Below are positions 1 to 64,000 of a stretch of DNA of 64,000 nucleotides, piece after piece. This DNA comes from Methylomonas sp. LW13. GTDB taxonomy: Bacteria; Pseudomonadota; Gammaproteobacteria; Methylococcales; Methylomonadaceae. Where the stretch lies: assembly GCF_016865255.1 (NCBI RefSeq), contig NZ_CP033381.1, positions 372,001 to 436,000 on the forward strand, read 5' to 3'. The position numbers and the translations under genes are program-made. Positions within the stretch are counted from its first letter, which is position 1; the number at the start of each line of letters is the position of its first letter. The notes beneath the pieces are model-generated. The model did no database searches, was not told the DNA's origin, and worked only from the letters and a program-made list of their open reading frames with translations.

Positions 1-519
1 GACTCCGAAGATGTTTCGTTATTGGTTATCCATTGCATCAGCCTGCCGCCTGAGCAATTCGCGGGCGACTATATCGACCAATTGTTTTGCAACTGCCTGG
101 ATCCAAACAACCATCCTTACTTCCAAGACATACATCAACTTAAGGTGTCCGCGCATTTATTGATTCGCCGGGATGGCAGCATTCGGCAATATGTGCCGTT
201 CAACCGCAGGGCTTGGCATGCAGGCGTGTCAAAATATCAAGACAGGGAACGCTGTAACGATTTTTCTATTGGTATAGAGCTGGAGGGGGCTATCAGCGTG
301 GCTTACACTGACGCTCAATATCGGTGCCTTGCCGATGTGTGTAGAACGCTACTGGCGAATTATCCGAAACTGTCGAGCCAGCGTATTGCCGGTCATAGCG
401 ATATTGCCCCAGGCCGAAAAACCGACCCTGGGCCATTTTTTGACTGGTGCCGCTTTAACGAATTGCTGAGTTCTAGCGCTGAAAGTCCTGCGGGGCAAAC
501 AACAAAAGGGCTGCCGTAA
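1..519 (+). CDS. ampD: 1,6-anhydro-MurNAc-L-alanine amidase AmpD (5' end outside window)
   Basis: AmpD is a cytoplasmic zinc amidase that removes the peptide from 1,6-anhydromuropeptides in cell-wall recycling, and so influences AmpR-type beta-lactamase control. The frame is open from base 1 and reads DSEDVSLLVIHCISLPPEQF, so the true start lies upstream; the TTG at 22 is internal to the conserved first strand. Visible zinc-ligand motifs are the His of VIHCIS and the His and Asp of GHSDIAPGRKTDPG near the C terminus. The 172 visible residues are close to the usual length of about 180-190, so only a short N-terminal piece is missing. It converges on the dynamin-like gene with a 27-base gap that shows no clear terminator. 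Confidence 0.93.
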   Translation, partial: DSEDVSLLVIHCISLPPEQFAGDYIDQLFCNCLDPNNHPYFQDIHQLKVSAHLLIRRDGSIRQYVPFNRRAWHAGVSKYQDRERCNDFSIGIELEGAISVAYTDAQYRCLADVCRTLLANYPKLSSQRIAGHSDIAPGRKTDPGPFFDWCRFNELLSSSAESPAGQTTKGLP

Positions 520-546
520 CCTGCGACAACGGAGCAAAAATCGGCA

Positions 547-2478
547 CTAATCGGTTTTAATTTCCAGATGCACGGCTTTAAGTATCTCTAGCAACTCTTG
601 ATACTGGACTTGTAGTGGCCCCAATTCGCCCTCCAACTGCGCAATGCTTTCATTGACATTACCTTTGGATTCATTGATTTTCCTGAGCATGATCAAGCGG
701 CTTTCGATTTGCTTTTTGTGATCTTTGATCTGGTGCATAAGCGGCGACAGTACGCTATTACTCCAGGTAACCGCATCCCGTTGGGCTTGCTGCAGAATAT
801 TCCTTGCTTTGGCTATCAACGTACCATAAAGCTTGTTAACCACTATGCTTTGCTCAGTCATCGTAGTTTTAGCGCTATTGCGAAACGCTTCGCCTTCTTC
901 AAAAATCTGCTCCAGCTCAAACTGATGTTGTTTTATCGAAAACAATTGTGGCTCAATTTCCTTAAAACCGTATTCATCCTGAAACTTCTTATGAATCGCT
1001 TTAATCAAGCGCCGGGTTTCTTCGGTCATATCCACCGAGTCTTGCAGCAGATCCCGCAACTCGTCAAACAACCTACGCATATTCTGTTTCATGCCGTAAG
1101 TCGTCAGGCTTTTGCTCATATCCTCCTTGGTACGGCGGATAATGTCGTCGATTTTTTCTTTGGCAAACGAATCGATCAACATCTTGGCCTGCACCGCAAA
1201 CACTTTACGGCTGGCCTGAAAGTTTTCGATATTAGCCATATAGGCATTTTGCCGGTCGCGGGTTTCGGCCATCAATTTGCCGGTCAATTCCTGGTTCTCG
1301 AAATCGACTTGTTTGAATTCGTCGAGCTGCTTTTGGGCGTTAGTGATTTTTGATTCCATCAACTTGACCGACTCGCTGACCAAAAACCCGATTTCTTTAT
1401 CGACAACACCCTTTAGAATATCGCGGCGCTGATCGAGAATGTCGTCCGACAGATAGCTTTCCAACAGATTGAGACGGCTTTTTTGCAGCAAAGCATCGTC
1501 GCCCTTCACCTTAGCCAATAAAGCTTGCTTCGCGGAGACCGGGAAAATAACTTCCTTCTCCAGATTCAGAATCATGGCACAGGTGTCGATTTGCTTTTGG
1601 ATCGAAGCTTCGTAGCCAGTCTCGCCGGCCAAATCGTCCCACATCGAGTCGATTTTATTCATCACCACCGCTAAGCCCTGGCGGCGGTTACCTCTGGAGC
1701 TACAAACGTGGCTTTTCCACATTTCCAGGTCACTTTTGGTCACGCCGGTATCGGCCGCCAACACGAAAATAATGGCTTGAGCGCTGGGCAACATGCTCAA
1801 GGTTAACTCCGGCTCGGTACCCAAGGCATTTAGGCCCGGCGTATCCAGAATGCACAAACCTTCTTTTAACAAAGGATGCGGAAAGCTGATCATCGCATGT
1901 CGCCAACATGGCACTTCCACGGTTTCCGGATTGATAATGCCTTGCTCGGCCGCTTCGCGTTCGTTCCACAGGCCCAGTTTATCGGCCATTTCCCGAGAAA
2001 CCTTCTTCGTGGCAACCAACTCTCTAAACGCTTCCTGCATTTGCGTAGGCGATTCGCAATTCAGCTCGATTTGCGTCCAACGATCCGGATTGCGCTTGTA
2101 ATCCATCAAAGATATATCTTCCAAGCGGCTCTCAATGTTGAGCAGCCGAATGTAACTGCCGCCTTTTTCATCCCAGAATAGCTCGGTGGGCGACATCGTG
2201 GTCCGGCCCGGCGAAGACGGCAACAAGCGCACGCCGGTTTCCGCAAAAAACAGCGAGTTGATCAGTTCGGTTTTACCTCGGGAAAACTCCGCTACAAACG
2301 CCAAGGTGACGCGATCATTTTGCAAGCCTTGCAATATATTCAGCAAGGTATCTGTGCTTTGCGGGTCACTGAAGCGATAACGGTTACGCCAGTCCCGATA
2401 CAATTCGATACCCTGAATCAGTTGTTCGCGCCACTGCGTGTATTCGTGCAACTGTTCTTTAAATTCCAGATTTCTCAT
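547..2478 (-). CDS. dynamin-like large GTPase
   Basis: This is a 643-residue GTPase of the bacterial dynamin-like group, which act in membrane remodelling or membrane stress. The P-loop is AEFSRGKT (residues 63-70), with Ala in place of the usual first Gly, a common form in this group. G3 is DTPG (212-215) and G4 is NKID (274-277). The C-terminal half is rich in Lys, Glu and Gln with predicted long helices (for example 375-450 and 560-640), fitting a dynamin stalk. No transmembrane segment is obvious. The ATG at 2478 is preceded by an AAGGCGAG ribosome-binding site. It stands alone between ampD and pyrE. The family call is secure, but the cellular role cannot be read from the sequence. Confidence 0.85.
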   Translation of the reverse strand: MRNLEFKEQLHEYTQWREQLIQGIELYRDWRNRYRFSDPQSTDTLLNILQGLQNDRVTLAFVAEFSRGKTELINSLFFAETGVRLLPSSPGRTTMSPTELFWDEKGGSYIRLLNIESRLEDISLMDYKRNPDRWTQIELNCESPTQMQEAFRELVATKKVSREMADKLGLWNEREAAEQGIINPETVEVPCWRHAMISFPHPLLKEGLCILDTPGLNALGTEPELTLSMLPSAQAIIFVLAADTGVTKSDLEMWKSHVCSSRGNRRQGLAVVMNKIDSMWDDLAGETGYEASIQKQIDTCAMILNLEKEVIFPVSAKQALLAKVKGDDALLQKSRLNLLESYLSDDILDQRRDILKGVVDKEIGFLVSESVKLMESKITNAQKQLDEFKQVDFENQELTGKLMAETRDRQNAYMANIENFQASRKVFAVQAKMLIDSFAKEKIDDIIRRTKEDMSKSLTTYGMKQNMRRLFDELRDLLQDSVDMTEETRRLIKAIHKKFQDEYGFKEIEPQLFSIKQHQFELEQIFEEGEAFRNSAKTTMTEQSIVVNKLYGTLIAKARNILQQAQRDAVTWSNSVLSPLMHQIKDHKKQIESRLIMLRKINESKGNVNESIAQLEGELGPLQVQYQELLEILKAVHLEIKTD

Positions 2479-2580
2479 GGCTCGCCTTTGTTCCGACTGT
2501 ACTCAATATAAGGGGCAAATTGTAACGGCTAAGTGTAGACCAATAATCCATAAGCAAAAGCCTCGGGCACGCATGGATAC

Positions 2581-3219
2581 TCAAATTCCGTACTGCTGTC
2601 GATAGGCTTGAATAATGGCCAACTTATCCGCCGAACCGCTCTGTTGGGAAATAAATTCGATGATGTCCGCCAAGCAGATTATCGCCAGCACCGGAATACC
2701 GAATTGTGTCGACACTTCCTGCACGGCCGACAATTCGTTCTGACCTTTTTCCTGACGATCCAGCGCTATCACGACACCCGCAACCGTCGCGCCGGCGGCA
2801 CTGATGATTTCCACTGATTCACGCACCGACGTACCTGCGGTAATCACATCATCCAGAATCCAGACTTTGCCTTGCAAGGGCGCGCCGACCAATACGCCGC
2901 CCTCGCCATGATCCTTGGCTTCTTTGCGGTTAAACGCAAACGGAATGTCGCGTTGCAAGCGGGAATAGGCAATCGAGGTGGTGCTGACCAACGGGATGCC
3001 TTTATAGGCCGGTCCGTACAATACATCTACCTCGACACCGGCGCTAATCAGCGTCTGCGCATAAAATTGCCCCAATTTATCCAGCTGAGCGCCGCTGTTG
3101 AATAGGCCGGTATTAAAGAAATAAGGACTGACACGTCCGGACTTTAAATGAAATTCGCCAAATTTTAATACGCCGCAATCCAAAGCGTACTGGATAAACT
3201 GTTTTTGGTAATCGAGCAT
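2581..3219 (-). CDS. pyrE: orotate phosphoribosyltransferase
   Basis: PyrE converts orotate and PRPP to orotidine 5'-phosphate in de novo pyrimidine synthesis. The 212-residue length is normal. The PRPP-binding motif is [17 protein letters not shown] near residues 120-136, and [15 protein letters not shown] near residue 65 is the conserved loop before it. The N terminus, with [18 protein letters not shown], matches the family. It starts at ATG 3219 and lies 48 bases downstream of hemW on the same strand, so gloA, hemW and pyrE may be cotranscribed. Nothing unusual is seen. Confidence 0.96.
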
Positions 3220-3267
3220 CGTGGAGTGTTACAAATCTAAAATGAGAGCAATTATACCCGCGCGTAT

Positions 3268-4398
3268 TTAATCGATGAATTTTTCTAGGACCACGTCCAG
3301 AAAATCCCAACCTTTTTCGCTACAGCGATAGACCAAGCCATCCCGACACAACAGGCCTTCAGCCACACAGCGCGATAAATTAGGCTCCAAGCTGTTTGCC
3401 GCCAATCCGGTGGTCCGTTCAAAATCCTTCAGGCTAAAGCCCGTTTTTACTCGCAACTGGTTCATCAGAAACTCTAACGGCAATTGTGCGACCTCAATCG
3501 CTTCGTATTGTGATCGACCGGGTTGCGATAAATACTGTTCCGGGCTTCTCGGCTTAACCGTGCGCATAATCTTATCCGGCAAGGCAAGGCTGATTTTGCC
3601 GTGCGCGCCGGCGCCTATCCCCAGATAATCGCCAAATTGCCAGTAATTGCGATTATGCCGGGATTGCTTGCCGGGTTTTGCATACGCAGACACTTCGTAC
3701 TGCTGAAAGCCGTTCTCCGCCAATAGCCGCTGACAGCGCTTTTGAGCGGCAAATATCAGGTCGTCTTCCGGCAATTTCGGCGGAAATTTATAAAAATACG
3801 TATTGGGTTCCAGCGTCAGTTGGTAAAAGGAAATATGGGTTGGGGCCAAGCTGATTGCTGTTTCCACATCATCTAAGGCCTCGCGCTCGCTTTGATCCGG
3901 TAAGCCGAACATCAAATCCAGGTTGAAATTATCGAACCCGGCCGTAACGGCAATTTCCACCGCGGCCTTGGCTTCGGCGGCGGAATGCACCCGCCCTAAT
4001 GTCCGCAAATGCCGGTCCTGAAAGCTTTGAATGCCTATCGACAGGCGATTAATCCCCAATGCCCGAAACTCATGAAATTTTGCGCTTTCGAAGGTGCCGG
4101 GATTGGCTTCCAAAGTGATTTCGCAATGTTCGGCAACAGGCACTGACTGCCTGACACCGGCCAACAAACGACCTAAGGCTTCCGGGGAAAACAAGCTGGG
4201 TGTGCCGCCCCCCATAAATATACTGTTGATTTTCCGCTGCCCGCCCAGCAATTCCAGATCAGCGCGCAGGTCGGTCAGCAAGGCGTCGATATAAGCCTGT
4301 TCGGGAATTGGGTGTTTAACGGCGTGGGAGTTGAAGTCGCAATACGGGCACTTCTGGATGCACCACGGAAAATGGATATAAAGACTCAGCGGTAACAA
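3268..4398 (-). CDS. hemW: radical SAM heme chaperone HemW
   Basis: HemW is a radical SAM protein related to oxygen-independent coproporphyrinogen oxidase and thought to deliver heme. The 4Fe-4S motif CIQKCPYC sits near the N terminus in LYIHFPWCIQKCPYCDFNSH, followed by GGGTPSLF, EANPGT and IGIQSF. I place the start at TTG 4398 (376 residues), because the protein then begins MLPLSLYIHFPWC as in E. coli HemW (378 residues) and a TAAGG overlapping the gloA stop codon sits 9 bases upstream. The longer frame from ATG 4443 would overlap gloA by 34 bases and add 15 unconserved residues. The start therefore depends on this RBS reading. Confidence 0.9.
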   Translation of the reverse strand: MLPLSLYIHFPWCIQKCPYCDFNSHAVKHPIPEQAYIDALLTDLRADLELLGGQRKINSIFMGGGTPSLFSPEALGRLLAGVRQSVPVAEHCEITLEANPGTFESAKFHEFRALGINRLSIGIQSFQDRHLRTLGRVHSAAEAKAAVEIAVTAGFDNFNLDLMFGLPDQSEREALDDVETAISLAPTHISFYQLTLEPNTYFYKFPPKLPEDDLIFAAQKRCQRLLAENGFQQYEVSAYAKPGKQSRHNRNYWQFGDYLGIGAGAHGKISLALPDKIMRTVKPRSPEQYLSQPGRSQYEAIEVAQLPLEFLMNQLRVKTGFSLKDFERTTGLAANSLEPNLSRCVAEGLLCRDGLVYRCSEKGWDFLDVVLEKFID

Positions 4399-4409
4399 TT
4401 CGACAGACC

Positions 4410-4850
4410 TTACCAAACGCCAACATTGGGCGTGGAGGCCCACGGCTCTTGCGGCGGCAATGCCTGGCCTTTTTGTAACAATTCGATAGAAATTTGGTCG
4501 GGTGAGCGCAGAAATGCCATATGACCATCACGCGGCGGCCGGTTAATCGTGACCCCTTTCGCCATTAAGTCTTGGCATACCGCATAAATATCGTCTACCT
4601 CGAAGGCTAAATGTCCAAAATTACGGCCACCGCCGTAGTCCTCGGTATCCCAGTTGTAAGTCAGCTCCAGCAATGGCGCGTCAACCGCTTCAGCGGTTTG
4701 CCGGTCGCCAGGTGCAGCCAGATACACCAAGGTAAAACGTCCGGTTTCGCTTTCCATGCGCCGCACTTCAAGCAAACCTAGCTTATTGCAATAAAAATCC
4801 AGTGATTCGGTAAGATCCTTTACCCGAACCATAGTGTGTAAATAACGCAT
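4410..4850 (-). CDS. gloA: glyoxalase I (lactoylglutathione lyase)
   Basis: GloA isomerises the methylglyoxal-glutathione hemithioacetal to S-lactoylglutathione in methylglyoxal detoxification. The 146-residue protein has the vicinal-oxygen-chelate fold signature. The likely metal ligands are His5 ([10 protein letters not shown]), Glu in [13 protein letters not shown], His in [13 protein letters not shown] and Glu in QISIELLQ, the four-ligand set of nickel/zinc glyoxalases. The start at ATG 4850 fits the conserved N terminus. Its stop codon overlaps the probable hemW ribosome-binding site, which suggests translational coupling. Confidence 0.94.
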
Positions 4851-5127
4851 ATTGGCCGCCCCAGAAAATAAAAGCGCGATTATGAACGAGTCGGCGGTGG
4901 AGAATAAAGTTTCCTGATCAATAACAGGCCTCAGCTAAACCAAAGAAAGCCCGTCATGCTCGCCATTTAGCGCTATGGAAGGTAAACTTCGCTGTATCCA
5001 TGTGCGACCTGGATTGTGGTGTTCGCTGCCGAAATGACGATTTTAAGTATGAGGGAGGCACGCACTTGAAGCAGTTTGTTAAGCAGGTAGTTAGACGCGA
5101 ATGCCGGACTAGCTCGCTACAGCCCAA

Positions 5128-5958
5128 TTAATCCAAAGCTTTGCGATAAACCGACGGCATGATGGTTTGCAGCTCGGTTTTCATACCGCTTAAAGATTCG
5201 GAATGACTGATAAAAAAATAGCCGCCGGGCCGCAGGTATTTAACAATTTTGTCCAGCAGGCGTTGCTTGGTTTCCATATCGAAGTAAATCATTACGTTAC
5301 GTAAAAAAATCACGTCGAAGGTACCCAGGTCCGGCAACGTTCCTATCAAATTGGCATATTCGAACTTAACGTGGCTGCGTAGCTCAGGAGCAACCAGCAA
5401 AAAACCGTCATACTGACCAGTCCCTTTCAGGCAATACTTTTTCAGCAAGATTTGAGGGATTTTTTCGGCGGCATTGCTGGGGTACAAACCACGCCGGGCT
5501 TTTTCCAGAATTCGTGTGGAAATATCGGTCCCGACAATATCCCATTGCCGGGATCTCAAATATTCCGCCAACAGCATTGCCAGCGTGTAAGCTTCCTCAC
5601 CGCTGGAGCTGGCCGCGCTCCAAACTCGAAACGGTTTTGCCGCTGAGTGTTGCGGTAAAATTTTTTCAACTACAAAATCGAAATGCTTGGATTCGCGGAA
5701 AAAATAGGTTTCATTGGTAGTCAGCAAATCGATAGCCATCGTCGTTTCATTTTCGAACCCCGGCTTACCGAATTGCCGAAAATACTCGCCATAGCTATCG
5801 ATACCATGATGACGCAAACGCTTCTCCAAACGTCCCATTACCATAGCCTGCTTACTATCGTTTAGGACAATACCGGCGTGCTTGTAAAGATAGTCCCTGA
5901 TCCAGGCAAACTCTTGCTTATGCAATATCGGCGCGCCGACACGATGGATTGACGACAC
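5128..5958 (-). CDS. cheR: chemotaxis methyltransferase CheR
   Basis: CheR is the SAM-dependent methyltransferase that methylates glutamates on chemoreceptors. The 276-residue protein has the N-terminal helical domain, then the SAM-binding core RVWSAASSSGEEAYTLAM (about residue 108) with GTDIS and DVIFLRNVMIYFD. The start is GTG 5958, supported by AGGAG six bases upstream. It is the last gene of the minus-strand chemotaxis operon, 66 bases after cheW. No cheB or cheD follows, so the opposing methylesterase must be encoded elsewhere or be absent. Confidence 0.95.
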   Translation of the reverse strand: MSSIHRVGAPILHKQEFAWIRDYLYKHAGIVLNDSKQAMVMGRLEKRLRHHGIDSYGEYFRQFGKPGFENETTMAIDLLTTNETYFFRESKHFDFVVEKILPQHSAAKPFRVWSAASSSGEEAYTLAMLLAEYLRSRQWDIVGTDISTRILEKARRGLYPSNAAEKIPQILLKKYCLKGTGQYDGFLLVAPELRSHVKFEYANLIGTLPDLGTFDVIFLRNVMIYFDMETKQRLLDKIVKYLRPGGYFFISHSESLSGMKTELQTIMPSVYRKALD

Positions 5959-6024
5959 TCTAAACTCCTATTTGTGGGTTAACCAACATGTCGATAAATT
6001 TAAACGCCTCAAGTCTTGGAACGA

Positions 6025-6591
6025 TCAAGCGTTGATTGTATCCGGCAATGCTTGACGGTCTTGGCGAACTTTACTCAAAGCCGCCATTTCATCCACCGAA
6101 AGCACCTTGCTGACGTTCAACAAAATAACAAAGCGGCCATTCCGTTTGGCCATGCCGTTAATAAAGTCAGGCCGAATCCCCGCCCCAAAACTGGGCGGCG
6201 GCTCTATATCCTGTTCACCGATTTCAACCACTTCGTTGACGGCGTCCACGATAATCCCCAAATCCTGGGATACGCCATCTTCAGTTTCGCTGGCGGTTTC
6301 GACAATAACGATACCGGTGCGCTTGGCCACAGGCGTCGATCCCTTGCCAAAGCGCGCCAGCAAATCCACCACCGGCACCACGCTACCGCGCAGATTAATC
6401 ACGCCGCGCACAAACACCGGCATCATGGGGACTTCGGTAAGATTGCCGTAATCGATGATTTCCTTACTACTCAAAATGCCCAGTGCGTAAAGTTCTCCCC
6501 CAAGCGTAAAGGTTAGGTATTGACCCGCCAGCGCAGTCTGTTTGCTCTGCGCGGCGGGTAGCTTTTCTTGAGTTGTTGCAAGTCCTGTCAT
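6025..6591 (-). CDS. cheW: chemotaxis coupling protein CheW
   Basis: CheW links chemoreceptors to the kinase CheA. The 188-residue protein has a low-complexity leader of about 22 residues and then the CheW fold, with YLTFTLGGELYALGI and the conserved RGVINLRGSVVPVVDL near residue 62. The ATG at 6591 has AGGAG six bases upstream, and this RBS overlaps the stop codon of the preceding receptor, indicating coupling. It sits between a giant receptor and cheR in the operon. Confidence 0.95.
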   Translation of the reverse strand: MTGLATTQEKLPAAQSKQTALAGQYLTFTLGGELYALGILSSKEIIDYGNLTEVPMMPVFVRGVINLRGSVVPVVDLLARFGKGSTPVAKRTGIVIVETASETEDGVSQDLGIIVDAVNEVVEIGEQDIEPPPSFGAGIRPDFINGMAKRNGRFVILLNVSKVLSVDEMAALSKVRQDRQALPDTINA

Positions 6592-6600
6592 GGCCCGCTC

Positions 6601-9600
6601 CTAGAAACGTTCGAACTGGTTTAAATCGAAGTCATGATCAATATTCGCACTTGCCTGAACGACGGGCTTGATTTTGACAGCCTTTTTTGCTGATTTGACT
6701 TCAGCTGTGATCGTCGCTTTTCGACCGCCATTGTCGAGTCTAAAAAAGCTCATCAGCGATTGCAGTTGTTCAGCCTGACTGGTCATTTCTTCCGCAGTAG
6801 CCGCCAACTGTTCGCTGGCGGATGCATTCTGCTGAGTAATCTGGTTCATCTGGTTCATCGCATTGTTGACTTGGCTGACACCGGCGGATTGTTCTTGGGA
6901 GGCGGCAGCAATCTCTTGCACCAAGTCGGAGGTTCTGGCTATGCTGGGTACGATTTCATCCAGCAGCTTGCCCGCACTTTCCGCAGTCTCGACGCTGTTT
7001 TCGGCCAACTCGCCAATCTCCTGCGCCGCCACTTGGCTGCGCTCGGCCAGCTTGCGCACTTCCGCCGCCACCACCGCAAAGCCTTTGCCGTGATCGCCGG
7101 CGCGCGCCGCTTCGATGGCTGCGTTCAATGCCAACATGTTGGTCTGGTAGGCGATGTCGTCAATGATGCCGATTTTTTTGGCAATCTCGCGCATAGCGTC
7201 AACGGTCTGTTTCACCGCTTCACCGCCTTGGCTGGCTTCGGTAGCGGCTTTGCTGGCCATGCCGTCGGTGACTTTGGCATTGTCGGCATTCTGGTTGATG
7301 CTGGCCGCCATTTCCTCGATGCTGGCGCTGGTGATCTCGACACTGCCTGCCTGTTCGCTGGCAGCTTGCGACAGCGATTGCGAAGTGGAACTGATCTGCT
7401 CGGAGGCATTGCCCAGTTGATCCGCCGCAGATATTACCTCGGCGATGGTTTGGGAGAGTTTGGCGACGGTGTTGTTCACGGTGTCTTTAAATTCACCCAA
7501 CTGGCCTTGGTAGTTACCGGTCACGTTGCGGGTTAGGTCGCCTTGTTCAACCAACGCCAGTACTTCGACCGCTTCATTGAGCGGCAAGATCACGCCATCC
7601 AGGGTGTCATTGACGCCTTCGACGATTTTGCGGAAGTCGCCTTGGTGCTTACTGGCGTCGGCACGGGTTTGCAGGCGCCCCTCAACCGCAGCGGTGGCCA
7701 GCATATTGGCGTCGGCCACCAGCGTATTGACCGCATCGATACAGGTGTTGAGGTTGTTTTTAATGGTGTTGAAATCACCGTTGTAGGTGTCGGTGATTTT
7801 GGCGGGAATGTGGCCTTTGGAAATGTTATCGACATAGTCAGCCGCCACATTCAACGGGCCGATCACCGCATTCAGGGTTAGATTCACGCCCTCGACAATC
7901 TTACGGAAATCACCTTGGTGCTTAGTGGCATCCGCGCGGGTGGCCAAACGCCCTTCGACGGCAGCGGTCGATAACATATTGGCATCGGCCACCAAGGCGT
8001 TCACCGCATCAATACAGGTGTTCAGATTGTTTTTGATGACATTGAAATCGCCGTTGTAGGTGTCGGTGATTTTGGCGGGGATCGCGCCTTTAGCGATGTT
8101 GTCCACGTACTCGGCCGCCACGTTCAAGGGTCCGATCACCGCATCCAGGGTGTTATTGACGCCTTGGACGATTTTCCGGTAGTCACCTTGGTATTGGCTG
8201 GCGTCGGCGCGGGTGGCTAAGCGGCCTTCGATAGCGGCTTTTTCCAAGGCCACCGCTTCGGCCACCATGCTGGAAATCGCATCAATACAGTTGTTCAGGT
8301 TGTTTTTGATGGTGTTGAAGTCGCCGTTGTAGTGGTCGGTGATTTTCGCCGGAATCGCCCCGCGCGAGATGTTGTCCACGTACTCGGCGGCCACGTTCAA
8401 GGGCCCGATTACCGCATCGAGCGTGCTGTTGACCCCTTCGACGATTTTGCGGAAATCGCCTTGGTGTTTCGTGGCATCCGCGCGGGTCGCCAAGCGACCT
8501 TCGACGGCAGCGGTCGATAACATATTGGCATCGGCCACCAGGGCGTTCACCGCATCAATGCAGGTGTTCAGGTTGTTTTTGATGACATTGAAATCACCGT
8601 TGTAGGTGTCGGTGATTTTGGCGGGGATCGCGCCTTTAGAGATGTTGTCCACGTAGTCGGCCGCGACGTTCAAAGGTCCAATCACGGCGTCCAGCGTGTT
8701 GTTGACGCCTTCGACAATCTTGCGGTAATCGCCTTGGTATTGGCTGGCGTCGGCGCGGGTGGCTAAGCGGCCTTCGATGGCGGCTTTTTCCAGCGCAGCG
8801 GCTTCGGCCACCATGCTGGAAATCGCATCGATACAGTTGTTCAGATTGTTTTTGATGGTGTTGAAATCGCCATTGTAGGTGTCGGTGATTTTCGCCGGAA
8901 TCGCCCCGCGCGAGATGTTGTCCACGTACTCGGCGGCGACGTTCAAGGGGCCAATCACGGCGTCCAGGGTGTTGTTGACGCCTTCGACAATTTTGCGGTA
9001 ATCGCCTTGGTACTGGCTGGCGTCGGCGCGGGTGGCTAAGCGGCCTTCGATGGCGGCTTTTTCCAAGGCAGCGGCTTCGGCCACCATGCTGCTGATCGCG
9101 TCGATACAGTTGTTCAGATTGTTTTTGATGGTGTTGAAATCACCGTTGTAGGTGTCGGTGATTTTCGCGGGGATCGCGCCTTTAGAGATGTTGTCCACGT
9201 ACTCGGCCGCGACGTTCAAAGGTCCGATCACCGCATCCAGGGTGTTGTTGACGCCTTCGACAATCTTGCGGAAGTCGCCTTGGTGTTTCGTGGCATCCGC
9301 GCGGGTTGACAGGCGGCCTTCGACGGCTGCTTGCGACAGCATGGCGGCATCATTTACTAAAGCCTTGATGTTATTGCGAACTAAATCTATGGTTTCATTG
9401 ATAAATCGCTTTTTGCCAGGCAATTTTTCAACATCGGCTTCGAGATTACCTTTGCCAAACTCCATGAAACACTTTATGGCCATTTTTTTCACAGCAATAT
9501 GACCGTTAACCATGTCGTTAACGCCTTTGGCGACGGTCTTGAAACTACCGTGGAATTTTTGTTGATCAACCACTACATCAATATCGCCTTTTTCATGTTC

Positions 9601-10404
9601 AGCGGCCATATGATCCATCTCGGCTAATAGCGCTTTGATGTTATCGCTCAACTGCTTCATATTGGCCATAACACTGCTGTTATCGCCGGCTTTGAGTTGA
9701 ATAACGGTGGTCAAATCCCCTTGCGAGATTTTATAAGCCAAATCCGCAACAAAATCCGGTTCGCCACCCAATTGCCGTGTCAGGGTTCGGGCAATGAAAA
9801 AACCCAAGGTGCCGATAGCCAGTATCGTTAGCGCTGTAATAATGACGGAAATGGTAATGGCGCTGGACTGAATCGAAACTGCTTCGTTCGATGAGTTTTT
9901 ACCCAGACGCTGGTTATATTCGCTATGATTTTTGAACGCATCCAACAGCTTATCAACCACAGGCTGATTGCCCATCATCACAGTTCGGGCTTCGGCATTT
10001 TTATTCTGCCTGGATAAATCACGAATTTTGAGCCGTAATTTGTCGTATTCCGCCAAACTAGCTTTATCGTCCTGTAACAGTTTTTTGTCCTCATCATCGG
10101 TCAAAAGCTTTTCATAGTCGCTCAAAAGCTTATCGATATTCGCGCGTTTTTCGTCGATTTCTTGCTCGACGCCGGCCATGGCCGTATCGTCGGTTTCCGT
10201 TAAATGCTGCCAGACGTGCGCGCGGACTCCGGATATCTCCCCAACAATATCGTTAAGCAACAACACACTAGGCAAGGTATTGATAGTATTGAAGTTGGTG
10301 GCGGTATACACTTTGTCGATCTGCACATAGTTGAAGCCGGCCAGACCAGCCAAGCCCAACACAGCGGAACCGATTAATAACAACAAACGTTGTGTGACTG
10401 TCAT
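6601..10404 (-). CDS. methyl-accepting chemotaxis protein with six-unit HAMP-like array
   Basis: This is a 1,267-residue chemoreceptor. The start at ATG 10404 (MTVTQRLLLL) is chosen because GAGG lies nine bases upstream; an in-frame ATG at 10419 and a longer frame to 10503 lack an RBS. Order: TM1 (about 6-24), a four-helix-bundle-like periplasmic sensor (about 30-180), TM2 (about 184-206), a HAMP region, six 91-residue units that each contain two HAMP-like modules, a divergent last HAMP, and the cytoplasmic signalling hairpin with [20 protein letters not shown]. It ends in NQFERF, which resembles but does not match the W-containing CheR docking pentapeptide. It lies 9 bases before cheW. The array and the hairpin are nearly identical to those of the adjacent receptor. 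Confidence 0.93.
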   Translation of the reverse strand: MTVTQRLLLLIGSAVLGLAGLAGFNYVQIDKVYTATNFNTINTLPSVLLLNDIVGEISGVRAHVWQHLTETDDTAMAGVEQEIDEKRANIDKLLSDYEKLLTDDEDKKLLQDDKASLAEYDKLRLKIRDLSRQNKNAEARTVMMGNQPVVDKLLDAFKNHSEYNQRLGKNSSNEAVSIQSSAITISVIITALTILAIGTLGFFIARTLTRQLGGEPDFVADLAYKISQGDLTTVIQLKAGDNSSVMANMKQLSDNIKALLAEMDHMAAEHEKGDIDVVVDQQKFHGSFKTVAKGVNDMVNGHIAVKKMAIKCFMEFGKGNLEADVEKLPGKKRFINETIDLVRNNIKALVNDAAMLSQAAVEGRLSTRADATKHQGDFRKIVEGVNNTLDAVIGPLNVAAEYVDNISKGAIPAKITDTYNGDFNTIKNNLNNCIDAISSMVAEAAALEKAAIEGRLATRADASQYQGDYRKIVEGVNNTLDAVIGPLNVAAEYVDNISRGAIPAKITDTYNGDFNTIKNNLNNCIDAISSMVAEAAALEKAAIEGRLATRADASQYQGDYRKIVEGVNNTLDAVIGPLNVAADYVDNISKGAIPAKITDTYNGDFNVIKNNLNTCIDAVNALVADANMLSTAAVEGRLATRADATKHQGDFRKIVEGVNSTLDAVIGPLNVAAEYVDNISRGAIPAKITDHYNGDFNTIKNNLNNCIDAISSMVAEAVALEKAAIEGRLATRADASQYQGDYRKIVQGVNNTLDAVIGPLNVAAEYVDNIAKGAIPAKITDTYNGDFNVIKNNLNTCIDAVNALVADANMLSTAAVEGRLATRADATKHQGDFRKIVEGVNLTLNAVIGPLNVAADYVDNISKGHIPAKITDTYNGDFNTIKNNLNTCIDAVNTLVADANMLATAAVEGRLQTRADASKHQGDFRKIVEGVNDTLDGVILPLNEAVEVLALVEQGDLTRNVTGNYQGQLGEFKDTVNNTVAKLSQTIAEVISAADQLGNASEQISSTSQSLSQAASEQAGSVEITSASIEEMAASINQNADNAKVTDGMASKAATEASQGGEAVKQTVDAMREIAKKIGIIDDIAYQTNMLALNAAIEAARAGDHGKGFAVVAAEVRKLAERSQVAAQEIGELAENSVETAESAGKLLDEIVPSIARTSDLVQEIAAASQEQSAGVSQVNNAMNQMNQITQQNASASEQLAATAEEMTSQAEQLQSLMSFFRLDNGGRKATITAEVKSAKKAVKIKPVVQASANIDHDFDLNQFERF
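7693..9330 (-). repeat. in-frame array of six 273-bp units (poly-HAMP)
   Basis: Six head-to-tail units of exactly 273 bases (91 codons) fill 1,638 bases. A unit runs from AAxEGRLxTRADAS through GVNNTLDAVIGPLNVAA, GAIPAKITD and NGDFNTIKNN to the next copy. Two unit subtypes are mixed: one ending SSMVAEAAALEK and one ending ALVADANMLST. A seventh, degenerate copy follows toward the signalling domain. Confidence 0.93.
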
Positions 10405-10563
10405 TTTTTTAACCCTCATGCAATTTAAAATTTTGATTCGCTCACGCGCTCCGTAAGTACCGCATCCTCTAAAAGCGCGGACTTCAAGTCGCCACGCTGC
10501 CAACTTCCCTTTTAGTCGCCAGTAGATTATTAACCAGGCCTTTAAACTCCCTGATTCCGTGAT

Positions 10564-10615
10564 TCCCGCGTAAGCTGAAGTCCAGCGTGAAAACTGGGTT
10601 TGCGCTTACACGGGA
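10564..10615. repeat. imperfect inverted repeat between the two giant receptor genes
   Basis: The arms CCCGCGTAAGC (10565-10575) and GCTTACACGGG (10604-10614) pair with one mismatch, and an inner CCAG/CTGG extends the hairpin. No T-run follows on the minus strand, so it looks more like a small interspersed palindrome than an intrinsic terminator. It splits the 295-base gap between the two receptor genes. Confidence 0.45.
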
Positions 10616-10699
10616 GCGACGATATTTGAGGGCAGGGTTAATAAAAGTTGATACCAGCTTTTTCTAGCTCATAAAAACCAGCTTGAGATGGCTCCGATT

Positions 10700-13600
10700 T
10701 TATAAATGTGCTTGTTTTTTTAACGTCACAATGGCAACACTGACTTGGCTGGAGGCCAATGCAAACGCGCTGCCCGCATCTAACAAGGACTCGGCGGTTT
10801 CATATTGGCCACTATTAATCACCTCGGCCACTTTTCCGGCTTCGCGATGAAACTGCGCATGTTTATGCAGACAGTCCTGAAAACCCGACAAATGTTTGTA
10901 TTGCTTTTGACCGCCACCGTGCAACCATTTACCCAACTTGCAGCAATCGTCCCGGCCAATGGTGACGGCATCCATGTGCTCGTGTTGGCTGATACCCCGG
11001 CGCAGTTTCACCTTCCACTCGCTGTGCGCTTGAATGGCGGCATCCAAGTCAATGGCGTCATCCTCTGTGGTTTTCGCACTTGCCTGTTTCGCACTTTCTG
11101 AGCGACGCGATGTTGTTTGGGTTGCAGAGCGGCTAGCAGCATGTCCGGAAGAGGTGATTTTGAAAAAGCTCATCAAACTTTGTAGTTGTTCCGTTTGCCC
11201 CATCATTTCTTCCGCAGTAGCCGCCAACTGTTCGCTGGCGGATGCATTCTGCTGAGTAATCTGATTCATCTGGTTCATGGCATTGTTGACTTGGCTGACA
11301 CCGGCCGATTGCTCTTGCGACGCGGCGGCAATCTCTTGCACCAAGTCGGAGGTTCTGGCTATGCTGGGTACGATTTCATCCAGCAGCTTGCCCGCACTTT
11401 CCGCAGTCTCGACGCTGTTTTCCGCTAACTCGCCAATCTCCTGCGCCGCCACTTGGCTGCGCTCGGCCAGCTTGCGCACTTCTGCCGCCACCACCGCAAA
11501 GCCTTTGCCGTGATCGCCGGCGCGGGCCGCTTCGATGGCCGCGTTCAGGGCCAACATGTTGGTCTGATAGGCGATGTCGTCGATGATGCCGATTTTTTTG
11601 GCAATCTCGCGCATGGCATCAACGGTCTGTTTCACCGCTTCACCGCCTTGGCTGGCTTCGGTAGCCGCTTTGCTGGCCATGCCGTCGGTGACTTTGGCAT
11701 TGTCGGCATTCTGGTTGATGCTGGCCGCCATTTCCTCAATGCTGGCACTGGTGATCTCGACACTGCCTGCTTGTTCGCTGGCAGCTTGCGACAGCGATTG
11801 CGAAGTGGAACTGATCTGTTCGGAGGCATTACCCAGTTGATCCGCGGCGGAAATCACCTCGGCAATGGTTTGGGAGAGTTTGGCGACGGTGTTATTCACG
11901 GTGTCTTTAAATTCACCCAACTGGCCTTGGTAGTTACCGGTCACGTTGCGGGTTAGGTCGCCTTGTTCAACCAACGCCAGTACTTCGACCGCTTCATTGA
12001 GCGGCAAGATCACGCCATCCAGGGTGTCATTGACGCCTTCGACGATTTTGCGGAAGTCGCCTTGGTGTTTGCTGGCGTCGGCACGGGTTTGCAGGCGCCC
12101 CTCAACCGCAGCGGTGGCCAGCATATTGGCGTCGGCCACCAGCGTATTGACCGCATCGATACAGGTGTTGAGGTTGTTTTTAATGGTGTTGAAATCACCG
12201 TTGTAGGTGTCGGTGATTTTGGCGGGAATGTGGCCTTTGGAAATGTTATCGACATAGTCAGCCGCCACATTCAACGGGCCGATCACCGCATTCAGGGTTA
12301 GATTCACGCCCTCGACAATCTTACGGAAATCACCTTGGTGCTTAGTGGCATCCGCGCGGGTGGCCAAACGCCCTTCGACGGCAGCGGTCGATAACATATT
12401 GGCATCGGCCACCAAGGCGTTCACCGCATCAATACAGGTGTTCAGATTGTTTTTGATGACATTGAAATCGCCGTTGTAGGTGTCGGTGATTTTGGCGGGG
12501 ATCGCGCCTTTAGCGATGTTGTCCACGTACTCGGCCGCCACGTTCAAGGGTCCGATCACCGCATCCAGGGTGTTATTGACGCCTTGGACGATTTTCCGGT
12601 AGTCACCTTGGTATTGGCTGGCGTCGGCGCGGGTGGCTAAGCGGCCTTCGATAGCGGCTTTTTCCAAGGCCACCGCTTCGGCCACCATGCTGGAAATCGC
12701 ATCAATACAGTTGTTCAGGTTGTTTTTGATGGTGTTGAAGTCGCCGTTGTAGTGGTCGGTGATTTTCGCCGGAATCGCCCCGCGCGAGATGTTGTCCACG
12801 TACTCGGCGGCCACGTTCAAGGGCCCGATTACCGCATCGAGCGTGCTGTTGACCCCTTCGACGATTTTGCGGAAATCGCCTTGGTGTTTCGTGGCATCCG
12901 CGCGGGTCGCCAAGCGACCTTCGACGGCAGCGGTCGATAACATATTGGCATCGGCCACCAGGGCGTTCACCGCATCAATGCAGGTGTTCAGGTTGTTTTT
13001 GATGACATTGAAATCACCGTTGTAGGTGTCGGTGATTTTGGCGGGGATCGCGCCTTTAGAGATGTTGTCCACGTAGTCGGCCGCGACGTTCAAAGGTCCA
13101 ATCACGGCGTCCAGCGTGTTGTTGACGCCTTCGACAATCTTGCGGTAATCGCCTTGGTATTGGCTGGCGTCGGCGCGGGTGGCTAAGCGGCCTTCGATGG
13201 CGGCTTTTTCCAGCGCAGCGGCTTCGGCCACCATGCTGGAAATCGCATCGATACAGTTGTTCAGATTGTTTTTGATGGTGTTGAAATCGCCATTGTAGGT
13301 GTCGGTGATTTTCGCCGGAATCGCCCCGCGCGAGATGTTGTCGACGTACTCGGCAGCGACGTTCAAGGGCCCGATCACCGCGTCCAGGGTGTTGTTGACG
13401 CCTTGGACGATTTTCCGATAGTCGCCTTGGTATTGGCTGGCGTCGGCACGGGTAGCCAGACGGCCTTCAATCGCCGCTTTTTCCAGATTCGTGGCTTCGG
13501 CCACCATGTTGGAAATCGCGTCGATACAGTTGTTCAGATTGTTTTTGATGGTGTTGAAATCACCGTTGTAGGTGTCGGTGATTTTGGTGGGGATCGCGCC

Positions 13601-15637
13601 TTTAGAGATGTTGTCCACGTACTCGGCCGCGACGTTCAAAGGTCCGATCACCGCATCCAGGGTGTTGTTGACGCCTTCGACAATCTTGCGGTAATCGCCT
13701 TGGTATTGGCTGGCGTCGGCACGGGTGGCTAAGCGGCCTTCGATGGCGGCTTTTTCCAACGCAGCGGCTTCGGCCACCATGCTGCTGATCGCGTCGATAC
13801 AGTTGTTCAGGTTGTTTTTGATGTTGTTGAAATCGCCGTTGTAGGTGTCGGTGATTTTCGCCGGGATGGCGCCTTTAGAGATGTTATCGACGTACTCGGC
13901 GGCGACGTTCAAAGGGCCGATCACGGCTTCCAGCGTGTCGTTAACACCTACGACGATTTTTCGATAATCACCCTGGTGTTTAGTCGCATCTGCACGGGTG
14001 GACAGCTGTCCTTCTACAGCTGAGTGGGACAGCATGACGGCATCGGCAATCAAAGATTGCACGGAAAATACTGCGGCTTTGACACCCTCATTCAGTTGAT
14101 TGAATTCTAAGCCGTAGTTATGGCTATCGTTTTGCGGCATTTGGCCGCGCCCGAACAAGGTCATGGCATGAATCATGGCATTGACAGGGCGGAGCACCCC
14201 CATGACGATGTACCAACTCATCGCCAGGAAACCCAACAAGAACAAGGACACGACTATCATCGTAGTGTTGATAGTGCCGCCTAATCGCGCCAAACGGGCA
14301 TCCAAACCGGCATATAGCAACTTGCTAAATCCGCCTGCTAACGAGAAGTTTTGTTGGATAGCCTGCGTCAAGCTGTTGAAATAATCGCTGCCGGCAAGCT
14401 CAAGTTGCCCGCGTTGTAAAATTTCCGTTTCAGTCAAGGTCAGTGCTTGCTTGGCTAAGGCGGTGGCTTTTTGCAAATCCGTGCGGAGTGCGGGGTTCAT
14501 GCTGCCGATTTTGGGAATATTCTCGTCCATCATCGCTAGGGTTTCTTCAGCATTCGCGATTAATGCTCGCAGGTAAGCGGCTTCTGCAACAGTCACGGCT
14601 TTTCGCTGCAAAATCGGAGATCCCACGCCTCTGAGCATACCCAATTGTTCGGACAGCTCAGGAAATAAACTGATTGCCAACACTTGAGCGTAATAGGTAT
14701 CGGCTTCCGGATCCAATCCTAGTCCCGATGCATCAGCCACTTTGCGGTTAAAAGCGTGCAATTGACTAATGAATTCGCCATGCTTTGCAAGATTGGTTTG
14801 TGCATCAAATTTGCTAGCCGAAGCCGCCAGCTCTTGCCATTTTTCCCTGAGCGCTTGCCAGGCCAAAGTCAGCTTTAATTCTGCCAACCGTCCGTCCAAT
14901 GCGGAGATACCGGCGATTTGCTGATTGACTTCGTTGCGTTTCGCCTCCCGGCGGCTCGCTTCCTGTGTGTTGCCGGCGATTACCATCGCGTTCAAGCCAC
15001 GGTGCTCTACCACCAGTTGCATCAGTTTGATGGTCTCCGTAGAGTAATCGACACCTTGTTTTTCCTTTAATGCGAAATCCTTGTCTGCGATATTGTCATT
15101 TATCAAAAAGTAGGTTGGCACTGCGAACATAGCAATAGCCAGAACCACTAAGGCAACAAACTTTTGCCAGAGCTTAATTTTGCTAAATACGCTAGAAATC
15201 TTTCCCTCTTTAAAGGGGTTTTTAACGCGACCGGCTTTGATATCGGCATATAGCGCGGCCGCCGCATCAACTTCGCTGCGTGCTGGCTTGAAGCGGATAG
15301 ACCGGTAACCAATCATCTGGCCTTCGTTGTAAATTGGCGCGACATTGGCTTCCACCCAATAGAAATCGCCATTTTTGGAACGGTTTTTTACCAATCCGCG
15401 CCAAGTACAGCCGGACTCTATGGTTCGCCACATCCATTCATAGGCCTCTTCCGGCATATCCGGGTGGCGTACAATGTTGTGCGGCTGCCCCAGTAACTCC
15501 TGTTCAGTGAAGCCACTCAGCTTGATGAAAGCCGGGCTGACGCTGGTGATATAGCCACTCAAATCGGTGGTAGAGGTGAGAATGTCTTCTTCGGAAAAGT
15601 GTAATTCGACGTCAGTAACGGGTTGATTATTTCTCAT
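10700..15637 (-). CDS. PAS-containing chemoreceptor with seven-unit HAMP-like array and CZB domain
   Basis: This is a 1,645-residue receptor. The start is ATG 15637 (MRNNQPVTDV), just after cheA, with a GGAA-type RBS; a longer frame to 15724 would run into cheA. Order: cytoplasmic N-terminal PAS domain (about 10-125) with the Aer-like HNIVRHPDMP; TM1 (about 160-180); a helical periplasmic domain of about 280 residues containing VVEHRGLNAMVIAG, loosely like NIT sensors; TM2 (about 465-490); seven 91-residue HAMP-like units; the MCP signalling hairpin; and a C-terminal CZB zinc-binding domain with CCKLGKWLHGGG and HAQFH. CZB domains bind zinc and sense redox or oxidants in known receptors. PAS and CZB together suggest redox or energy sensing, which is inference. 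Confidence 0.92.
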   Translation of the reverse strand: MRNNQPVTDVELHFSEEDILTSTTDLSGYITSVSPAFIKLSGFTEQELLGQPHNIVRHPDMPEEAYEWMWRTIESGCTWRGLVKNRSKNGDFYWVEANVAPIYNEGQMIGYRSIRFKPARSEVDAAAALYADIKAGRVKNPFKEGKISSVFSKIKLWQKFVALVVLAIAMFAVPTYFLINDNIADKDFALKEKQGVDYSTETIKLMQLVVEHRGLNAMVIAGNTQEASRREAKRNEVNQQIAGISALDGRLAELKLTLAWQALREKWQELAASASKFDAQTNLAKHGEFISQLHAFNRKVADASGLGLDPEADTYYAQVLAISLFPELSEQLGMLRGVGSPILQRKAVTVAEAAYLRALIANAEETLAMMDENIPKIGSMNPALRTDLQKATALAKQALTLTETEILQRGQLELAGSDYFNSLTQAIQQNFSLAGGFSKLLYAGLDARLARLGGTINTTMIVVSLFLLGFLAMSWYIVMGVLRPVNAMIHAMTLFGRGQMPQNDSHNYGLEFNQLNEGVKAAVFSVQSLIADAVMLSHSAVEGQLSTRADATKHQGDYRKIVVGVNDTLEAVIGPLNVAAEYVDNISKGAIPAKITDTYNGDFNNIKNNLNNCIDAISSMVAEAAALEKAAIEGRLATRADASQYQGDYRKIVEGVNNTLDAVIGPLNVAAEYVDNISKGAIPTKITDTYNGDFNTIKNNLNNCIDAISNMVAEATNLEKAAIEGRLATRADASQYQGDYRKIVQGVNNTLDAVIGPLNVAAEYVDNISRGAIPAKITDTYNGDFNTIKNNLNNCIDAISSMVAEAAALEKAAIEGRLATRADASQYQGDYRKIVEGVNNTLDAVIGPLNVAADYVDNISKGAIPAKITDTYNGDFNVIKNNLNTCIDAVNALVADANMLSTAAVEGRLATRADATKHQGDFRKIVEGVNSTLDAVIGPLNVAAEYVDNISRGAIPAKITDHYNGDFNTIKNNLNNCIDAISSMVAEAVALEKAAIEGRLATRADASQYQGDYRKIVQGVNNTLDAVIGPLNVAAEYVDNIAKGAIPAKITDTYNGDFNVIKNNLNTCIDAVNALVADANMLSTAAVEGRLATRADATKHQGDFRKIVEGVNLTLNAVIGPLNVAADYVDNISKGHIPAKITDTYNGDFNTIKNNLNTCIDAVNTLVADANMLATAAVEGRLQTRADASKHQGDFRKIVEGVNDTLDGVILPLNEAVEVLALVEQGDLTRNVTGNYQGQLGEFKDTVNNTVAKLSQTIAEVISAADQLGNASEQISSTSQSLSQAASEQAGSVEITSASIEEMAASINQNADNAKVTDGMASKAATEASQGGEAVKQTVDAMREIAKKIGIIDDIAYQTNMLALNAAIEAARAGDHGKGFAVVAAEVRKLAERSQVAAQEIGELAENSVETAESAGKLLDEIVPSIARTSDLVQEIAAASQEQSAGVSQVNNAMNQMNQITQQNASASEQLAATAEEMMGQTEQLQSLMSFFKITSSGHAASRSATQTTSRRSESAKQASAKTTEDDAIDLDAAIQAHSEWKVKLRRGISQHEHMDAVTIGRDDCCKLGKWLHGGGQKQYKHLSGFQDCLHKHAQFHREAGKVAEVINSGQYETAESLLDAGSAFALASSQVSVAIVTLKKQAHL
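12113..14023 (-). repeat. in-frame array of seven 273-bp units (poly-HAMP)
   Basis: Seven units of 273 bases fill exactly 1,911 bases, in the same frame and of the same two subtypes as the array at 7693-9330. The five units nearest the signalling domain correspond one to one with five units of the other receptor at a constant offset of 4,420 bases. The two units nearest the membrane are more diverged (for example NISKGAIPTKITD and SNMVAEATNLEK). Confidence 0.93.
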
Positions 15638-15680
15638 GGCTATTTTCCATAGTATGTAATTGGCTTTTTTCCAATTGGGC

Positions 15681-17855
15681 TCAAGCCTGGGCCAAGTGCA
15701 TATTGCCCTGAAGCTTGTGTTCAAAGGCGCTCACCAAGACAGGTACATCCAAAATTAACGCCACTTCGCCACTGCCCAAGATCGTGGATCCTCCCAGCCC
15801 TTCCACATGTCCGAATAACTTGCCAAGCGGCTTGATCACTGTCTGAAACTCGCCGATTAAGCGATCAACGACTAGCCCCGTCTTGACACCCGCTGCATGC
15901 ACCACGACGACATTCGGTCTGCGCGGTTGATCTCCGCTGATGTTGAACAGATCGCGCAAGCGGATAAAAGGCAGCACTTCGCCGCGCAAATCCATGTAAT
16001 CCCTGTCAATCAAATCGCCGGACAACTCCAGACACTCGACAACCCGGTCAAGAGGAATCACGTATGACGATTTACCTACACCCACCAAAAACCCATCAAT
16101 GATGGCTAATGTCAGTGGTAAACGAATGCGGATAGTGGAACCTTGACCCGGCCTGCTTTCAACTTCGATGTCGCCGCGTAAATCGGTCACGTTCCGTTTG
16201 ACCACATCCATGCCGACACCGCGCCCGGACAGATTGGAGATTTGGCTGGCGGTTGAAAAGCCGGGTTCGAAAATCAAGCTGTAAATTTCATGGTCGCTTA
16301 GTTTGGCGTCGGCTTGCACCAAACCTTTTTCGATGGCTTTTGCCAAAATTCGATCACGATCCAGACCACCGCCATCATCGCTAACTTCTATGGCGATGCT
16401 GCCCGACTCGTGGTAGGCGTTTAATCTGAGCTCACCGCGACTGGGTTTGCCGCGCGCGGCGCGGACTTCGGCAGACTCGATACCGTGGTCCATGGCGTTG
16501 CGGACTAAGTGCATCAGCGGATCGCCGATTTTTTCGACAACCGATTTATCCACTTCGGTGTCGCCGCCGGTAATGACCAAGGCAATATCTTTGCCCAGTT
16601 CTTTGCCGACATCGCGCACCACTCGCTGGAAGCGGCTGAATGTGGCACCTATCGCCACCATCCGCAGTTGCAATGCACCGTCGCGCACTTCTTCGACCAA
16701 GCGCATCATTTCGCTGGTGGCTTCCAATAGCGCGGAATCGCTGGTCTGTAAGGCACGCAGATTGACACCCGCACCCGAAATAACCAGTTCGCCTATCACA
16801 TCGATTAGTTTGTCCAAGCGCTCGGCGTCTACCCGTATGGTTTGGTTTTCTCGGGCTTTGTTGTCTTTAATCTGCTGCTGCTTTTCCAGTGCCGCATTCA
16901 CCAACGGCTGCTGTACCACTTGTTGATCGACCAAGATTTCGCCAAGGCGGGTATTCGGTTGCGGGACTTGCGCCTGCTGCGCGTTGAGGCCTTCTTGTAG
17001 TTCACGTTGGGTAATGACCCCGCTTTTCAGCAACAGCTCGCCGAGTTGGGCATTGTCTTCGCCCAGCGAATTGATCAGTTCGACGTAGTAGGGGATTTTG
17101 TCTTCCAGCGGCAAAATGTGGATGTAACTGCCTTCGCGAACAAAATCGAACACGCTTTCGATAGCGGCTTTGTCTGCGTCGCTTTTTAGGACAATTTCAA
17201 AACCCAGATAACTGCTCTCGGGATCCATGCTTTCGGCATCCGGCATCGCATGACTGAAAGTAGTCAGCGACATAATCTCGCCTAGCGTTGCCAAATAGCG
17301 GATGAAAGACAAGGGATCCATACCGTCGCGTAGACAGTTTTCGCCGAATTGAATAAACAAATGCCAATTGCCGCTGTCGATTACGCCGCCACCGCTGGCT
17401 TCGAGCGGTTCGCTAGCTTGCTGCACAGTCGTCATCGCCTGCTTGGGCTCAGGCTTCAAGAAAGACTCCAAGCCATCTAGTAATTGTCGTTCGGCATTGG
17501 TCATCGCCGGGTTGGCGTTTACTTCACCGTCGGCCACCGCTTGAATCAGTTCAATCATATGGTCACAGCAAGGTAGCAGAATGGCGACCAGTTCCGGCGA
17601 AACGCTCAACTTTCCGTCGCGCAAGGTATCAAGCACGCTTTCCACCACGTGGGTGAAGGCAACGATATGATCCAGACCGAACAATCCCGCCGACCCCTTA
17701 ATGGTATGTGCGGCTCGGAAAATGGCGTTAATCCGTTCGGATGGATCTTGATCGTCTTCCAGCCCGAGTAAGCCGTCTTCCATGTCTTGCAACAACTCCA
17801 GACTTTCAATCACAAAAGTCTTCAGCGCATCACGCATTTGGTCATCAAAACTCAT
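15681..17855 (-). CDS. cheA: chemotaxis histidine kinase CheA
   Basis: CheA autophosphorylates and passes phosphate to CheY. The 724-residue protein has an N-terminal HPt domain with phosphorylatable His50 in FRAAHTIKGSAGLFG, an unusual middle segment (about 160-260, with LFIQFGENCLRDGMDPLSF) in place of a recognisable CheY-binding domain, a second linker with QLGELLLKSGVI repeats, then dimerisation and ATPase domains (LVRNAMDHGIE, DDGGGLD, GRGVGMDVV) and a CheW-like C-terminal domain. ATG 17855 has AAGGAG eight bases upstream. The genes before and after it encode a STAS protein and the PAS-containing receptor. Confidence 0.95.
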   Translation of the reverse strand: MSFDDQMRDALKTFVIESLELLQDMEDGLLGLEDDQDPSERINAIFRAAHTIKGSAGLFGLDHIVAFTHVVESVLDTLRDGKLSVSPELVAILLPCCDHMIELIQAVADGEVNANPAMTNAERQLLDGLESFLKPEPKQAMTTVQQASEPLEASGGGVIDSGNWHLFIQFGENCLRDGMDPLSFIRYLATLGEIMSLTTFSHAMPDAESMDPESSYLGFEIVLKSDADKAAIESVFDFVREGSYIHILPLEDKIPYYVELINSLGEDNAQLGELLLKSGVITQRELQEGLNAQQAQVPQPNTRLGEILVDQQVVQQPLVNAALEKQQQIKDNKARENQTIRVDAERLDKLIDVIGELVISGAGVNLRALQTSDSALLEATSEMMRLVEEVRDGALQLRMVAIGATFSRFQRVVRDVGKELGKDIALVITGGDTEVDKSVVEKIGDPLMHLVRNAMDHGIESAEVRAARGKPSRGELRLNAYHESGSIAIEVSDDGGGLDRDRILAKAIEKGLVQADAKLSDHEIYSLIFEPGFSTASQISNLSGRGVGMDVVKRNVTDLRGDIEVESRPGQGSTIRIRLPLTLAIIDGFLVGVGKSSYVIPLDRVVECLELSGDLIDRDYMDLRGEVLPFIRLRDLFNISGDQPRRPNVVVVHAAGVKTGLVVDRLIGEFQTVIKPLGKLFGHVEGLGGSTILGSGEVALILDVPVLVSAFEHKLQGNMHLAQA

Positions 17856-17867
17856 TTCGCATACTCC

Positions 17868-18155
17868 TTAGTTTTGGGTCAGCACGACCTGATCGCCAAA
17901 AGTGCCCGTCAGATTTGCCAGTTCCAGCACATCCAACACGGCTTTGCTGTGCATCACGAAACGCAAGCTCTTACCCAAATGCGCGGCTTCGCGTTTAATT
18001 AGAATCAACAACTGTAGGCCGGCAGTATCGATTTCGGTGACGTTGGCAAGATTGATCTCCAAATCATCCCCAGCCGTTAGAAACATCAGCAGATTGGATT
18101 TCTGATCTGCCGCGTTGTAGATGGTTAATTCGTCTTTAATGGTTAGGCTGGGCAT
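17868..18155 (-). CDS. STAS-domain protein (anti-sigma-factor antagonist type)
   Basis: This 95-residue single STAS domain resembles SpoIIAA-like antagonists and the C-terminal part of lipid transporters. The core motif is EIDTAGLQLLILIKREA (about 55-71); the residue before AGLQ is Thr, where phosphorylated Ser or Thr is found in SpoIIAA relatives. It lies 12 bases upstream of cheA in the chemotaxis operon. STAS proteins recur in such operons in other proteobacteria, but their function there is not settled; switching or partner binding is a guess. Confidence 0.88.
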   Translation of the reverse strand: MPSLTIKDELTIYNAADQKSNLLMFLTAGDDLEINLANVTEIDTAGLQLLILIKREAAHLGKSLRFVMHSKAVLDVLELANLTGTFGDQVVLTQN

Positions 18156-18235
18156 GGACGATCTCGCTAGACATAGACAGAGGTACTTATATGAATCGGC
18201 GGAAACGGGATTAACGACCGCTGTTCATACTCCGA

Positions 18236-18604
18236 TCAAGGCAAAATTAACTTGGAAACGGCCGCTAACATTTGCGCCGGCTGAAACGGTTTGACCACCC
18301 AGGCTTTGGCGCCCGCAGCTTGGCCCTCCTGCTTTTTGCCTTCCTGGGATTCGGTGGTCAGCATAATGACCGGGGTAAATTTATAGGCCGGCAGCTGTTT
18401 AAGTTCCTTCACGAAGGTAATGCCGTCCATATTCGGCATATTGACATCGGATATGATGAGGTGAATTTTCTGGCCGTTGAGCTTACTTAGCCCATCCTTG
18501 CCGTCGCACGCTTCTATTACTTCATAACCGGCGCCTTTCAGCGCAATACCTACTACCTGACGGACCGACGCCGCATCGTCTACTACCAATATCGTTTTTG
18601 CCAT
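18236..18604 (-). CDS. cheY: single-domain response regulator CheY
   Basis: This 122-residue receiver has the acidic pair Asp9-Asp10 (LVVDDA), phosphoacceptor Asp53 (LIISDVNMPNMDG), the conserved Thr in IMLTTES and Lys in WVVKPF. It belongs to the CheY group found in operons with STAS and CheA, and probably relays the kinase signal to the motor or another target. ATG 18604 has AGGA about 10 bases upstream. It follows the MCP-like gene by 12 bases. Confidence 0.93.
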   Translation of the reverse strand: MAKTILVVDDAASVRQVVGIALKGAGYEVIEACDGKDGLSKLNGQKIHLIISDVNMPNMDGITFVKELKQLPAYKFTPVIMLTTESQEGKKQEGQAAGAKAWVVKPFQPAQMLAAVSKLILP

Positions 18605-18616
18605 ATGCTTAATATC

Positions 18617-19699
18617 CTAGAAAAAAGTAATCTCTTGTGTTTGAGGTTCAACGGCCCGATTGCCATGACCATGGGCGTGGTGTTCGGATTCCATGGTGTA
18701 GGTGCTGGTCAAGCCGCTTAAAATGTGGTCCGCATCTATCGGCCGCAACGCAAATACACCGCCGGCATGACTGCGATTGAGCTGTTTGGGGAAATCGGCA
18801 ATGCTGTCTTTGACGTGTTGCAGAATTTGGCCGATCCGGTCTTGAAATTGAAAATGCACCAAGGATTCGTCTATCTCACCTTTTATGGCCTGCGCCGAAT
18901 GGCTTAAGTTGCTTGAATAGCCCTGCAATTTGGTAAACACGTCATGCAGGTTATCCATTACCGATTGAATATTGCTGTTACAAGCGGAGACCGCTTCGGC
19001 CTCGTTTTGCGCGCTTTTTTCCACCGCTAGCAACGCGGTTTGAATAGCAGAGCTAACTTGCTCGACTTTGGAGCCGATCTGCTTACCGGTTTCACCGGAC
19101 AAGTTGGATAGCTTTCTAACCTCGTCCGCCACCACGGCAAAACCGCGGCCTGCTTCGCCAGCCCGAGCCGCTTCGATAGCGGCGTTTAAGGCAATCAGAT
19201 TGGTTTGTTCGGCAATCCGCGCCACTTCCTTGGCCATCTGCTTAAGTTCATCAATAAAGCCCGCCAAGGAGCGAATTTTCTGCAAAACCGCCAAATTTTC
19301 CTGCAATGCCGCATCCATGGAGCTCACCACTTTTTGCAAATTGGTGTTGCTGTTTACGAATACTTCTTCGCCGTTGCCACCGAGAGTGGAATGGGAGGAT
19401 CTTAAAGCCGCTTCCAGATTATTGGTAATCCCGGCAAAGCGTTGAGTCAACAACGTAATCGCCTGCTCGATTTGTTGCCGGGTCGAATCGATTTGTGCTG
19501 CCCATACCGGCGTGACTTGCTCGGCAAACCGATCCAGACCGGAAATATATTTTTCTATTTCGGCTACCGATAAGGCGGGGGCCTTGTCAGTCAAGGTATT
19601 TTGCGTAGCGGCAACACAGCGTTTTTTGGTCACCCAAGCGGCTATTCCTGCCGACATCAATGCAACGCAAATCATTACCGCAAATTGGAATATAGACAT
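18617..19699 (-). CDS. short methyl-accepting protein with one membrane anchor
   Basis: This 360-residue protein has one N-terminal membrane segment (about 4-23), a helical linker, and an MCP signalling tip with [20 protein letters not shown] near residue 165. It has no periplasmic sensor, no second membrane span and no HAMP domain, so it either senses inside the cell or works with partners. The C-terminal tail has a His-rich patch ([12 protein letters not shown]) and ends in EITFF. It is the first gene of the chemotaxis operon. No convincing FliA-type promoter was found in front of it. Confidence 0.88.
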
Positions 19700-19963
19700 T
19701 TTGGCGTAATCTCCCTGGTTTTTTTATGATTTCGCAGCCCTCTGCCGCCGATCATTTCGGTTCAGTGGCCTGGAAATTCAATGTGGAAAAAAGTATAGGC
19801 AGGAAAATTCGGTTTATCTAGAAAGCTACCGACAAAATGTAGGGTTAGTCCCACAACTTATGATTAATTTGCGAAACTGCTAACGGAAGTCGCTTGCAAT
19901 GCGTGTTTAAGGCTTTTAAAGTGCCAAGCTGTTTTATCCCGTACTACAAGGACATCCGCTTTC

Positions 19964-20299
19964 ATGACTGAATATCCCGAAAAATCTTGCAGCATCGACC
20001 GTTTGGTCCGACACCCCAAATTAGTGGCGGCAACGCTGGCCGGCGACAAAACCCAGCAACGCCGCGACGGTTTATATGCCTACCCCGGCGAAACCTTTGT
20101 ATTGGAAGACGTCGTATTTGAAGTAACTAGCGTGGAGCGCCAAAGAATAGGCGATATGAGCGACGCGGACGCCCGGGCGGAGGGTTATCCGAATCTGGCA
20201 ATGTATAAGGATTTAATATTGAAAATGCACAGCGGCATGGAGTGGAACGAGGACGGACTAGTCTGGGTGCATAGCTTTAAGCGGCAACAGCCGGAATAA
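19964..20299 (+). CDS. ASCH-domain protein
   Basis: This 111-residue protein resembles ASCH/PUA-like RNA-binding folds: KLVAATLAGDKTQQRRDGLYAYPGE at the start of the domain, then FEVTSVERQRIGDMSDADARAEGY. Such small proteins bind RNA or act on modified nucleosides. The ATG at 19964 has AAGGA about 11 bases upstream. Its 3' end overlaps the 3' end of the convergent hvfC-like gene by 23 bases. Family assignment is good; the role is unknown. Confidence 0.75.
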   Translation: MTEYPEKSCSIDRLVRHPKLVAATLAGDKTQQRRDGLYAYPGETFVLEDVVFEVTSVERQRIGDMSDADARAEGYPNLAMYKDLILKMHSGMEWNEDGLVWVHSFKRQQPE

Positions 20300-21035
20300 G
20301 AATACCTTTCTCGGCCAGCTCCCGCAGCATCGGCGGGCCGGCGGCCATTAAGGCTTGGCTATCCAGTTGCGGGAATTCCGTGGCAACCGCTTGCAAGCAC
20401 TGCTCGCCGGTCATCGGCCCTTCATCCTGCAAAATTTGCAGCAAGCGTATGGTCAAACCGGTGGTTTTCAGAAAATGCACGCAGTCGAGATTGTCGCGGT
20501 AAACGATCAAGCAAGTGGTTTGCTCCGGCGGTTCCAGCGGCAAAAAGCCGGGGCCTATTGCCTGTACCGGATAACGGTAAAGTAACGGCCAGGCCAAGGG
20601 CGATAACGCGATGCTGCGCGGCAACAACTTATCCAGAAAATCGCTGTCACCCAATATTGGTGTGTCCTTGGCAATCGACAAAGCCATTTCCACCCATTCG
20701 TAATGTGCCAATTCCAACAGAAATGGATAATCGTCCGGATTATTTCGTTCGTTTTGTAAATACGCTAAAAACTCTTCGGCAATTTCCGAGAAATAGGGTG
20801 TTTCGCAGCGATGCCGGGTAAAAAAATCCTGAGTGATTTCCTGCCATTGCGCATCATTCAGGATGGCTCGCAATACCGGAAAATTACTGGCAATAAAACT
20901 GTCGATATTGTTGAAAAACAATTCCCGATACATCGCCATACGCCGCGGCTCGACATCTGCCGGCGGCGGATTGTTTTGCGGATCGCGAATATACGCGGCA
21001 AACTGGCTTTGGGTAGCCTGAAAATCGGCAGCCAT
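20277..21035 (-). CDS. hvfC: HvfC-type RiPP maturation partner (DUF2063)
   Basis: This 252-residue protein belongs to the HvfC/BufC group, the accessory partner that presents the precursor peptide to the MNIO oxygenase. The N-terminal domain carries the conserved RRMAMYRELFFNNIDSFIAS and FPVLRAILNDAQW, and the C-terminal half is a winged-helix-like segment (LLQILQDEGPMTGEQCLQ). Its ATG overlaps the hvfB stop codon by one base (TGATG), so the two are almost certainly translated together. This strict pairing is typical of hvf, buf and mbn operons. Confidence 0.9.
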   Translation of the reverse strand: MAADFQATQSQFAAYIRDPQNNPPPADVEPRRMAMYRELFFNNIDSFIASNFPVLRAILNDAQWQEITQDFFTRHRCETPYFSEIAEEFLAYLQNERNNPDDYPFLLELAHYEWVEMALSIAKDTPILGDSDFLDKLLPRSIALSPLAWPLLYRYPVQAIGPGFLPLEPPEQTTCLIVYRDNLDCVHFLKTTGLTIRLLQILQDEGPMTGEQCLQAVATEFPQLDSQALMAAGPPMLRELAEKGILIPAVAA

Positions 21036-21886
21036 CAGGCTACCTGTTTTTGCCGACCAGCCGCATAGTGCTGCTGAATGGCTTGGATGGTATCGACTTC
21101 CTGGCTTAATTCAAGCAAGGAGGGAATGTTGAAATCCCGCTCCAGCAGGGTAGGGAACACGCCGAACAGCTCGTAAGCCTTGCCCAACAAAGTCCAGACG
21201 GGATCGATCACCGGCGCGCCGTGGGTATCGACCAGAAAATCCTCTGCTTCCACATAATGGCCGGCGATGTGCGCGTAAGCGATGCGTTCGGCAGGCATGG
21301 CCCGCAGAAAGACTTCGGCATCGTAGCCATGATTGATGCTGTTTACGTAGATATTGTTGATGTCGATCAGCACATCGCAGTCGGCTTCACTGACTACCGC
21401 GTTGAAAAAATCGATTTCGGCCATTTCCTGGCCCGGCGAGGCGTAATAAGAAATGTTTTCGATGGCCATGCGCTGTTCCAGAATGTCCTGCACCCTGCGA
21501 ATACGCGCGGCAACATGCTTGACAGCATCTTCGGTGAATGGCATCGGCATCAAATCGTATAAATGCCCGCCATGGCTGCAATAGCTAAGGTGTTCGCTGT
21601 AGAATTTGATCCCGTGCTCGCGCATGAACACTTTCAAATCGTGCACGAATTGCTCGTCGAGAGGATCGCTGCTACCTATCGACAGCGACAGGCCATGACA
21701 GACAAAATCAAAACGCTCGGTCATGGCGCGAAACTGTTTGCCGAACTTGCCACCGATGGTCATCCAGTTTTCCGGCGCCACTTCGTAAAAGCCGACATGG
21801 GCCAGCGGCGACTCGAAAATCTCGCTCAAAAACGAACGCCGTAAGCCTAAGCCGGCACCGTGAACGAGATTGCGAACGCTATCCAT
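21035..21886 (-). CDS. hvfB: HvfB-type MNIO (DUF692) peptide maturase
   Basis: This 283-residue TIM-barrel oxygenase belongs to the multinuclear non-heme iron-dependent oxidase family (DUF692), which includes MbnB of methanobactin synthesis and HvfB/BufB. Family members oxidise Cys residues of precursor peptides to oxazolone/thioamide or thiooxazole groups. Candidate iron ligands are spread over CHGLSLSIG, SEHLSY, IENISYY, DINNIYVNSINHG, HIAGH and DTHG. The start at ATG 21886 fits the GAGLGLRRSFL opening of the family. It lies 3 bases downstream of the DedA gene and overlaps hvfC. Confidence 0.93.
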   Translation of the reverse strand: MDSVRNLVHGAGLGLRRSFLSEIFESPLAHVGFYEVAPENWMTIGGKFGKQFRAMTERFDFVCHGLSLSIGSSDPLDEQFVHDLKVFMREHGIKFYSEHLSYCSHGGHLYDLMPMPFTEDAVKHVAARIRRVQDILEQRMAIENISYYASPGQEMAEIDFFNAVVSEADCDVLIDINNIYVNSINHGYDAEVFLRAMPAERIAYAHIAGHYVEAEDFLVDTHGAPVIDPVWTLLGKAYELFGVFPTLLERDFNIPSLLELSQEVDTIQAIQQHYAAGRQKQVA

Positions 21887-21889
21887 GAC

Positions 21890-22462
21890 TTACTCTTCCG
21901 GTGTTTCCGGTTTGTGGGTAGAACGCCAGAATAAGGCTAAACCAATCGCCACCAATACGCCCAGGATATACATTTCGTATTTTTTGACCTGACCCATGAT
22001 GGACTCGGCAAATTGGCCGAAGGTGTAGCCCAGATAACCGACGGCTATCGCCCAAATCCCGGCGCCGAGAAAATTCAGCAAGAAAAACTTCAAGGGATGA
22101 ATCTTGCTGGCCCCGATCACAAACGGCGTGACGTTACGTACGCCGTAGAGAAAGCGAAATCCCAATATCACCGGGATCTGATGCTTGTGCAGCAAATCGA
22201 AAACCTTGTCGGTTTTGCTATGCCAGAGCGGACGTTTCTCCAGAAAGGCGATGCCTTTCCAACGGCCCAGATAGAAAAAGGTCTGGTCGCCGGCAAAGGT
22301 ACCCAAAAACGCCGTCAGCATCACCCATTCCAATTGCAAATAGCCGCCGTGCGCTAAAAAGCCGGCGATGACCAGAATGGTTTCACCTTCCAGATACGTA
22401 CCGATAAACAAGGCTAAATAGCCGTAATCGATAACTAGCTGCTGTAAATCATTAAAATCCAT
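21890..22462 (-). CDS. DedA-family membrane protein
   Basis: This 190-residue polytopic protein of the DedA/VTT superfamily contains YLEGETILVIAGFLAHGG, a GDQTFFYLGR motif and RFLYGVRNVTPFVIG, the usual acidic and Arg-rich features of DedA proteins. These act in lipid carrier flipping and membrane or proton homeostasis. It has about five hydrophobic segments and a charged C terminus (STHKPETPEE). It sits 29 bases after the precursor gene and 3 bases before hvfB. Bufferin-type operons more often carry a DoxX-like membrane protein, so its presence here is notable. Confidence 0.9.
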   Translation of the reverse strand: MDFNDLQQLVIDYGYLALFIGTYLEGETILVIAGFLAHGGYLQLEWVMLTAFLGTFAGDQTFFYLGRWKGIAFLEKRPLWHSKTDKVFDLLHKHQIPVILGFRFLYGVRNVTPFVIGASKIHPLKFFLLNFLGAGIWAIAVGYLGYTFGQFAESIMGQVKKYEMYILGVLVAIGLALFWRSTHKPETPEE

Positions 22463-22491
22463 AGTGTCGGTCTATTGGCGATGAATCGAAA

Positions 22492-23073
22492 TTAATGGCT
22501 GGCTGCTTTGTCTGCATCCATTTTGCTCCCGCAACTACCTTCTTCGTTTTTCATCATGGCGCCGCAGCTATGTTCGCCGGCTTTTTTGTCACCACCCATC
22601 ATGGCACCGCAACTGCCTTCTTCGGCTTTCTTAGGCTTGTCGGCGCCGTGATCCATGCCACCCATGCTGCCCATACTCATCATGCCGCCGCCGGTCATCA
22701 TGCCCATGCCGCAAGCGCCTTCCTTACCCTTCATCATCGCGCCACAAGCGCTTTCCATGCCTTTTTTCATTTTGCCGCCACTCATCATGCCGCCGCACAT
22801 GCCTTCGCCGCATGAGCCTTCGGTTTTTTTCGCTTCAGCTTTTTTGGTTTCACTTTTTTTGATGCCATTGCCGTCCATTGCATTAGAGCCACACGCGCCC
22901 TGACTGATTTTGCCGTTTGAATGCTCTGCATGCGACGTCGCAACTTGCATATAGCCGCTAGACAACTCGGAAACGGCGAATGGGTTGGCATCGGCCTGCG
23001 CGTTGACAGCCATGCCGGACAAAAGCGCACCGCCCATCGCAGCGGCCAGCGGAGATTTATTAAATTTTTTCAT
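22492..23073 (-). CDS. hvfA: HvfA/bufferin-type Cys/Met-rich RiPP metallophore precursor
   Basis: This 193-residue exported low-complexity protein has a signal peptide (about 1-27, ending NAQA), then the family leader NPFAVSELSSGYMQVA (30-45), then a core with eight Cys at 61, 88, 93, 110, 121, 155, 170 and 181. Canonical EGxCG motifs are EGSCGEGMCG (85-94), EGACG, EGSCG and EGSCG; EHSCG, ESACG and QGACG are variants. Between them run Met-rich stretches (CGMGMMTGGGMMSMGSMGGM) and a His. In this family the Cys are modified by the MNIO enzyme and the exported product binds copper; that is inferred here from the operon. The ATG at 23073 has GAGG eight bases upstream. It is first in the operon. 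Confidence 0.88.
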   Translation of the reverse strand: MKKFNKSPLAAAMGGALLSGMAVNAQADANPFAVSELSSGYMQVATSHAEHSNGKISQGACGSNAMDGNGIKKSETKKAEAKKTEGSCGEGMCGGMMSGGKMKKGMESACGAMMKGKEGACGMGMMTGGGMMSMGSMGGMDHGADKPKKAEEGSCGAMMGGDKKAGEHSCGAMMKNEEGSCGSKMDADKAASH

Positions 23074-23131
23074 GCGTTTATCCTCTCGTTTAATTTTTAT
23101 TTATGGTGCTCCGGCACATTACTACCGGGGC

Positions 23132-23148
23132 TTACGACTGATGCGTAA
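23132..23148. promoter_or_regulatory. short dyad upstream of the hvf operon
   Basis: TTACG and CGTAA form a perfect 5-base dyad with a 7-base spacer, about 60 bases before the hvfA start. It could be an operator or part of an extracytoplasmic-function promoter, but the arms are short and may occur by chance. Confidence 0.25.
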
Positions 23149-23179
23149 TCCTTATTGCTCTACTCTGATTATTGCATAT

Positions 23180-23815
23180 TCAGTCTAAATTCTTTGCCTT
23201 AAATTCACAGACATCGGCGATGCAGCAAGCGCCGCAACGCGGCTTCCTGGCCACACAAATATACCGGCCGTGTAGAATCAGCAGATGGTGCGCGTCTTTC
23301 TTGTATTGCTTGGGCACGGTTTTTTCCAATTTGCGCTCCACTTCCAGGACATTTTTGCCCGGCGCCAGGCCGATGCGATTGGCGACCCGGAAAATATGCG
23401 TATCTACGGCGATGGTCGGCTCCCCAAATGCGGTGTTTAAAATCACATTCGCCGTTTTGCGGCCCACCCCGGCCAGCGCCTCCAACGCTTCCCGTTCGCG
23501 CGGCACTTCGCCGCCATGCTTTTCCAGCAAAGTCTGACAAAGTTTTATGACATTTGCCGCCTTGCTGTTGAATAAGCCGATGGTTTTGATGTGCTCCTTC
23601 AAACCGTCTTCACCCAAAGCCAGGATCGCTTGCGGCGTGTTGGCCACGGGAAACAATTTGGCAGTCGCCTTGTTGACGCCCTTATCGGTCGCTTGCGCCG
23701 ACAATACCACCGCCACCAATAATTCGAACGGGGTAGTGAAATTCAGTTCGGTGGTCGGATTCGGCGTGGCTTCGGCCAAGCGCTGGAATATCTGTAGGCG
23801 TTTTTCGTTATTCAT
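23180..23815 (-). CDS. nth: endonuclease III
   Basis: Nth is a bifunctional DNA glycosylase/AP lyase for oxidised pyrimidines in base-excision repair. With the start at ATG 23815 the protein has 211 residues and begins MNNEKRLQIF, matching E. coli Nth in length and sequence; a longer frame to 23866 adds 17 unsupported residues. Visible are the helix-hairpin-helix LAGVGRKTANVIL with catalytic Lys, AVDTHIFRV with catalytic Asp, and the C-terminal 4Fe-4S ligands CVARKPRCGACCIADVC. Confidence 0.96.
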   Translation of the reverse strand: MNNEKRLQIFQRLAEATPNPTTELNFTTPFELLVAVVLSAQATDKGVNKATAKLFPVANTPQAILALGEDGLKEHIKTIGLFNSKAANVIKLCQTLLEKHGGEVPREREALEALAGVGRKTANVILNTAFGEPTIAVDTHIFRVANRIGLAPGKNVLEVERKLEKTVPKQYKKDAHHLLILHGRYICVARKPRCGACCIADVCEFKAKNLD

Positions 23816-23884
23816 GCTCAAAAAGGGATACAAAGCCAAGCTTTCCAGGATTCTCCCGGCTTGCAAGGCAAATATTGGTGGCGT

Positions 23885-23942
23885 CGTTACTTGTTCACTA
23901 AAGGAACTAAGTAACGAGTCAACTAAATTGTCGCATTTAGTT
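23885..23942. promoter_or_regulatory. two adjacent inverted repeats upstream of smbP
   Basis: A hairpin with arms CGTTACTTGTTC (23885-23896) and GAAC-T-AAGTAACG (23904-23916, one bulged T) is followed closely by a second perfect dyad AACTAAA (23921-23927)/TTTAGTT (23936-23942). Both lie in the divergent gap between nth and smbP. They may be operators or structured leader RNA for the metal-binding gene. No T-run follows, so a terminator is unlikely. Confidence 0.4.
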
Positions 23943-24026
23943 TGGAACCAAACTCGCGCGCATCAAGTCACTAGCTAGCACTCAGAATGGGTGCGGAAAA
24001 CCACAACAATTCAATTCGGGGGAATT

Positions 24027-24362
24027 ATGAAAACATTTACTGCCATTACCATTAGTGCATTACTGCTCGCGAGTGCCGGTGTATTCGCCGAAGAACATGC
24101 TACCGAAGCCTTGAAGCATGCCGAACAGGCTGTCACCCACGGCAAAGCCGGCCATAGCCCCGTCTTGGTGGAGCATGCCGAAGCGGCCTTAACCCATGCC
24201 AAGAAAGGTGCTGAAGTCGCCAAGGGCGAATCTAAAACGCATCTCGATGCCGGGGTAAAATCCCTGGAAAGCGCAATTGAACACGGCAAAATGGGACATG
24301 CCGATGTCGCTACCAAAGCGGCAGAAGAAGCCGTTGACCATATCAAGGCGGGCAACAAGTAG
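24027..24362 (+). CDS. smbP: SmbP-like small periplasmic metal-binding protein
   Basis: This 111-residue protein has a signal peptide (cleavage near GVFA|EEH) and a mature helical chain with ten His spaced in heptad-like repeats (HAEQAVTHGKAGH, HAEAALTHAKKG, EHGKMGHAD). This matches SmbP, a Cu- and divalent-metal-binding four-helix protein first described in Nitrosomonas. The start at ATG 24027 has a GGGGGAA RBS; the longer frame to 23991 is unsupported. It is probably a periplasmic metal buffer. It sits close to the hvf RiPP operon, divided from it by nth. Confidence 0.87.
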   Translation: MKTFTAITISALLLASAGVFAEEHATEALKHAEQAVTHGKAGHSPVLVEHAEAALTHAKKGAEVAKGESKTHLDAGVKSLESAIEHGKMGHADVATKAAEEAVDHIKAGNK

Positions 24363-24401
24363 ATTCTTAACCGCTAATCAATAGATCCATTTGCGATCAA
24401 A

Positions 24402-24435
24402 TAGGTAGAGACGCAAAATTCAGCGTCTCTATCTA
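24402..24435. terminator. hairpin between convergent smbP and thyA
   Basis: The arms TAGGTAGAGACGC and GCGTCTCTATCTA form a 13-bp stem with one G-T pair and an 8-base loop. It lies between two convergent genes and could end transcription from both sides, although neither side has a strong T-run. Similar GTAGAGACGC palindromes occur as interspersed repeats in other bacteria. Confidence 0.5.
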
Positions 24436-24440
24436 CTTCC

Positions 24441-25274
24441 CTAAACTGAAACCGCACCGGCGATATGTCGATGTGCCTGATAATCCAGCAGTTCAAAGTC
24501 GGCAAATTCATAGGAGAATAACGATTCCGGCCGGCGTTTTAATTGCAGCCGCGGCGGTGTCAAGGGTTGCCGGCTAAGTTGCAATGCAACTTGCTCAAAA
24601 TGGTTGCGATAGATATGCACGTCACCGAACGACATGATTAACTCACCGACTTCTAAGTCGCATTGCTGTGCCAGCATATGCGTTAACAAGGCCACACTGG
24701 CTTGATTGTAAGGCACCCCTAAAAAGCAATCGGCACTGCGCTGCGTCATCATGCAGGACAATTTGCCGTTAGCGACATAGAACTGATACAACACATGGCA
24801 CGGTGGCAGGGCCATTCGCCCGGCTGCGGCATTCTCGCGCGGACCGACGGTTTCATCCGGCAAAAATGCCACATTCCAGCCGCTGACGATGTGTCGGCGC
24901 GAATCCGGTTTATTTTTTAAACCGTCCAACAAAATTTGCATCTGATCGTAGCTCTCGCCATCCGGCCCCAGCCAGTTACGCCATTGCGCACCATAGACAG
25001 GCCCCAACTCGCCGTCTGGCGTGGCCCACTCATCCCAAATCGTTACGCCGTGATCGTTCAAATATTGGATATTGGTATCGCCGCGTAAAAACCACAACAA
25101 TTCATACGCAATGGATTTGAAATGTAACTTCTTAGTCGTAAGCAACGGAAAACCGTCCGCCAAGTTGTAACGCATCTGCCGACCGAACACTGAGCGAGTA
25201 CCGGTGCCGGTGCGGTCACTTTTGTCGATGCCGTTACTCATGATGTCGGCGAGAAGATCCAGATAAGGTTGCAT
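24441..25274 (-). CDS. thyA: thymidylate synthase
   Basis: ThyA methylates dUMP to dTMP with methylenetetrahydrofolate. The 277-residue protein carries [16 protein letters not shown] at the N terminus, the catalytic Cys in [12 protein letters not shown], and [20 protein letters not shown]. It is slightly longer than the 264-residue E. coli enzyme because of an insert just before the active site ([16 protein letters not shown]). ATG 25274. It stands alone and converges on smbP. Confidence 0.96.
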
Positions 25275-25798
25275 AGCGCTCTTAGGTCGAAAATTGGCGG
25301 GCAGTATAACTTGCCGGCTTGATGAATACGACTGTCATGGCTGTGTTTCATGAGTCGTGATGGAGGCAGCCGAGAGCTTTAGAGGTGCGGCAAAATGGCT
25401 GGTCGATCACCATGAGAAGAGTTGCGCGGCTACCAGCCAGCTACACGGTTTTGTACATGCCGGATAAGCTCCCGGCGCTGTATGCCTTTAGCCATCTGCG
25501 TGTTCAGTTTGAGATAAGGGGTGGCTTTATCGCCCAAGGATTCCGAGAAAAAGCAGCGTGTATTTCGCTCAAGTGCTTTCGCGGCGAACATGGCTGCATC
25601 TGCGTTTTAAGCGGCTGGATATTGCTGAAAAGACTGATACACTTCGCCGTCGAGCTCACTTCCGGAAATTAATAGCCGGCAAAAACCACCGATTTTTTGC
25701 GCGATGCCAGGCTGGCACTGGGCAATAGAAAAAATTTATTTACACTGATCGCGAGCTGAGTAATAGTTTTGTTTCGGCGATTAATCAACAGGAATCCA
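25275..25798. other. 524-base intergenic stretch, no supported gene
   Basis: Between the divergent thyA and DUF4124 genes. A 95-codon plus-strand frame (GTG 25385 to 25672) and a roughly 53-codon minus-strand frame are open, but neither has a convincing RBS, recognisable motif or protein-like composition. It may be decayed coding sequence. I see no tRNA, riboswitch or terminator in it. Confidence 0.6.
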
Positions 25799-26389
25799 AT
25801 GAAAAATCTGTTCTTCGTTTTTGCCCTGTGTCTGTCCGCGGATAGTTGGGCAGGGGTATTTAAATGCACTGATGCCAGCGGCCACACGAATTATCAATCG
25901 TCACCCTGCACGGTGGAGCACAAAGCGGTGCAAATGAATACCAAAACCGGCAGCAGTGTTGATTTAAATGCGCTGGAAAGGCAGCAAGCCGCAGAAGCCG
26001 AATTGAAAAAGCAGCAGTCTGCGCAGGAACAAGCCGAGCACCAGGCCAAACTCGACGCCATCGCAAAAAATAAACAAGATGCCCGAGTTCAGAGTGAAAT
26101 GACACAGACTCTGATCAAGCAAAACCCCATGCAATTTTCCGCATTCGCCATTCCACCTTACGACCCGGAAAAACTACCCGCGCAAGTCAAACCCTTCGAA
26201 ACGCGCCTGCCGGATGTCGAAAAATTCCGCAGGCTGGCCGCACAAAAAGCTTTAGCCAGCGGCGAGTGTCAACGCATCGAAACCGATGAACTCACTGGGA
26301 AGAGCAAACCGGACCAGCTAAATTTTCTGATAAATTGCAGCAGCGGCAAAACCTTTTTGTTCAACGAGGCTGATCTCGTTCAACCATGA
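25799..26389 (+). CDS. exported DUF4124-domain protein
   Basis: This 196-residue protein has a signal peptide (ADSWA|GVF) followed by the DUF4124 signature GVFKCTDASGHTNYQSSPC (about 18-37), then a Gln/Glu/Lys/Ala-rich helical linker and a C-terminal domain with two Cys (GECQRIET and LINCSSGK) that may form a disulfide. The start is ATG 25799 with AGGAA upstream. Function unknown; DUF4124 proteins are periplasmic. Its stop overlaps the start of the SDR gene (ATGA), so the two form a translationally coupled pair. Confidence 0.82.
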   Translation: MKNLFFVFALCLSADSWAGVFKCTDASGHTNYQSSPCTVEHKAVQMNTKTGSSVDLNALERQQAAEAELKKQQSAQEQAEHQAKLDAIAKNKQDARVQSEMTQTLIKQNPMQFSAFAIPPYDPEKLPAQVKPFETRLPDVEKFRRLAAQKALASGECQRIETDELTGKSKPDQLNFLINCSSGKTFLFNEADLVQP

Positions 26390-27219
26390 TGGTCGGCAAA
26401 ACGCTGTTTATCACCGGCTGCTCTTCCGGCATCGGTTATCACACCGCTCTGTTTTTGAAACAGCGCGGCCATCGGGTGATTTGCTCCGCGCGTAAGCCTG
26501 AGGATGTAGAGCGTTTGCGTGGTGACGGCTTCGAATGTCTGCAACTTGATTTGGCGGATTCGCCGAGCATTCAACGCGCGGTAAACGAATTAATCGCGCT
26601 GACCGACGGCAAGATCGATGCACTGTTCAACAACGGTGCCTTCGGCCAGCCCGGCGCCGTGGAAGATTTGAGCAGGGATGTGCTGCGTCACCAATTCGAA
26701 ACCAATCTGTTCGGCACCCACGAATTAACCAACCTGCTATTACCGCTGATGCGCAAACAGGGTCATGGCCGGGTGATCTATAACAGCTCGGTACTAGGGT
26801 TCGTGGCGATGAAGTTTCGCGGCGCCTATAACGCCAGCAAATTCGCGTTGGAAGGCTTGGCGGACACCTTGCGCTTGGAATTGCGCGGCACCGGCATTCA
26901 TATCGTGTTGATCGAACCGGGACCGATAGCAAGCCGTTTCCGGGAAAATGCCTTTGCTTTGTATCAAAAACATATCGATGCCGAGCATAGTTTTCATAAA
27001 GACACCTACAAAGCCATGGAAGCCCGGCTGCAAAAGCCCGGCCCGGCGGCACCTTTCACGTTACCGGCTAGTGCAGTCGCTGAAAAAGTGGCGCATGCAT
27101 TGGAGTCGAATCGGCCGAAAATTCGCTACCGGGTGACGGTGCCCACGCATTTGTTTGCCTGGTTGAAACGGCTGCTGCCCAGCGCATGGCTGGACAAGCT
27201 GCTAGTCAGCGTCGAATAA
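26386..27219 (+). CDS. short-chain dehydrogenase/reductase
   Basis: This 277-residue NAD(P)-dependent SDR has TGCSSGIGYH for cofactor binding (about 9-18), LFNNGAFG (NNAG-like), catalytic Ser in YNSSVLG, and YNASKFALEG with the Tyr-x-x-x-Lys pair. After the Rossmann core comes VLIEPGPIASRFRENA. It most resembles lipid- or sterol-type SDRs of unspecified substrate. ATG 26386 overlaps the preceding stop by four bases; an ATG three bases later is equally possible. Confidence 0.93.
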   Translation: MMVGKTLFITGCSSGIGYHTALFLKQRGHRVICSARKPEDVERLRGDGFECLQLDLADSPSIQRAVNELIALTDGKIDALFNNGAFGQPGAVEDLSRDVLRHQFETNLFGTHELTNLLLPLMRKQGHGRVIYNSSVLGFVAMKFRGAYNASKFALEGLADTLRLELRGTGIHIVLIEPGPIASRFRENAFALYQKHIDAEHSFHKDTYKAMEARLQKPGPAAPFTLPASAVAEKVAHALESNRPKIRYRVTVPTHLFAWLKRLLPSAWLDKLLVSVE

Positions 27220-27333
27220 GGCCGCAGCGGCATTTTTTCGTCACCGAAAAAACCATAAAAACCGCTATAAACAGGCTAGCAAACAGAATGAACTGTGCTA
27301 TTATCCCGGCCCAACATGTAGTGGTTAAAGCGG

Positions 27334-27362
27334 TTGGGTTAGCAGCTATATGTTCTTATAAA
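27334..27362 (+). promoter_or_regulatory. sigma-70-like promoter of the small secreted protein
   Basis: TTGGGT (27334-27339) and TATAAA (27357-27362) are separated by 17 bases, 21 bases before the start codon of the 128-residue secreted protein. The -35 box matches only three of six consensus bases. Confidence 0.4.
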
Positions 27363-27383
27363 AATAACTGTGAGGTTCAATAC

Positions 27384-27770
27384 ATGAAAATTTTAAAAAG
27401 TGCTGTTATCGCGTTCTCTTTAGCTGCTGCCATGGGTTCTTTTTCAACAGCTGCCGTTGCTGAATCTGATCCAGGTAGAACTGCTTACAAACCTACCGAT
27501 GTAATCAATGAAGTTGTAGCGCGTATTACAGCTGCCGAGGCAGCAATCAACAATGGTGCTGAAGATGCTGCCGTTGTCGATTTGATCCAAAAAGCGGCTG
27601 GTTTTATCAAAGAACTGAACGCAAACGACAAGGTTGCCAGATATGCCGATAAAGCTAGAGGCCATTTGAAAGCAGCCATTACTGCCGCTAAAGCCGCTAA
27701 CTTGCAAGAAGCCAAACAACATTTAGCTGCCGGCAAAGAAGGCGTTGAAGCTTTGAAAAAAATGCTTTAA
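27384..27770 (+). CDS. small secreted helical protein, possibly SmbP-fold, without His
   Basis: This 128-residue protein has a clear signal peptide (cleavage near AAVA|ESD). The mature part is nearly all helix-forming (INEVVARITAAEAAINNG, VVDLIQKAAGFIKEL, RGHLKAAITAAKAANLQEA, HLAAGKEGVEALKKML), with the four-helix repeat look of SmbP but only two His. ATG 27384 has GAGG eight bases upstream; the longer frame to 27186 is unsupported. It has its own promoter and a strong terminator, and its Ala/Lys-rich low-complexity composition suggests high expression. The function is not known. Confidence 0.8.
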   Translation: MKILKSAVIAFSLAAAMGSFSTAAVAESDPGRTAYKPTDVINEVVARITAAEAAINNGAEDAAVVDLIQKAAGFIKELNANDKVARYADKARGHLKAAITAAKAANLQEAKQHLAAGKEGVEALKKML

Positions 27771-27778
27771 TTCTGTCC

Positions 27779-27810
27779 CGGGGTGTCTTTCGGGGCACCC
27801 CGTATTTTTT
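27779..27810 (+). terminator. intrinsic terminator
   Basis: A perfect stem CGGGGTG/CACCCCG with a 10-base loop is followed by TATTTTTT, nine bases after the stop codon of the small secreted protein. Confidence 0.88.
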
Positions 27811-27845
27811 CATTCCTCCCCGTTCATTGCCATCTCCGGCAATAG

Positions 27846-28670
27846 CTACAAATAATACTGATGCTTCTCTAGCTGGGTTTCCAACCAAGCTAATAACGCC
27901 CTCGCATTTTCAAACTTTGTCCCAGCTAAATCGAGCGTGGCCGAGTGATTTAATGCTTGCCAACGATTCACCAGTGTGTGCAGTTTAGCGGCGTTGGTCG
28001 CCGTGAAATGAAACTGTTCAAGCAGCTGTTTGTATAACGCACTTTCCGATGTTGGCAGCGATCCTCTGAGTGTAGTCAGCACGGCGATCATACCTTCGAC
28101 GTCAGCAATACGCGCCTGCACCCAAGCCATCACCAACTCCTCATTGATTTTCTCCAGTGCCGATTCGGCATTATCCGAAACCACTTTTAAACAGTGAATC
28201 AATTCGCTGGAACTGAATTTAACGGCTATTTCGTAAAACGCCGCAGCCTCCATATCGCGCAGATTCTCGTCGTTGTACTCGACATCGGCGCTGGATAAGG
28301 TAATTAGCGGCAGGGTGGTGGGGCAAAGGGCATCGAAAGCCAGTTGCGGATAAAAACGGCGTTGGGTTTCGGCGTCGGTGATTTTATCGGCCAAAAAGCA
28401 ACTGCCTAGCGCCTGGTGGCGATGTCCGGCGATGCCGAAATTGAGCAGGATAGGTTGGGTTGCCTCGGGAAATTGCGCCAGCGTATAAGCCACCGCGCCA
28501 GCCATCGCTATTTTGCCAACACCGCTAATCACCAAAACGATGTCGGCGTTTTTGTAAATCGCAAAGGGCTGCTTTTGTGGTAGTTTTTTTAGTCGCCATG
28601 CCTGAATTAACGGTTTGGCTTCACAGGGCAAAGCGACAAAGATAAAAGTTGATGGTGCAAAGTCAATCAC
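27846..28670 (-). CDS. nucleoside phosphorylase/MTA-SAH nucleosidase-like protein
   Basis: This 274-residue protein has an N-terminal half typical of the PNP/UDP family: FVALPCEAKPLIQAW, VISGVGKIAMAGAV, LLNFGIAGH and DMEAAAFYEIA, the last carrying the Glu/Met pair that contacts ribose. The C-terminal 80 residues are helical and unlike standard MTA/SAH nucleosidases, so the substrate is open. The start is GTG 28670; no strong RBS is near it. It diverges from the rsd-like gene across an AT-rich 99-base gap. Confidence 0.72.
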   Translation of the reverse strand: MIDFAPSTFIFVALPCEAKPLIQAWRLKKLPQKQPFAIYKNADIVLVISGVGKIAMAGAVAYTLAQFPEATQPILLNFGIAGHRHQALGSCFLADKITDAETQRRFYPQLAFDALCPTTLPLITLSSADVEYNDENLRDMEAAAFYEIAVKFSSSELIHCLKVVSDNAESALEKINEELVMAWVQARIADVEGMIAVLTTLRGSLPTSESALYKQLLEQFHFTATNAAKLHTLVNRWQALNHSATLDLAGTKFENARALLAWLETQLEKHQYYL

Positions 28671-28769
28671 AGTTTTTAAGAAAATTCCCTTATATTTTAA
28701 TCAATTGTTGAATATTCATGATAATTCACATAAATTTAAGATTCGTCAATTTTCAAAGGGAGACGTGCC

Positions 28770-29216
28770 GTGACTGAAATGAATTCCGTAGCTAACAACA
28801 CCAGTTCAAATAACTTACACCTGGTGACAGCATTGCAGGAGGAGCGCTCTGCCGTCTGGGCTTTGTATTGTCAACTCGCCGAAATGAAGCCATTCTCCAG
28901 CGAGAACGCAATCAGGCCAATGTTGTCTGAGTTTTCGCAACTGCTGATAGATTACATATCCTTTGGTCACTTCAGCATCTACGAACATCTAATAGCCGAA
29001 AAGCAGCATCAAACTTCAGCGTTGTCTCACGCGGAAAAGATATATCCGGCATTCTCCAGCATTACCGCGTCGGCCGTTACTTTCAGCGACACTTACGACG
29101 ATGGCAGGCGTAAATTTAATACCGCGAATTTGGCTCAGGATTTATCCATGCTTGGCGAACGGCTGGCGGAACGCATGGAGCTGGAAGACCGGCTGTGCTC
29201 CATGCTGCTGCATTGA
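28770..29216 (+). CDS. rsd: Rsd/AlgQ-family sigma-70 regulator
   Basis: This 148-residue helical protein matches Rsd/AlgQ, which binds sigma-70 region 4 and modulates sigma-factor competition. The conserved core is LLIDYISFGHFSIYEHL, very close to DYLSAGHFSIYER of E. coli Rsd, followed by KIYPAFSSI and a C-terminal LEDRLCSMLL. The start is GTG 28770 with GGAG seven bases upstream; an ATG lies three codons later. Converges on the UPF0182 gene. Confidence 0.85.
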   Translation: MTEMNSVANNTSSNNLHLVTALQEERSAVWALYCQLAEMKPFSSENAIRPMLSEFSQLLIDYISFGHFSIYEHLIAEKQHQTSALSHAEKIYPAFSSITASAVTFSDTYDDGRRKFNTANLAQDLSMLGERLAERMELEDRLCSMLLH

Positions 29217-29250
29217 TGCGCAGATATTGCCCCTGAAAAGCTCCGATAGC

Positions 29251-31887
29251 CTATTTGCTTTCAGCTGCCGAAACGCCTGAAACAGGCCCAGCTGCGCCTT
29301 TAATAAACAAATCCTTCAAACGACTGAAGGCCGCCTGCAGGGTTTTGTCCATCACCACCTGATTGCCTATCGAAACAATTACTCGTGCCAGTTCAGGCAT
29401 CTTGGTTTTGGTCGCCAGCATATAAATAGGCTGTACATATAAAATCGAATTACCCATGGTCAATATCACCATCCGGCCTTTTTTAACTTCCGAGCCTTGT
29501 TGATTCCATAGGGTAAACTGCGAGGCAATTTCCGGGTTTTGATCGATCAGCGCATTGACCTGCGACGGTCCGTTAACCTGTACAGCCTTCGGGAATTTGA
29601 AAATAGTGATACCCGGCTTGTAACTGTGGTCGCAGCTTTTTTCGTCAACTGTGCCGGCAATTCCCACCATGCTTAAATTGTCCCTATGGATCGGGGTCAT
29701 CGGATTAATCATCACAAACTCCTCCAAATCGTTACAACGATCAAAGTCCATCGTAATGAAATACGGTAATACCGGCTGGCCATCCACGGAAGCGAACTGC
29801 CAGGTTTCCGCCTGCTCATAAAACAACTCCGGGCTGTTTTGATGATATTTAGCGTAAATTTTCATTTGCATATAGTACAAGTCGCGCGGATAACGCAGAT
29901 GCTGCATTAGCTCGTCGGGCATTTCCCGCAAATTTTTGAAAACGCCGGGATACGCGCGGTTGTAAGCGTTGATGATCGGATCTTTTGGGTCGGAAATATA
30001 GTAATCGACGCTGCCGTCATAGGCATCGACCACAATTTTGACCGAATTACGGATGTAATTGAACTTGTGCTGGCCGTCCAGATAATCGTCAGCTGCCGGT
30101 TTGGAGACAGGGTAATAATTGGATAAGGTATAGGCGTCCTGTATCCAATAGAAGCGATCCTTGTCAACAACCAAATACGGATCTTTATCCAGGTGTAAAA
30201 ACGGTGTCAGCGCGGTGATTCGCTCGTCGATATTACGACGCAACAATAACTTGCTTTGCGCGGATATGTTTGGCGAGAAGAATATTTTTTCGTCTTTCAG
30301 GTAAAACGCGAACAACATTTTTCTGAACAGCGACGGGATCGGTATGCCGGAGATACCCTGATAATCCAGCGATTCGCCTGGCGCAGAGCCGGAAATGTCG
30401 GTCACAGCCAAGTTGTTCGGTACTATCGCGTAGCGATATTTTTCCTGACCGTAATAAATGTCGGGGTACTTCACGGAAAACCCAACATCCGAAGTCATGT
30501 TCAAATCGCGCAAGTACCAAACGATAGGAATGCCGGCATCCTGAGCGGCCGGCGAGATGACCGCGCCGTAGCCATGGGTATAGCGCAAATGGGTGTTTTC
30601 CCAGTTTTGCGCCTCCTTGGGTAATTTATCGATATTGACTTCACGGGCTGCCAGATTGACCTGTTGATGATGTCCGTTAATAAAATAACGGTCTTCATCG
30701 ACAGTCGGAAAGCCATAATAAGGCCGAATGCCTTGTAACTGCATATAGCTGTCAATCAGAAATTCGCGATCCCATACCGGAATATTTTCGAAATGTTTTT
30801 TGGTTGACCAAGCTTCTATATCTTTGGTGGCGTCCAGATTGACCTGGAAATCGACGGTTTTAATATTGTTTAAATCGAATGCCGCCATGGTGGCATCAAT
30901 GTTATGCCGAATCGAATCACCTTCGGTGCGGGTAAAATTAGGTTTGACGATAAATTTTTCAATCAACTCAGGTAGGGTGTGAGAGCCTTGCAGGCCCCAA
31001 ACGGCTAAAAACCCCAATGAGGCAACGATAATCGGCGTTTTACTGCGATGCCTCTCCGACAGCGCGTAAAAAACTACCGATATGGCAATGGCCAAAAAGA
31101 ACAAGACCTCAAGCCAAATCATTGGCAACTTGTAACGCAATTCGACAAAACCGGGGCCAAAAAACACCGGTTCGTTACCCCCTGAATATAACAAGGCGAA
31201 GCGTTCCAGTAAAAAACCCCAGACCACAAACAACACCACAAATGCAAACAGCACCGTCAAATGGATCTTCGCACCCAGTGGAAATTCCTTGCTTTGATTG
31301 GGGACAAATTCATGCTCCATCCAATACAGCACGCCGGTCGCCAAAAACACAATAACCGCTGTGGTTAACAACTCCTTCTGAATCAGCATGTAAATCGGAT
31401 AGGAAAACATGTAGAAGCTGACGTCGTTACCATATACCGGATCGACGATGCCCGATGCGCTGCCGAAGAAAAACAGCAGCGCCTGCTCCCATTGCAAATA
31501 GAACGGCACAGCAATAACTACGGCGAGTAGCAGTGAAATGGGAGTATAGATACGAGCCGAACCACTCATAAACACATCGGCAAAGCGTTGAAAACGCCGA
31601 CGCTTGGAATTGTCCATCAATATTTCATCGGGCGGGTTCAGGCCCAGGTAGCGAGAGGCAATCCAGAAGTGAAATAAAAAAACAGCAAAGAAAAACGCAG
31701 TAACCGCACCGGAGAAAATAAATCGGTAGAGTAATTTCAACCAAAAGTAAGCTTCGAATTCCAGCGAACGGAACCACCATAAATCCACGAAAAAATCGAG
31801 AAACACGAAGTAGAACGCGACATATAGCACAATAGCAGTTGCGAGGGTCGCTAAAGTGATCGCCGGCAACAGTTTCCAGTTACGCAT
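29251..31887 (-). CDS. UPF0182 family large membrane protein
   Basis: This 878-residue protein has about seven membrane segments in the first 310 residues, then a large extracytoplasmic domain. Family features include the aromatic DFFVDLWWFRSLEFEAYFW near the N terminus and NTHLRYTHGYGAVISPA in the soluble part, plus YYISDPKDPIINAYNRAYPGVF. The function of UPF0182 is unknown. ATG 31887 has GAGGAAATT directly upstream. It stands alone on the minus strand. The family is best known from actinobacteria and cyanobacteria, so its presence here is of some interest. Confidence 0.9.
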   Translation of the reverse strand: MRNWKLLPAITLATLATAIVLYVAFYFVFLDFFVDLWWFRSLEFEAYFWLKLLYRFIFSGAVTAFFFAVFLFHFWIASRYLGLNPPDEILMDNSKRRRFQRFADVFMSGSARIYTPISLLLAVVIAVPFYLQWEQALLFFFGSASGIVDPVYGNDVSFYMFSYPIYMLIQKELLTTAVIVFLATGVLYWMEHEFVPNQSKEFPLGAKIHLTVLFAFVVLFVVWGFLLERFALLYSGGNEPVFFGPGFVELRYKLPMIWLEVLFFLAIAISVVFYALSERHRSKTPIIVASLGFLAVWGLQGSHTLPELIEKFIVKPNFTRTEGDSIRHNIDATMAAFDLNNIKTVDFQVNLDATKDIEAWSTKKHFENIPVWDREFLIDSYMQLQGIRPYYGFPTVDEDRYFINGHHQQVNLAAREVNIDKLPKEAQNWENTHLRYTHGYGAVISPAAQDAGIPIVWYLRDLNMTSDVGFSVKYPDIYYGQEKYRYAIVPNNLAVTDISGSAPGESLDYQGISGIPIPSLFRKMLFAFYLKDEKIFFSPNISAQSKLLLRRNIDERITALTPFLHLDKDPYLVVDKDRFYWIQDAYTLSNYYPVSKPAADDYLDGQHKFNYIRNSVKIVVDAYDGSVDYYISDPKDPIINAYNRAYPGVFKNLREMPDELMQHLRYPRDLYYMQMKIYAKYHQNSPELFYEQAETWQFASVDGQPVLPYFITMDFDRCNDLEEFVMINPMTPIHRDNLSMVGIAGTVDEKSCDHSYKPGITIFKFPKAVQVNGPSQVNALIDQNPEIASQFTLWNQQGSEVKKGRMVILTMGNSILYVQPIYMLATKTKMPELARVIVSIGNQVVMDKTLQAAFSRLKDLFIKGAAGPVSGVSAAESK

Positions 31888-32274
31888 AATTTCCTCTTTA
31901 CTTAGATATCCGAGCGCCTACTTGCGGAACACGCCGCCAAACTATGGTCGGCAATGTCCCCTTAACATCAATGGCTGAGCATTCTAACACCCAAATCCGG
32001 ATTGTGATTGTCCGGTTGTTGGCTGGGTTGCCGAGTTGTTTGCCGTGGGGAAAATGGCAAGATCAATCCGATACTAAATAGCTGATGGTCCCGGTCAAAT
32101 GACAGGAAGGGGAGACGTGCCAACTGAGATCAACGACAGTAGGTCGCAAATTTTGCCGGATTTTAGATGGCGCAGGATTGTGCGCAATTCGCTTTGGTCA
32201 TAACAATATAAGATTGCTTTGCATCACCGTCATAACTCAAGACACGATGCGGCAGTTTCACGCGAGCCTATAGC
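31888..32274. other. gap between UPF0182 and the multicopper oxidase terminator, no supported gene
   Basis: With the terminator at 32275-32313 this makes a 450-base stretch between two same-strand genes. I see no RNA gene or usable reading frame. It must carry the UPF0182 promoter near its left end, but no clear box stands out. Confidence 0.5.
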
Positions 32275-32313
32275 AAAACGCCGCTGTCGAGGCTTTAGCA
32301 CGACAGCGGCGTT
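32275..32313 (-). terminator. intrinsic terminator of the multicopper oxidase gene
   Basis: The arms AACGCCGCTGTCG (32277-32289) and CGACAGCGGCGTT (32301-32313) pair perfectly over 13 bases around an 11-base loop. On the minus strand TTTT follows, 25 bases after the oxidase stop codon. Confidence 0.75.
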
Positions 32314-32337
32314 GGTCTGATGCAGAGCAGTTAGCGC

Positions 32338-34068
32338 TTACTTTTTGAACATCGCCATGATCCGCTGGCGATTGGCAAAGCCGACATAACTCAAGCCGCC
32401 TAGTATCAAGCCATACAGCAATTGCCCAATAAAAGACGGCTGATTTCCGGCTGCTTCCGCTTTCGCAGCGGCGTCGCCCGTATTCAGCGGGGGAGGCGGT
32501 GGCGGCACAAAAGCTACTTGCTTTTTATTACTGATATCCGGCAAACCTAAGCTCTTCCAGGCATCGTAATCTTGCCAGGCCGGGTATTTACCTTGCCAGA
32601 ATTCTCTGGTGAAGTAAGGCGCCAGGCTCATGCCATGGACTTTGGGGATGCCTTTCTCGTCGGAAAAACCTTTGTAAACCACTAAGCTGATGTCACCACC
32701 CTCGCCGATACCGTTAGTAGTGAAGGATTTTTCGACGTGGTCGTGAAACATCCAGACGCCTTGACCAAAACTGTTCAAGCCATCGTCAACACCGCTTAAT
32801 TCCAGATCGATACGCTGGGCGGGTACCATGCCATGTACGTCGCGTTTGATATAGGAGTTCGGGCCGTTATCGACACCATCGTAATGCGTCACCATAGGCT
32901 TGTGGCCATGAATATGCATCGCAAAGGCTTCCTCGTGACCGTTCAATATCCGCAGCTTCACCTTTTTATTTTCTTCCATCAGGATCAGTGATTCCCGCAA
33001 TGTGTAAGGGAATGAACGACCATTCAGCATGAAATAATCGGGACTAGCGTCGGTAATGTCGTATTCCTGGTTCATGCGCCTGGCAACGATCCGCGGATCA
33101 TTGGCGGATCGCACCATTTCATGCAATTCCTTATCTACCGATTGATAGTGCAGATCGTACTCGGCCGCATATTTTTCTTTGACCGCCACCGATGGATGGC
33201 GAACCTGTCCGTTGCCGACGTTGAAAACCTGTACCCAGTTGTTGGGGCGATTTTCCTCGACCACAAACATACCTTGCAAACCCATCGGAATATGAGTGTG
33301 TGGCTGTACGTGGCAGTGGTAATACATGGTGCCGGGTTGGCGCGGTTTGATCACATAGGTTTTGCTCTGGCCGGGCAACACATCCATCTGGCCGGTTTGA
33401 CCGACACCATCGTTGCCTTCGCCGCTATGATCCATGTAAGGATGATCCACTCCATGCAAGTGGATTGAGTGTGGAAAGTAATGGCTGTTTTCCAGCACCA
33501 ACCACACAATATCGCCTTGTTCGACCCGGATAGTTGGCGATGGCGCGCGCAATAAAGGATTGGCCACCGGCTCGTACAAGCTCAAGGTAGACATATCCCG
33601 AGTTTTCGGTGCGTATACCCAGAAAGTCGGTTGAATGCCGGGGGCAATGTCAAAGGTGGTGGTGGGGTCTTTCATGTCCGGAGAATGGCCGTTCAATTCG
33701 GCAATTTCCAGCTTGATAATATAGTGGTCGGGGTCGCCGTCGCCGTCCATATCTTCGCCGAGCGTAATGGCATCGGCAGCGAGTTGTGTCTCCATTAAGG
33801 TAGACATTGAAATATTATTGGTGCCTTTAACAAAAGCAGCGATTTCAGCAGGATTATCGGGGTTACACATCCGTGATTCTTGTATTTCGACTCCGTCGAT
33901 CACTTGCGCATCACGCCACTTGGCATCGGTAAATTCGGAACAAACTTCCTCTGCCGCACCCATCTTGACGCTATTGGTCGCCGGTAGTTTGTCTACCGCC
34001 GCCACAGCCCATTGCGACGCCGGAAGCAGCATGGCGCCACACAGAATGGGGATAACCTTTTTATGCAT
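32338..34068 (-). CDS. exported multicopper oxidase with C-terminal membrane anchor
   Basis: This 576-residue protein has a signal peptide (about 1-24) and cupredoxin domains carrying the copper motifs HSIHLHGVDHP, YYHCHVQPHTHIPMGLQGM, MHIHGHKP and, near the end, WMFHDHVEKSF. These fit a multicopper oxidase, although the last site lacks the usual HCHxxxHxxxxM and reads HDH. The C terminus has a Pro-rich linker (FVPPPPPPLN) and one membrane segment (LLYGLILGGLSYVGF) with a basic tail. ATG 34068 has GAGG six bases upstream and is preferred to ATG 34080. Possible roles are copper detoxification or periplasmic oxidation. Confidence 0.87.
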   Translation of the reverse strand: MHKKVIPILCGAMLLPASQWAVAAVDKLPATNSVKMGAAEEVCSEFTDAKWRDAQVIDGVEIQESRMCNPDNPAEIAAFVKGTNNISMSTLMETQLAADAITLGEDMDGDGDPDHYIIKLEIAELNGHSPDMKDPTTTFDIAPGIQPTFWVYAPKTRDMSTLSLYEPVANPLLRAPSPTIRVEQGDIVWLVLENSHYFPHSIHLHGVDHPYMDHSGEGNDGVGQTGQMDVLPGQSKTYVIKPRQPGTMYYHCHVQPHTHIPMGLQGMFVVEENRPNNWVQVFNVGNGQVRHPSVAVKEKYAAEYDLHYQSVDKELHEMVRSANDPRIVARRMNQEYDITDASPDYFMLNGRSFPYTLRESLILMEENKKVKLRILNGHEEAFAMHIHGHKPMVTHYDGVDNGPNSYIKRDVHGMVPAQRIDLELSGVDDGLNSFGQGVWMFHDHVEKSFTTNGIGEGGDISLVVYKGFSDEKGIPKVHGMSLAPYFTREFWQGKYPAWQDYDAWKSLGLPDISNKKQVAFVPPPPPPLNTGDAAAKAEAAGNQPSFIGQLLYGLILGGLSYVGFANRQRIMAMFKK

Positions 34069-34323
34069 ACAAAACCTCATAAAACAGACGAATTGACGGA
34101 AGCCTTAATAAGGTTTCCGAATATCAGAAAAGCCAGATACTGTAACCAGAACCCATGGGTAAAGTACAGTAAATATTTAATGAACTCGCGACAATCCTGA
34201 CCGTTATTACTTAGCTGCCAAACGATGTAATTCTGGAAGGCGGCTAATGCCTTATAATTCCATGACGAGCGATTATTGCCAGTCAATCAGCCTCATTTTT
34301 GCAACAGACCACTCAGTCAGATT

Positions 34324-36024
34324 ATGCCCAGCATCAGAGTATTGCTTTGTTTGATTTTCATTTTTTTAGTTCACGGCAGTTTCGCCTGGTTGAACAATCA
34401 GCCACAAGACGCTGGCACGGACGTGCCCTCCGGCAAGTTGATGAGCCTGTCCTTTGCGCCGTTTCGGGAGGGCTTTAGTCCGCTGGAAGAAAAATTCCCG
34501 TTGCCGGAACATATCGATGAAGACTTGCGTCTGCTGGCAGACAAAACGGAATGCATCCGCACTTACTCCAGCCTTGGCGGCCAGCAACCCACTCCGGCGT
34601 TAGCTCGCAAACACGGATTGAAGATGATCCAGGGCGCCTGGCTGGGTTACGGTTACAAAGACAACAGTAATGAAGTTAATGCGTTGATCAAATCGGCCAA
34701 TGAAAACCCCGACGTGGTGAAACGAGTGATCGTCGGCAACGAAGTGCTATTGCGCGGCGATATGGATGTCGACAGGCTAATCGGCTACATCCGCGAGGTG
34801 AAGAAAGCGGTCAAGCAACCCGTGTCTTATGCCGACGTGTGGTCGATGTATATGAAGTACCCCAAACTGATCAACGAAGTGGACTTCATCACCATTCACA
34901 TCCTGCCGTATTGGGAAGATGAACCCATTTCGGTGGAGAATGCCTCGCAGCATCTGGAAAAAATTGTCAAACAGGTGGAAGACGAAGCCCGTGGCATCGC
35001 GCCCGGCAAACCTATATTGATAGGAGAGTCCGGTTGGCCCAGCGCCGGCAGACAGCGCGGCATGGCCATTCCCGGCGTCGTCAACGAAGCCAAATTCATT
35101 CGCGGCATGATCCAGGTCGCCAATCGCCACGGCTTTGATTACAACATCGTCGAAGCCTTTAACCAACCTTGGAAAAGTGAACTGGAAGGCGTGGTGGGGG
35201 CCAACTGGGGCTTGTTTTCTGCGGACCGCGAACCGGTATTTCCGTTGACCGGCCCGGTCAACGAAGCACCCAATTGGCCGATCCGCTTTGCCGTCGCCAC
35301 GCTGATCTGGCTGTTGGCAATCGCGAGGTATTCCAAAAAGCTGGAGCAAGCCTCGCTGATCCGCATGTTGGCGTTTTTCACCCTGGCGCAAGTCTTCAGC
35401 GTTTGCCTGGTGACATTGGCCGATTTTCTCTGGTACACCAGTTACAGCACTTGGCAAAGGCTTTATACCGTAGCCCTGGTGATCGCGAATACGATTCTCG
35501 GCGCGCTGCTGCTTGAACGTGGTAGCGATATTTTGATCGATAAACCAGGCAGCATTAAGTTGGCCAATAGCTTGAGAGCCGGTTATCTAATCTTTATATT
35601 GCTGGCGCTTTATAAAACCTACGGACTAGCCATGAATGGGCGCTATTTGAGCTTTCCGATCGAGCAGTTTGCCATTCCGGCTTTTGGGGTGTTCGGTTTG
35701 ATTGCTTGCCTATGGCTAAAGGAGCGTAAATTCAATGGCCGAGTTTTGGCGTTTGACAGTCTAATTGGTGGGAACTTGCAAAGCCGCCGTGATCGATTCT
35801 TGGCTTATTTACTGAGTTTTGGCGCTATCGCGCTGATATTCGGGGAAGCCAAAGCCTTTATGGATGGCCGGGATTTCATTCAAGCTCACCCTGGCTTTTC
35901 AGAAGGCCTACCCTTTGCGCTGAGCTACACCTTGTACAACCAACAATTGCTTGGCTGGCTGGCTTGTTTGCTTATGCTGTCCTTGCCGTTCTGGACTAAG
36001 CATCGCAGTAAACAGGACGCTTAA
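34324..36024 (+). CDS. membrane-bound GH17-type beta-1,3-glucanase/transglycosylase-like protein
   Basis: This 566-residue protein begins with a signal anchor, followed by a glycoside hydrolase family 17-like TIM barrel (about 40-315) with the acid/base Glu in VIVGNEVLLRG and the nucleophile Glu in ILIGESGWPSAG. About seven or eight hydrophobic segments follow (about 325-560). Such GH17-membrane proteins act in beta-glucan metabolism, often beside NdvB-like synthases, but none is adjacent here. ATG 34324 is chosen because the 16 residues from TTG 34276 are unconserved; no strong RBS is seen at either. Confidence 0.82.
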   Translation: MPSIRVLLCLIFIFLVHGSFAWLNNQPQDAGTDVPSGKLMSLSFAPFREGFSPLEEKFPLPEHIDEDLRLLADKTECIRTYSSLGGQQPTPALARKHGLKMIQGAWLGYGYKDNSNEVNALIKSANENPDVVKRVIVGNEVLLRGDMDVDRLIGYIREVKKAVKQPVSYADVWSMYMKYPKLINEVDFITIHILPYWEDEPISVENASQHLEKIVKQVEDEARGIAPGKPILIGESGWPSAGRQRGMAIPGVVNEAKFIRGMIQVANRHGFDYNIVEAFNQPWKSELEGVVGANWGLFSADREPVFPLTGPVNEAPNWPIRFAVATLIWLLAIARYSKKLEQASLIRMLAFFTLAQVFSVCLVTLADFLWYTSYSTWQRLYTVALVIANTILGALLLERGSDILIDKPGSIKLANSLRAGYLIFILLALYKTYGLAMNGRYLSFPIEQFAIPAFGVFGLIACLWLKERKFNGRVLAFDSLIGGNLQSRRDRFLAYLLSFGAIALIFGEAKAFMDGRDFIQAHPGFSEGLPFALSYTLYNQQLLGWLACLLMLSLPFWTKHRSKQDA

Positions 36025-36215
36025 GTTTTACGTTAACGGGTATGACGCCGTAATACCTGTTTTTCAACCCGAAAAGTCGTTGTTATATTGAGTGACAGTT
36101 TGCCGCGCGTCAATTTGTCACATTTTCAAAACGCGCTTCCAGCATTAAACTGTATGCAACTCTTATGTATGCGCTCCCTCTCCTAAAGGGTAAAGAGTTT
36201 TAATATCCTTCCTCA

Positions 36216-36242
36216 ATGCGGCCCTTGGGCCGCATCTTTTTT
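36216..36242 (+). terminator. intrinsic terminator or attenuator 20 bases before a start codon
   Basis: A perfect stem ATGCGGCCC/GGGCCGCAT with a TT loop is followed by seven T. It lies 191 bases after the GH17 gene but only about 20 bases before ATG 36262 of the next gene, so it may end a GH17 or small RNA transcript, or attenuate the downstream gene. Confidence 0.85.
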
Positions 36243-36261
36243 CTGGATGAGGTTGCTGTCT

Positions 36262-36948
36262 ATGGAACGAAACTACTATTCAACTACGTCAACTTTCGTG
36301 CACCCTAACGAACTCAATTGGCGCACAGCTTTTCATGAAGCCGGTCATGCCGCGGCTATCCATCTTGGCAATCGCCAAAAACAATTACCTCCGGTATTTT
36401 TTGAAATACATGTCAAACGGCCCGTTAACGCTTACGACGATTTTTTTGCGAAAGTCGTAGACGGTAACTTAATCCAAAACTTGCCGATTGCTGTCGTGGA
36501 AAGCTTTAACGACTTATCCGACGATAATCAGCAGCACGCCTGTCAACGCGCTTACGAAGCGGATGTTGTCAACTTATTGGTTGGGCCTTTGGCGGAAGCC
36601 AAATACGTGTCCATTCGCGATGACGAAGTTTTTAATATCAATCTAATAAGTTTCAATGCCTTACATAACTACGGCGGCTGCAGCGATCTGGAAAAGGCGC
36701 TCAGTTACCTGGATCACTTCATCGCGTCAAAAAGTCAGCGGGAAGAGAAAATGCAGGAATTGTTGCTTCAGGCTTTTCGCTTTATCGACAATCGCCGCCA
36801 CTGGAAATGTATCCTTAATTTAGCCCACTATATCCTGGACAGTCAGCAGGAAATCATCTCCTGCGATGAGGCAATAGGCATATTCGACCGTTGCCTGACA
36901 GCCAATACACCGTTCAGATCGGTTAGCTATCCATTTTTATTTGGCTGA
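36262..36948 (+). CDS. M41-like (FtsH peptidase-related) HEAGH protein
   Basis: This 228-residue soluble protein looks like an isolated M41 peptidase domain without the AAA ATPase. HEAGH (residues 25-29) is the zinc motif; VGPLAEAKYVS matches the GG-AAE region of FtsH, and GGCSDLEKALSYL resembles the SNDLEKAT segment that carries the third metal ligand in FtsH. No membrane segment is seen. ATG 36262 has GAGG nine bases upstream; a frame from ATG 36247 would start inside the RBS. Proteolytic activity is inferred, and the substrate is unknown. Confidence 0.72.
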   Translation: MERNYYSTTSTFVHPNELNWRTAFHEAGHAAAIHLGNRQKQLPPVFFEIHVKRPVNAYDDFFAKVVDGNLIQNLPIAVVESFNDLSDDNQQHACQRAYEADVVNLLVGPLAEAKYVSIRDDEVFNINLISFNALHNYGGCSDLEKALSYLDHFIASKSQREEKMQELLLQAFRFIDNRRHWKCILNLAHYILDSQQEIISCDEAIGIFDRCLTANTPFRSVSYPFLFG

Positions 36949-37074
36949 GAGTAAGCGAACAGATTGCTCCGTTGTGGGGAGTGCGTTTGTAGAGGCGATG
37001 CTAAAAGACTAACTTTTTGCGCTAGATAGTAAGTGTTCTAAAAGAGCCGCCAAAAAAGTGGGGACTCGTAAAGA

Positions 37075-38385
37075 TTATCGTTCGAACACCGTACAGCGAT
37101 TGCGCCCACCTTGTTTGGACTGATAGAGCGCCTGATCGGCTCGCACGAACACATCGTCATGCATGTCGCCGTCTATAAACTCACTGATACCGCAGCTCAG
37201 AGTTAGATTGATATTTTCGCCGTTAGAATTAAATCCGCAGCTTTTAATCATCTTGCGGGTGTTTTCCGCCATTTCCAGCGCCTGAAGTGCACTAGTGTTG
37301 GGCATCAGCATGACAAATTCCTCGCCGCCGTAACGGGCAACGAAGTCCGTTTCCCGGCAGTTGTTCAACAATAGCTGAGCCACCAAAGCCAGGGTTTTAT
37401 CGCCGGACTTGTGGCCGTAGGTGTCATTGATTTGCTTGAAAAAATCAATATCCCAAATGATCAGCGCTAGCGGCGCTTTATAACGCTTCCAACGTTTCAA
37501 TTCCATTTCCGCACGATTGTTATATGCCAGACGATTCGGTAATCCGGTCAAGGAATCGCTTAGGGCTTTGTCGTGCTCTATTTTAAGTTTAACGCGCAGG
37601 GTCTCGGTCTCAGTTTCCAGCTCCTGTAATTTTTGCGTCATTGAGTCAATTTTTTCTTGCGCATCCCGCTGCCTTTCATCCTCTATTTGTTTATGCTCAA
37701 GTAACCGCTCCAGCAAACGATCAAGATGCTCGGCTGTCTGGTTCTTCAGCAAATCGAGTTCTTCAGCCGCCTGTGTCGAGTCCTTTAGATTACCGACTTG
37801 CCTGTGAATTTCGGTGTTCATAATCTCGCGATCATCAATCAACGCGCGATTAGCTTGCCCGGCGGTTTCTACGTCTTGGCCGAGCTCGTCCAGTCTCTCG
37901 CTTAAATCGCCGAGAAATACATCGATACCTTTCTGCTCGGAGGCGCTGTAATCCTTGATGTTCAGCAACAATGTAATCGCTGAGTCGATGACTTTCTTAT
38001 ACGAATCCTCGCTGAGATTAGCTCTGACCCGTTGCTTTAATAGCGACGTCTGCTGCTGAAAACGTAAAGGCACCTCAGTTTCGCCAAGCAGTTCATCCAA
38101 ACGCTCCAGCAAATAGTTGTGTTGTGACTCAGTAGCATCGTCTTCCCCGACGCTCACATTCTGCTTGGCTTGCTTGGAAATGTGTAACAAAGTTTTAGAA
38201 ACCGCTTGCAACTCAGGCAGTAGTTCCTGCGCATTCGCGCCGCTGCGCAATTTTGCACCTATTGCCAGAAGATGGGGCTCCAACAACTTGTGGCTGCCTT
38301 GGCAAAAAATCAGCAGCTGAATAACGAGCTTGTATAAAAACTTTTCGTTATCGAGTGGCGCGGAATAAGGGTTAGCAGTTGCCAT
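37075..38385 (-). CDS. diguanylate cyclase (GGDEF), coiled-coil N terminus
   Basis: This 436-residue cytoplasmic protein makes the second messenger cyclic di-GMP. The C-terminal GGDEF domain (about 270-436) has an intact active site RYGGEEFVMLMP, with DSLTGLPNRLAYNNR at its start and WDIDFFKQINDTYGHKSGDK for GTP and metal binding. The N-terminal 260 residues are helical with long coiled coils and no known sensor. It follows its paralogue (38399-39925) by 13 bases and shares the same layout, so the pair is a tandem duplication and probably one transcript. Confidence 0.92.
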   Translation of the reverse strand: MATANPYSAPLDNEKFLYKLVIQLLIFCQGSHKLLEPHLLAIGAKLRSGANAQELLPELQAVSKTLLHISKQAKQNVSVGEDDATESQHNYLLERLDELLGETEVPLRFQQQTSLLKQRVRANLSEDSYKKVIDSAITLLLNIKDYSASEQKGIDVFLGDLSERLDELGQDVETAGQANRALIDDREIMNTEIHRQVGNLKDSTQAAEELDLLKNQTAEHLDRLLERLLEHKQIEDERQRDAQEKIDSMTQKLQELETETETLRVKLKIEHDKALSDSLTGLPNRLAYNNRAEMELKRWKRYKAPLALIIWDIDFFKQINDTYGHKSGDKTLALVAQLLLNNCRETDFVARYGGEEFVMLMPNTSALQALEMAENTRKMIKSCGFNSNGENINLTLSCGISEFIDGDMHDDVFVRADQALYQSKQGGRNRCTVFER

Positions 38386-38398
38386 GAATCAGACTTGG

Positions 38399-39925
38399 TT
38401 ACACGACAACGCAGCGGTTACGGCCGGTTTGTTTGGCGCGGTACAAACCTGAGTCGGCTCGATTGAAAATCGATTCGTTAGTGTCGCCATCGATAAATTG
38501 GCTCATTCCGCAGGATAAGGTGATCGACACTTTGTTGCCATTGGCATTGAAGCTACTGTTTTCCAGGGTTTTTCGAAGCTTTTCCGCGATCACCAAGGCG
38601 GATTTGGCATCAGCGCCGGGTAATATCATCACAAACTCCTCGCCGCCGAAACGCGCCACGAAATCGGTTTCCCGGCAGTGTTTGAGTAATAATTCGGCTA
38701 TCACAATCAGGGCCTTATCCCCGCTTTTATGGCCGTAAGTGTCGTTGATGCTCTTAAACAGATCCACGTCCCAAACCATTAGTGTCATCGGCGATTTATG
38801 CCGTCGGCAACGCGCCATCTCATCTGCCAATCGATCCTCGAACGCCAACCGATTGGGCAGATTAGTCAACGGATCGCGGGTCGCGCGATGTTGGGCCAGA
38901 TCCAGTTTCGAGCGCAACTCAGAGGACTCGGACTCCATTTCCCGCAACCTTTGCGACAGGATCTGCATGTCCCGTTGGGTTTTATCGCGTTCCTGCTGTT
39001 CCTGGAGATTGTGTGCTTGGATCTGTTGCGTGATAGTGGTTAATCGACTGCTGACAATTTGCTTCAGCGGCTCAAGCTGCGTCGCGTTCTCAGACTTTTC
39101 GCGTAGCTCCATAATTTGCTCGGATACCGCTTGATCCAGCAGATTGCGCTTTTTAACCCTTATTTCGTTGGCGGCGTTAACGCCGGTCGCTTTTACACCT
39201 AACTCGGTTAATTGCTCGGTCAATTTCGACAAAAATGCCGCCATCTCCTGCTGTTCGGATTCCAAATGTTTTTTTATTGCCAACAGCAATGCAACCGTAT
39301 CGTCAAAAATAGGCCCTAAGGCTTGATCGGCATGCAGCCGGTTTTTGATCTTTTCGGCGTCTTCGGCAAAAACCAACGGAATTTCCGCATTGTCCAACAG
39401 ACGAACCAGTTGAATATTGATGGCTTTAGCATCCGCTCCGGTTAGCTCCAAAGCCAAGTCCATGTTGGCAAGCGGCTTGTTGCCCTCTATAAGCTCCAAC
39501 AATGCCAGATAAAAGGCCTGATTGTTACTGAACAGGCGGTTTTCGTATTTTTCGCGAATCTCATCAAGCTGATCCGAGTGTTGGGGATATTGTTTGCCAA
39601 GAAACTCGAACAGCAATGAAGCGTCCATGAGCGAAGGCTCAGGCGATTCTTCCAGCATTATCAGCGCATTAGAAAAAGCCGATAGCTCTTTCTGCAATTG
39701 CTGACTTTGCAGGCCGCTTTTTAATAAATTGCGAATACGGTTTAAGTGAGGATCAAGTTGCCGATTCAGGCCTTTTACGGCCAGCGCAAAACGGACGATG
39801 GTTTTGCATAACAACTCTTCGTTGGCTTTGTATTGTTTTTCAGTGTGTTCCTGGTCGTCCAACAGCTTGAGGTATTTTTCCTTCCATCTGTCCGGCCCCT
39901 CATCCTTGTTTTTAAAAAAAACCAT
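38399..39925 (-). CDS. diguanylate cyclase (GGDEF), paralogue of the adjacent gene
   Basis: This 508-residue cytoplasmic protein has a C-terminal GGDEF domain with RFGGEEFVMILPG, DPLTNLPNRLAFEDR and WDVDLFKSINDTYGHKSGDK, all consistent with an active cyclase. The long N-terminal helical region resembles that of the downstream gene but is about 70 residues longer. The inhibitory RxxD motif is not evident before GGEEF in either protein. It starts at ATG 39925. Confidence 0.92.
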   Translation of the reverse strand: MVFFKNKDEGPDRWKEKYLKLLDDQEHTEKQYKANEELLCKTIVRFALAVKGLNRQLDPHLNRIRNLLKSGLQSQQLQKELSAFSNALIMLEESPEPSLMDASLLFEFLGKQYPQHSDQLDEIREKYENRLFSNNQAFYLALLELIEGNKPLANMDLALELTGADAKAINIQLVRLLDNAEIPLVFAEDAEKIKNRLHADQALGPIFDDTVALLLAIKKHLESEQQEMAAFLSKLTEQLTELGVKATGVNAANEIRVKKRNLLDQAVSEQIMELREKSENATQLEPLKQIVSSRLTTITQQIQAHNLQEQQERDKTQRDMQILSQRLREMESESSELRSKLDLAQHRATRDPLTNLPNRLAFEDRLADEMARCRRHKSPMTLMVWDVDLFKSINDTYGHKSGDKALIVIAELLLKHCRETDFVARFGGEEFVMILPGADAKSALVIAEKLRKTLENSSFNANGNKVSITLSCGMSQFIDGDTNESIFNRADSGLYRAKQTGRNRCVVV

Positions 39926-40050
39926 GAAACGTGCCCTAATTCTTAAATTCTTAGTCGCTTGATTATAGACTATCGTTGAATTTGTGAAGAATATCCTACA
40001 ATCAGCATTCGCCCCTCACGTCCTTGTGCGGCAATTCATTAGTGGGGTGT

Positions 40051-40656
40051 TTATTTTTTCTGGCTCTCTTGTGCGATCAATTGGTTGACTACGGTCAACA
40101 TGTTGGCTTGAGATTTGGCCGATTGAGCGGTGACTTTGTATTTGCCGTTGACAATCAGCGCAGGTACGCCACTGATACCGTAACGAGGACCGGTAGATTC
40201 GGCTTGACGCAGCTTGGCATCGACCAAAAATGAGTTAAAAGCACTGCGAAAATCCTCGTCCTTAACGCCATGATCTGCAAAAAACTTAGCCAGTTCGTCT
40301 TCGCTGACTAATTTTTGCTTCTTGTTCTGAATCGCATCGAACAGATCGGCGTGGACTTTATCCAAAATGCCTAAAGCTTCGGCCGTAAAATAGGCCTTGG
40401 CATGCTTGCCCCACAGATCGCTGAATACCGCCGGCTGACGGATAAACTCAACATTGGCGGGTTTGGTTTTCAGCCATTCCACCATAGACGGCTCCAGGCT
40501 ATAGCAATGCGGGCAGCCGTACCAAAAAAACTCGATCACTTCGATCTTGTCCGGATTTTGTACCGGCTGTGCCGGCGTTATGGCTTCGTAACCGCCTTCT
40601 GCATTTACCAGCGAAGAAAAGCCCAACAGTCCCAACAATGCGATTATTTTTAACAT
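40051..40656 (-). CDS. dsbA: periplasmic thiol:disulfide oxidase DsbA
   Basis: DsbA introduces disulfide bonds into exported proteins. The 201-residue protein has a signal peptide (SLVNA|EGG), the active site CPHC in FFWYGCPHCYSLEP, and the cis-Pro loop SGVPALIVNGKY. ATG 40656 has GGAG seven bases upstream; the TTG at 40659 is less likely. The many exported Cys-containing proteins in this window are potential substrates. Confidence 0.95.
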   Translation of the reverse strand: MLKIIALLGLLGFSSLVNAEGGYEAITPAQPVQNPDKIEVIEFFWYGCPHCYSLEPSMVEWLKTKPANVEFIRQPAVFSDLWGKHAKAYFTAEALGILDKVHADLFDAIQNKKQKLVSEDELAKFFADHGVKDEDFRSAFNSFLVDAKLRQAESTGPRYGISGVPALIVNGKYKVTAQSAKSQANMLTVVNQLIAQESQKK

Positions 40657-41006
40657 CAACGTTCTCCGTAATAATGTATTCCCGATAAAAAACCATGTTT
40701 ACACGCAGATGCGTAAACAATTTGACAAAAAATCGAACGTATTCGCCCAGTCAATGACTGGTCCGCACCTCGTCAGCCCTCACTCCGTAACATTCAAGCA
40801 AGCGCGGTTCTGTAATCTAACTCAATCTGTTGTGGAGCTGACCTTATCCAGTTTTCAAGGCAACGCTTCCGCGCCGGCCTTCAGGAAGAGAGCTTTCAGA
40901 ACGAGGAAGGCAGGTTGCGACAAGAACGAGGAAGAGAATTTAATCCTTGTGAATCAAGGACTGGATCAAATCCGGCAGAGCAGCAACTCCGCCGGATAAC
41001 GAAGGC
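40657..41006. other. 350-base intergenic stretch with a hairpin
   Basis: A 96-codon plus-strand frame (40709-40999) is open but has no RBS or recognisable motif, so I do not call it. The only structured element seen is the hairpin at 40970-40997, just downstream of the cytochrome c4 gene. Confidence 0.5.
40970..40997 (-). terminator. hairpin after cytochrome c4
   Basis: ATCCGGC/GCCGGAT (7 bp) with an inner GAG/CTC pair forms a stem just past the cytochrome stop codon. On the minus strand only TTT follows, so termination would be weak. Confidence 0.5.
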
Positions 41007-41690
41007 TTATTTCATCGTGGAGATGTAATAAGCAACCGCTTTAATATCCTCGTCAGTCATTTTGGTGGCGATCATGTGCATCATGTTCTCCCGGTTGTTG
41101 CTGCGGGCACCGGTTTTGAAATCAGTCAGACTTTTAATCAGATAATCGGCGTGCTGCGAATGCAGGGACGGGAATGAGGCCGGTTTATTGCCTTCAGCAT
41201 AAGGGCCGTGGCATGCCACGCATGCCGACACTTCGCGACTGATATTGCCGTTACGGTATAAGTCGCTACCTTGCGTAATTAAGGCATCCAGTGCGGCTTT
41301 TTCTTGCTCAGGGGTTTTTGCGGGCGCATCGTCGTCATCATTCGCCGGCAGTTTGGGCGCCGGATTGGTGGAAATTTTGTTGCCGGCATAATAACTGGCA
41401 AGCTCTTGAATTGTTTGCTCGTCAAGGCCCGCCGCCAATGGCGCCATCATCGGGGCCAAGCGTGCGCCACTCTTGAAGGCTTGTAACTGTTTGACCAAAT
41501 AAGTTTGGTGCTGGCCTGCCAATTTTGGAAACGCCGGCATCGTGCTGTTACCGTCTTCGCCGTGGCAGCCCGCGCAACTGGCGGCTTTGGTTTTTCCGGC
41601 GCTGGCGCTGGCATTACCTTGCGCGTTTACATGGCCGGCAGCAGTTGCCAACAACAAAGAGATGGAAACAGTCAGCAATTTTTTTATCAT
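41007..41690 (-). CDS. diheme cytochrome c4
   Basis: This 227-residue periplasmic cytochrome passes electrons toward terminal oxidases. After the signal peptide (GHVNA|QGN) come two homologous cytochrome c domains with heme sites CAGCH and CVACH, and later Met residues (MMAPLAAG and NMMHMIAT) as likely axial ligands. An acidic, Pro-rich linker (ANDDDDAPAKTPEQ) joins the domains. ATG 41690 has an AGGGG-type RBS; the longer frame to 41786 is unsupported. It is divergent from engB, a conserved gammaproteobacterial arrangement. Confidence 0.94.
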   Translation of the reverse strand: MIKKLLTVSISLLLATAAGHVNAQGNASASAGKTKAASCAGCHGEDGNSTMPAFPKLAGQHQTYLVKQLQAFKSGARLAPMMAPLAAGLDEQTIQELASYYAGNKISTNPAPKLPANDDDDAPAKTPEQEKAALDALITQGSDLYRNGNISREVSACVACHGPYAEGNKPASFPSLHSQHADYLIKSLTDFKTGARSNNRENMMHMIATKMTDEDIKAVAYYISTMK

Positions 41691-41800
41691 TATGGGCCCC
41701 TGCTCAGGAAGGTTGATCGACATTAAGCAAGCTGATGGCAGCCGCCGGACGTTATAATGCCCGGATTCTAACCGATTTATAAACACTAAGCGAGACTGTG

Positions 41801-42421
41801 ATGAATCCCATCTACCACCAAGCCAAGTTCATCAACAGCGCTCCCAAACTGAAGGACGCGCCGCCCGACCAAGGCATGGAAATCGCTTTCGCCGGCCGCT
41901 CCAACGCCGGTAAATCCAGTGCAATCAATACGCTGGTGCAACAAAATGCCTTGGCCCGCGTCAGTAAAACCCCGGGCCGTACCCAATTGCTGAATTTTTT
42001 TGAAATAGACGCCCAACGCAAACTGGTCGACCTGCCCGGTTATGGCTACGCCAAAGTGCCGGAGGCCATCAAAAAAGATTGGCGGCAGATGATGGAAAGC
42101 TACTTACACGACCGCCAAGCCCTGTGCGGCATCGTCCAGGTCATGGACATTCGTCACCCGCTCACCGATTTCGATTGGCAAATGGTTGAATGGTGCGAAC
42201 ATCGCAAACTGCCCTTGCACATTCTGTTGACTAAATCCGACAAGCTGAAATTCGGCGCGGCCAAGACTACGTTATTGCAGGTGCAACGGGATTTGAGTCA
42301 GGCTGATATTGTGGTGACTTTGCAATTGTTTTCCGCATTGAACAAAGTCGGCATTGACGATGTGCACCAGGTTTTGGATGAGTGGTTTGGGTTCAGGAAG
42401 ATGGTGGTGTCGGAGGAGTAG
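41801..42421 (+). CDS. engB: ribosome biogenesis GTPase EngB (YihA/YsxC)
   Basis: EngB is an essential GTPase for 50S ribosomal subunit assembly. The 206-residue protein has G1 FAGRSNAGKSS, G2 SKTPGRTQLLNFF, G3 DLPGYGYAKVP and G4 LTKSDKL. ATG 41801 is used; a GTG directly before it is an alternative. The gene is divergent from cytochrome c4. Confidence 0.95.
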   Translation: MNPIYHQAKFINSAPKLKDAPPDQGMEIAFAGRSNAGKSSAINTLVQQNALARVSKTPGRTQLLNFFEIDAQRKLVDLPGYGYAKVPEAIKKDWRQMMESYLHDRQALCGIVQVMDIRHPLTDFDWQMVEWCEHRKLPLHILLTKSDKLKFGAAKTTLLQVQRDLSQADIVVTLQLFSALNKVGIDDVHQVLDEWFGFRKMVVSEE

Positions 42422-42740
42422 GCTTCGCTGTTCTGACGAGAAACCCAAAGGTACGTTCGGTAGACTTTCAACTTCAAACGTAAGTTGAAACGGTCCAAAA
42501 ACAACGCGAAGTATTTTACAACCCACCGCGAATGCAGTTATCGCCCGTTCTGTTTAATGACGAATCAGGGCTGTCAATGTCGGTCAAGGATATGCCCAGA
42601 TAATTGCTGATTTCGTTGCTTAACGGGCTAATCGGCGCGGCGAGATTCTTAATCCGATCATAATCTGCCCTTAATTCTGTTTTAAGCCAGTCTCCCTAGA
42701 ATTTGCCGCAACTGAATAATTTCCCAACAAGGAGTCATAT
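42422..42740. other. 319-base intergenic stretch, weak hairpin only
   Basis: It contains a 9-bp inverted repeat TTTCAACTT (42466-42474)/AAGTTGAAA (42482-42490) about 45 bases after engB, without a T-run. I see no gene, RNA or clear promoter in the rest. Confidence 0.45.
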
Positions 42741-43124
42741 ATGTTCAGAGTGACAAAAATCATGTTGATCGGTTTGTTGTTTTCTTCAGCGGCTTTGGCC
42801 GATGACGATTGGGGCGAGCATCGCCATCATCGGCACCACCATCACGGTCACGGTTATGGACGCGAGTATTACCCTGCTTACCCTGTGGAGCGGGTGTATG
42901 TGCCCGAGCGAGTAGTGGAATATGTGCCCATGCAACAGCGCTATTACGCGCCGCCGCCACCCCCGCCAGTTAGATATGGCGGTTACGACCAGCGTTCTCC
43001 GCAAGGTCTGGTCGGTGGTTTGGTCGGTAGTGCGATGGGTTATGAAATGGGTCGCGGTGACCCATTGGCGGCCGGTATTGGTGCTGCGGCCGGTTCGTGG
43101 ATTGGCAATGGGATGAATAGATAA
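42741..43124 (+). CDS. exported His-rich glycine-zipper protein
   Basis: This 127-residue protein has a signal peptide (cleavage after ALA20), a His cluster EHRHHRHHHHGHG (26-38, eight His) likely to bind metal, a Tyr/Pro/Val-rich middle with a PPPPPP run, and a C-terminal glycine zipper (GLVGGLVGSAMGYEMG...AAGIGAAAGSWIG) like 2TM surface-antigen or outer-membrane proteins. AAGGAG lies nine bases before ATG 42741. Its stop overlaps the next start (TAATG). The function is unknown; an envelope location is likely. Confidence 0.8.
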   Translation: MFRVTKIMLIGLLFSSAALADDDWGEHRHHRHHHHGHGYGREYYPAYPVERVYVPERVVEYVPMQQRYYAPPPPPPVRYGGYDQRSPQGLVGGLVGSAMGYEMGRGDPLAAGIGAAAGSWIGNGMNR

Positions 43125-43519
43125 TGACGAAGCTAACAGTCTGTTCAGTTACTGTCGCTTGTCTTTTGGTATCGGCTTGCGCTTCGCAAACCGGCTGGAC
43201 GCCAACCGTCGATGCTTACAATAACCCAAATTCTTACCGCTTGAATCAGGATATGCATGAGTGCCAGCAATTGGCATCGCAAGCGTCCGGAGGTACTGCG
43301 AAGGAAGCCGCGATAGGCGCCGGCGTTGGCGGCCTGATTGGCGCGGCCGGCGGCGCCGCTTTGGGCGCAGTGCTCGGCAGCCCTGGAAAAGGCGCGGCTA
43401 TCGGTGCAGCTGCCGGCGGTATCGGTGGTGCGTCCAAACAAGGTATTCAATCCGAAGACCGCTATAAAAACGCCTACAACAACTGCTTACGCCAACGCGG
43501 CCATCGAGTAGTTAACTGA
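43124..43519 (+). CDS. glycine-zipper lipoprotein
   Basis: This 131-residue protein has a lipoprotein signal (LLVSAC at about 14-19), then a short Tyr/Asn-rich region, a conserved Cys in DMHECQQLAS, a long glycine zipper (IGAGVGGLIGAAGGAALGAVLGS...GKGAAIGAAAGGIGG) and a C-terminal YNNCLRQRGH. This layout is common in proteobacterial outer-membrane lipoproteins of unknown function. It is translationally coupled to the preceding His-rich protein. Confidence 0.82.
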   Translation: MTKLTVCSVTVACLLVSACASQTGWTPTVDAYNNPNSYRLNQDMHECQQLASQASGGTAKEAAIGAGVGGLIGAAGGAALGAVLGSPGKGAAIGAAAGGIGGASKQGIQSEDRYKNAYNNCLRQRGHRVVN

Positions 43520-43579
43520 GCAATCCGTCAGGATAAACCGGCTCGGCAATCTCGTCTGAATTTTTCAACTCTATCCATT

Positions 43580-43605
43580 GAAGACTGCTTGTTTAAGCAG
43601 TCTTC
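43580..43605 (+). promoter_or_regulatory. perfect hairpin in the rlpA leader
   Basis: GAAGACTGCTT and AAGCAGTCTTC form an 11-bp perfect stem with a GTTT loop, ending 17 bases before the rlpA start codon. There is no T-run. It could end the upstream transcript or control rlpA translation. Confidence 0.5.
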
Positions 43606-43622
43606 CACGCGGAGAAACAGTT

Positions 43623-44138
43623 ATGTTCTTAAACACGGTATCGGGTTTTTCAAGCCGATTTAGCCTCAACGTGCGGCGATGGCATACAGTTATGCCGCTG
43701 ATGTTTATTAGTCTACTTAGTGCCTGTTCCAGTGTGCCGACGTTGCAACGCACTGACGATCAAGCCGTGCTGACCGGTACGACTAAGACCACTTACACCA
43801 AATCTTATAAAGTCAAAGGTAAAACTTATTCCCCGCTGCAGAGCGCGCTAGGGTACAAAGCACAGGGATTGGCTTCCTGGTATGGCGCAGAATCCGGTAA
43901 CTTTACTGCCAACGGCGACCGCTTCGATCCGCGCGGCATGACGGCGGCGCATAAAACGCTGCCGATTCCCTCTAAAGTTCGGGTTACCAATCTGCGTAAC
44001 GGCCGTTTTGTGGATGTGGTAATCAACGACAGGGGGCCATTCAAGGCTAATCGACTTATCGATCTGTCCCAGGGCGCGGCGGAACAGATCGGTATGCACG
44101 GATTAGCGGAAGTGACGGTGGAATATTTGGGAAGTTAG
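43623..44138 (+). CDS. rlpA: RlpA-family septal ring lytic transglycosylase lipoprotein
   Basis: This 171-residue protein has a lipobox LLSACS near residue 32 after an unusually long basic N terminus. The double-psi beta-barrel follows with GLASWYGAESGNFTANGDRFDP, MTAAHKTLPIPSKVRVTN and VVINDRGPF, including the catalytic-type Asp of the NDRGP motif. RlpA cleaves denuded glycan strands at the septum. No C-terminal SPOR domain is present. ATG 43623 has GGAG eight bases upstream. Confidence 0.88.
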   Translation: MFLNTVSGFSSRFSLNVRRWHTVMPLMFISLLSACSSVPTLQRTDDQAVLTGTTKTTYTKSYKVKGKTYSPLQSALGYKAQGLASWYGAESGNFTANGDRFDPRGMTAAHKTLPIPSKVRVTNLRNGRFVDVVINDRGPFKANRLIDLSQGAAEQIGMHGLAEVTVEYLGS

Positions 44139-44209
44139 GCAGCTCAGTGCATGTTGCTGCGCTTTGCACCGAAGCGACTTGCGCTATGGCGATTCTGTAA
44201 AGCGGTGGA

Positions 44210-45679
44210 CTATATGTTTTTATGCCTTTCTTCCACCATCGCGTCGATATACTGCATCACCTCGGCGCTGGCGGCCTCGGCCAGTTGCATTTGCCGAATG
44301 ATCTCATCAAGCATGCCTGGATCATCCACCCATTTGGATCGAGAGACTTCATAAGCCTTTTGCGTCGTCCTATGCACCTCGGCATGCGGCTGATTCAATT
44401 TGGCGTAAGCGCTGGTCGAGCGGAATTTTTCATAGCCCAGTCCTTCGTAATACCACTTTCCTAACCGGCAATTATGGTTGTCTACCATGATGGCTTGGTG
44501 ATGCGGACACTCGCTGAAGGTTTCTATCGCCACATAGCCGTTTTGTTTGTAAACCACATGATCCAGTTTGGCCAGGACGCCGAAGGATTTGTCTTTTGCA
44601 TAAGAAATGTAATCGACCGAAATTTTTGCCGACTGCGAGAGATTGGAAAACTGCTGGCGGAACGAGTTGACCTGAGCCAGTATCTCTTGCGACAGCGATG
44701 ACGAACTTTCTGCCTCGATTTGCATTTGTTCGACCCGTTTATTAAACGATTTTAATGTTCTGGAGACTTCCAAAGCGGCGTTCTTGGTATGCTCGGAGAG
44801 ATTTTTGACTTCGTCCGCGACTACCGCGAAGCCCCGTCCATGCTCGCCGGCGCGTGCCGCTTCTATGGAGGCGTTTAAGGCCAGCAGGTTGGTTTGATCG
44901 GCAATTCCGGTAATCATCGATAAGGATTCAGTAATTTTTTTGCTGTCGTTAATCAGCGCACCGATCACATCCGACACCGAATGTACATTGGCATTGATGT
45001 CGGACAGGGAGTTGCTGATGGTTTCCACTGCCGATAGGCTGGCGTTGGCGTTTTCACCCGTTTCCACAGCAATATTTTCTACTTTCTGCATTTGCTCGGT
45101 GATATTGAGCAAGTCGCTCTGATTACCTTTCAGATTGTTGAGCAGATTGTTGGTGTTGAGCGCATGCAGACCGGCCGATAAACGCCGCTTGATCGTCAAT
45201 TTGTCGTTTTCATCCATTAATTTGATGGCGTCGTTCATATTCTTCGCCGACTTTTTCAGTATGCCCGGAAAGCCGTCAACCAAGGCATAACGGTCATAAT
45301 TGCCTTCGGCTGCGTGCTGGAAACAGGAGTTCATTTCTTTGAAGTAAGACTCCATGATGTCCAAGGTCTCATTGAGCTCCCAGGCTATTTTGCCGACTTC
45401 GCCCATGCCTCGCGTTTTGGTGACGCGATGATAGAGTTGGCCTTGATTTGTGTGTCTCAGCACTTCTTCTATACGCTCTAATACCAGCAGGCATTGTTTG
45501 CCGGCGTGCCAGGCATCCAGAGCTATCACCGGCAACGGCAGCAGCAAGCCAAGCATGAGCCAGGAAAAGCCATGCGTTATAAGCGTGTAGACGAATGCCG
45601 CAACAGTAAAAAATATAACGGCTGCCACCGCATAATTCAGCTTGGTTCTTAAAAACGGAATATTGGCATTTGAATTCAT
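44210..45679 (-). CDS. methyl-accepting chemotaxis protein with CZB domain
   Basis: This 489-residue receptor has two closely spaced N-terminal membrane segments (about 16-36 and 37-55) and no periplasmic domain, then a HAMP-like region, an MCP tip with [20 protein letters not shown], and a C-terminal CZB zinc domain ([27 protein letters not shown]). ATG 45679 has GGAG eight bases upstream, overlapping the stop of the PAS gene. Lacking its own sensor, it probably transduces for the adjacent PAS protein, in a split Aer-like arrangement. Confidence 0.92.
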
Positions 45680-45682
45680 GGC

Positions 45683-46222
45683 TTACACTCCGTTGGGCTT
45701 GTAAAGGCTTAGCACCAGGCTGTTGTAATTTTTAGCGCCGGATTGCTGAACCACGTCAAATAGGTATTCCAGCGATTTATCCGGGGCATCTTTGACTGAA
45801 TGGCGTTTCTCGATGGCCAACATTTCCTGATAAATCGGTATGATGACCCCCAGTGCGTTACGGGGCGGATTACGGCGCACCGAATAGTAACCCTGCAATT
45901 TACCGTCCTTGTCATAATCCGGCGTAATGTTGGCAAATACCCAATAATATCCGCCATCCCGGCATAGATTTTTGGCAAACCCGAAAAACTCATCACCGGC
46001 TTTTAATGTATTCCACATAAATCTAAACACGCCGCGCGGCATATCCGGGTGTCTGATGATGTTGTGTTGTATGCCCAGCAATTGGTGTTCCGGATAGCCG
46101 GCGATTTCCATAAAAATGCGATTAGCGTAAGTGATCCGCCCAGAGGTGTCGGTCTTGGAAACGATAAAATCATCGTCCGCGAGTTTTTTTTCGTTATTGT
46201 TAGGCGTGATAGTCGGCTTCAT
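45683..46222 (-). CDS. Aer-type PAS sensor protein
   Basis: This 179-residue soluble protein has a single PAS domain (about 14-125) with ITYANRIFMEIAGY, HNIIRHPDMP and YYWVFANITPDYD. These are hallmarks of the FAD-binding PAS of Aer energy-taxis receptors, and the N-terminal PAS of the receptor at 10700-15637 carries a very similar HNIVRHPDMP. The C-terminal 50 residues are helical. It has no membrane or MCP part of its own and is encoded 3 bases before a sensorless receptor. FAD binding is inferred. Confidence 0.88.
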   Translation of the reverse strand: MKPTITPNNNEKKLADDDFIVSKTDTSGRITYANRIFMEIAGYPEHQLLGIQHNIIRHPDMPRGVFRFMWNTLKAGDEFFGFAKNLCRDGGYYWVFANITPDYDKDGKLQGYYSVRRNPPRNALGVIIPIYQEMLAIEKRHSVKDAPDKSLEYLFDVVQQSGAKNYNSLVLSLYKPNGV

Positions 46223-46379
46223 ATTCCGTACCTTAATTTGGGGCTATTGGTGGTCAGTCCTGGCATATTTTGCGCGAAAACCGGATGAGCTTGATCGTGG
46301 CCGCATCGGACATTGGTTCGATCCGGGATTCTCATAGCCGTGCATATTGTGGGGTATTCGCTCGCCACACAAGATTAGC

Positions 46380-47174
46380 TCAATTGAGCAAATTAATCAG
46401 AAGGCGCTTGATTGAAGTGGCTTCGAAGGGCTTGTCTAGTATGGCGGAGACTTCGGATTTTTCGATGGCCGCCAGGCGGCTTTCATTTTGCTCGCTGGTG
46501 ACCATCAAAATAGGTACCGAGCCGCGTTCGGAATGGTTGCGAATGTGATCGACCAGTTGTAGGCCATCCATCTGCGGCATGTTGTAGTCGGTGACTACCA
46601 GATCGAAATACTGCTGATTGAACATTTGCAGCCCTTGTTTGCCGTCATGAGCGGTCACAATTTGCCCAACGCCAATATTTTCGAAAACCCGGGTCAAGTA
46701 TTTCAACGAGAATTCGCTGTCGTCTACCAGCAGCACGCTCAGGTCCTCTATGTCCAGATGGGTGAGGTTAAGTTTTTCCGGACGAACATATTCCAGCGTG
46801 GAATGCAGGGCGGTTTCCAGGGCCTGACGGGTAAACGGCTTGGGTAATATGGCGATGGCGCCGGCCTGGCGGATCGGTTCCAGATATTTGATATTGGTCT
46901 CGCTGGAAATCAGCAAAAAGGCCATTTCGTAGGATTCGTCGTGTTTGCGAAGCGAGGTTACCAACTCCACGCCGGTCATGTCGGGCAAATACATCGAGCT
47001 GATAATCAGATCGGGCCGGGAGTGCTGTAAACGCTCGAACAACTCCGCGCCGGTATTTAGGCAGGTAATGTCGTTGATATCGCAAGCATGTAAAAAATGG
47101 GAGATGATTTGCTGCTGAGTATGTGACGGTTCGACGAGAAAAACCTGAAGATTGGCAAGCTGATAGTCTGTCAT
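46380..47174 (-). CDS. double receiver protein, first receiver degenerate
   Basis: This 264-residue protein consists of two receiver domains. The second (about 142-264) is canonical, with LLVDDSEF, phosphoacceptor Asp in LVVTDYNMPQMDG, Thr-Ser in MVTSEQ, and LDKPF. In the first (about 8-128) the phosphoacceptor is replaced by Ser (LIISSMYLPDMTG) and the acidic pair is reduced (VEPSH), although LPKPF remains; it is probably a pseudo-receiver. There is no output domain. It lies 3 bases after the HDOD-GAF gene. Confidence 0.92.
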   Translation of the reverse strand: MTDYQLANLQVFLVEPSHTQQQIISHFLHACDINDITCLNTGAELFERLQHSRPDLIISSMYLPDMTGVELVTSLRKHDESYEMAFLLISSETNIKYLEPIRQAGAIAILPKPFTRQALETALHSTLEYVRPEKLNLTHLDIEDLSVLLVDDSEFSLKYLTRVFENIGVGQIVTAHDGKQGLQMFNQQYFDLVVTDYNMPQMDGLQLVDHIRNHSERGSVPILMVTSEQNESRLAAIEKSEVSAILDKPFEATSIKRLLINLLN

Positions 47175-47177
47175 GGA

Positions 47178-48617
47178 TTAGTGGTTTTTCATGCAGTATA
47201 GGGTTAAGCCGATATGCGCTTGTTTGGCAAAGTGCTTGGCTGCGGTGAAGTCCTCGCGCGTTAAGGGTAGTCCATGAATAGAATGGTCGCAATAAATGAG
47301 GCCCACGGTCTTTTTCTCCGCATAAACCGGGAAAACAAAGCACTCGTATTCGCCGATATGCTGGCGGATTTGCGGCGTGTAAAGCTCGCGATGCTGCTGG
47401 GGAAACAGCCAGACGCCTTCTTGCTGTTGCAAGGCGTGAAACAGTAAGTTCGCGGAGGCTTCGGAATTGTAAATGCGAATTTTTTGGTCAAGCCCGATTT
47501 TATGCCAGCCTAAGGAAAATTTTTCGTTTAGCGTCTGCTTATCCGGACTGAGCAGCATGAACAAAGTTCTGTCCATTTCCACGCCGCGATGTATGCCTTC
47601 CAGTACCATTTCAAACAGGCCGTTTAGATCGATTTGCCCGCTGATGTGGCTACTGATGTCTTGCAAAATTTGAAATTGCAGCTGTTTCTTGTCGGCCTTT
47701 TCCTCTTCAGCGTCTTCGAATTTGGCGATGATGGCTTCGGTGCTGATGAATTTGGAGGCATCGTTGGCGCCAAACTGGCGGGCGATATGTACGGCTTCCG
47801 AGGTGTTTTTGTCGATCTTTGTTTTCAGGGTTTCCGTTGGCAGGCCGGTGAATGCCGCGACTTTCTGCAGACAAGTCCGCATGGCATCGGAGTCGCGGCC
47901 GGCTTTTAGAGCCAAGCAAATCTGATGCCCTAGTTGCACCATTTGCACCCGTTTTTCCGCGGAATCCGGCTTGGCGATGGCGTCTTCTATCAGGCCGCCC
48001 AGGCTCCAGGATTTGCTGAGTTTTTTGCCTAAGTCCTGCAAGGTAAAGCCCAGCACCTTTTTCTCGGCTTCGCGATTGTTCAGGCCGCTTTTTTCGATTT
48101 GCTCATGGACTTTTTTGGATTGCGGATTGCCGGAGCACCAGAAGGCAATGTGGCCGATATTGTGCAGTAGCGCCGCGACAAACACTTCCTCGGGCGAGGT
48201 ATCGCCCATGCTGAGCGCCAAATCCTTGGCCTGCACGGCGGCATGCAAGGCTAACGCAATTTCTCGATTAGCCCTGTCCTTGTTGGTGGACGACAGCATC
48301 GCTTCGAAAAACGAGCAAGCCAGCGTCAGCTCTCTGATCACCTCCGCGCCCAATACCACGATGGCGCGCGATACGGTGCTCATCTTTTGTTTCGATGGAT
48401 TGTAGTAAGGGCTGCTGCCCACCTTAAGCAGCTTGGCGGTGAGGTTGGGGTCTTGCAGAATTACCGTCGCCAGCTCGATGGCCCCCTTGTGCCTGTCGTC
48501 CAACGCCGCGTAGATATTATGCGCGGTGTTGGAGAAAATCGGCATTTCCTGCACGCGCAGCAGCTCTGTCCATTCGTCCAGAGTTTGCGGTGGCTTTTGT
48601 GGGGGAGCCGGATTCAT
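47178..48617 (-). CDS. HDOD-GAF signalling protein
   Basis: This 479-residue cytoplasmic protein has an HDOD domain (about 20-215; MPIFSNTAHNIYAAL, LKVGSSPYYN, VAALLHNIGHIAFW), a linker, and a C-terminal GAF domain (about 315-470; DLNGLFEMVLEGIHRGVEMDRTLFMLL, VGLIYCDH). HDOD proteins take part in signalling and RNA or second-messenger control without a proven catalytic activity. ATG 48617 follows valS by 8 bases and has no strong RBS. With the next three genes it forms a signalling set. Confidence 0.9.
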   Translation of the reverse strand: MNPAPPQKPPQTLDEWTELLRVQEMPIFSNTAHNIYAALDDRHKGAIELATVILQDPNLTAKLLKVGSSPYYNPSKQKMSTVSRAIVVLGAEVIRELTLACSFFEAMLSSTNKDRANREIALALHAAVQAKDLALSMGDTSPEEVFVAALLHNIGHIAFWCSGNPQSKKVHEQIEKSGLNNREAEKKVLGFTLQDLGKKLSKSWSLGGLIEDAIAKPDSAEKRVQMVQLGHQICLALKAGRDSDAMRTCLQKVAAFTGLPTETLKTKIDKNTSEAVHIARQFGANDASKFISTEAIIAKFEDAEEEKADKKQLQFQILQDISSHISGQIDLNGLFEMVLEGIHRGVEMDRTLFMLLSPDKQTLNEKFSLGWHKIGLDQKIRIYNSEASANLLFHALQQQEGVWLFPQQHRELYTPQIRQHIGEYECFVFPVYAEKKTVGLIYCDHSIHGLPLTREDFTAAKHFAKQAHIGLTLYCMKNH

Positions 48618-48625
48618 GGCTTACA

Positions 48626-51436
48626 CTACAGGGCTTTGATCTTGGCGTACTGTTCCTTCAGATTCGTCAATGATGATTGTAAACCGGCCAGTTTCTCGCG
48701 CTCTTTGTCGATGACTTCCGGCGGAGCTTTGTCGACGAAGGCGGCATTGCTCAATTTGCCTTCGATGCGCGGCAGTTCTTTTTCGATGCGCTGAATTTCC
48801 TTGTCCAGGCGCGCCAATTCGGCGTCCTTGTCGATCAAACCGGCCATCGGGATCAGGATTTTCATGTCGCCGACCAGCGCAATCGCCGATTCCGGCGCAT
48901 TGTCGCCGGGGTTCAGCCAAGTGATGATTTCCAGACGGCCGAGTTTTCGCAAATAGTTTCCAAGCTCTTGCAAATAGACTTGGTCGTTGGCATTGCCGTT
49001 TTGCAGCAGCACGTTCAATGGTTTACCCGGCGCAATGTTCATTTCGCCACGAATGCGGCGGATGCCGAGGATAAATTCTTTGACCCATTCAATCTGTGGC
49101 TCTGCTATTGGGTCAATTGCATCTGCTTTATCCAGTTCAGGATACGGCTGCAGCATAATAGTTGCTGCGGTGACGCCGGCCAGCGGGCCGACCCGTTGCC
49201 AAATCTCTTCGGTGATGAACGGCATGATCGGGTGCGCCAACCGCAACACGGTTTCCAACACCTTCAGCAAAGTTTGGCGGGTACCGCGTTGCAATAGTGC
49301 ATCGTCGCTTTGCAGCGAAATTTTCGCCAGTTCCAGATACCAGTCGCAGTATTCGTTCCAGGTGAATTCGTAGATCGCTTGTGCCGCTAGATCAAAACGA
49401 TAGCTTCTAATCGCTTCATTGGTATCGCTAATCGTATGCTGTAGTCGCGCCTTAATCCAGCGGTCAGCCGGGCTGTAACGGCACTCGGCGCAGTCGATAC
49501 CGTTGTCCTGATCTTCGGTGTTCATCAGCACGTAACGGGCGGCGTTCCACAATTTGTTGCAGAAGTTGCGATAGCCTTCGGTGCGTTGCAAGTCAAAGCG
49601 AATGTCGCGGCCGGTCGAAGCTAGCGAAGCGAAAGTAAAACGCAGCGCATCGGTGCCGAACGACTGAATGCCATCCGGGAATTGCTTGCGGGTGGCTTGC
49701 TCGATTTTTTTGGCCAGATGCGGCTGCATCATGCCGGACACGCGCTTTGCAACCAAAGCTTCCAAATCAATGCCGTCGATGATGTCGATAGGGTCCAACA
49801 CGTTGCCCTTGGATTTGGACATCTTCTGGCCTTCGGCGTCGCGGACCAGACCGTGGATATACACTTCCTTGAACGGCACTTCACCCTGGAATTTCAGGCC
49901 CATCATGATCATTCGGGCTACCCAGAAGAAGATGATGTCGAAGCCGGTGACCAATACACTGGTCGGGTAATGTTTCGCCAGTTCCGGGGTTTGCTCCGGC
50001 CAGCCCAGCGTCGAGAACGGCCATAAAGCCGACGAGAACCAGGTATCCAGTACGTCTTCGTCTTGCTTGAGCGGATAATCGGCAGCCAGTCCGTGCGTGG
50101 CGCGGATTTCGGCTTCATTATGGCCGACGTAGGTATTGCCCTGGTCGTCGTACCAAGCCGGAATCCGATGGCCCCACCAGATTTGCCGGGAGATGCACCA
50201 ATCCTGGATGTTGCGCATCCACTCAAAATAAGTGTTTTTCCAGTTGTCCGGCACGAATTTGATGGCGCCGGTTTCCACCGCTTCGATGGCCGGCTTGGCC
50301 AGCGGGGCGATTTTTACGTACCACTGATTGGTCAATAACGGTTCGATCACCGCGCCGGTACGGTCGCCGCGCGGCACCATCAATTTATGGTCGGCGATTT
50401 TTTCCAGTAGGCCTTGTGCGTCCAAATCGGCAACGATTTTCTTGCGCGCTTCGAAGCGGTCCAGGCCAATATAGGCGTCAGGAATAATGGTAAAGCCATC
50501 ATCGTTGCCGCGTATCGCCGCATCGACGGTAAAGATGTTGATCAAGCCGCCATGCGGTAGGTCGGCGATGGCGGATATTTGTTTGTGTCGCGACCAGACT
50601 TCGTAGTCGTTGAAATCGTGGGCCGGCGTGATTTTCACGCAGCCGGTACCGAATTCCGGATCGACATACTCGTCGGCAATAATGGGAATGCGGCGGCCGG
50701 TTAACGGCAATTCGACGAATTCGCCGAGCAGATGTTTGTAACGCTCGTCGTCGGGATGAATCGCCACGGCCGCGTCGCCGAGCAGGGTTTCCGGACGGGT
50801 TGTCGCTACCAGCAAATAACCGGTGCCGTTGGTCAAGGGGTAGCGCATATACCACATCGAGCCGTTTTCTTCTTCCGACAGCACTTCCAGGTCGGAAACA
50901 GCGGTGTGCAGCACCGGATCCCAGTTCACCAGACGTTTGCCGCGATAAATCAGGCCTTCTTCGTACAATTTGATGAACACTTCCTGCACCGCATCGGACA
51001 TGCCGTCGTCCATGGTGAAGCGTTCTTTTTCCCAATCCAGCGACGAACCCATACGGCGTAGCTGGCGGGTGATGGTGCCGCCGGATTCTTCTTTCCATTC
51101 CCAGACTTTCTCGATAAACGCCTCGCGGCCCAAATCGTGGCGGGTTTTACCGTCGGCGTTGATGATGCGTTCCACCACCATTTGCGTGGCGATACCGGCA
51201 TGATCGGTGCCCGGTTGCCACAGCGTGTTGTAACCTTTCATCCGGTGATAACGGGTAAGCGCATCCATGATGGTGTCTTGAAACGCATGCCCCATGTGCA
51301 AGCTGCCGGTAACGTTGGGCGGCGGAATCATAATGCAATACGACTCGCCCTCTTGTTTGGCGGCGAAGTAGCCGCTATCTTCCCAAAGTTGATACCAGCG
51401 TTGTTCGATTGCGTGCGGGGAATAGGTTTTTTCCAT
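48626..51436 (-). CDS. valS: valyl-tRNA synthetase
   Basis: ValS charges tRNA-Val. The 936-residue class I enzyme has the HIGH motif [15 protein letters not shown] (38-52), the KMSKS motif ([15 protein letters not shown]) near residue 545, the editing domain with [14 protein letters not shown], and a C-terminal coiled-coil arm (about 865-936). ATG 51436 has no clear RBS. The signalling genes downstream follow at 8-base spacing, so they may be read from the valS promoter. Confidence 0.97.
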
Positions 51437-51480
51437 GTTTTTGTTGGATGAGCTTGTGGTGAAAACTAATATGATATTTT

Positions 51481-51516
51481 AACCGTAAAACGGTTGGGGG
51501 GTAGGGGTTTGGGTGG
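51481..51516. other. small palindrome and G-rich tract upstream of valS
   Basis: AACCGTAAAACGGTT (6-bp stem, 51481-51495) is followed by runs of six, four, three and two G on the plus strand, which is C-rich in the valS leader. It may be chance or a transcription signal. No T-box features are seen. Confidence 0.25.
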
Positions 51517-51602
51517 AAAGCTAAAAGAAGGGAAGCCTATTTCACATAGGCTGGCGAAATATACGGAACCATGTAATTGTATGTTGGGCAAGATGAGGCG
51601 GC

Positions 51603-52298
51603 ATGAAGTTTGAATTAGAAGTAAGTCTTAGAGGCTCTGCCGACGAAGAATTGTTGGACGATTTACGTCGCAGCGCAAAAGCTCTCTGCCGAGAAACTAT
51701 CACAATGGCCGAATACGCAGAAGTCGGAAAAGCTCACCCAAGCACAATTCAAAGGAGGTTCGGCTCATGGCCTAAAGCATTGAAGTTGGCTGGGCTCGAA
51801 CCTAGCAGATCAAAAATAGGAATTTCCGATGATGAACTTTTCGAAAACATTAAGACGTTATGGATAAACCTTGGACGTCAACCAAGATATGGCGAGGTAA
51901 AAGCGCCTAGCTCTACGTTCTCAGCTGGAACCTATGAAAAACGATTCGGTTCATGGTTGAAGGCTCTTGGGAGGTTTGTTGAATGGGTCAACTCAGACGC
52001 CATAGATCAGCCTCATAAGATTGTAGAAGAGCAAATTACAGCGGACATAGCCATGCAGCCACACAAAGCAAAGCGCCGTACTCGCCGGGAAATATCTGAT
52101 CGCCAAAGATTCCGAATCTTAGTCAGGGATGGTTTTCGTTGCAAAGCTTGTGGTGTAAGCCCCATTACGCAGCCAGGTGTTGAATTGCATGTTGATCACA
52201 TTTTGCCGTGGTCAAAAGGCGGTGAGACAACCGATGACAATCTTGAAAGCAAGTGTAAGCAATGTAATCTCGGCAAGGGAAATGCCTTTAACAATTAA
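51603..52298 (+). CDS. HNH endonuclease with homing-type repeats
   Basis: This 231-residue protein has two copies of a homing-endonuclease-associated repeat (RRFGSWPKALKLAGL about 51-65 and KRFGSWLKALGRF about 115-127) followed by an HNH nuclease domain with a zinc knuckle: CKACG, LHVDHILPWSKGGETTDDN, and CKQCNLGKGN. All HNH catalytic positions appear intact. ATG 51603 has GAGG upstream. It stands alone between valS and a MOSC gene, without an intron or intein that would explain it. It is possibly laterally acquired. Confidence 0.88.
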   Translation: MKFELEVSLRGSADEELLDDLRRSAKALCRETITMAEYAEVGKAHPSTIQRRFGSWPKALKLAGLEPSRSKIGISDDELFENIKTLWINLGRQPRYGEVKAPSSTFSAGTYEKRFGSWLKALGRFVEWVNSDAIDQPHKIVEEQITADIAMQPHKAKRRTRREISDRQRFRILVRDGFRCKACGVSPITQPGVELHVDHILPWSKGGETTDDNLESKCKQCNLGKGNAFNN

Positions 52299-52344
52299 CC
52301 AATCACTCAAATATTCATAACTCGGATTAACTCAGAACTCGTAG

Positions 52345-52370
52345 CCCCGATAAGCGAAGCGAAATCGGGG
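52345..52370. repeat. small interspersed palindrome
   Basis: CCCCGAT and ATCGGGG form a 7-bp stem around AAGCGAAGCGAA. Palindromes of this AGCGAAGCGAAA type are widespread intergenic repeats in proteobacteria. It lies between the HNH and MOSC genes. Confidence 0.55.
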
Positions 52371-52437
52371 GAATGAAATGTTTCGAATTCGTGCGATTAC
52401 GCTTCACTAGTCGCACCTACCACATCGCCACCTAACC

Positions 52438-52968
52438 ATGACTCTCCACGACCTAACTCAACAATACGCTTCGGAAGGCCGGATCGAAGCGATCATTTTG
52501 CGTCCGGCGCGCAATGAGCCGGCGGTTGTTGTTGATGAGGCCCGCGCGGAGCCGGGTCGGGGACTACTGGGCGACCGGCGGGCAAATGCCGCTCGTTCCG
52601 GCAGACAATCGTCAAAACGCGAACTGACTTTGTTCCAGGCCGAGCATTTACCTATTGTCGCCAATTGGTGTGGACTCGGGGAATTGGAACCGAGTCGGTT
52701 ACGGCGCAATCTCGTGGTTTCGGGACTCAACCTTATCGGTATGCGCTCGCCGTTTCCAGATTTGGTGTTGGAATGGGCGATTGGGGATGAAGTGATTATT
52801 CAAGTCACCGGGCCTTGCGATCCGTGCTCGAAAATGGCTGCCGAATTGGGGATGGGGAGTTATAACGCGCTACGCGGACATGGTGGGATGACGGCGCGAA
52901 TTTTGGCGGGTGGCGCGATTCGAGTAGGTCACCGGGTGCGCTTGGACGCGATCCGGCATGTGGAATAA
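52438..52968 (+). CDS. MOSC-domain protein
   Basis: This 176-residue MOSC protein is related to the sulfur-carrier C-terminal domain of molybdenum-cofactor sulfurases. Visible are EAIILRPARNEPAVVVDEARAEPGRGLLGDRR, LRRNLVVSGLNL and the reactive Cys region VTGPCDPCSKM. The partner and substrate are unknown; stand-alone MOSC proteins may deliver sulfur or reduce N-hydroxylated compounds. ATG 52438 is used; no strong RBS. Confidence 0.88.
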   Translation: MTLHDLTQQYASEGRIEAIILRPARNEPAVVVDEARAEPGRGLLGDRRANAARSGRQSSKRELTLFQAEHLPIVANWCGLGELEPSRLRRNLVVSGLNLIGMRSPFPDLVLEWAIGDEVIIQVTGPCDPCSKMAAELGMGSYNALRGHGGMTARILAGGAIRVGHRVRLDAIRHVE

Positions 52969-52973
52969 TGTAG

Positions 52974-53000
52974 GCTGGGTTGAGCAGCGCGAAACCCAGC
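52974..53000. repeat. small interspersed palindrome after the MOSC gene
   Basis: GCTGGGTT and AACCCAGC form an 8-bp stem around GAGCAGCGCGA, five bases after the stop codon. The GGCTGGGTT...AACCCAGC type is a common intergenic repeat and may also weakly terminate transcription. Confidence 0.5.
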
Positions 53001-53050
53001 ATTGAAGGCGTTTTGCGGGGTATTGTTTCGCTCGACTCAGCCGGCAACGG

Positions 53051-53812
53051 TCACGCCCTTTGCCGCTGCAACACCAAAGCTGTTTTGGTGAAGGCTTGCA
53101 ATACCGGCCCCGCCCCGGCAATAGCCACCGCATCGACTAAGCAATACCAAGCCGCTACACCGCTAGGCGGGTTGCCTTGCGGCAGGTGCGAGGCGGGATC
53201 AATCTCGGCCCAAGCCCAAGTCCCGGCGCTGGTGCCGACGATTTCCAGCCAGGAGGTGATGAAGAACGCACCCAGATAAACCATCGGCGAGCGGCCTTTG
53301 AACAAGTAGCCCAAGAACACCACAAACAGCACCGCGCCGATGATGTCCAATCGTCCGAGGCCGCTCAGCCCCCACGCCACCCAGGTGCCGCAAGCCGTCA
53401 CAACCAAAACGGCAATGCGGCGTGCGTGTTGCTGAAATAGTCCGGAGCGACCCAGTGCGACGGCGGTGAGATACACTAGTCCGTGACCGGCGGGTACGTA
53501 AGCCGGAACATTGCCGAAGCGGTAGATATAGCCTTTCATGTACACGGATGCGAAGTATTCGCCGATCACCGCAAAGGTTACCGCCACCGCCACCTGGGTG
53601 CGCACATACTTGCATTCGCCGCGCAGCCAGGCTATCAAAAACAGCCAGCCGAAAAACGCCAGAACGTATTGCATGAATTGCGGCGCGAAGCCGTCCATCG
53701 TCAAACAGATGGTGGTGGTGACAAAGGTAAACGCGGCAATCTGATAATCGCGTTTATTGTGCTCAGCGACTGTATTGACGGCGGGGAAGTGCGGTAAGGA
53801 AAAGAAACTCAT
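53051..53812 (-). CDS. polytopic membrane protein, unknown function
   Basis: This 253-residue protein has about seven hydrophobic segments. The longest conserved-looking stretch is YRFGNVPAYVPAGHGLVYL, with other polar residues inside or near the membrane (SWLEIVGTSAGTWAWAE, WYCLVDAVAIAG) that suggest a binding or catalytic site. I do not recognise the family. ATG 53812 lies 3 bases after the YqaA-like gene, so the two are probably cotranscribed. Confidence 0.7.
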   Translation of the reverse strand: MSFFSLPHFPAVNTVAEHNKRDYQIAAFTFVTTTICLTMDGFAPQFMQYVLAFFGWLFLIAWLRGECKYVRTQVAVAVTFAVIGEYFASVYMKGYIYRFGNVPAYVPAGHGLVYLTAVALGRSGLFQQHARRIAVLVVTACGTWVAWGLSGLGRLDIIGAVLFVVFLGYLFKGRSPMVYLGAFFITSWLEIVGTSAGTWAWAEIDPASHLPQGNPPSGVAAWYCLVDAVAIAGAGPVLQAFTKTALVLQRQRA

Positions 53813-53815
53813 GGC

Positions 53816-54238
53816 TTAGACAAAGGCGTAGGCAACGGCGATATAACGCAACACTTTACCTAAAAAAATCGCCAACAGCGAGGATAGGATGGAAAGGCGT
53901 AGCCAGCCGCCGGCAAAACACAGGCCGTCCCCGACCAGCGGTAGCCAGGAAAACAGCAAGGCCCAACTGCCCCAGCGGCGCACGGTATTTAGCGATTTTT
54001 GATGTTGCTTGGCTAAAGCTTCGGCGGGATATTTTTTGGCGGCCCACAGGCCCAACCACCAGGTGGTCATGGCGCCCAAGGTGTTGCCGATGCTGGCGAT
54101 AGCCACCAACTGGCTGACGGAATGTTGTTGGCTGTTAACCAGGTAGGCCAGTACCGCTTCCGAACCGCCGGGTGCGACGGTGGACGAAATGAAAGCACTG
54201 ATAAATAATCCCAGAGGGCCGAGCGATTCTAACTGCAT
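53816..54238 (-). CDS. YqaA-like small membrane protein (VTT/DedA superfamily)
   Basis: This 140-residue protein has about four hydrophobic segments, with FISSTVAPGGSEAVLAYLV, GNTLGAMTTWWLGLWAAKKYP and SWLPLVGDGLCFAGGWLRL, the features of YqaA proteins, a short branch of the VTT superfamily. The function is unknown but probably concerns membrane homeostasis. It is the first gene of a pair. Confidence 0.85.
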   Translation of the reverse strand: MQLESLGPLGLFISAFISSTVAPGGSEAVLAYLVNSQQHSVSQLVAIASIGNTLGAMTTWWLGLWAAKKYPAEALAKQHQKSLNTVRRWGSWALLFSWLPLVGDGLCFAGGWLRLSILSSLLAIFLGKVLRYIAVAYAFV

Positions 54239-54251
54239 TTGTTTAGCCCAT

Positions 54252-54288
54252 AAAAAAGCCCCTGAAACAGCTGTTTCAGGGGCTTTTT
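54252..54288 (-). terminator. strong intrinsic terminator of the cupredoxin gene
   Basis: GCCCCTGAAACA and TGTTTCAGGGGC form a 12-bp perfect stem, flanked by A and T runs on both sides, so it may work in both directions. It lies just beyond the cupredoxin stop codon. Confidence 0.92.
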
Positions 54289-54297
54289 ACTTAGTCT

Positions 54298-55194
54298 TTA
54301 TTTGTCCGGTAAGGCGATGACGTTTTTGCCGGATACCATTTTGATCAGCTTGCCGATCAGTTGCATGACATAGCCAACAGCGTGAGCGACTTGCTCCAGT
54401 ACGGTAGCAACAATTTCGCCGGCGCTCATGCCTTTAAAGCGTTTTGCCAGCCAAGGTGCGGCAATAAAACCGATAGCCAAACCGACTACGGTGGTGCCGG
54501 AAACAATCGAATCATCGACTGCGGCAACAGGCACAGGTGCCGCTGCCACTACTGGGGCTGCCACGGGTGTGCTGGGGGCTGGCGCGTCGAGTTTAGGATC
54601 GTAGGGTCTGCCGCTGTAATCATCTGGGAAAATCGCCGCGGTTACCCCAGGAATGCTGGGCAAGTCCTCGCTGCCTTTGCCGACCTTCAATTGGGCTTTC
54701 ATACCTTTTTCCATGTGCTGCGCGATGTCGCAATGCACTAAGTAGGTTTTGTCGCCCGGCGGTAGGATTAGCGTGCCGGATACTTTGCCGGGACCGCTGA
54801 CTTCCAAATGGAACATACCTTTGGGGTACAAATATTTGGGTAATCCGTGCATCATCCATTGATGACGGATTTCATCTTCATTGACGAAATGTACAGTCAG
54901 TTTGGTGCAAGGTTCGAATTGAAACTCCTGCTGATCGAACGCAAACATGGTGCCGGGGAATTTCTCGGAATATTTGTGCCCGGCATGCACGGTAATTTCC
55001 TTGGTTGCGGCAATTTTGTCGCAGCCGCCGGGCAAGGTGTCGGTGTTCTGGCCCATAACCATGCCGCCATCCATATCCATCAAATGACCGTCGCCGTGGT
55101 TCATCATCTGATTGTGATCCTGCATTTCTTTTGCGGACGCAGCAGTCACAGATAAGGCGCAGACCAGTGTGGCAAGTGATACGAATTTGAACAT
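54298..55194 (-). CDS. exported membrane-anchored cupredoxin
   Basis: This 298-residue protein has a signal peptide (AASA|KEM), a Met/His-rich N terminus (MMNHGDGHLMDMDGGMVMG), then a plastocyanin/azurin-like domain (about 65-172) with type 1 copper ligands His in IRHQWMMHG (111), Cys155, His160 and Met165 (VHCDIAQHMEKGM). A Pro/Ala/Val linker and a hydrophobic segment (VVGLAIGFIAAPWLA) follow, then an amphipathic tail. It probably carries electrons or copper at the membrane. It lies 133 bases after the gene at 55328-55921 and ends at a strong terminator. Confidence 0.85.
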   Translation of the reverse strand: MFKFVSLATLVCALSVTAASAKEMQDHNQMMNHGDGHLMDMDGGMVMGQNTDTLPGGCDKIAATKEITVHAGHKYSEKFPGTMFAFDQQEFQFEPCTKLTVHFVNEDEIRHQWMMHGLPKYLYPKGMFHLEVSGPGKVSGTLILPPGDKTYLVHCDIAQHMEKGMKAQLKVGKGSEDLPSIPGVTAAIFPDDYSGRPYDPKLDAPAPSTPVAAPVVAAAPVPVAAVDDSIVSGTTVVGLAIGFIAAPWLAKRFKGMSAGEIVATVLEQVAHAVGYVMQLIGKLIKMVSGKNVIALPDK

Positions 55195-55275
55195 TATTGC
55201 ATTACCTCAAAGGGGCTTTGTGTATAGCGTGGATTATGCCGCGATAGTTCTGATTGACAAGGCTGCCGGAAATGA

Positions 55276-55309
55276 CGTTATTCCGCCGCGCAGCATCGGC
55301 GGAATAACG
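55276..55309. repeat. 13-bp perfect inverted repeat between two copper-related genes
   Basis: CGTTATTCCGCCG and CGGCGGAATAACG form a perfect stem with an 8-base loop. No T-run follows on the minus strand. It may be a weak terminator, an mRNA stabiliser between the two genes, or an attenuator. Confidence 0.6.
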
Positions 55310-55327
55310 GTTCTTGCGGCGTAATTC

Positions 55328-55921
55328 TTAGATTTCTTTCGCTTTACCAATTATGCCGTCAACTTTGCGTTTGAAACCGGCGTTAGACAGATAAAGGACG
55401 TACAAGCCAGCGAACAACACCAATGCATACAAGGCATAACTACCTTTGCTGGTCGGTTGACCCGCACCGGCTTTAAAGCTCATGTGTGCATCCAATCTTT
55501 CGCCATTATCTTGCAGTAGCGTGATGTGAATCAAATGTTTGCCGGCTTCTGGCACGCCTTGTGGCAGGTTCAGAATGACGGTGCCTGATTTATGTTTTTC
55601 GGCTGCTTGGAAGAAAACCCGTTTGCCTTCAGGCTCTTTGGTCACTTCAAATTCGATAGCCATGCCGCGATAGCGTTGGTCTTGATAGTCGAAGACCAAT
55701 TGAGTCAATGTGTTGATATCGGGAATATTGCCGCAGAACTCTTCAGCCGGGTATGCGTTTGGCTGGTAGGCGGTGTAATGGATCCAGTGATCTTTTTCCA
55801 GTTCGAACTTACATTGGTCAGTATCAGTACCCGCGGCGCCACCGTGTGCCAATACTGTTGATGAAAAAATCAGGCCCAACAAGCCCAGTAAACCGTTTCT
55901 TAATATGCGAGAGCTTCTCAT
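55328..55921 (-). CDS. exported protein with mature N-terminal His and C-terminal anchor
   Basis: This 197-residue protein has a signal peptide with probable cleavage at TVLA|HGG, leaving His26 as the mature N terminus, as in PmoB, CopC and other His-brace copper proteins. A beta-rich domain follows with two Cys (37 and 63) that may pair, more His (HWIHYTAY, KHLIHITLL) and a C-terminal membrane segment (SYALYALVLFAGLYVLYLS) with a basic tail. I do not recognise a named family. It is the first gene of a pair with the cupredoxin, and a copper role is inferred from that. Confidence 0.72.
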   Translation of the reverse strand: MRSSRILRNGLLGLLGLIFSSTVLAHGGAAGTDTDQCKFELEKDHWIHYTAYQPNAYPAEEFCGNIPDINTLTQLVFDYQDQRYRGMAIEFEVTKEPEGKRVFFQAAEKHKSGTVILNLPQGVPEAGKHLIHITLLQDNGERLDAHMSFKAGAGQPTSKGSYALYALVLFAGLYVLYLSNAGFKRKVDGIIGKAKEI

Positions 55922-56233
55922 AAATACCCTTCCCGTGTTAATAAATGCTGTAGTTTTTATTATTTTTCATGTGGTTATACATGAACATGTTTAAATCATT
56001 GGCGAACGTAACTGCCTGATTTCGATCAAAACAGCGCTTAACTCTAGCACATCGCCCTAGCCAAAGAAAGGCTATCGTGCCGTAGTTGAGATGATCGATT
56101 CAAGCTGTAATTTTTTTTGTCAGCAATCAAAGACAATCCTTATAATGGGGTTATGAATCATCCCTTTAAATTGCCTCTGCCTGTTCAGGTCTACTGAAAT
56201 ATCCCCCTATCCGGTTAATTAAATAACAACAAT
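55922..56233. other. 312-base divergent intergenic region with pgi promoter
   Basis: This AT-rich region lies between the divergent copper pair and pgi. It contains the pgi promoter candidate at 56117-56146. A 14-codon frame (ATG 56153) lies in the pgi leader but has no usable RBS. No RNA gene is seen. Confidence 0.5.
56117..56146 (+). promoter_or_regulatory. sigma-70 promoter candidate for pgi
   Basis: TTGTCA (56117-56122) and a perfect TATAAT (56141-56146) are separated by 18 bases. It lies 88 bases before the pgi start. Confidence 0.55.
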
Positions 56234-57871
56234 ATGTCCAAATTAATAAACTCTGCCGAATGGAATGCCGTTAAGCAACATCACCGCGAGATTGCCGGCA
56301 AATTTTGCATGAAGGATGCGTTCGATAAAGATCCGCAACGCTTCGACAAGTTTTCCGTGACATTTGGCGATTTGCTGTTCGATTTCTCTAAAAATCTAAT
56401 TACCGAAGAAACTTTGCCTTTGTTGATTGAATTGGCAAGCCGCGCGGAGCTTTCCTCCAAGACCGAAGCCATGTTTTCCGGTTCCATTATTAATACCACG
56501 GAAAAACGCGCTGTCTTGCATACCGCTTTGCGTAATCGCAGCAACAAGCCGGTATTGTTTCGCGGTAAGGACGTGATGCCGGAAATTAATAAAGTGTTGG
56601 CGAAAATGCGGGTATTTACGGAACAAGTCCGTTCCGGCGCCTGGACCGGCTACACCGGCAAGACTATTACCGACATCGTCAACATCGGCATCGGCGGTTC
56701 CGATTTGGGGCCCAAAATGGTCGATACTGCATTGGCGCCTTACGGTAAAGACGGTTTGAAAGCCCACTTCGTTTCGAATGTTGATCAAACCGACATCGTG
56801 GAAACTCTGAAACCGCTCAACCCCGAGACTACCTTATTTTTGATCTCGTCAAAAACATTTACGACTCAGGAAACGATGACCAACGCCCGGTCGGCGCGTA
56901 ACTGGTTTTTAAAAGCGGCGGTTGACCCGGCCAATATTTCCAAACATTTCGTGGCGATCTCGACTAATGTCGAAAAGGTTAAGGAGTTCGGCATAGACCC
57001 GGAGAACATGTTCGAGTTTTGGGATTGGGTCGGTGGCCGTTATTCCCTGTGGTCCGTGATCGGCATGTCCATTGCCCTATACATAGGCATGGACAATTTC
57101 GAAGAATTGCTGATGGGCGCGCATATCGCCGACGAACATTTCCGCAGTGCGCCATTCGAAAAAAACATCCCGGTCATCATGGGCTTGCTGGGCATCTGGT
57201 ACAACAACTTCTTCGAAGCGGAAACCTACGCGATTCTGCCGTACGCGCAGTCCTTGAAATATTTTGCCGATTATTTCCAGCAGGGCGACATGGAAAGTAA
57301 CGGCAAAAGCGCTACCATCAACGGTGAAAAAGTCGATTACAACACCGGTCCGATTATCTGGGGCCAACCCGGTACAAATGGTCAGCATGCCTTTTTCCAA
57401 TTGATCCATCAGGGCACCAAGCTGATTCCCGGCGATTTCTTGGCGGCCGCGCAAAGCCAATACGACTTACCCGACCACCACGATATTCTGATTTCCAACT
57501 TTCTGGCCCAAGCCGAAGCGCTGATGCGCGGTAAAACCGAGGCGGAGGTTAGGGAGGATTTAAGCCATGAACCTAATCTGGATGACGCCCTGATTGCCTC
57601 CAAAATCTTCGAAGGCAACAAACCGTCCAACTCGTTTTTATTCAAAAAGCTGACCCCCAGAACCTTGGGTACCTTAATCGCGTTTTACGAACACAAAATC
57701 TTCGTACAAGGCGTGATCTGGAATATCAATTCCTTTGATCAAATGGGTGTGGAATTGGGAAAAGTGTTAGCGCGGGCGATTCTGCCGCAGCTGAAAAACG
57801 ACGAGATGGTCACAGACCACGACAGCTCCACCAACGGCTTGATCAACGCTTATAAGCGCCTGCGTAAATAA
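56234..57871 (+). CDS. pgi: glucose-6-phosphate isomerase
   Basis: Pgi interconverts glucose 6-phosphate and fructose 6-phosphate, which in a methanotroph links the ribulose monophosphate cycle to hexose pools. The 545-residue protein has [17 protein letters not shown], the signature [10 protein letters not shown], and the C-terminal [12 protein letters not shown] with the catalytic Lys/His region ([14 protein letters not shown]). ATG 56234 has no Shine-Dalgarno-like sequence in front of it. Confidence 0.97.
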
Positions 57872-57889
57872 GCTTAGACAATAGGCTGT

Positions 57890-57972
57890 TTTAGAAAACG
57901 AGCATTCTGTGTTTGGTAGGCAAGCCGTTTTCTAAACCTGAAGGTTGCAGCATATTTTCGCAGCCTTCAGGT
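57890..57972 (+). terminator. two consecutive hairpins after pgi
   Basis: TTTAGAAAACG/CGTTTTCTAAA (57890-57900 and 57926-57936, 11 bp, 25-base loop) is followed by ACCTGAAGGTTGC/GCAGCCTTCAGGT (57936-57948 and 57960-57972, 13 bp with one T-G pair). Neither has a T-run. They probably protect or end the pgi mRNA. Confidence 0.45.
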
Positions 57973-58091
57973 GTCTTAACCCATTCAAGCATGCTTTGTC
58001 TGGTTAACCTTCCGGTTCGCACCCCTCACAGGCGCACAAATTGATTCAAAAAACAAAAGCTATGCTGAGTGACTACTGAGCATAATCCCGC

Positions 58092-58925
58092 TTAGGGTAA
58101 CGCATTAGGCTTGGTGTCATTCGGCTGTTTGCTCAACAAGACTTCGTGGATTGCGGAAATGACGGACTCCGGCTTCTCCAGTGGAATGACGTGACCGCTA
58201 TCTACCCAGCGTTGAATTGCCCCCGGATATAGCCGCGCAATATCCTTGCGTTTTTGATTGGCGTCGAGCGCCAGCTCAGAGGTATCCTTAAGAGGTTGCG
58301 CAGCGCTCAGCACTATGATCGGTCCGCCGCTATAGGGCGGGGCGGCCAATACTTCGTCACCGGTCAGGTCCAGAGCGGCCAGCTCTTGTTCGGCAGTTGC
58401 CGATGTCATCAAATCGAACAGCCAGCGCACCCAGAGCGGCCAGTTCTCGATTGCCCCGGCGCCTTTGAGTTGAGCAGGATGAGTGGAATCAACCAGAATC
58501 AAGGCCGCCACTTCATCTGGATGATGCCGGGCATACCATTGCATATACAGCCCGCCCAGCGAATGCCCCACCAGCACATAAGGCGGCGTTAGGCCTTGGC
58601 TGACAAGCAATCCGCGCAACTCTTCGACAATATGCCGGCCGTCCCTCGCAGTGGCCGCCTCTTCGCTATTCCCGTAGCCGGCACGGTTGTAAACCAAGGC
58701 CGTGTTATCGCGCGCTATCGTCGGATAAATTTCTGCCCACCCTTCTAAAGCCCCGCCCAGTCCGTTTTCGAAGATGACTGGTACAGTCTGGTGTTTGCTA
58801 AGCGCAAATTCCACCTGCCGGCCGGCGACTTCTGCCGTTGTTATGGCGGGGATGGTGGCGGCGCAGCCGCTTAGCGCGATTAGCCATAGCAGAAAATTGA
58901 CCGTTATGGATGGTCTAAATTTCAT
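58092..58925 (-). CDS. alpha/beta hydrolase lipoprotein
   Basis: This 277-residue protein has a lipoprotein signal with lipobox LSGC (Cys21). The hydrolase core has the nucleophile elbow GHSLGG in PYVLVGHSLGGLYMQWY, an oxyanion-side motif (VIFENGLGGALEGW), a probable acid (VDSTHPAQL region) and the catalytic His in VDSGHVIPLEKPE. The substrate is unknown. Its envelope location as a lipoprotein is notable for this mostly cytoplasmic superfamily. Confidence 0.88.
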   Translation of the reverse strand: MKFRPSITVNFLLWLIALSGCAATIPAITTAEVAGRQVEFALSKHQTVPVIFENGLGGALEGWAEIYPTIARDNTALVYNRAGYGNSEEAATARDGRHIVEELRGLLVSQGLTPPYVLVGHSLGGLYMQWYARHHPDEVAALILVDSTHPAQLKGAGAIENWPLWVRWLFDLMTSATAEQELAALDLTGDEVLAAPPYSGGPIIVLSAAQPLKDTSELALDANQKRKDIARLYPGAIQRWVDSGHVIPLEKPESVISAIHEVLLSKQPNDTKPNALP

Positions 58926-58990
58926 CGGCCGCTTCCTCTGTCAGTTGAATTAGCGCTGGGTGTGCTTCACGATGGTTATTCCTGGGGAAA

Positions 58991-59716
58991 TTACAGGGGG
59001 CGATGATTTTGCCGACGCTTGCCGCGAGCCAGCAAACCGGCCAGACCCGCGCCGAACAGCCAAGCGGCGCCGGGCAGCGGTACCGCCGCGACATCGCCGT
59101 CGCGCACCGCCCAGACGTAATAATTGGTGCCTTTGCTGATGTAGTTTTGCATGCCGGTTGCGGTGCTCAGGTACCAGGCTTTGCTGGCGTCGCCAGCGTA
59201 ACTGGTGCCTAGCCAATAACCAAAGGATTGAATATGGCTGAACAGACTTTCGTCGGCGGCAGTTGCCGGATCGTCGACGATGCCGTAGCCGGACTGCGGC
59301 CCGCCACGCGAATCGAGGGAGCCTTTGTTACCGAAGTCGCCGTAATAAAGATGCGCGAGCTCCGAACTGGCCGTGGAGACGTTGAATCCGCAATCGCTAC
59401 CGCTGTATCCATAGTCGCAACCGGGCACGCCCAGGTCGTTGAAGGTCGGCAAGCGCCAATCGCTGTAGGTGGTGCCGCGCACGCTGTCCGAGTAGCTGAG
59501 ACCGTCCACCCAGGCCACGGCGTTTTGCCAGCTCATCTTGCCTTCGGCGTCGAAGCCGCTGGTTTTGGCGTAATTGGCGTCCGCCAGCCAGGTGACGTTT
59601 TGCGCGCTATCGTAGATCAGGCCGCCGCCGCGGTCGAACAACTGGGCTTCGGCGCTACCCGTCGCTAGCGTGCAGAGCGCGGATAACCCGGCGCATATAG
59701 CTTTATGTTTCATCAT
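58991..59716 (-). CDS. exported DUF1566-like protein with VPLPGAAWLFG sorting tail
   Basis: This 241-residue protein has a signal peptide (GSAEA|QLF). The body has a DUF1566-type pattern (WRLPTFNDL, WLADANYAKTSG, YWLGTSYAG, YYVWAVRDGD), typical of exported adhesion-like domains. The C-terminal tail VPLPGAAWLFGAGLAGLLARG plus basic residues is the sorting-signal variant seen in methylotrophs, related to PEP-CTERM. ATG 59716 or 59713. It is divergent from the next gene, which carries the same type of tail. Confidence 0.87.
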   Translation of the reverse strand: MMKHKAICAGLSALCTLATGSAEAQLFDRGGGLIYDSAQNVTWLADANYAKTSGFDAEGKMSWQNAVAWVDGLSYSDSVRGTTYSDWRLPTFNDLGVPGCDYGYSGSDCGFNVSTASSELAHLYYGDFGNKGSLDSRGGPQSGYGIVDDPATAADESLFSHIQSFGYWLGTSYAGDASKAWYLSTATGMQNYISKGTNYYVWAVRDGDVAAVPLPGAAWLFGAGLAGLLARGKRRQNHRPL

Positions 59717-59914
59717 TTTTTTCCAAAAAGTTAGTTATCGAAGGCATGTAAATACTCGTAAACCTGCCTAGCGGCACCGAGCTTAAGGAGCATTATCGGA
59801 AGGTGCGTGTAGCCAGGGAACCCTACCGGAGTAGGGTGTTGGCGCGTTAGGAAGTTTTGTTAACATGTATTTTTAATTCAACTATTAGAGCGATAATTTC
59901 AAGAGGAATTTACA

Positions 59915-60973
59915 ATGAAACGCAGTCTGAAATGCCTTGCCCTGGGCTTAATGCTGCCGGTATTACCGGCACACGCCAGTGTTTTGTATACTCTGGTGGA
60001 TCTCATGCCGGAGAGCCCGTTAGTCAATTCGGGGGCGCGCGCTATCAGCGATGCCGGGCATGTTCTGGGTTTTACGGGGGATGGTGAAAGCTTTGTTTAC
60101 AAAAACAATAGTGTGAGCTGGCTGTCCGTACCCAGATATGCAAACCCTACCGGGATCAATTCAAGCGGTGTGGTGGTGGGCAATTCTGCCGGGCGCGGCA
60201 TAGTGCACAGTAATGGTGTCACCCAAATAATCGGTGGTTTCAGCGGCAGTCCTTATTCCAGTGTGGCCTACGGCATCAATGACGCCGGGCAAATAGTCGG
60301 CAGTGCATGGAATGCCGAGGGCAATCAACGAGCCACTATTGCCGGTAACGGCAGCTTGACTGATCTGGGAACCTTGAATGGTGGCCAATGGAGTGCGGGG
60401 AATGCGATCAACAATAGTGGTCAGGTCACTGGCGAGAGTCAAACGCCTAATGGAGGTCACGCTTTTATTACCCGTAATGGTCAAATGGTGGATCTGGGCG
60501 CTTTTGCCTGGGGTGTCAGCAGAGGTTATGCCATCAACGACCTCGGTCAGGTGGCCGGCACATCCCATGTCACCAACAATGAAAAGCACGCTTTCATTAC
60601 AACGCTTGATGACCACATGGTTGATATAGGTTTGTCCGGCTATAGCAGCGAGGCATTCGGTATCAATAATGCCGGACAAGCCGTGGGATATTTCGGCGAC
60701 AATTTTGGTGGATCCAAACGTGCGTTCGTTACACTCAATGGCGTCATGACAGACTTGAACACACTGATTGCAGCCAATATCGGTTGGACGCTGATGACGG
60801 CTTACGATGTCAACAATAGTGGACAAATCGTTGGGGTGGGGATCACCGCGAACGGCGTGCAACGGGCCTTTCTATTAAATCCGATTGCTGCTGTGCCCAT
60901 ACCCGGCGCCATCTGGTTGTTTGGTTCTGCTTTACTCGGTTTCGTTCCGCTGCGCCTGCGGGCTCGATTCTGA
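59915..60973 (+). CDS. exported HAF-repeat protein with VPIPGAIWLFG sorting tail
   Basis: This 352-residue protein has a signal peptide (PAHA|SVL) followed by about six HAF-type repeats of 40-50 residues, each with a turn such as GINDAGQIVG, AINNSGQVTG, AINDLGQVAG, GINNAGQAVG and DVNNSGQIVG. The C-terminal tail VPIPGAIWLFGSALLGF followed by a basic end is the sorting signal. Probably a beta-propeller-like extracellular protein, perhaps sorted with exopolysaccharide. ATG 59915 has AGAGGAA upstream. Confidence 0.88.
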   Translation: MKRSLKCLALGLMLPVLPAHASVLYTLVDLMPESPLVNSGARAISDAGHVLGFTGDGESFVYKNNSVSWLSVPRYANPTGINSSGVVVGNSAGRGIVHSNGVTQIIGGFSGSPYSSVAYGINDAGQIVGSAWNAEGNQRATIAGNGSLTDLGTLNGGQWSAGNAINNSGQVTGESQTPNGGHAFITRNGQMVDLGAFAWGVSRGYAINDLGQVAGTSHVTNNEKHAFITTLDDHMVDIGLSGYSSEAFGINNAGQAVGYFGDNFGGSKRAFVTLNGVMTDLNTLIAANIGWTLMTAYDVNNSGQIVGVGITANGVQRAFLLNPIAAVPIPGAIWLFGSALLGFVPLRLRARF

Positions 60974-61121
60974 AAGCGCATGGAGGTTGTGGAGCTAACG
61001 CTTAGCTGCAACTTGGACAAGCAGCTCGTTACCCGGATTTAGCAAGGTTGCCGGGATTCTGAAGACGCGACAATTGGCTGCGCCTGCAAAAAAACAACCC
61101 ATAACACCGCGTTAATCTCGA

Positions 61122-61152
61122 GCGCTTTGGCCTCTGGAAGCCACCAAAGCGC
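61122..61152 (+). terminator. hairpin downstream of the HAF-repeat gene
   Basis: GCGCTTTGG and CCAAAGCGC form a perfect 9-bp stem with a 13-base loop, followed by CTTT only. It is a weak terminator candidate about 150 bases past the stop codon. Confidence 0.4.
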
Positions 61153-61229
61153 CTTTGCTTACCTGCGTTAGGCATATTTTTCGCTCCTGTGCCCAGCGCT
61201 TCTATCAATCGGAGCGCTGGAGAATCAAA

Positions 61230-61622
61230 ATGCTGCAAAAATTTGTAACGGTAACTTTCTTCTTGATCCTTTCCGGCTGTGCCACAACGGCAAGCAACCC
61301 TCCCGCCCAGGGAAGCAACAAAGCGGAAGGCAAAATATCAATGGCGATTGGCCGTGAAATGGGCAACTTCAAAATCACCCATTCACAGGCAACCGAAGCC
61401 CCCGCCGGTTATAACGGCATGCAGTACACCGTTAAAACTGACGACGGGGCGACCTTTAAATGTGAGATTTTAGAGCCGTCGGGGTTTGGTAAATTCGCGA
61501 CCTGGGGCATGGCAAGCGGAGCGGACGCCATGTGCACCGATTTCACCAAAGGATCGAGCGACGTAGGCAAAACCAACAAGGCAAGTTGCAACGCTTTGCT
61601 GCAGGCGGCGGGCAAATGCTGA
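61230..61622 (+). CDS. small lipoprotein, unknown function
   Basis: This 130-residue protein has a lipobox ILSGC (about 13-17). The mature part has three Cys (FKCEILEP, AMCTDF, ASCNALLQ) besides one at the C terminus (AGKC), so up to two disulfides. ATG 61230 has GGAG seven bases upstream; the longer frame to 61155 is unsupported. I do not recognise the family. Confidence 0.72.
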   Translation: MLQKFVTVTFFLILSGCATTASNPPAQGSNKAEGKISMAIGREMGNFKITHSQATEAPAGYNGMQYTVKTDDGATFKCEILEPSGFGKFATWGMASGADAMCTDFTKGSSDVGKTNKASCNALLQAAGKC

Positions 61623-61786
61623 AGTAAGACTCGACACGGAGCTCAAGGCGACGCTCCGTGCTCCTTTGCCGCAGTGCCGATGGCTAGCGGAAGGTTATAA
61701 AACCGCATGTTAACGAAGGAGTATCCGGACACGAAAACCTGACTAACGGCGCCAAGGCTGGGCGGCAACAGAATCGGAATAGCAAA

Positions 61787-63604
61787 ATGGAAAAGCTTTT
61801 TTCTAATCCTCGCCAAGACGGGGCGGTTTGCTTCTCGGACATCAGTCCAAACGGTCAACTACGCCTACTGGACTTGAGTTTCGGGCGTATCGCCTTCGGT
61901 TTTGGCTTGATCCCCGTGGTAGCGGCACCGTTTATTGTCTGGCTGCATCAAATCGACCGGGACGCTCGCGCCTTTTGGGCTTGGGCCAGTATTTTTACAT
62001 TGGTGGCGCTGGCCGTCCGTCTGTTGTTCCGCCGCTATCGGCGCGACTGCGCACAACTGGGCGCCGAACGGGCAATGCACCATTGGCTGCGCAAGGTGCA
62101 TGCGCTGGCGCTGCTTTACGGGTTCAGCCTGTCGGTACCGGTGATGATTATGTGCAGCGGCGACTATCCCTTTGAGTTTGCGATGCTGTTTCTGGTCACC
62201 TGCGCGTCGATAGTGGCGGGCAACGCCACCCACCAGTCGCCTATCCTGAGTGCTTTCCAACGTTTCTTCGCTGCCAGTTGGGGCGTCTCGACACTGCTAA
62301 TGCCGTGGGTATTTCCAGCTCATTGGCCCTACGTGATGCCGCTGACTGCGCTCTACATTCTGTCGATTTACAAACACGCGGTGCTCGTGCACCGGTTTTT
62401 TTTGCAACAGATATTCCTGGAAGAAGGCTACCGCGCCGCCAAGGATCTAGCCGAAGCCGCCTTACGCGCCAAAAACCAGTTCCTGACCACGGCCAGCCAC
62501 GACTTGCGCCAGCCGGTGCATGCCATGGGCTTTTTGATCGAATCCATTTCCCGCCGCAACCGGGATTTACTGTTAGGCCCAGCCTTACAGGATTTGCGGC
62601 AAAGCGTGCAGTCGGTCACGCAGATGTTCAACTCGCTGTTGGATTTGTCCAGGATCGAGCTGGGCGCCCAGCCGGTCAATCTACAAACCGTGGCCTTGGA
62701 CCCGTTGATGAACGACGTCGCGACGCTGTTCAGGGAAGAAGCCCGCGTCCGCCAAATCGAGCTGCGCGTGCGCACCAGCGCCGGTAAAGCCTCGGTGCGC
62801 GCCGACCCGCTATTGCTGCGCCAGTCGATGATCAACCTGATGCAGAATGCCTTGCGTTATACCCAAAGCGGCGGCGTGCTGATGGCGGCTCGCCGCCGCC
62901 GCGACGCCTGGCAGTTCGAGGTCTGGGATACCGGGGTCGGCATCGCGGAAGATGACCAACAGCGGATTTACTCGCCGTTCTTCCGCCCCGAACATGCTTG
63001 GCGGATAGACAACGCCGGTCACGGCTTGGGTTTGGCGGTGGTGGCGCGCTGCGCGGATTTGATGGGCGCCAGCCAGGGCTTGAGTTCGCGGGAAGGCCGA
63101 GGCTCGCGGTTTTGGCTACGGCTGCCGTCCGCGCGCATCGAGGAGCGGCGCGCGGTGGCGCGCGACCGGGACTTTGCGCCGGCCGGCCGTGGCGAAATGC
63201 TGAGCGGCCGTTGTCTGGTGATCGACGACGAACCGCAAGTGCGCAACGCCTGGCAAGCCTTATTGAATTCGTGGGGCGTGGAAACGGCTTGCGCCGCGTC
63301 CGCCAACGACGCTTTGGCCTTGCTCGATGCCGGCTTCGAACCGCAGGCCATCTTTTGCGACCAGCGCCTGCGCGCCGGCGAAAGCGGCTTCGAGTTGTTT
63401 CAAGCCTTGCTGGAGCGCTGCCCAGACGCCGCCGGGGCGATGATCAGCGGCGAATTCGATTCGCCGGCCCTGGCCCAAGCCGAGCAGGAAGGTTACCTGA
63501 TACTGCATAAGCCCTTGGACCCGGAGGCCTTGTACGCCGTGCTGAGCCGGCTATTGCCATCCAATCCGCTAACAGGGATAACCAAGAAAAATGCAATTGC
63601 CTAG
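61787..63604 (+). CDS. hybrid sensor histidine kinase, membrane-bound
   Basis: This 605-residue protein has an N-terminal membrane domain with about six hydrophobic segments (30-205), a HisKA domain with phosphorylatable His238 (TASHDLRQPVHAMGF), an ATPase domain with N box NLMQNALRY, DTGVGI and GHGLGLAVV, and a C-terminal receiver with acidic pair (VIDDEPQVR), Asp525 (AIFCDQRLRAGESGF) and Lys575 (LHKPL). No DNA-binding response regulator lies nearby in the window. Its end overlaps the next start by 14 bases. The membrane domain is of unknown type, so the signal cannot be read. Confidence 0.92.
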   Translation: MEKLFSNPRQDGAVCFSDISPNGQLRLLDLSFGRIAFGFGLIPVVAAPFIVWLHQIDRDARAFWAWASIFTLVALAVRLLFRRYRRDCAQLGAERAMHHWLRKVHALALLYGFSLSVPVMIMCSGDYPFEFAMLFLVTCASIVAGNATHQSPILSAFQRFFAASWGVSTLLMPWVFPAHWPYVMPLTALYILSIYKHAVLVHRFFLQQIFLEEGYRAAKDLAEAALRAKNQFLTTASHDLRQPVHAMGFLIESISRRNRDLLLGPALQDLRQSVQSVTQMFNSLLDLSRIELGAQPVNLQTVALDPLMNDVATLFREEARVRQIELRVRTSAGKASVRADPLLLRQSMINLMQNALRYTQSGGVLMAARRRRDAWQFEVWDTGVGIAEDDQQRIYSPFFRPEHAWRIDNAGHGLGLAVVARCADLMGASQGLSSREGRGSRFWLRLPSARIEERRAVARDRDFAPAGRGEMLSGRCLVIDDEPQVRNAWQALLNSWGVETACAASANDALALLDAGFEPQAIFCDQRLRAGESGFELFQALLERCPDAAGAMISGEFDSPALAQAEQEGYLILHKPLDPEALYAVLSRLLPSNPLTGITKKNAIA

Positions 63605-64000
63605 TAGTAGTCTTGCCGGATGGCTGGGGCTGGCTTCCTCGGGTCTGTTGGCTTGGGGTAACTGGCATTACGCCCAAACGCTCCCCAACTACGACGCCAT
63701 GCGCCAGACCATTAGCGAATTGGCTGCGTTCGGAACGCCATTGGCGGACCCAATCAATTACGGCCTTTTCCTGCCGGTGGGCTTGATGCAATGGCTGGCA
63801 CTGGCTTGCCAGTACCGCATGCTCAAGCAGAACCGCACGCTACGCCGGGGCTTACTGGCGTTTTCCTGGGTGGGAACGGCTTATGTCTTTTGCGCGCTAT
63901 TCCCGTGCGATCCCGGCTCTCCGCTGATGGGTTCCTGGCGTCAGCAAATTCATAACCTGTTCGGTGCGCTTGAATATCTGGGAGGCGGTTATGGCTTGCT
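63591..64000 (+). CDS. DUF998-like membrane protein (3' end outside window)
   Basis: The frame is open from ATG 63591 to the window edge (136 codons). It reads as a polytopic membrane protein with ISELAAFGTPLADP near the start, the DUF998-type CALFPCDPGSP and then QIHNLFG. The function is unknown. It overlaps the last 14 bases of the kinase gene, so it is probably coupled to it. Confidence 0.8.
   Translation, partial: MQLPSSSLAGWLGLASSGLLAWGNWHYAQTLPNYDAMRQTISELAAFGTPLADPINYGLFLPVGLMQWLALACQYRMLKQNRTLRRGLLAFSWVGTAYVFCALFPCDPGSPLMGSWRQQIHNLFGALEYLGGGYGL

Follow-up and report, generated by a model that had tools for sequence, protein, structure and literature searches.

The handling of copper for pMMO in methanotrophs that lack methanobactin is, to our knowledge, not settled. 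A four-gene cluster of Methylomonas sp. LW13, located in a window of 64,000 nucleotides (the whole stretch of DNA that was analysed), raises the question of whether a modified Cys- and Met-rich protein takes part in this process. The cluster is probably an hvfABC-type RiPP operon whose product is a periplasmic Cu(I) buffer or reservoir containing 5-thiooxazoles, with Met pairs co-binding the metal. Its machinery is of a known kind; what is unusual is the Met-rich repeat of the precursor, which was seen almost only in one methanotroph family.

Gene Organization of the Locus

Four open reading frames on the minus strand run from 23073 to 20277 in the order precursor, DedA, HvfB-type MNIO, and HvfC-type partner. 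They are spaced by 29 bases, 3 bases, and then a one-base overlap, in agreement with the place and order given in the initial annotation. The features are as follows:

22492..23073, minus strand: hvfA-like precursor, 193 aa, whose predicted mature region has 8 Cys and 22 Met (ORF list and sequence)
22993..23073, minus strand: putative Sec signal peptide, residues 1–27, cut after AQA (sequence inspection)
22708..22821, minus strand: Cys4/Met module EGSCGEGMCGGMMSGGKMKKGMESACGAMMKGKEGACG, residues 85–122 (sequence and module alignment)
21890..22462, minus strand: DedA (VTT domain) membrane protein, 190 aa, an operon guest in part of Methylomonas (Pfam)
21035..21886, minus strand: hvfB, MNIO (DUF692) maturase, 283 aa (Pfam and NCBIfam)
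20277..21035, minus strand: hvfC, DUF2063/NGO1945_C RRE partner, 252 aa (Pfam and NCBIfam)

The precursor matched no Pfam family. The other products were assigned to VTT_dom (DedA, 68 bits, cut-off 33.9), MbnB_TglH_ChrH (HvfB, 350.5 bits, cut-off 25), and both DUF2063 (98.4 bits, cut-off 27.2) and NGO1945_C (93.7 bits, cut-off 27) in the case of HvfC. The operon is not a chance arrangement, since a precursor match is present in 37/37 genomes of the genus Methylomonas (just a short, weak one in G024, which is 83% complete) and HvfB, at E ≤ 1e-80, in 183 of the 201 genomes of the order.

Two DoxX queries gave no match below E 0.1 for DoxX/HvfX within the window, and an Rfam scan of the window returned no known RNA element at gathering score. 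Visual inspection of the genus-wide alignment of the upstream region showed conservation of a TGCAATAATCAG-like stretch towards the end of nth, along with a possible hairpin, but allowed no regulator site to be named. When viral contigs were scanned once with HvfB, no case of viral carriage was confirmed. SmbP is encoded near the operon in 16/30 Methylomonas loci (own genome counted in), 0/26 loci of the family's other genera, and 1/13 of other families, a patchy proximity that rules it out as a fixed operon partner.

Relationship to Known MNIO Systems

Both enzymes pass the corresponding NCBIfam models, HvfB the equivalog NF003818 (432.7 bits, cut-off 360) and HvfC NF050145 (314 bits, cut-off 142). 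Their best solved relatives are 3BWW for the MNIO and 3DEE (PME1) for HvfC. The DxNN motif at residue 175 and the DTHG motif at residue 220 of HvfB align with 3BWW and match, by motif and spacing, N175/D242/H244, which the available text of PMC13419390 gives as essential in HvfB. The precursor scored 19.1 bits against the HvfA-domain model NF050137, 0.4 bit under the cut-off of 19.5; a genome search with this model matched two other precursors and not that of the window, which contains EG[S/A/M]CG instead of EGKCG. This shortfall and the lack of DoxX/HvfX in the window count against an hvfABC-type reading. Some relatives from this order already carry the NCBI name 'HvfA family' metallophores.

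The locus had initially been called HvfABC/bufferin-type. The first half of this label stands, as HvfB and HvfC pass their cut-offs, but the second does not: the precursor gave no match with the DUF2282 (PF10048) and BufA2 (NF050166) models, and the MNIO fails the BufB equivalog NF050167 (267.9 bits, cut-off 310), which rules out a bufferin proper. Bufferins (BufA1/DUF2282, BufA2) are MNIO-modified, signal-peptide-bearing copper binders, as is predicted for the window product, but their precursor families and BufB differ from the window operon. A methanobactin system is also ruled out, with MbnB model scores of 49 bits at the locus and at best 67.3 bits in the one-contig genome (cut-off 325). 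Methanobactin is a short secreted peptide, with an MbnC partner. The MbnABC system resembles the window operon in its MNIO superfamily and in copper, and differs, in the descriptions available, by its oxazolone/thioamide group.

The genes that define captophorins, i.e., an MNIO, a DUF2063 (PME1) partner, and a Cys-rich precursor, are all present. Fontiphorin, gonophorin, and bulbicupramide share the enzyme pair and Cys-rich substrates with the window operon, according to the accessible parts of PMC12668002 and PMC12538549, and contain 5-thiooxazole, which would likewise be expected here; in these parts, the fontiphorin and gonophorin precursors have EGKCG repeats and a paired-Met module is not mentioned. 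HvfABC(X)/oxazolin from nontypeable Haemophilus influenzae, as far as presented in the available text of PMC13419390, has HvfB- and HvfC-equivalog enzymes, a precursor of Cys-Gly repeats preceded by a signal peptide (putative here), and the same A-B-C order. However, its precursor carries AEGKCGEGKCG where that of the window has EG[S/A/M]CG and CGxMM, and the window operon lacks HvfX/DoxX and contains DedA between A and B. HvfX (DoxX) is frequent, not universal, in the operons of relatives. Because the oxazolin assignment was revised to 5-thiooxazole, as the available sections of PMC12668002 and PMC13419390 state, this is the group expected in the window product. From the initial list of possible groups, thiooxazole is thus retained and oxazolone/thioamide dropped, the chemistry described for this type being 5-thiooxazole. 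Copper binding is reported, in the parts of the sources available, for oxazolin (PMC13419390), gonophorin, bulbicupramide, and bufferins.

The Met-Rich Module of the Precursor

The first 27 residues of the precursor comprise a Lys-rich start, a hydrophobic stretch, and an AQA end, the look of which suggests a putatively exported protein. Cleavage after AQA would leave a protein with a calculated average mass of 16,593.8 Da before any modification. By analogy with HvfA, the signal peptide is expected to double as the leader for the RRE partner. The Cys/Met-rich EGxCG character described at the outset is borne out by the composition: Gly follows every one of the 8 Cys, in the contexts EGSCG (3), EGMCG, EGACG, ESACG, EHSCG, and QGACG, with Ser (4), Ala (3), or Met (1) preceding. 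FonBC takes Ala or Thr for Lys before Cys and prefers a small residue after it, as far as its published description was available; FonBC is, however, a different enzyme, and the variants covered for it do not include Ser or Met ahead of Cys. The occurrence of 8/8 Cys as Cys-Gly, with Ala before three of them, as FonBC accepts, supports an hvfABC-type reading by analogy.

The precursor also contains a module of ~38 residues, EGxCGEGxCGxMM..GKMKxGMExxCGxMMKGKEGxCG, which went unremarked in the initial annotation. Among 287 unique instances, Cys9, Cys26, and Cys37 and the Met pairs (Met12, 13, 29, and 30) are each conserved in at least 99%, the Met pairs as well as these three of the four module Cys, and Cys4 in 87%; these figures are inflated, since the instances were collected by a profile built from regex-chosen seeds. 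The non-ligand residues Gly27, Gly38, Lys31, and Glu23 are equally fixed. Leaving Methylomonas aside, the module adjoins hvfB in 22/26 genera sampled from the family; no complete module was seen in 13 loci of other families or in a class sample. AlphaFold2 (49 sequences) gave a mean pLDDT of 50.8 and a pTM of 0.19 for the precursor, in which blocks 91–100 and 101–110 alone stand out (pLDDT 66 and 72). Neither the Met module nor the presence of DedA within an MNIO operon is described in the titles, abstract openings, and passages covered; the module itself is not word-searchable.

Host Genome and Distribution

Two pmoA/amoA-family genes, together with the Methylomonas relatives, substantiate the initial assignment to a probable methanotroph. 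In contrast, the suggestion that the operon adds a second route to that of methanobactin does not hold, because no MbnB passes the cut-off in the genome; other MNIO precursors and operons are present instead. Indeed, the window operon is one of three MNIO systems. Elsewhere lie a DUF2282 bufferin operon at 1.37 Mb (L006, the sole DUF2282 match) and an EGKCG hvfABCX operon, both with a DoxX gene, as well as an unlinked HvfA-like precursor.

HvfB was found at E ≤ 1e-80 in 125/127 sampled genomes of the methanotroph family (hand count). A strict pmoA–HvfB link is not supported by the f6 group, in which 7/10 genomes have pmoA-family genes without HvfB at this threshold, nor by nine family members in which HvfB is present and a pmoA-family match absent, perhaps through assembly loss. 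Judging from these seven f6 genomes, copper-dependent methane oxidation can do without an HvfB system, which counts against the preferred reading.

Proposed Mechanism and Alternative Explanations

By analogy with its relatives, the product is best read as a thiooxazole-type ("captophorin") buffer for periplasmic Cu(I), on the HvfA side, and the modified periplasmic copper sponge initially proposed remains the likeliest function. HvfC would bind the precursor by its signal-peptide/leader end and present it to HvfB. This multinuclear iron enzyme would use O2 to turn the Cys-Gly cysteines into 5-thiooxazoles, with a mass change of −4.03 Da per Cys at up to 8 Cys (about −32.25 Da). The modified precursor would pass through Sec into the periplasm and bind Cu(I) there through its thiooxazole sulfurs and the fixed Met-Met pairs after CGx, providing a copper-dependent methanotroph with a copper buffer or reservoir. 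This reading is supported by one genome (G056 and G575, identical in sequence) that has HvfB and HvfC without a neighbouring precursor and an unlinked module precursor (L108).

A role in copper detoxification only, as a bufferin-like sponge under copper stress unconnected to pMMO supply, has a chance not far below even. Bufferins serve growth under copper stress, and mmrABC aids such growth in E. coli, according to the portions of the literature available; the f6 group speaks against a needed supply role. The near-universal presence in the family and the retention of MNIO in mussel, snail, and sponge endosymbionts point the other way, although neither is decisive. A store or delivery protein that retains periplasmic Cu(I) for use by pMMO and other cuproenzymes is somewhat unlikely. 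It is favoured by the copper dependence of the host, which has two pmoA-family genes, by the lack of an MbnB above the cut-off, by the several precursors, and by the conserved Met pairs, such pairs being suited to exchangeable Cu(I) binding. However, no transport partner adjoins the operon, and seven of the ten f6 genomes carry pmoA-family genes without HvfB at E ≤ 1e-80.

It is improbable that the Met-rich protein binds copper or zinc through unmodified Cys and Met and only happens to lie next to an MNIO that acts on another precursor. Other precursors exist in the genome, and in 21/80 loci, 4 of them cut short by contig ends, the fetched flank of the module precursor contains no HvfB, but the precursor is linked to HvfB in 59/80, and its Cys-Gly contexts are of the kind that FonBC accepts in the description available. 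An MNIO over the cut-off in 17/18 searched genomes with unlinked precursors adds little, because nearly every family genome has one.

That DedA is an essential fourth component, e.g., a membrane partner replacing DoxX/HvfX, is very improbable: despite the short gaps, the window without DoxX, and adjacency to hvfB in 19/28 Methylomonas genomes, DedA lies away from hvfB in 6 and has no relative at E ≤ 1e-20 in 3, occurs near hvfB in 0/39 loci from other genera, and needs 3 changes of the adjacency label on the HvfB tree. On these counts DedA, which the initial annotation listed in the operon, is not a conserved part, and a general core component is ruled out; DedA is an operon guest in part of Methylomonas and would be a dispensable accessory.

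Significance for Copper Handling

Within the preferred reading of a thiooxazole-containing Cu(I) buffer, a more tentative proposal, less likely than not, is that thiooxazoles and fixed Met pairs would bind Cu(I) jointly in the module, making it a copper site of a new type that would serve the whole family as a general reservoir of periplasmic copper. If true, such a reservoir would explain pMMO copper management in members without methanobactin. Should the Met pairs prove important, the class of thiooxazole metallophores would extend to mixed thiooxazole–thioether sites. The near-universal HvfB and the seemingly family-confined Cys/Met module make copper handling in these methanotrophs directly and cheaply testable.

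Operon Genes and Families

The four genes of the operon are real and lie exactly where the initial annotation placed them, on the minus strand from 23073 to 20277. Pfam and NCBIfam identified the DedA/VTT protein as well as the MNIO and its partner, which are equivalogs of HvfB and HvfC, respectively. No Pfam family matches the precursor, which falls 0.4 bit below the NCBIfam cut-off for the HvfA domain. Among solved structures, the MNIO is closest to 3BWW and the partner to 3DEE, and the DxNN and DTHG motifs are retained in the HvfB enzyme. The enzyme side of the operon is ordinary and offers nothing new. Judged by its enzymes, the operon is a putative HvfA-side member of the thiooxazole metallophores (captophorins) whose precursor is a variant. 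NCBI names some relatives of this precursor and of the EGKCG paralogue, encoded at another locus of the genome (L007), HvfA-family or copper-binding RiPPs, among others in Methyloprofundus, Methylobacter and Methylotuvimicrobium; such naming is already known and not new.

The Cys/Met Module of the Precursor

The predicted mature precursor contains 8 Cys, 22 Met and 5 His, with Gly after every Cys. CGxMM occurs at least once in all 120 of its best relatives (best 120 of 598; median 4) and in 0/120 relatives of the EGKCG paralogue (best 120 of 310), each set having been collected with its own query. The best named relatives of both precursor and module come from Methylomonas. The module spans approximately 38 residues and is present in one or two copies per protein. 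Nineteen of its columns are invariant among 19 representatives, which were picked by a pattern already requiring Cys and Met. Across 287 unique profile-found instances, Cys9, Cys26, Cys37, Met12, Met13, Met29 and Met30 are at least 99% conserved, as are Gly27, Glu23, Lys31 and Gly38, followed by Met18 (93%), Cys4 (87%) and Met22 (75%), with positions 3, 8, 11, 14, 24 and 25 variable; these figures are inflated by the profile selection.

Distribution of the Module

The strict pattern is found in 28 of 30 Methylomonas loci, including that of the own genome, and the other two (L036 and L038) carry near-forms. HvfB neighborhoods were also fetched from 26 other genera of the Methylomonadaceae (one genome each), from 13 loci belonging to four further families in the order, and from one additional Methylomonas. 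A module profile match adjoins HvfB in 22 of the 26 genera; in L043 and L065 the precursor lacks the module, and no precursor was found beside HvfB in L045 and L063. The L045 genome carries an unlinked precursor with the module (L108), and G594, which has the module at L173, is the same as G201, of the L063 genus, by identical contig number and start. In the 13 other-family loci (11 parsed precursors plus L071 and L074), the strict pattern is absent; weak partial matches to the profile occur in L069 and L081.

In a class sample of 369 genomes from 272 genera, 10 gave matches; the own genome scored 65.4 bits and the nine others 26.4 bits or less. G044, the L043 genome and the sole other family genome listed there, has no match, and none of the five loci with a Cys-rich frame among the nine weak-match loci contains the strict pattern. 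A search of genome_contigs (84,980 species) confirmed 180 stretches; the best 80 of these all come, by title, from Methylococcales, from methanotrophic symbionts, or from MAGs whose title says no more than 'proteobacterium' or 'Gammaproteobacteria', and 77 of the 80 contain the strict pattern.

Linkage to HvfB and Distribution of the Enzyme

HvfB lies inside the fetched flank of 59 of the best 80 of 180 module loci; of the 21 without it, four end early at contig ends. A PF05114 search covering 18 of the 21 unlinked-precursor genomes, plus two linked ones, found an MNIO above cut-off elsewhere in 17 of the 18 and only a fragment in G592. This lends little support to the MNIO acting on these precursors, because HvfB is almost universal in the family. 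Stronger support comes from G056/G575, in which HvfB and HvfC (L045) stand without a neighboring precursor and the module precursor (L108) is unlinked; from its gene arrangement, this genome is a probable natural case of action in trans. A DoxX-like match lies upstream of HvfB/HvfC in L045.

Of 201 genomes sampled from the order, 183 have HvfB at E ≤ 1e-80; by hand count, these are 125/127 within the family and 58/74 outside it. It was detected in 0/10 genomes of f6, another group of the order, at this threshold, and seven of these ten, all without HvfB, possess pmoA-family genes (G041, G054, G058, G061, G065, G075 and G079). HvfB is thus near-universal in the family, yet unnecessary for pMMO as such.

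DedA and Neighboring Genes

The order sample includes 28 Methylomonas genomes; by hand comparison of DedA and HvfB places, DedA adjoins HvfB in 19, lies elsewhere in six and was not found in three (E ≤ 1e-20). Outside the genus, the best DedA and HvfB places are adjacent in 0/43 comparable genomes (43 of 50 with a DedA match, the other seven being without a listed best HvfB place), and DedA is near HvfB in 0/39 loci from other genera. The DedA label requires three changes on the HvfB tree (33 rows). As far as sampled, DedA is thus a guest of the operon in some members of a single genus.

Three further genes lie near the operon:
23180–23866, minus strand: nth (endonuclease III-like), immediately upstream of the operon on the same strand
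23991–24362, plus strand: small metal-binding protein of the SmbP family (PF16785, 130 bits), past nth on the upstream side, ~0.9 kb from the operon
27375–27770, plus strand: small helical protein that looks exported and matches no Pfam family, ~3 kb away from the gene for SmbP

By locus, nth is present in 29/30 Methylomonas, 21/26 other genera of the family and 3/13 from other families; the corresponding values for SmbP near the operon are 16/30, 0/26 and 1/13.

Other MNIO Systems of the Host Genome

The genome is a single contig of 5.23 Mb with two pmoA/amoA-family genes. The operon had been envisaged as a second copper-handling route besides methanobactin, a view that did not hold up, as the methanobactin check on the genome gave no MbnB above cut-off. 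A PF05114 search of this genome revealed three MNIO loci: the operon described here, L006 and L007. L006 combines a DUF2282 precursor, BufB (388.7, cut-off 310) and DoxX with a partner whose HvfC match is below cut-off (46.5 vs. 142). Just 3' of this bufferin operon (L006:7589–9154), molybdopterin-oxidoreductase-like and ferric-reductase-like genes were read by eye from the translation. In L007, the precursor, HvfB, HvfC and HvfX all exceed their respective cut-offs. The fourth precursor of the genome is unlinked:
L041:4572–4916, minus strand: HvfA-like precursor of 114 aa, adjoining an apparent iscR-iscS-iscA cluster

Second, shorter matches akin to this precursor appear in many genomes of the genus.

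Proposed Function

Cu(I) is favored by Met thioethers. HvfBC is reported to produce 5-thiooxazoles on HvfA and to favor a substrate with a signal peptide (PMC13419390). For FonBC, the MNIO/partner pair of a captophorin system, a small residue is reportedly preferred after Cys, and Ala or Thr is tolerated for the Lys before Cys; Cu binding has been reported for several products of related systems. By analogy, we infer that up to eight thiooxazoles may be formed on the precursor, that the modified precursor would be exported, and that it would then bind Cu(I), aided by its Met pairs. The interesting part of this system is the Met module and its spread across one methanotroph family.
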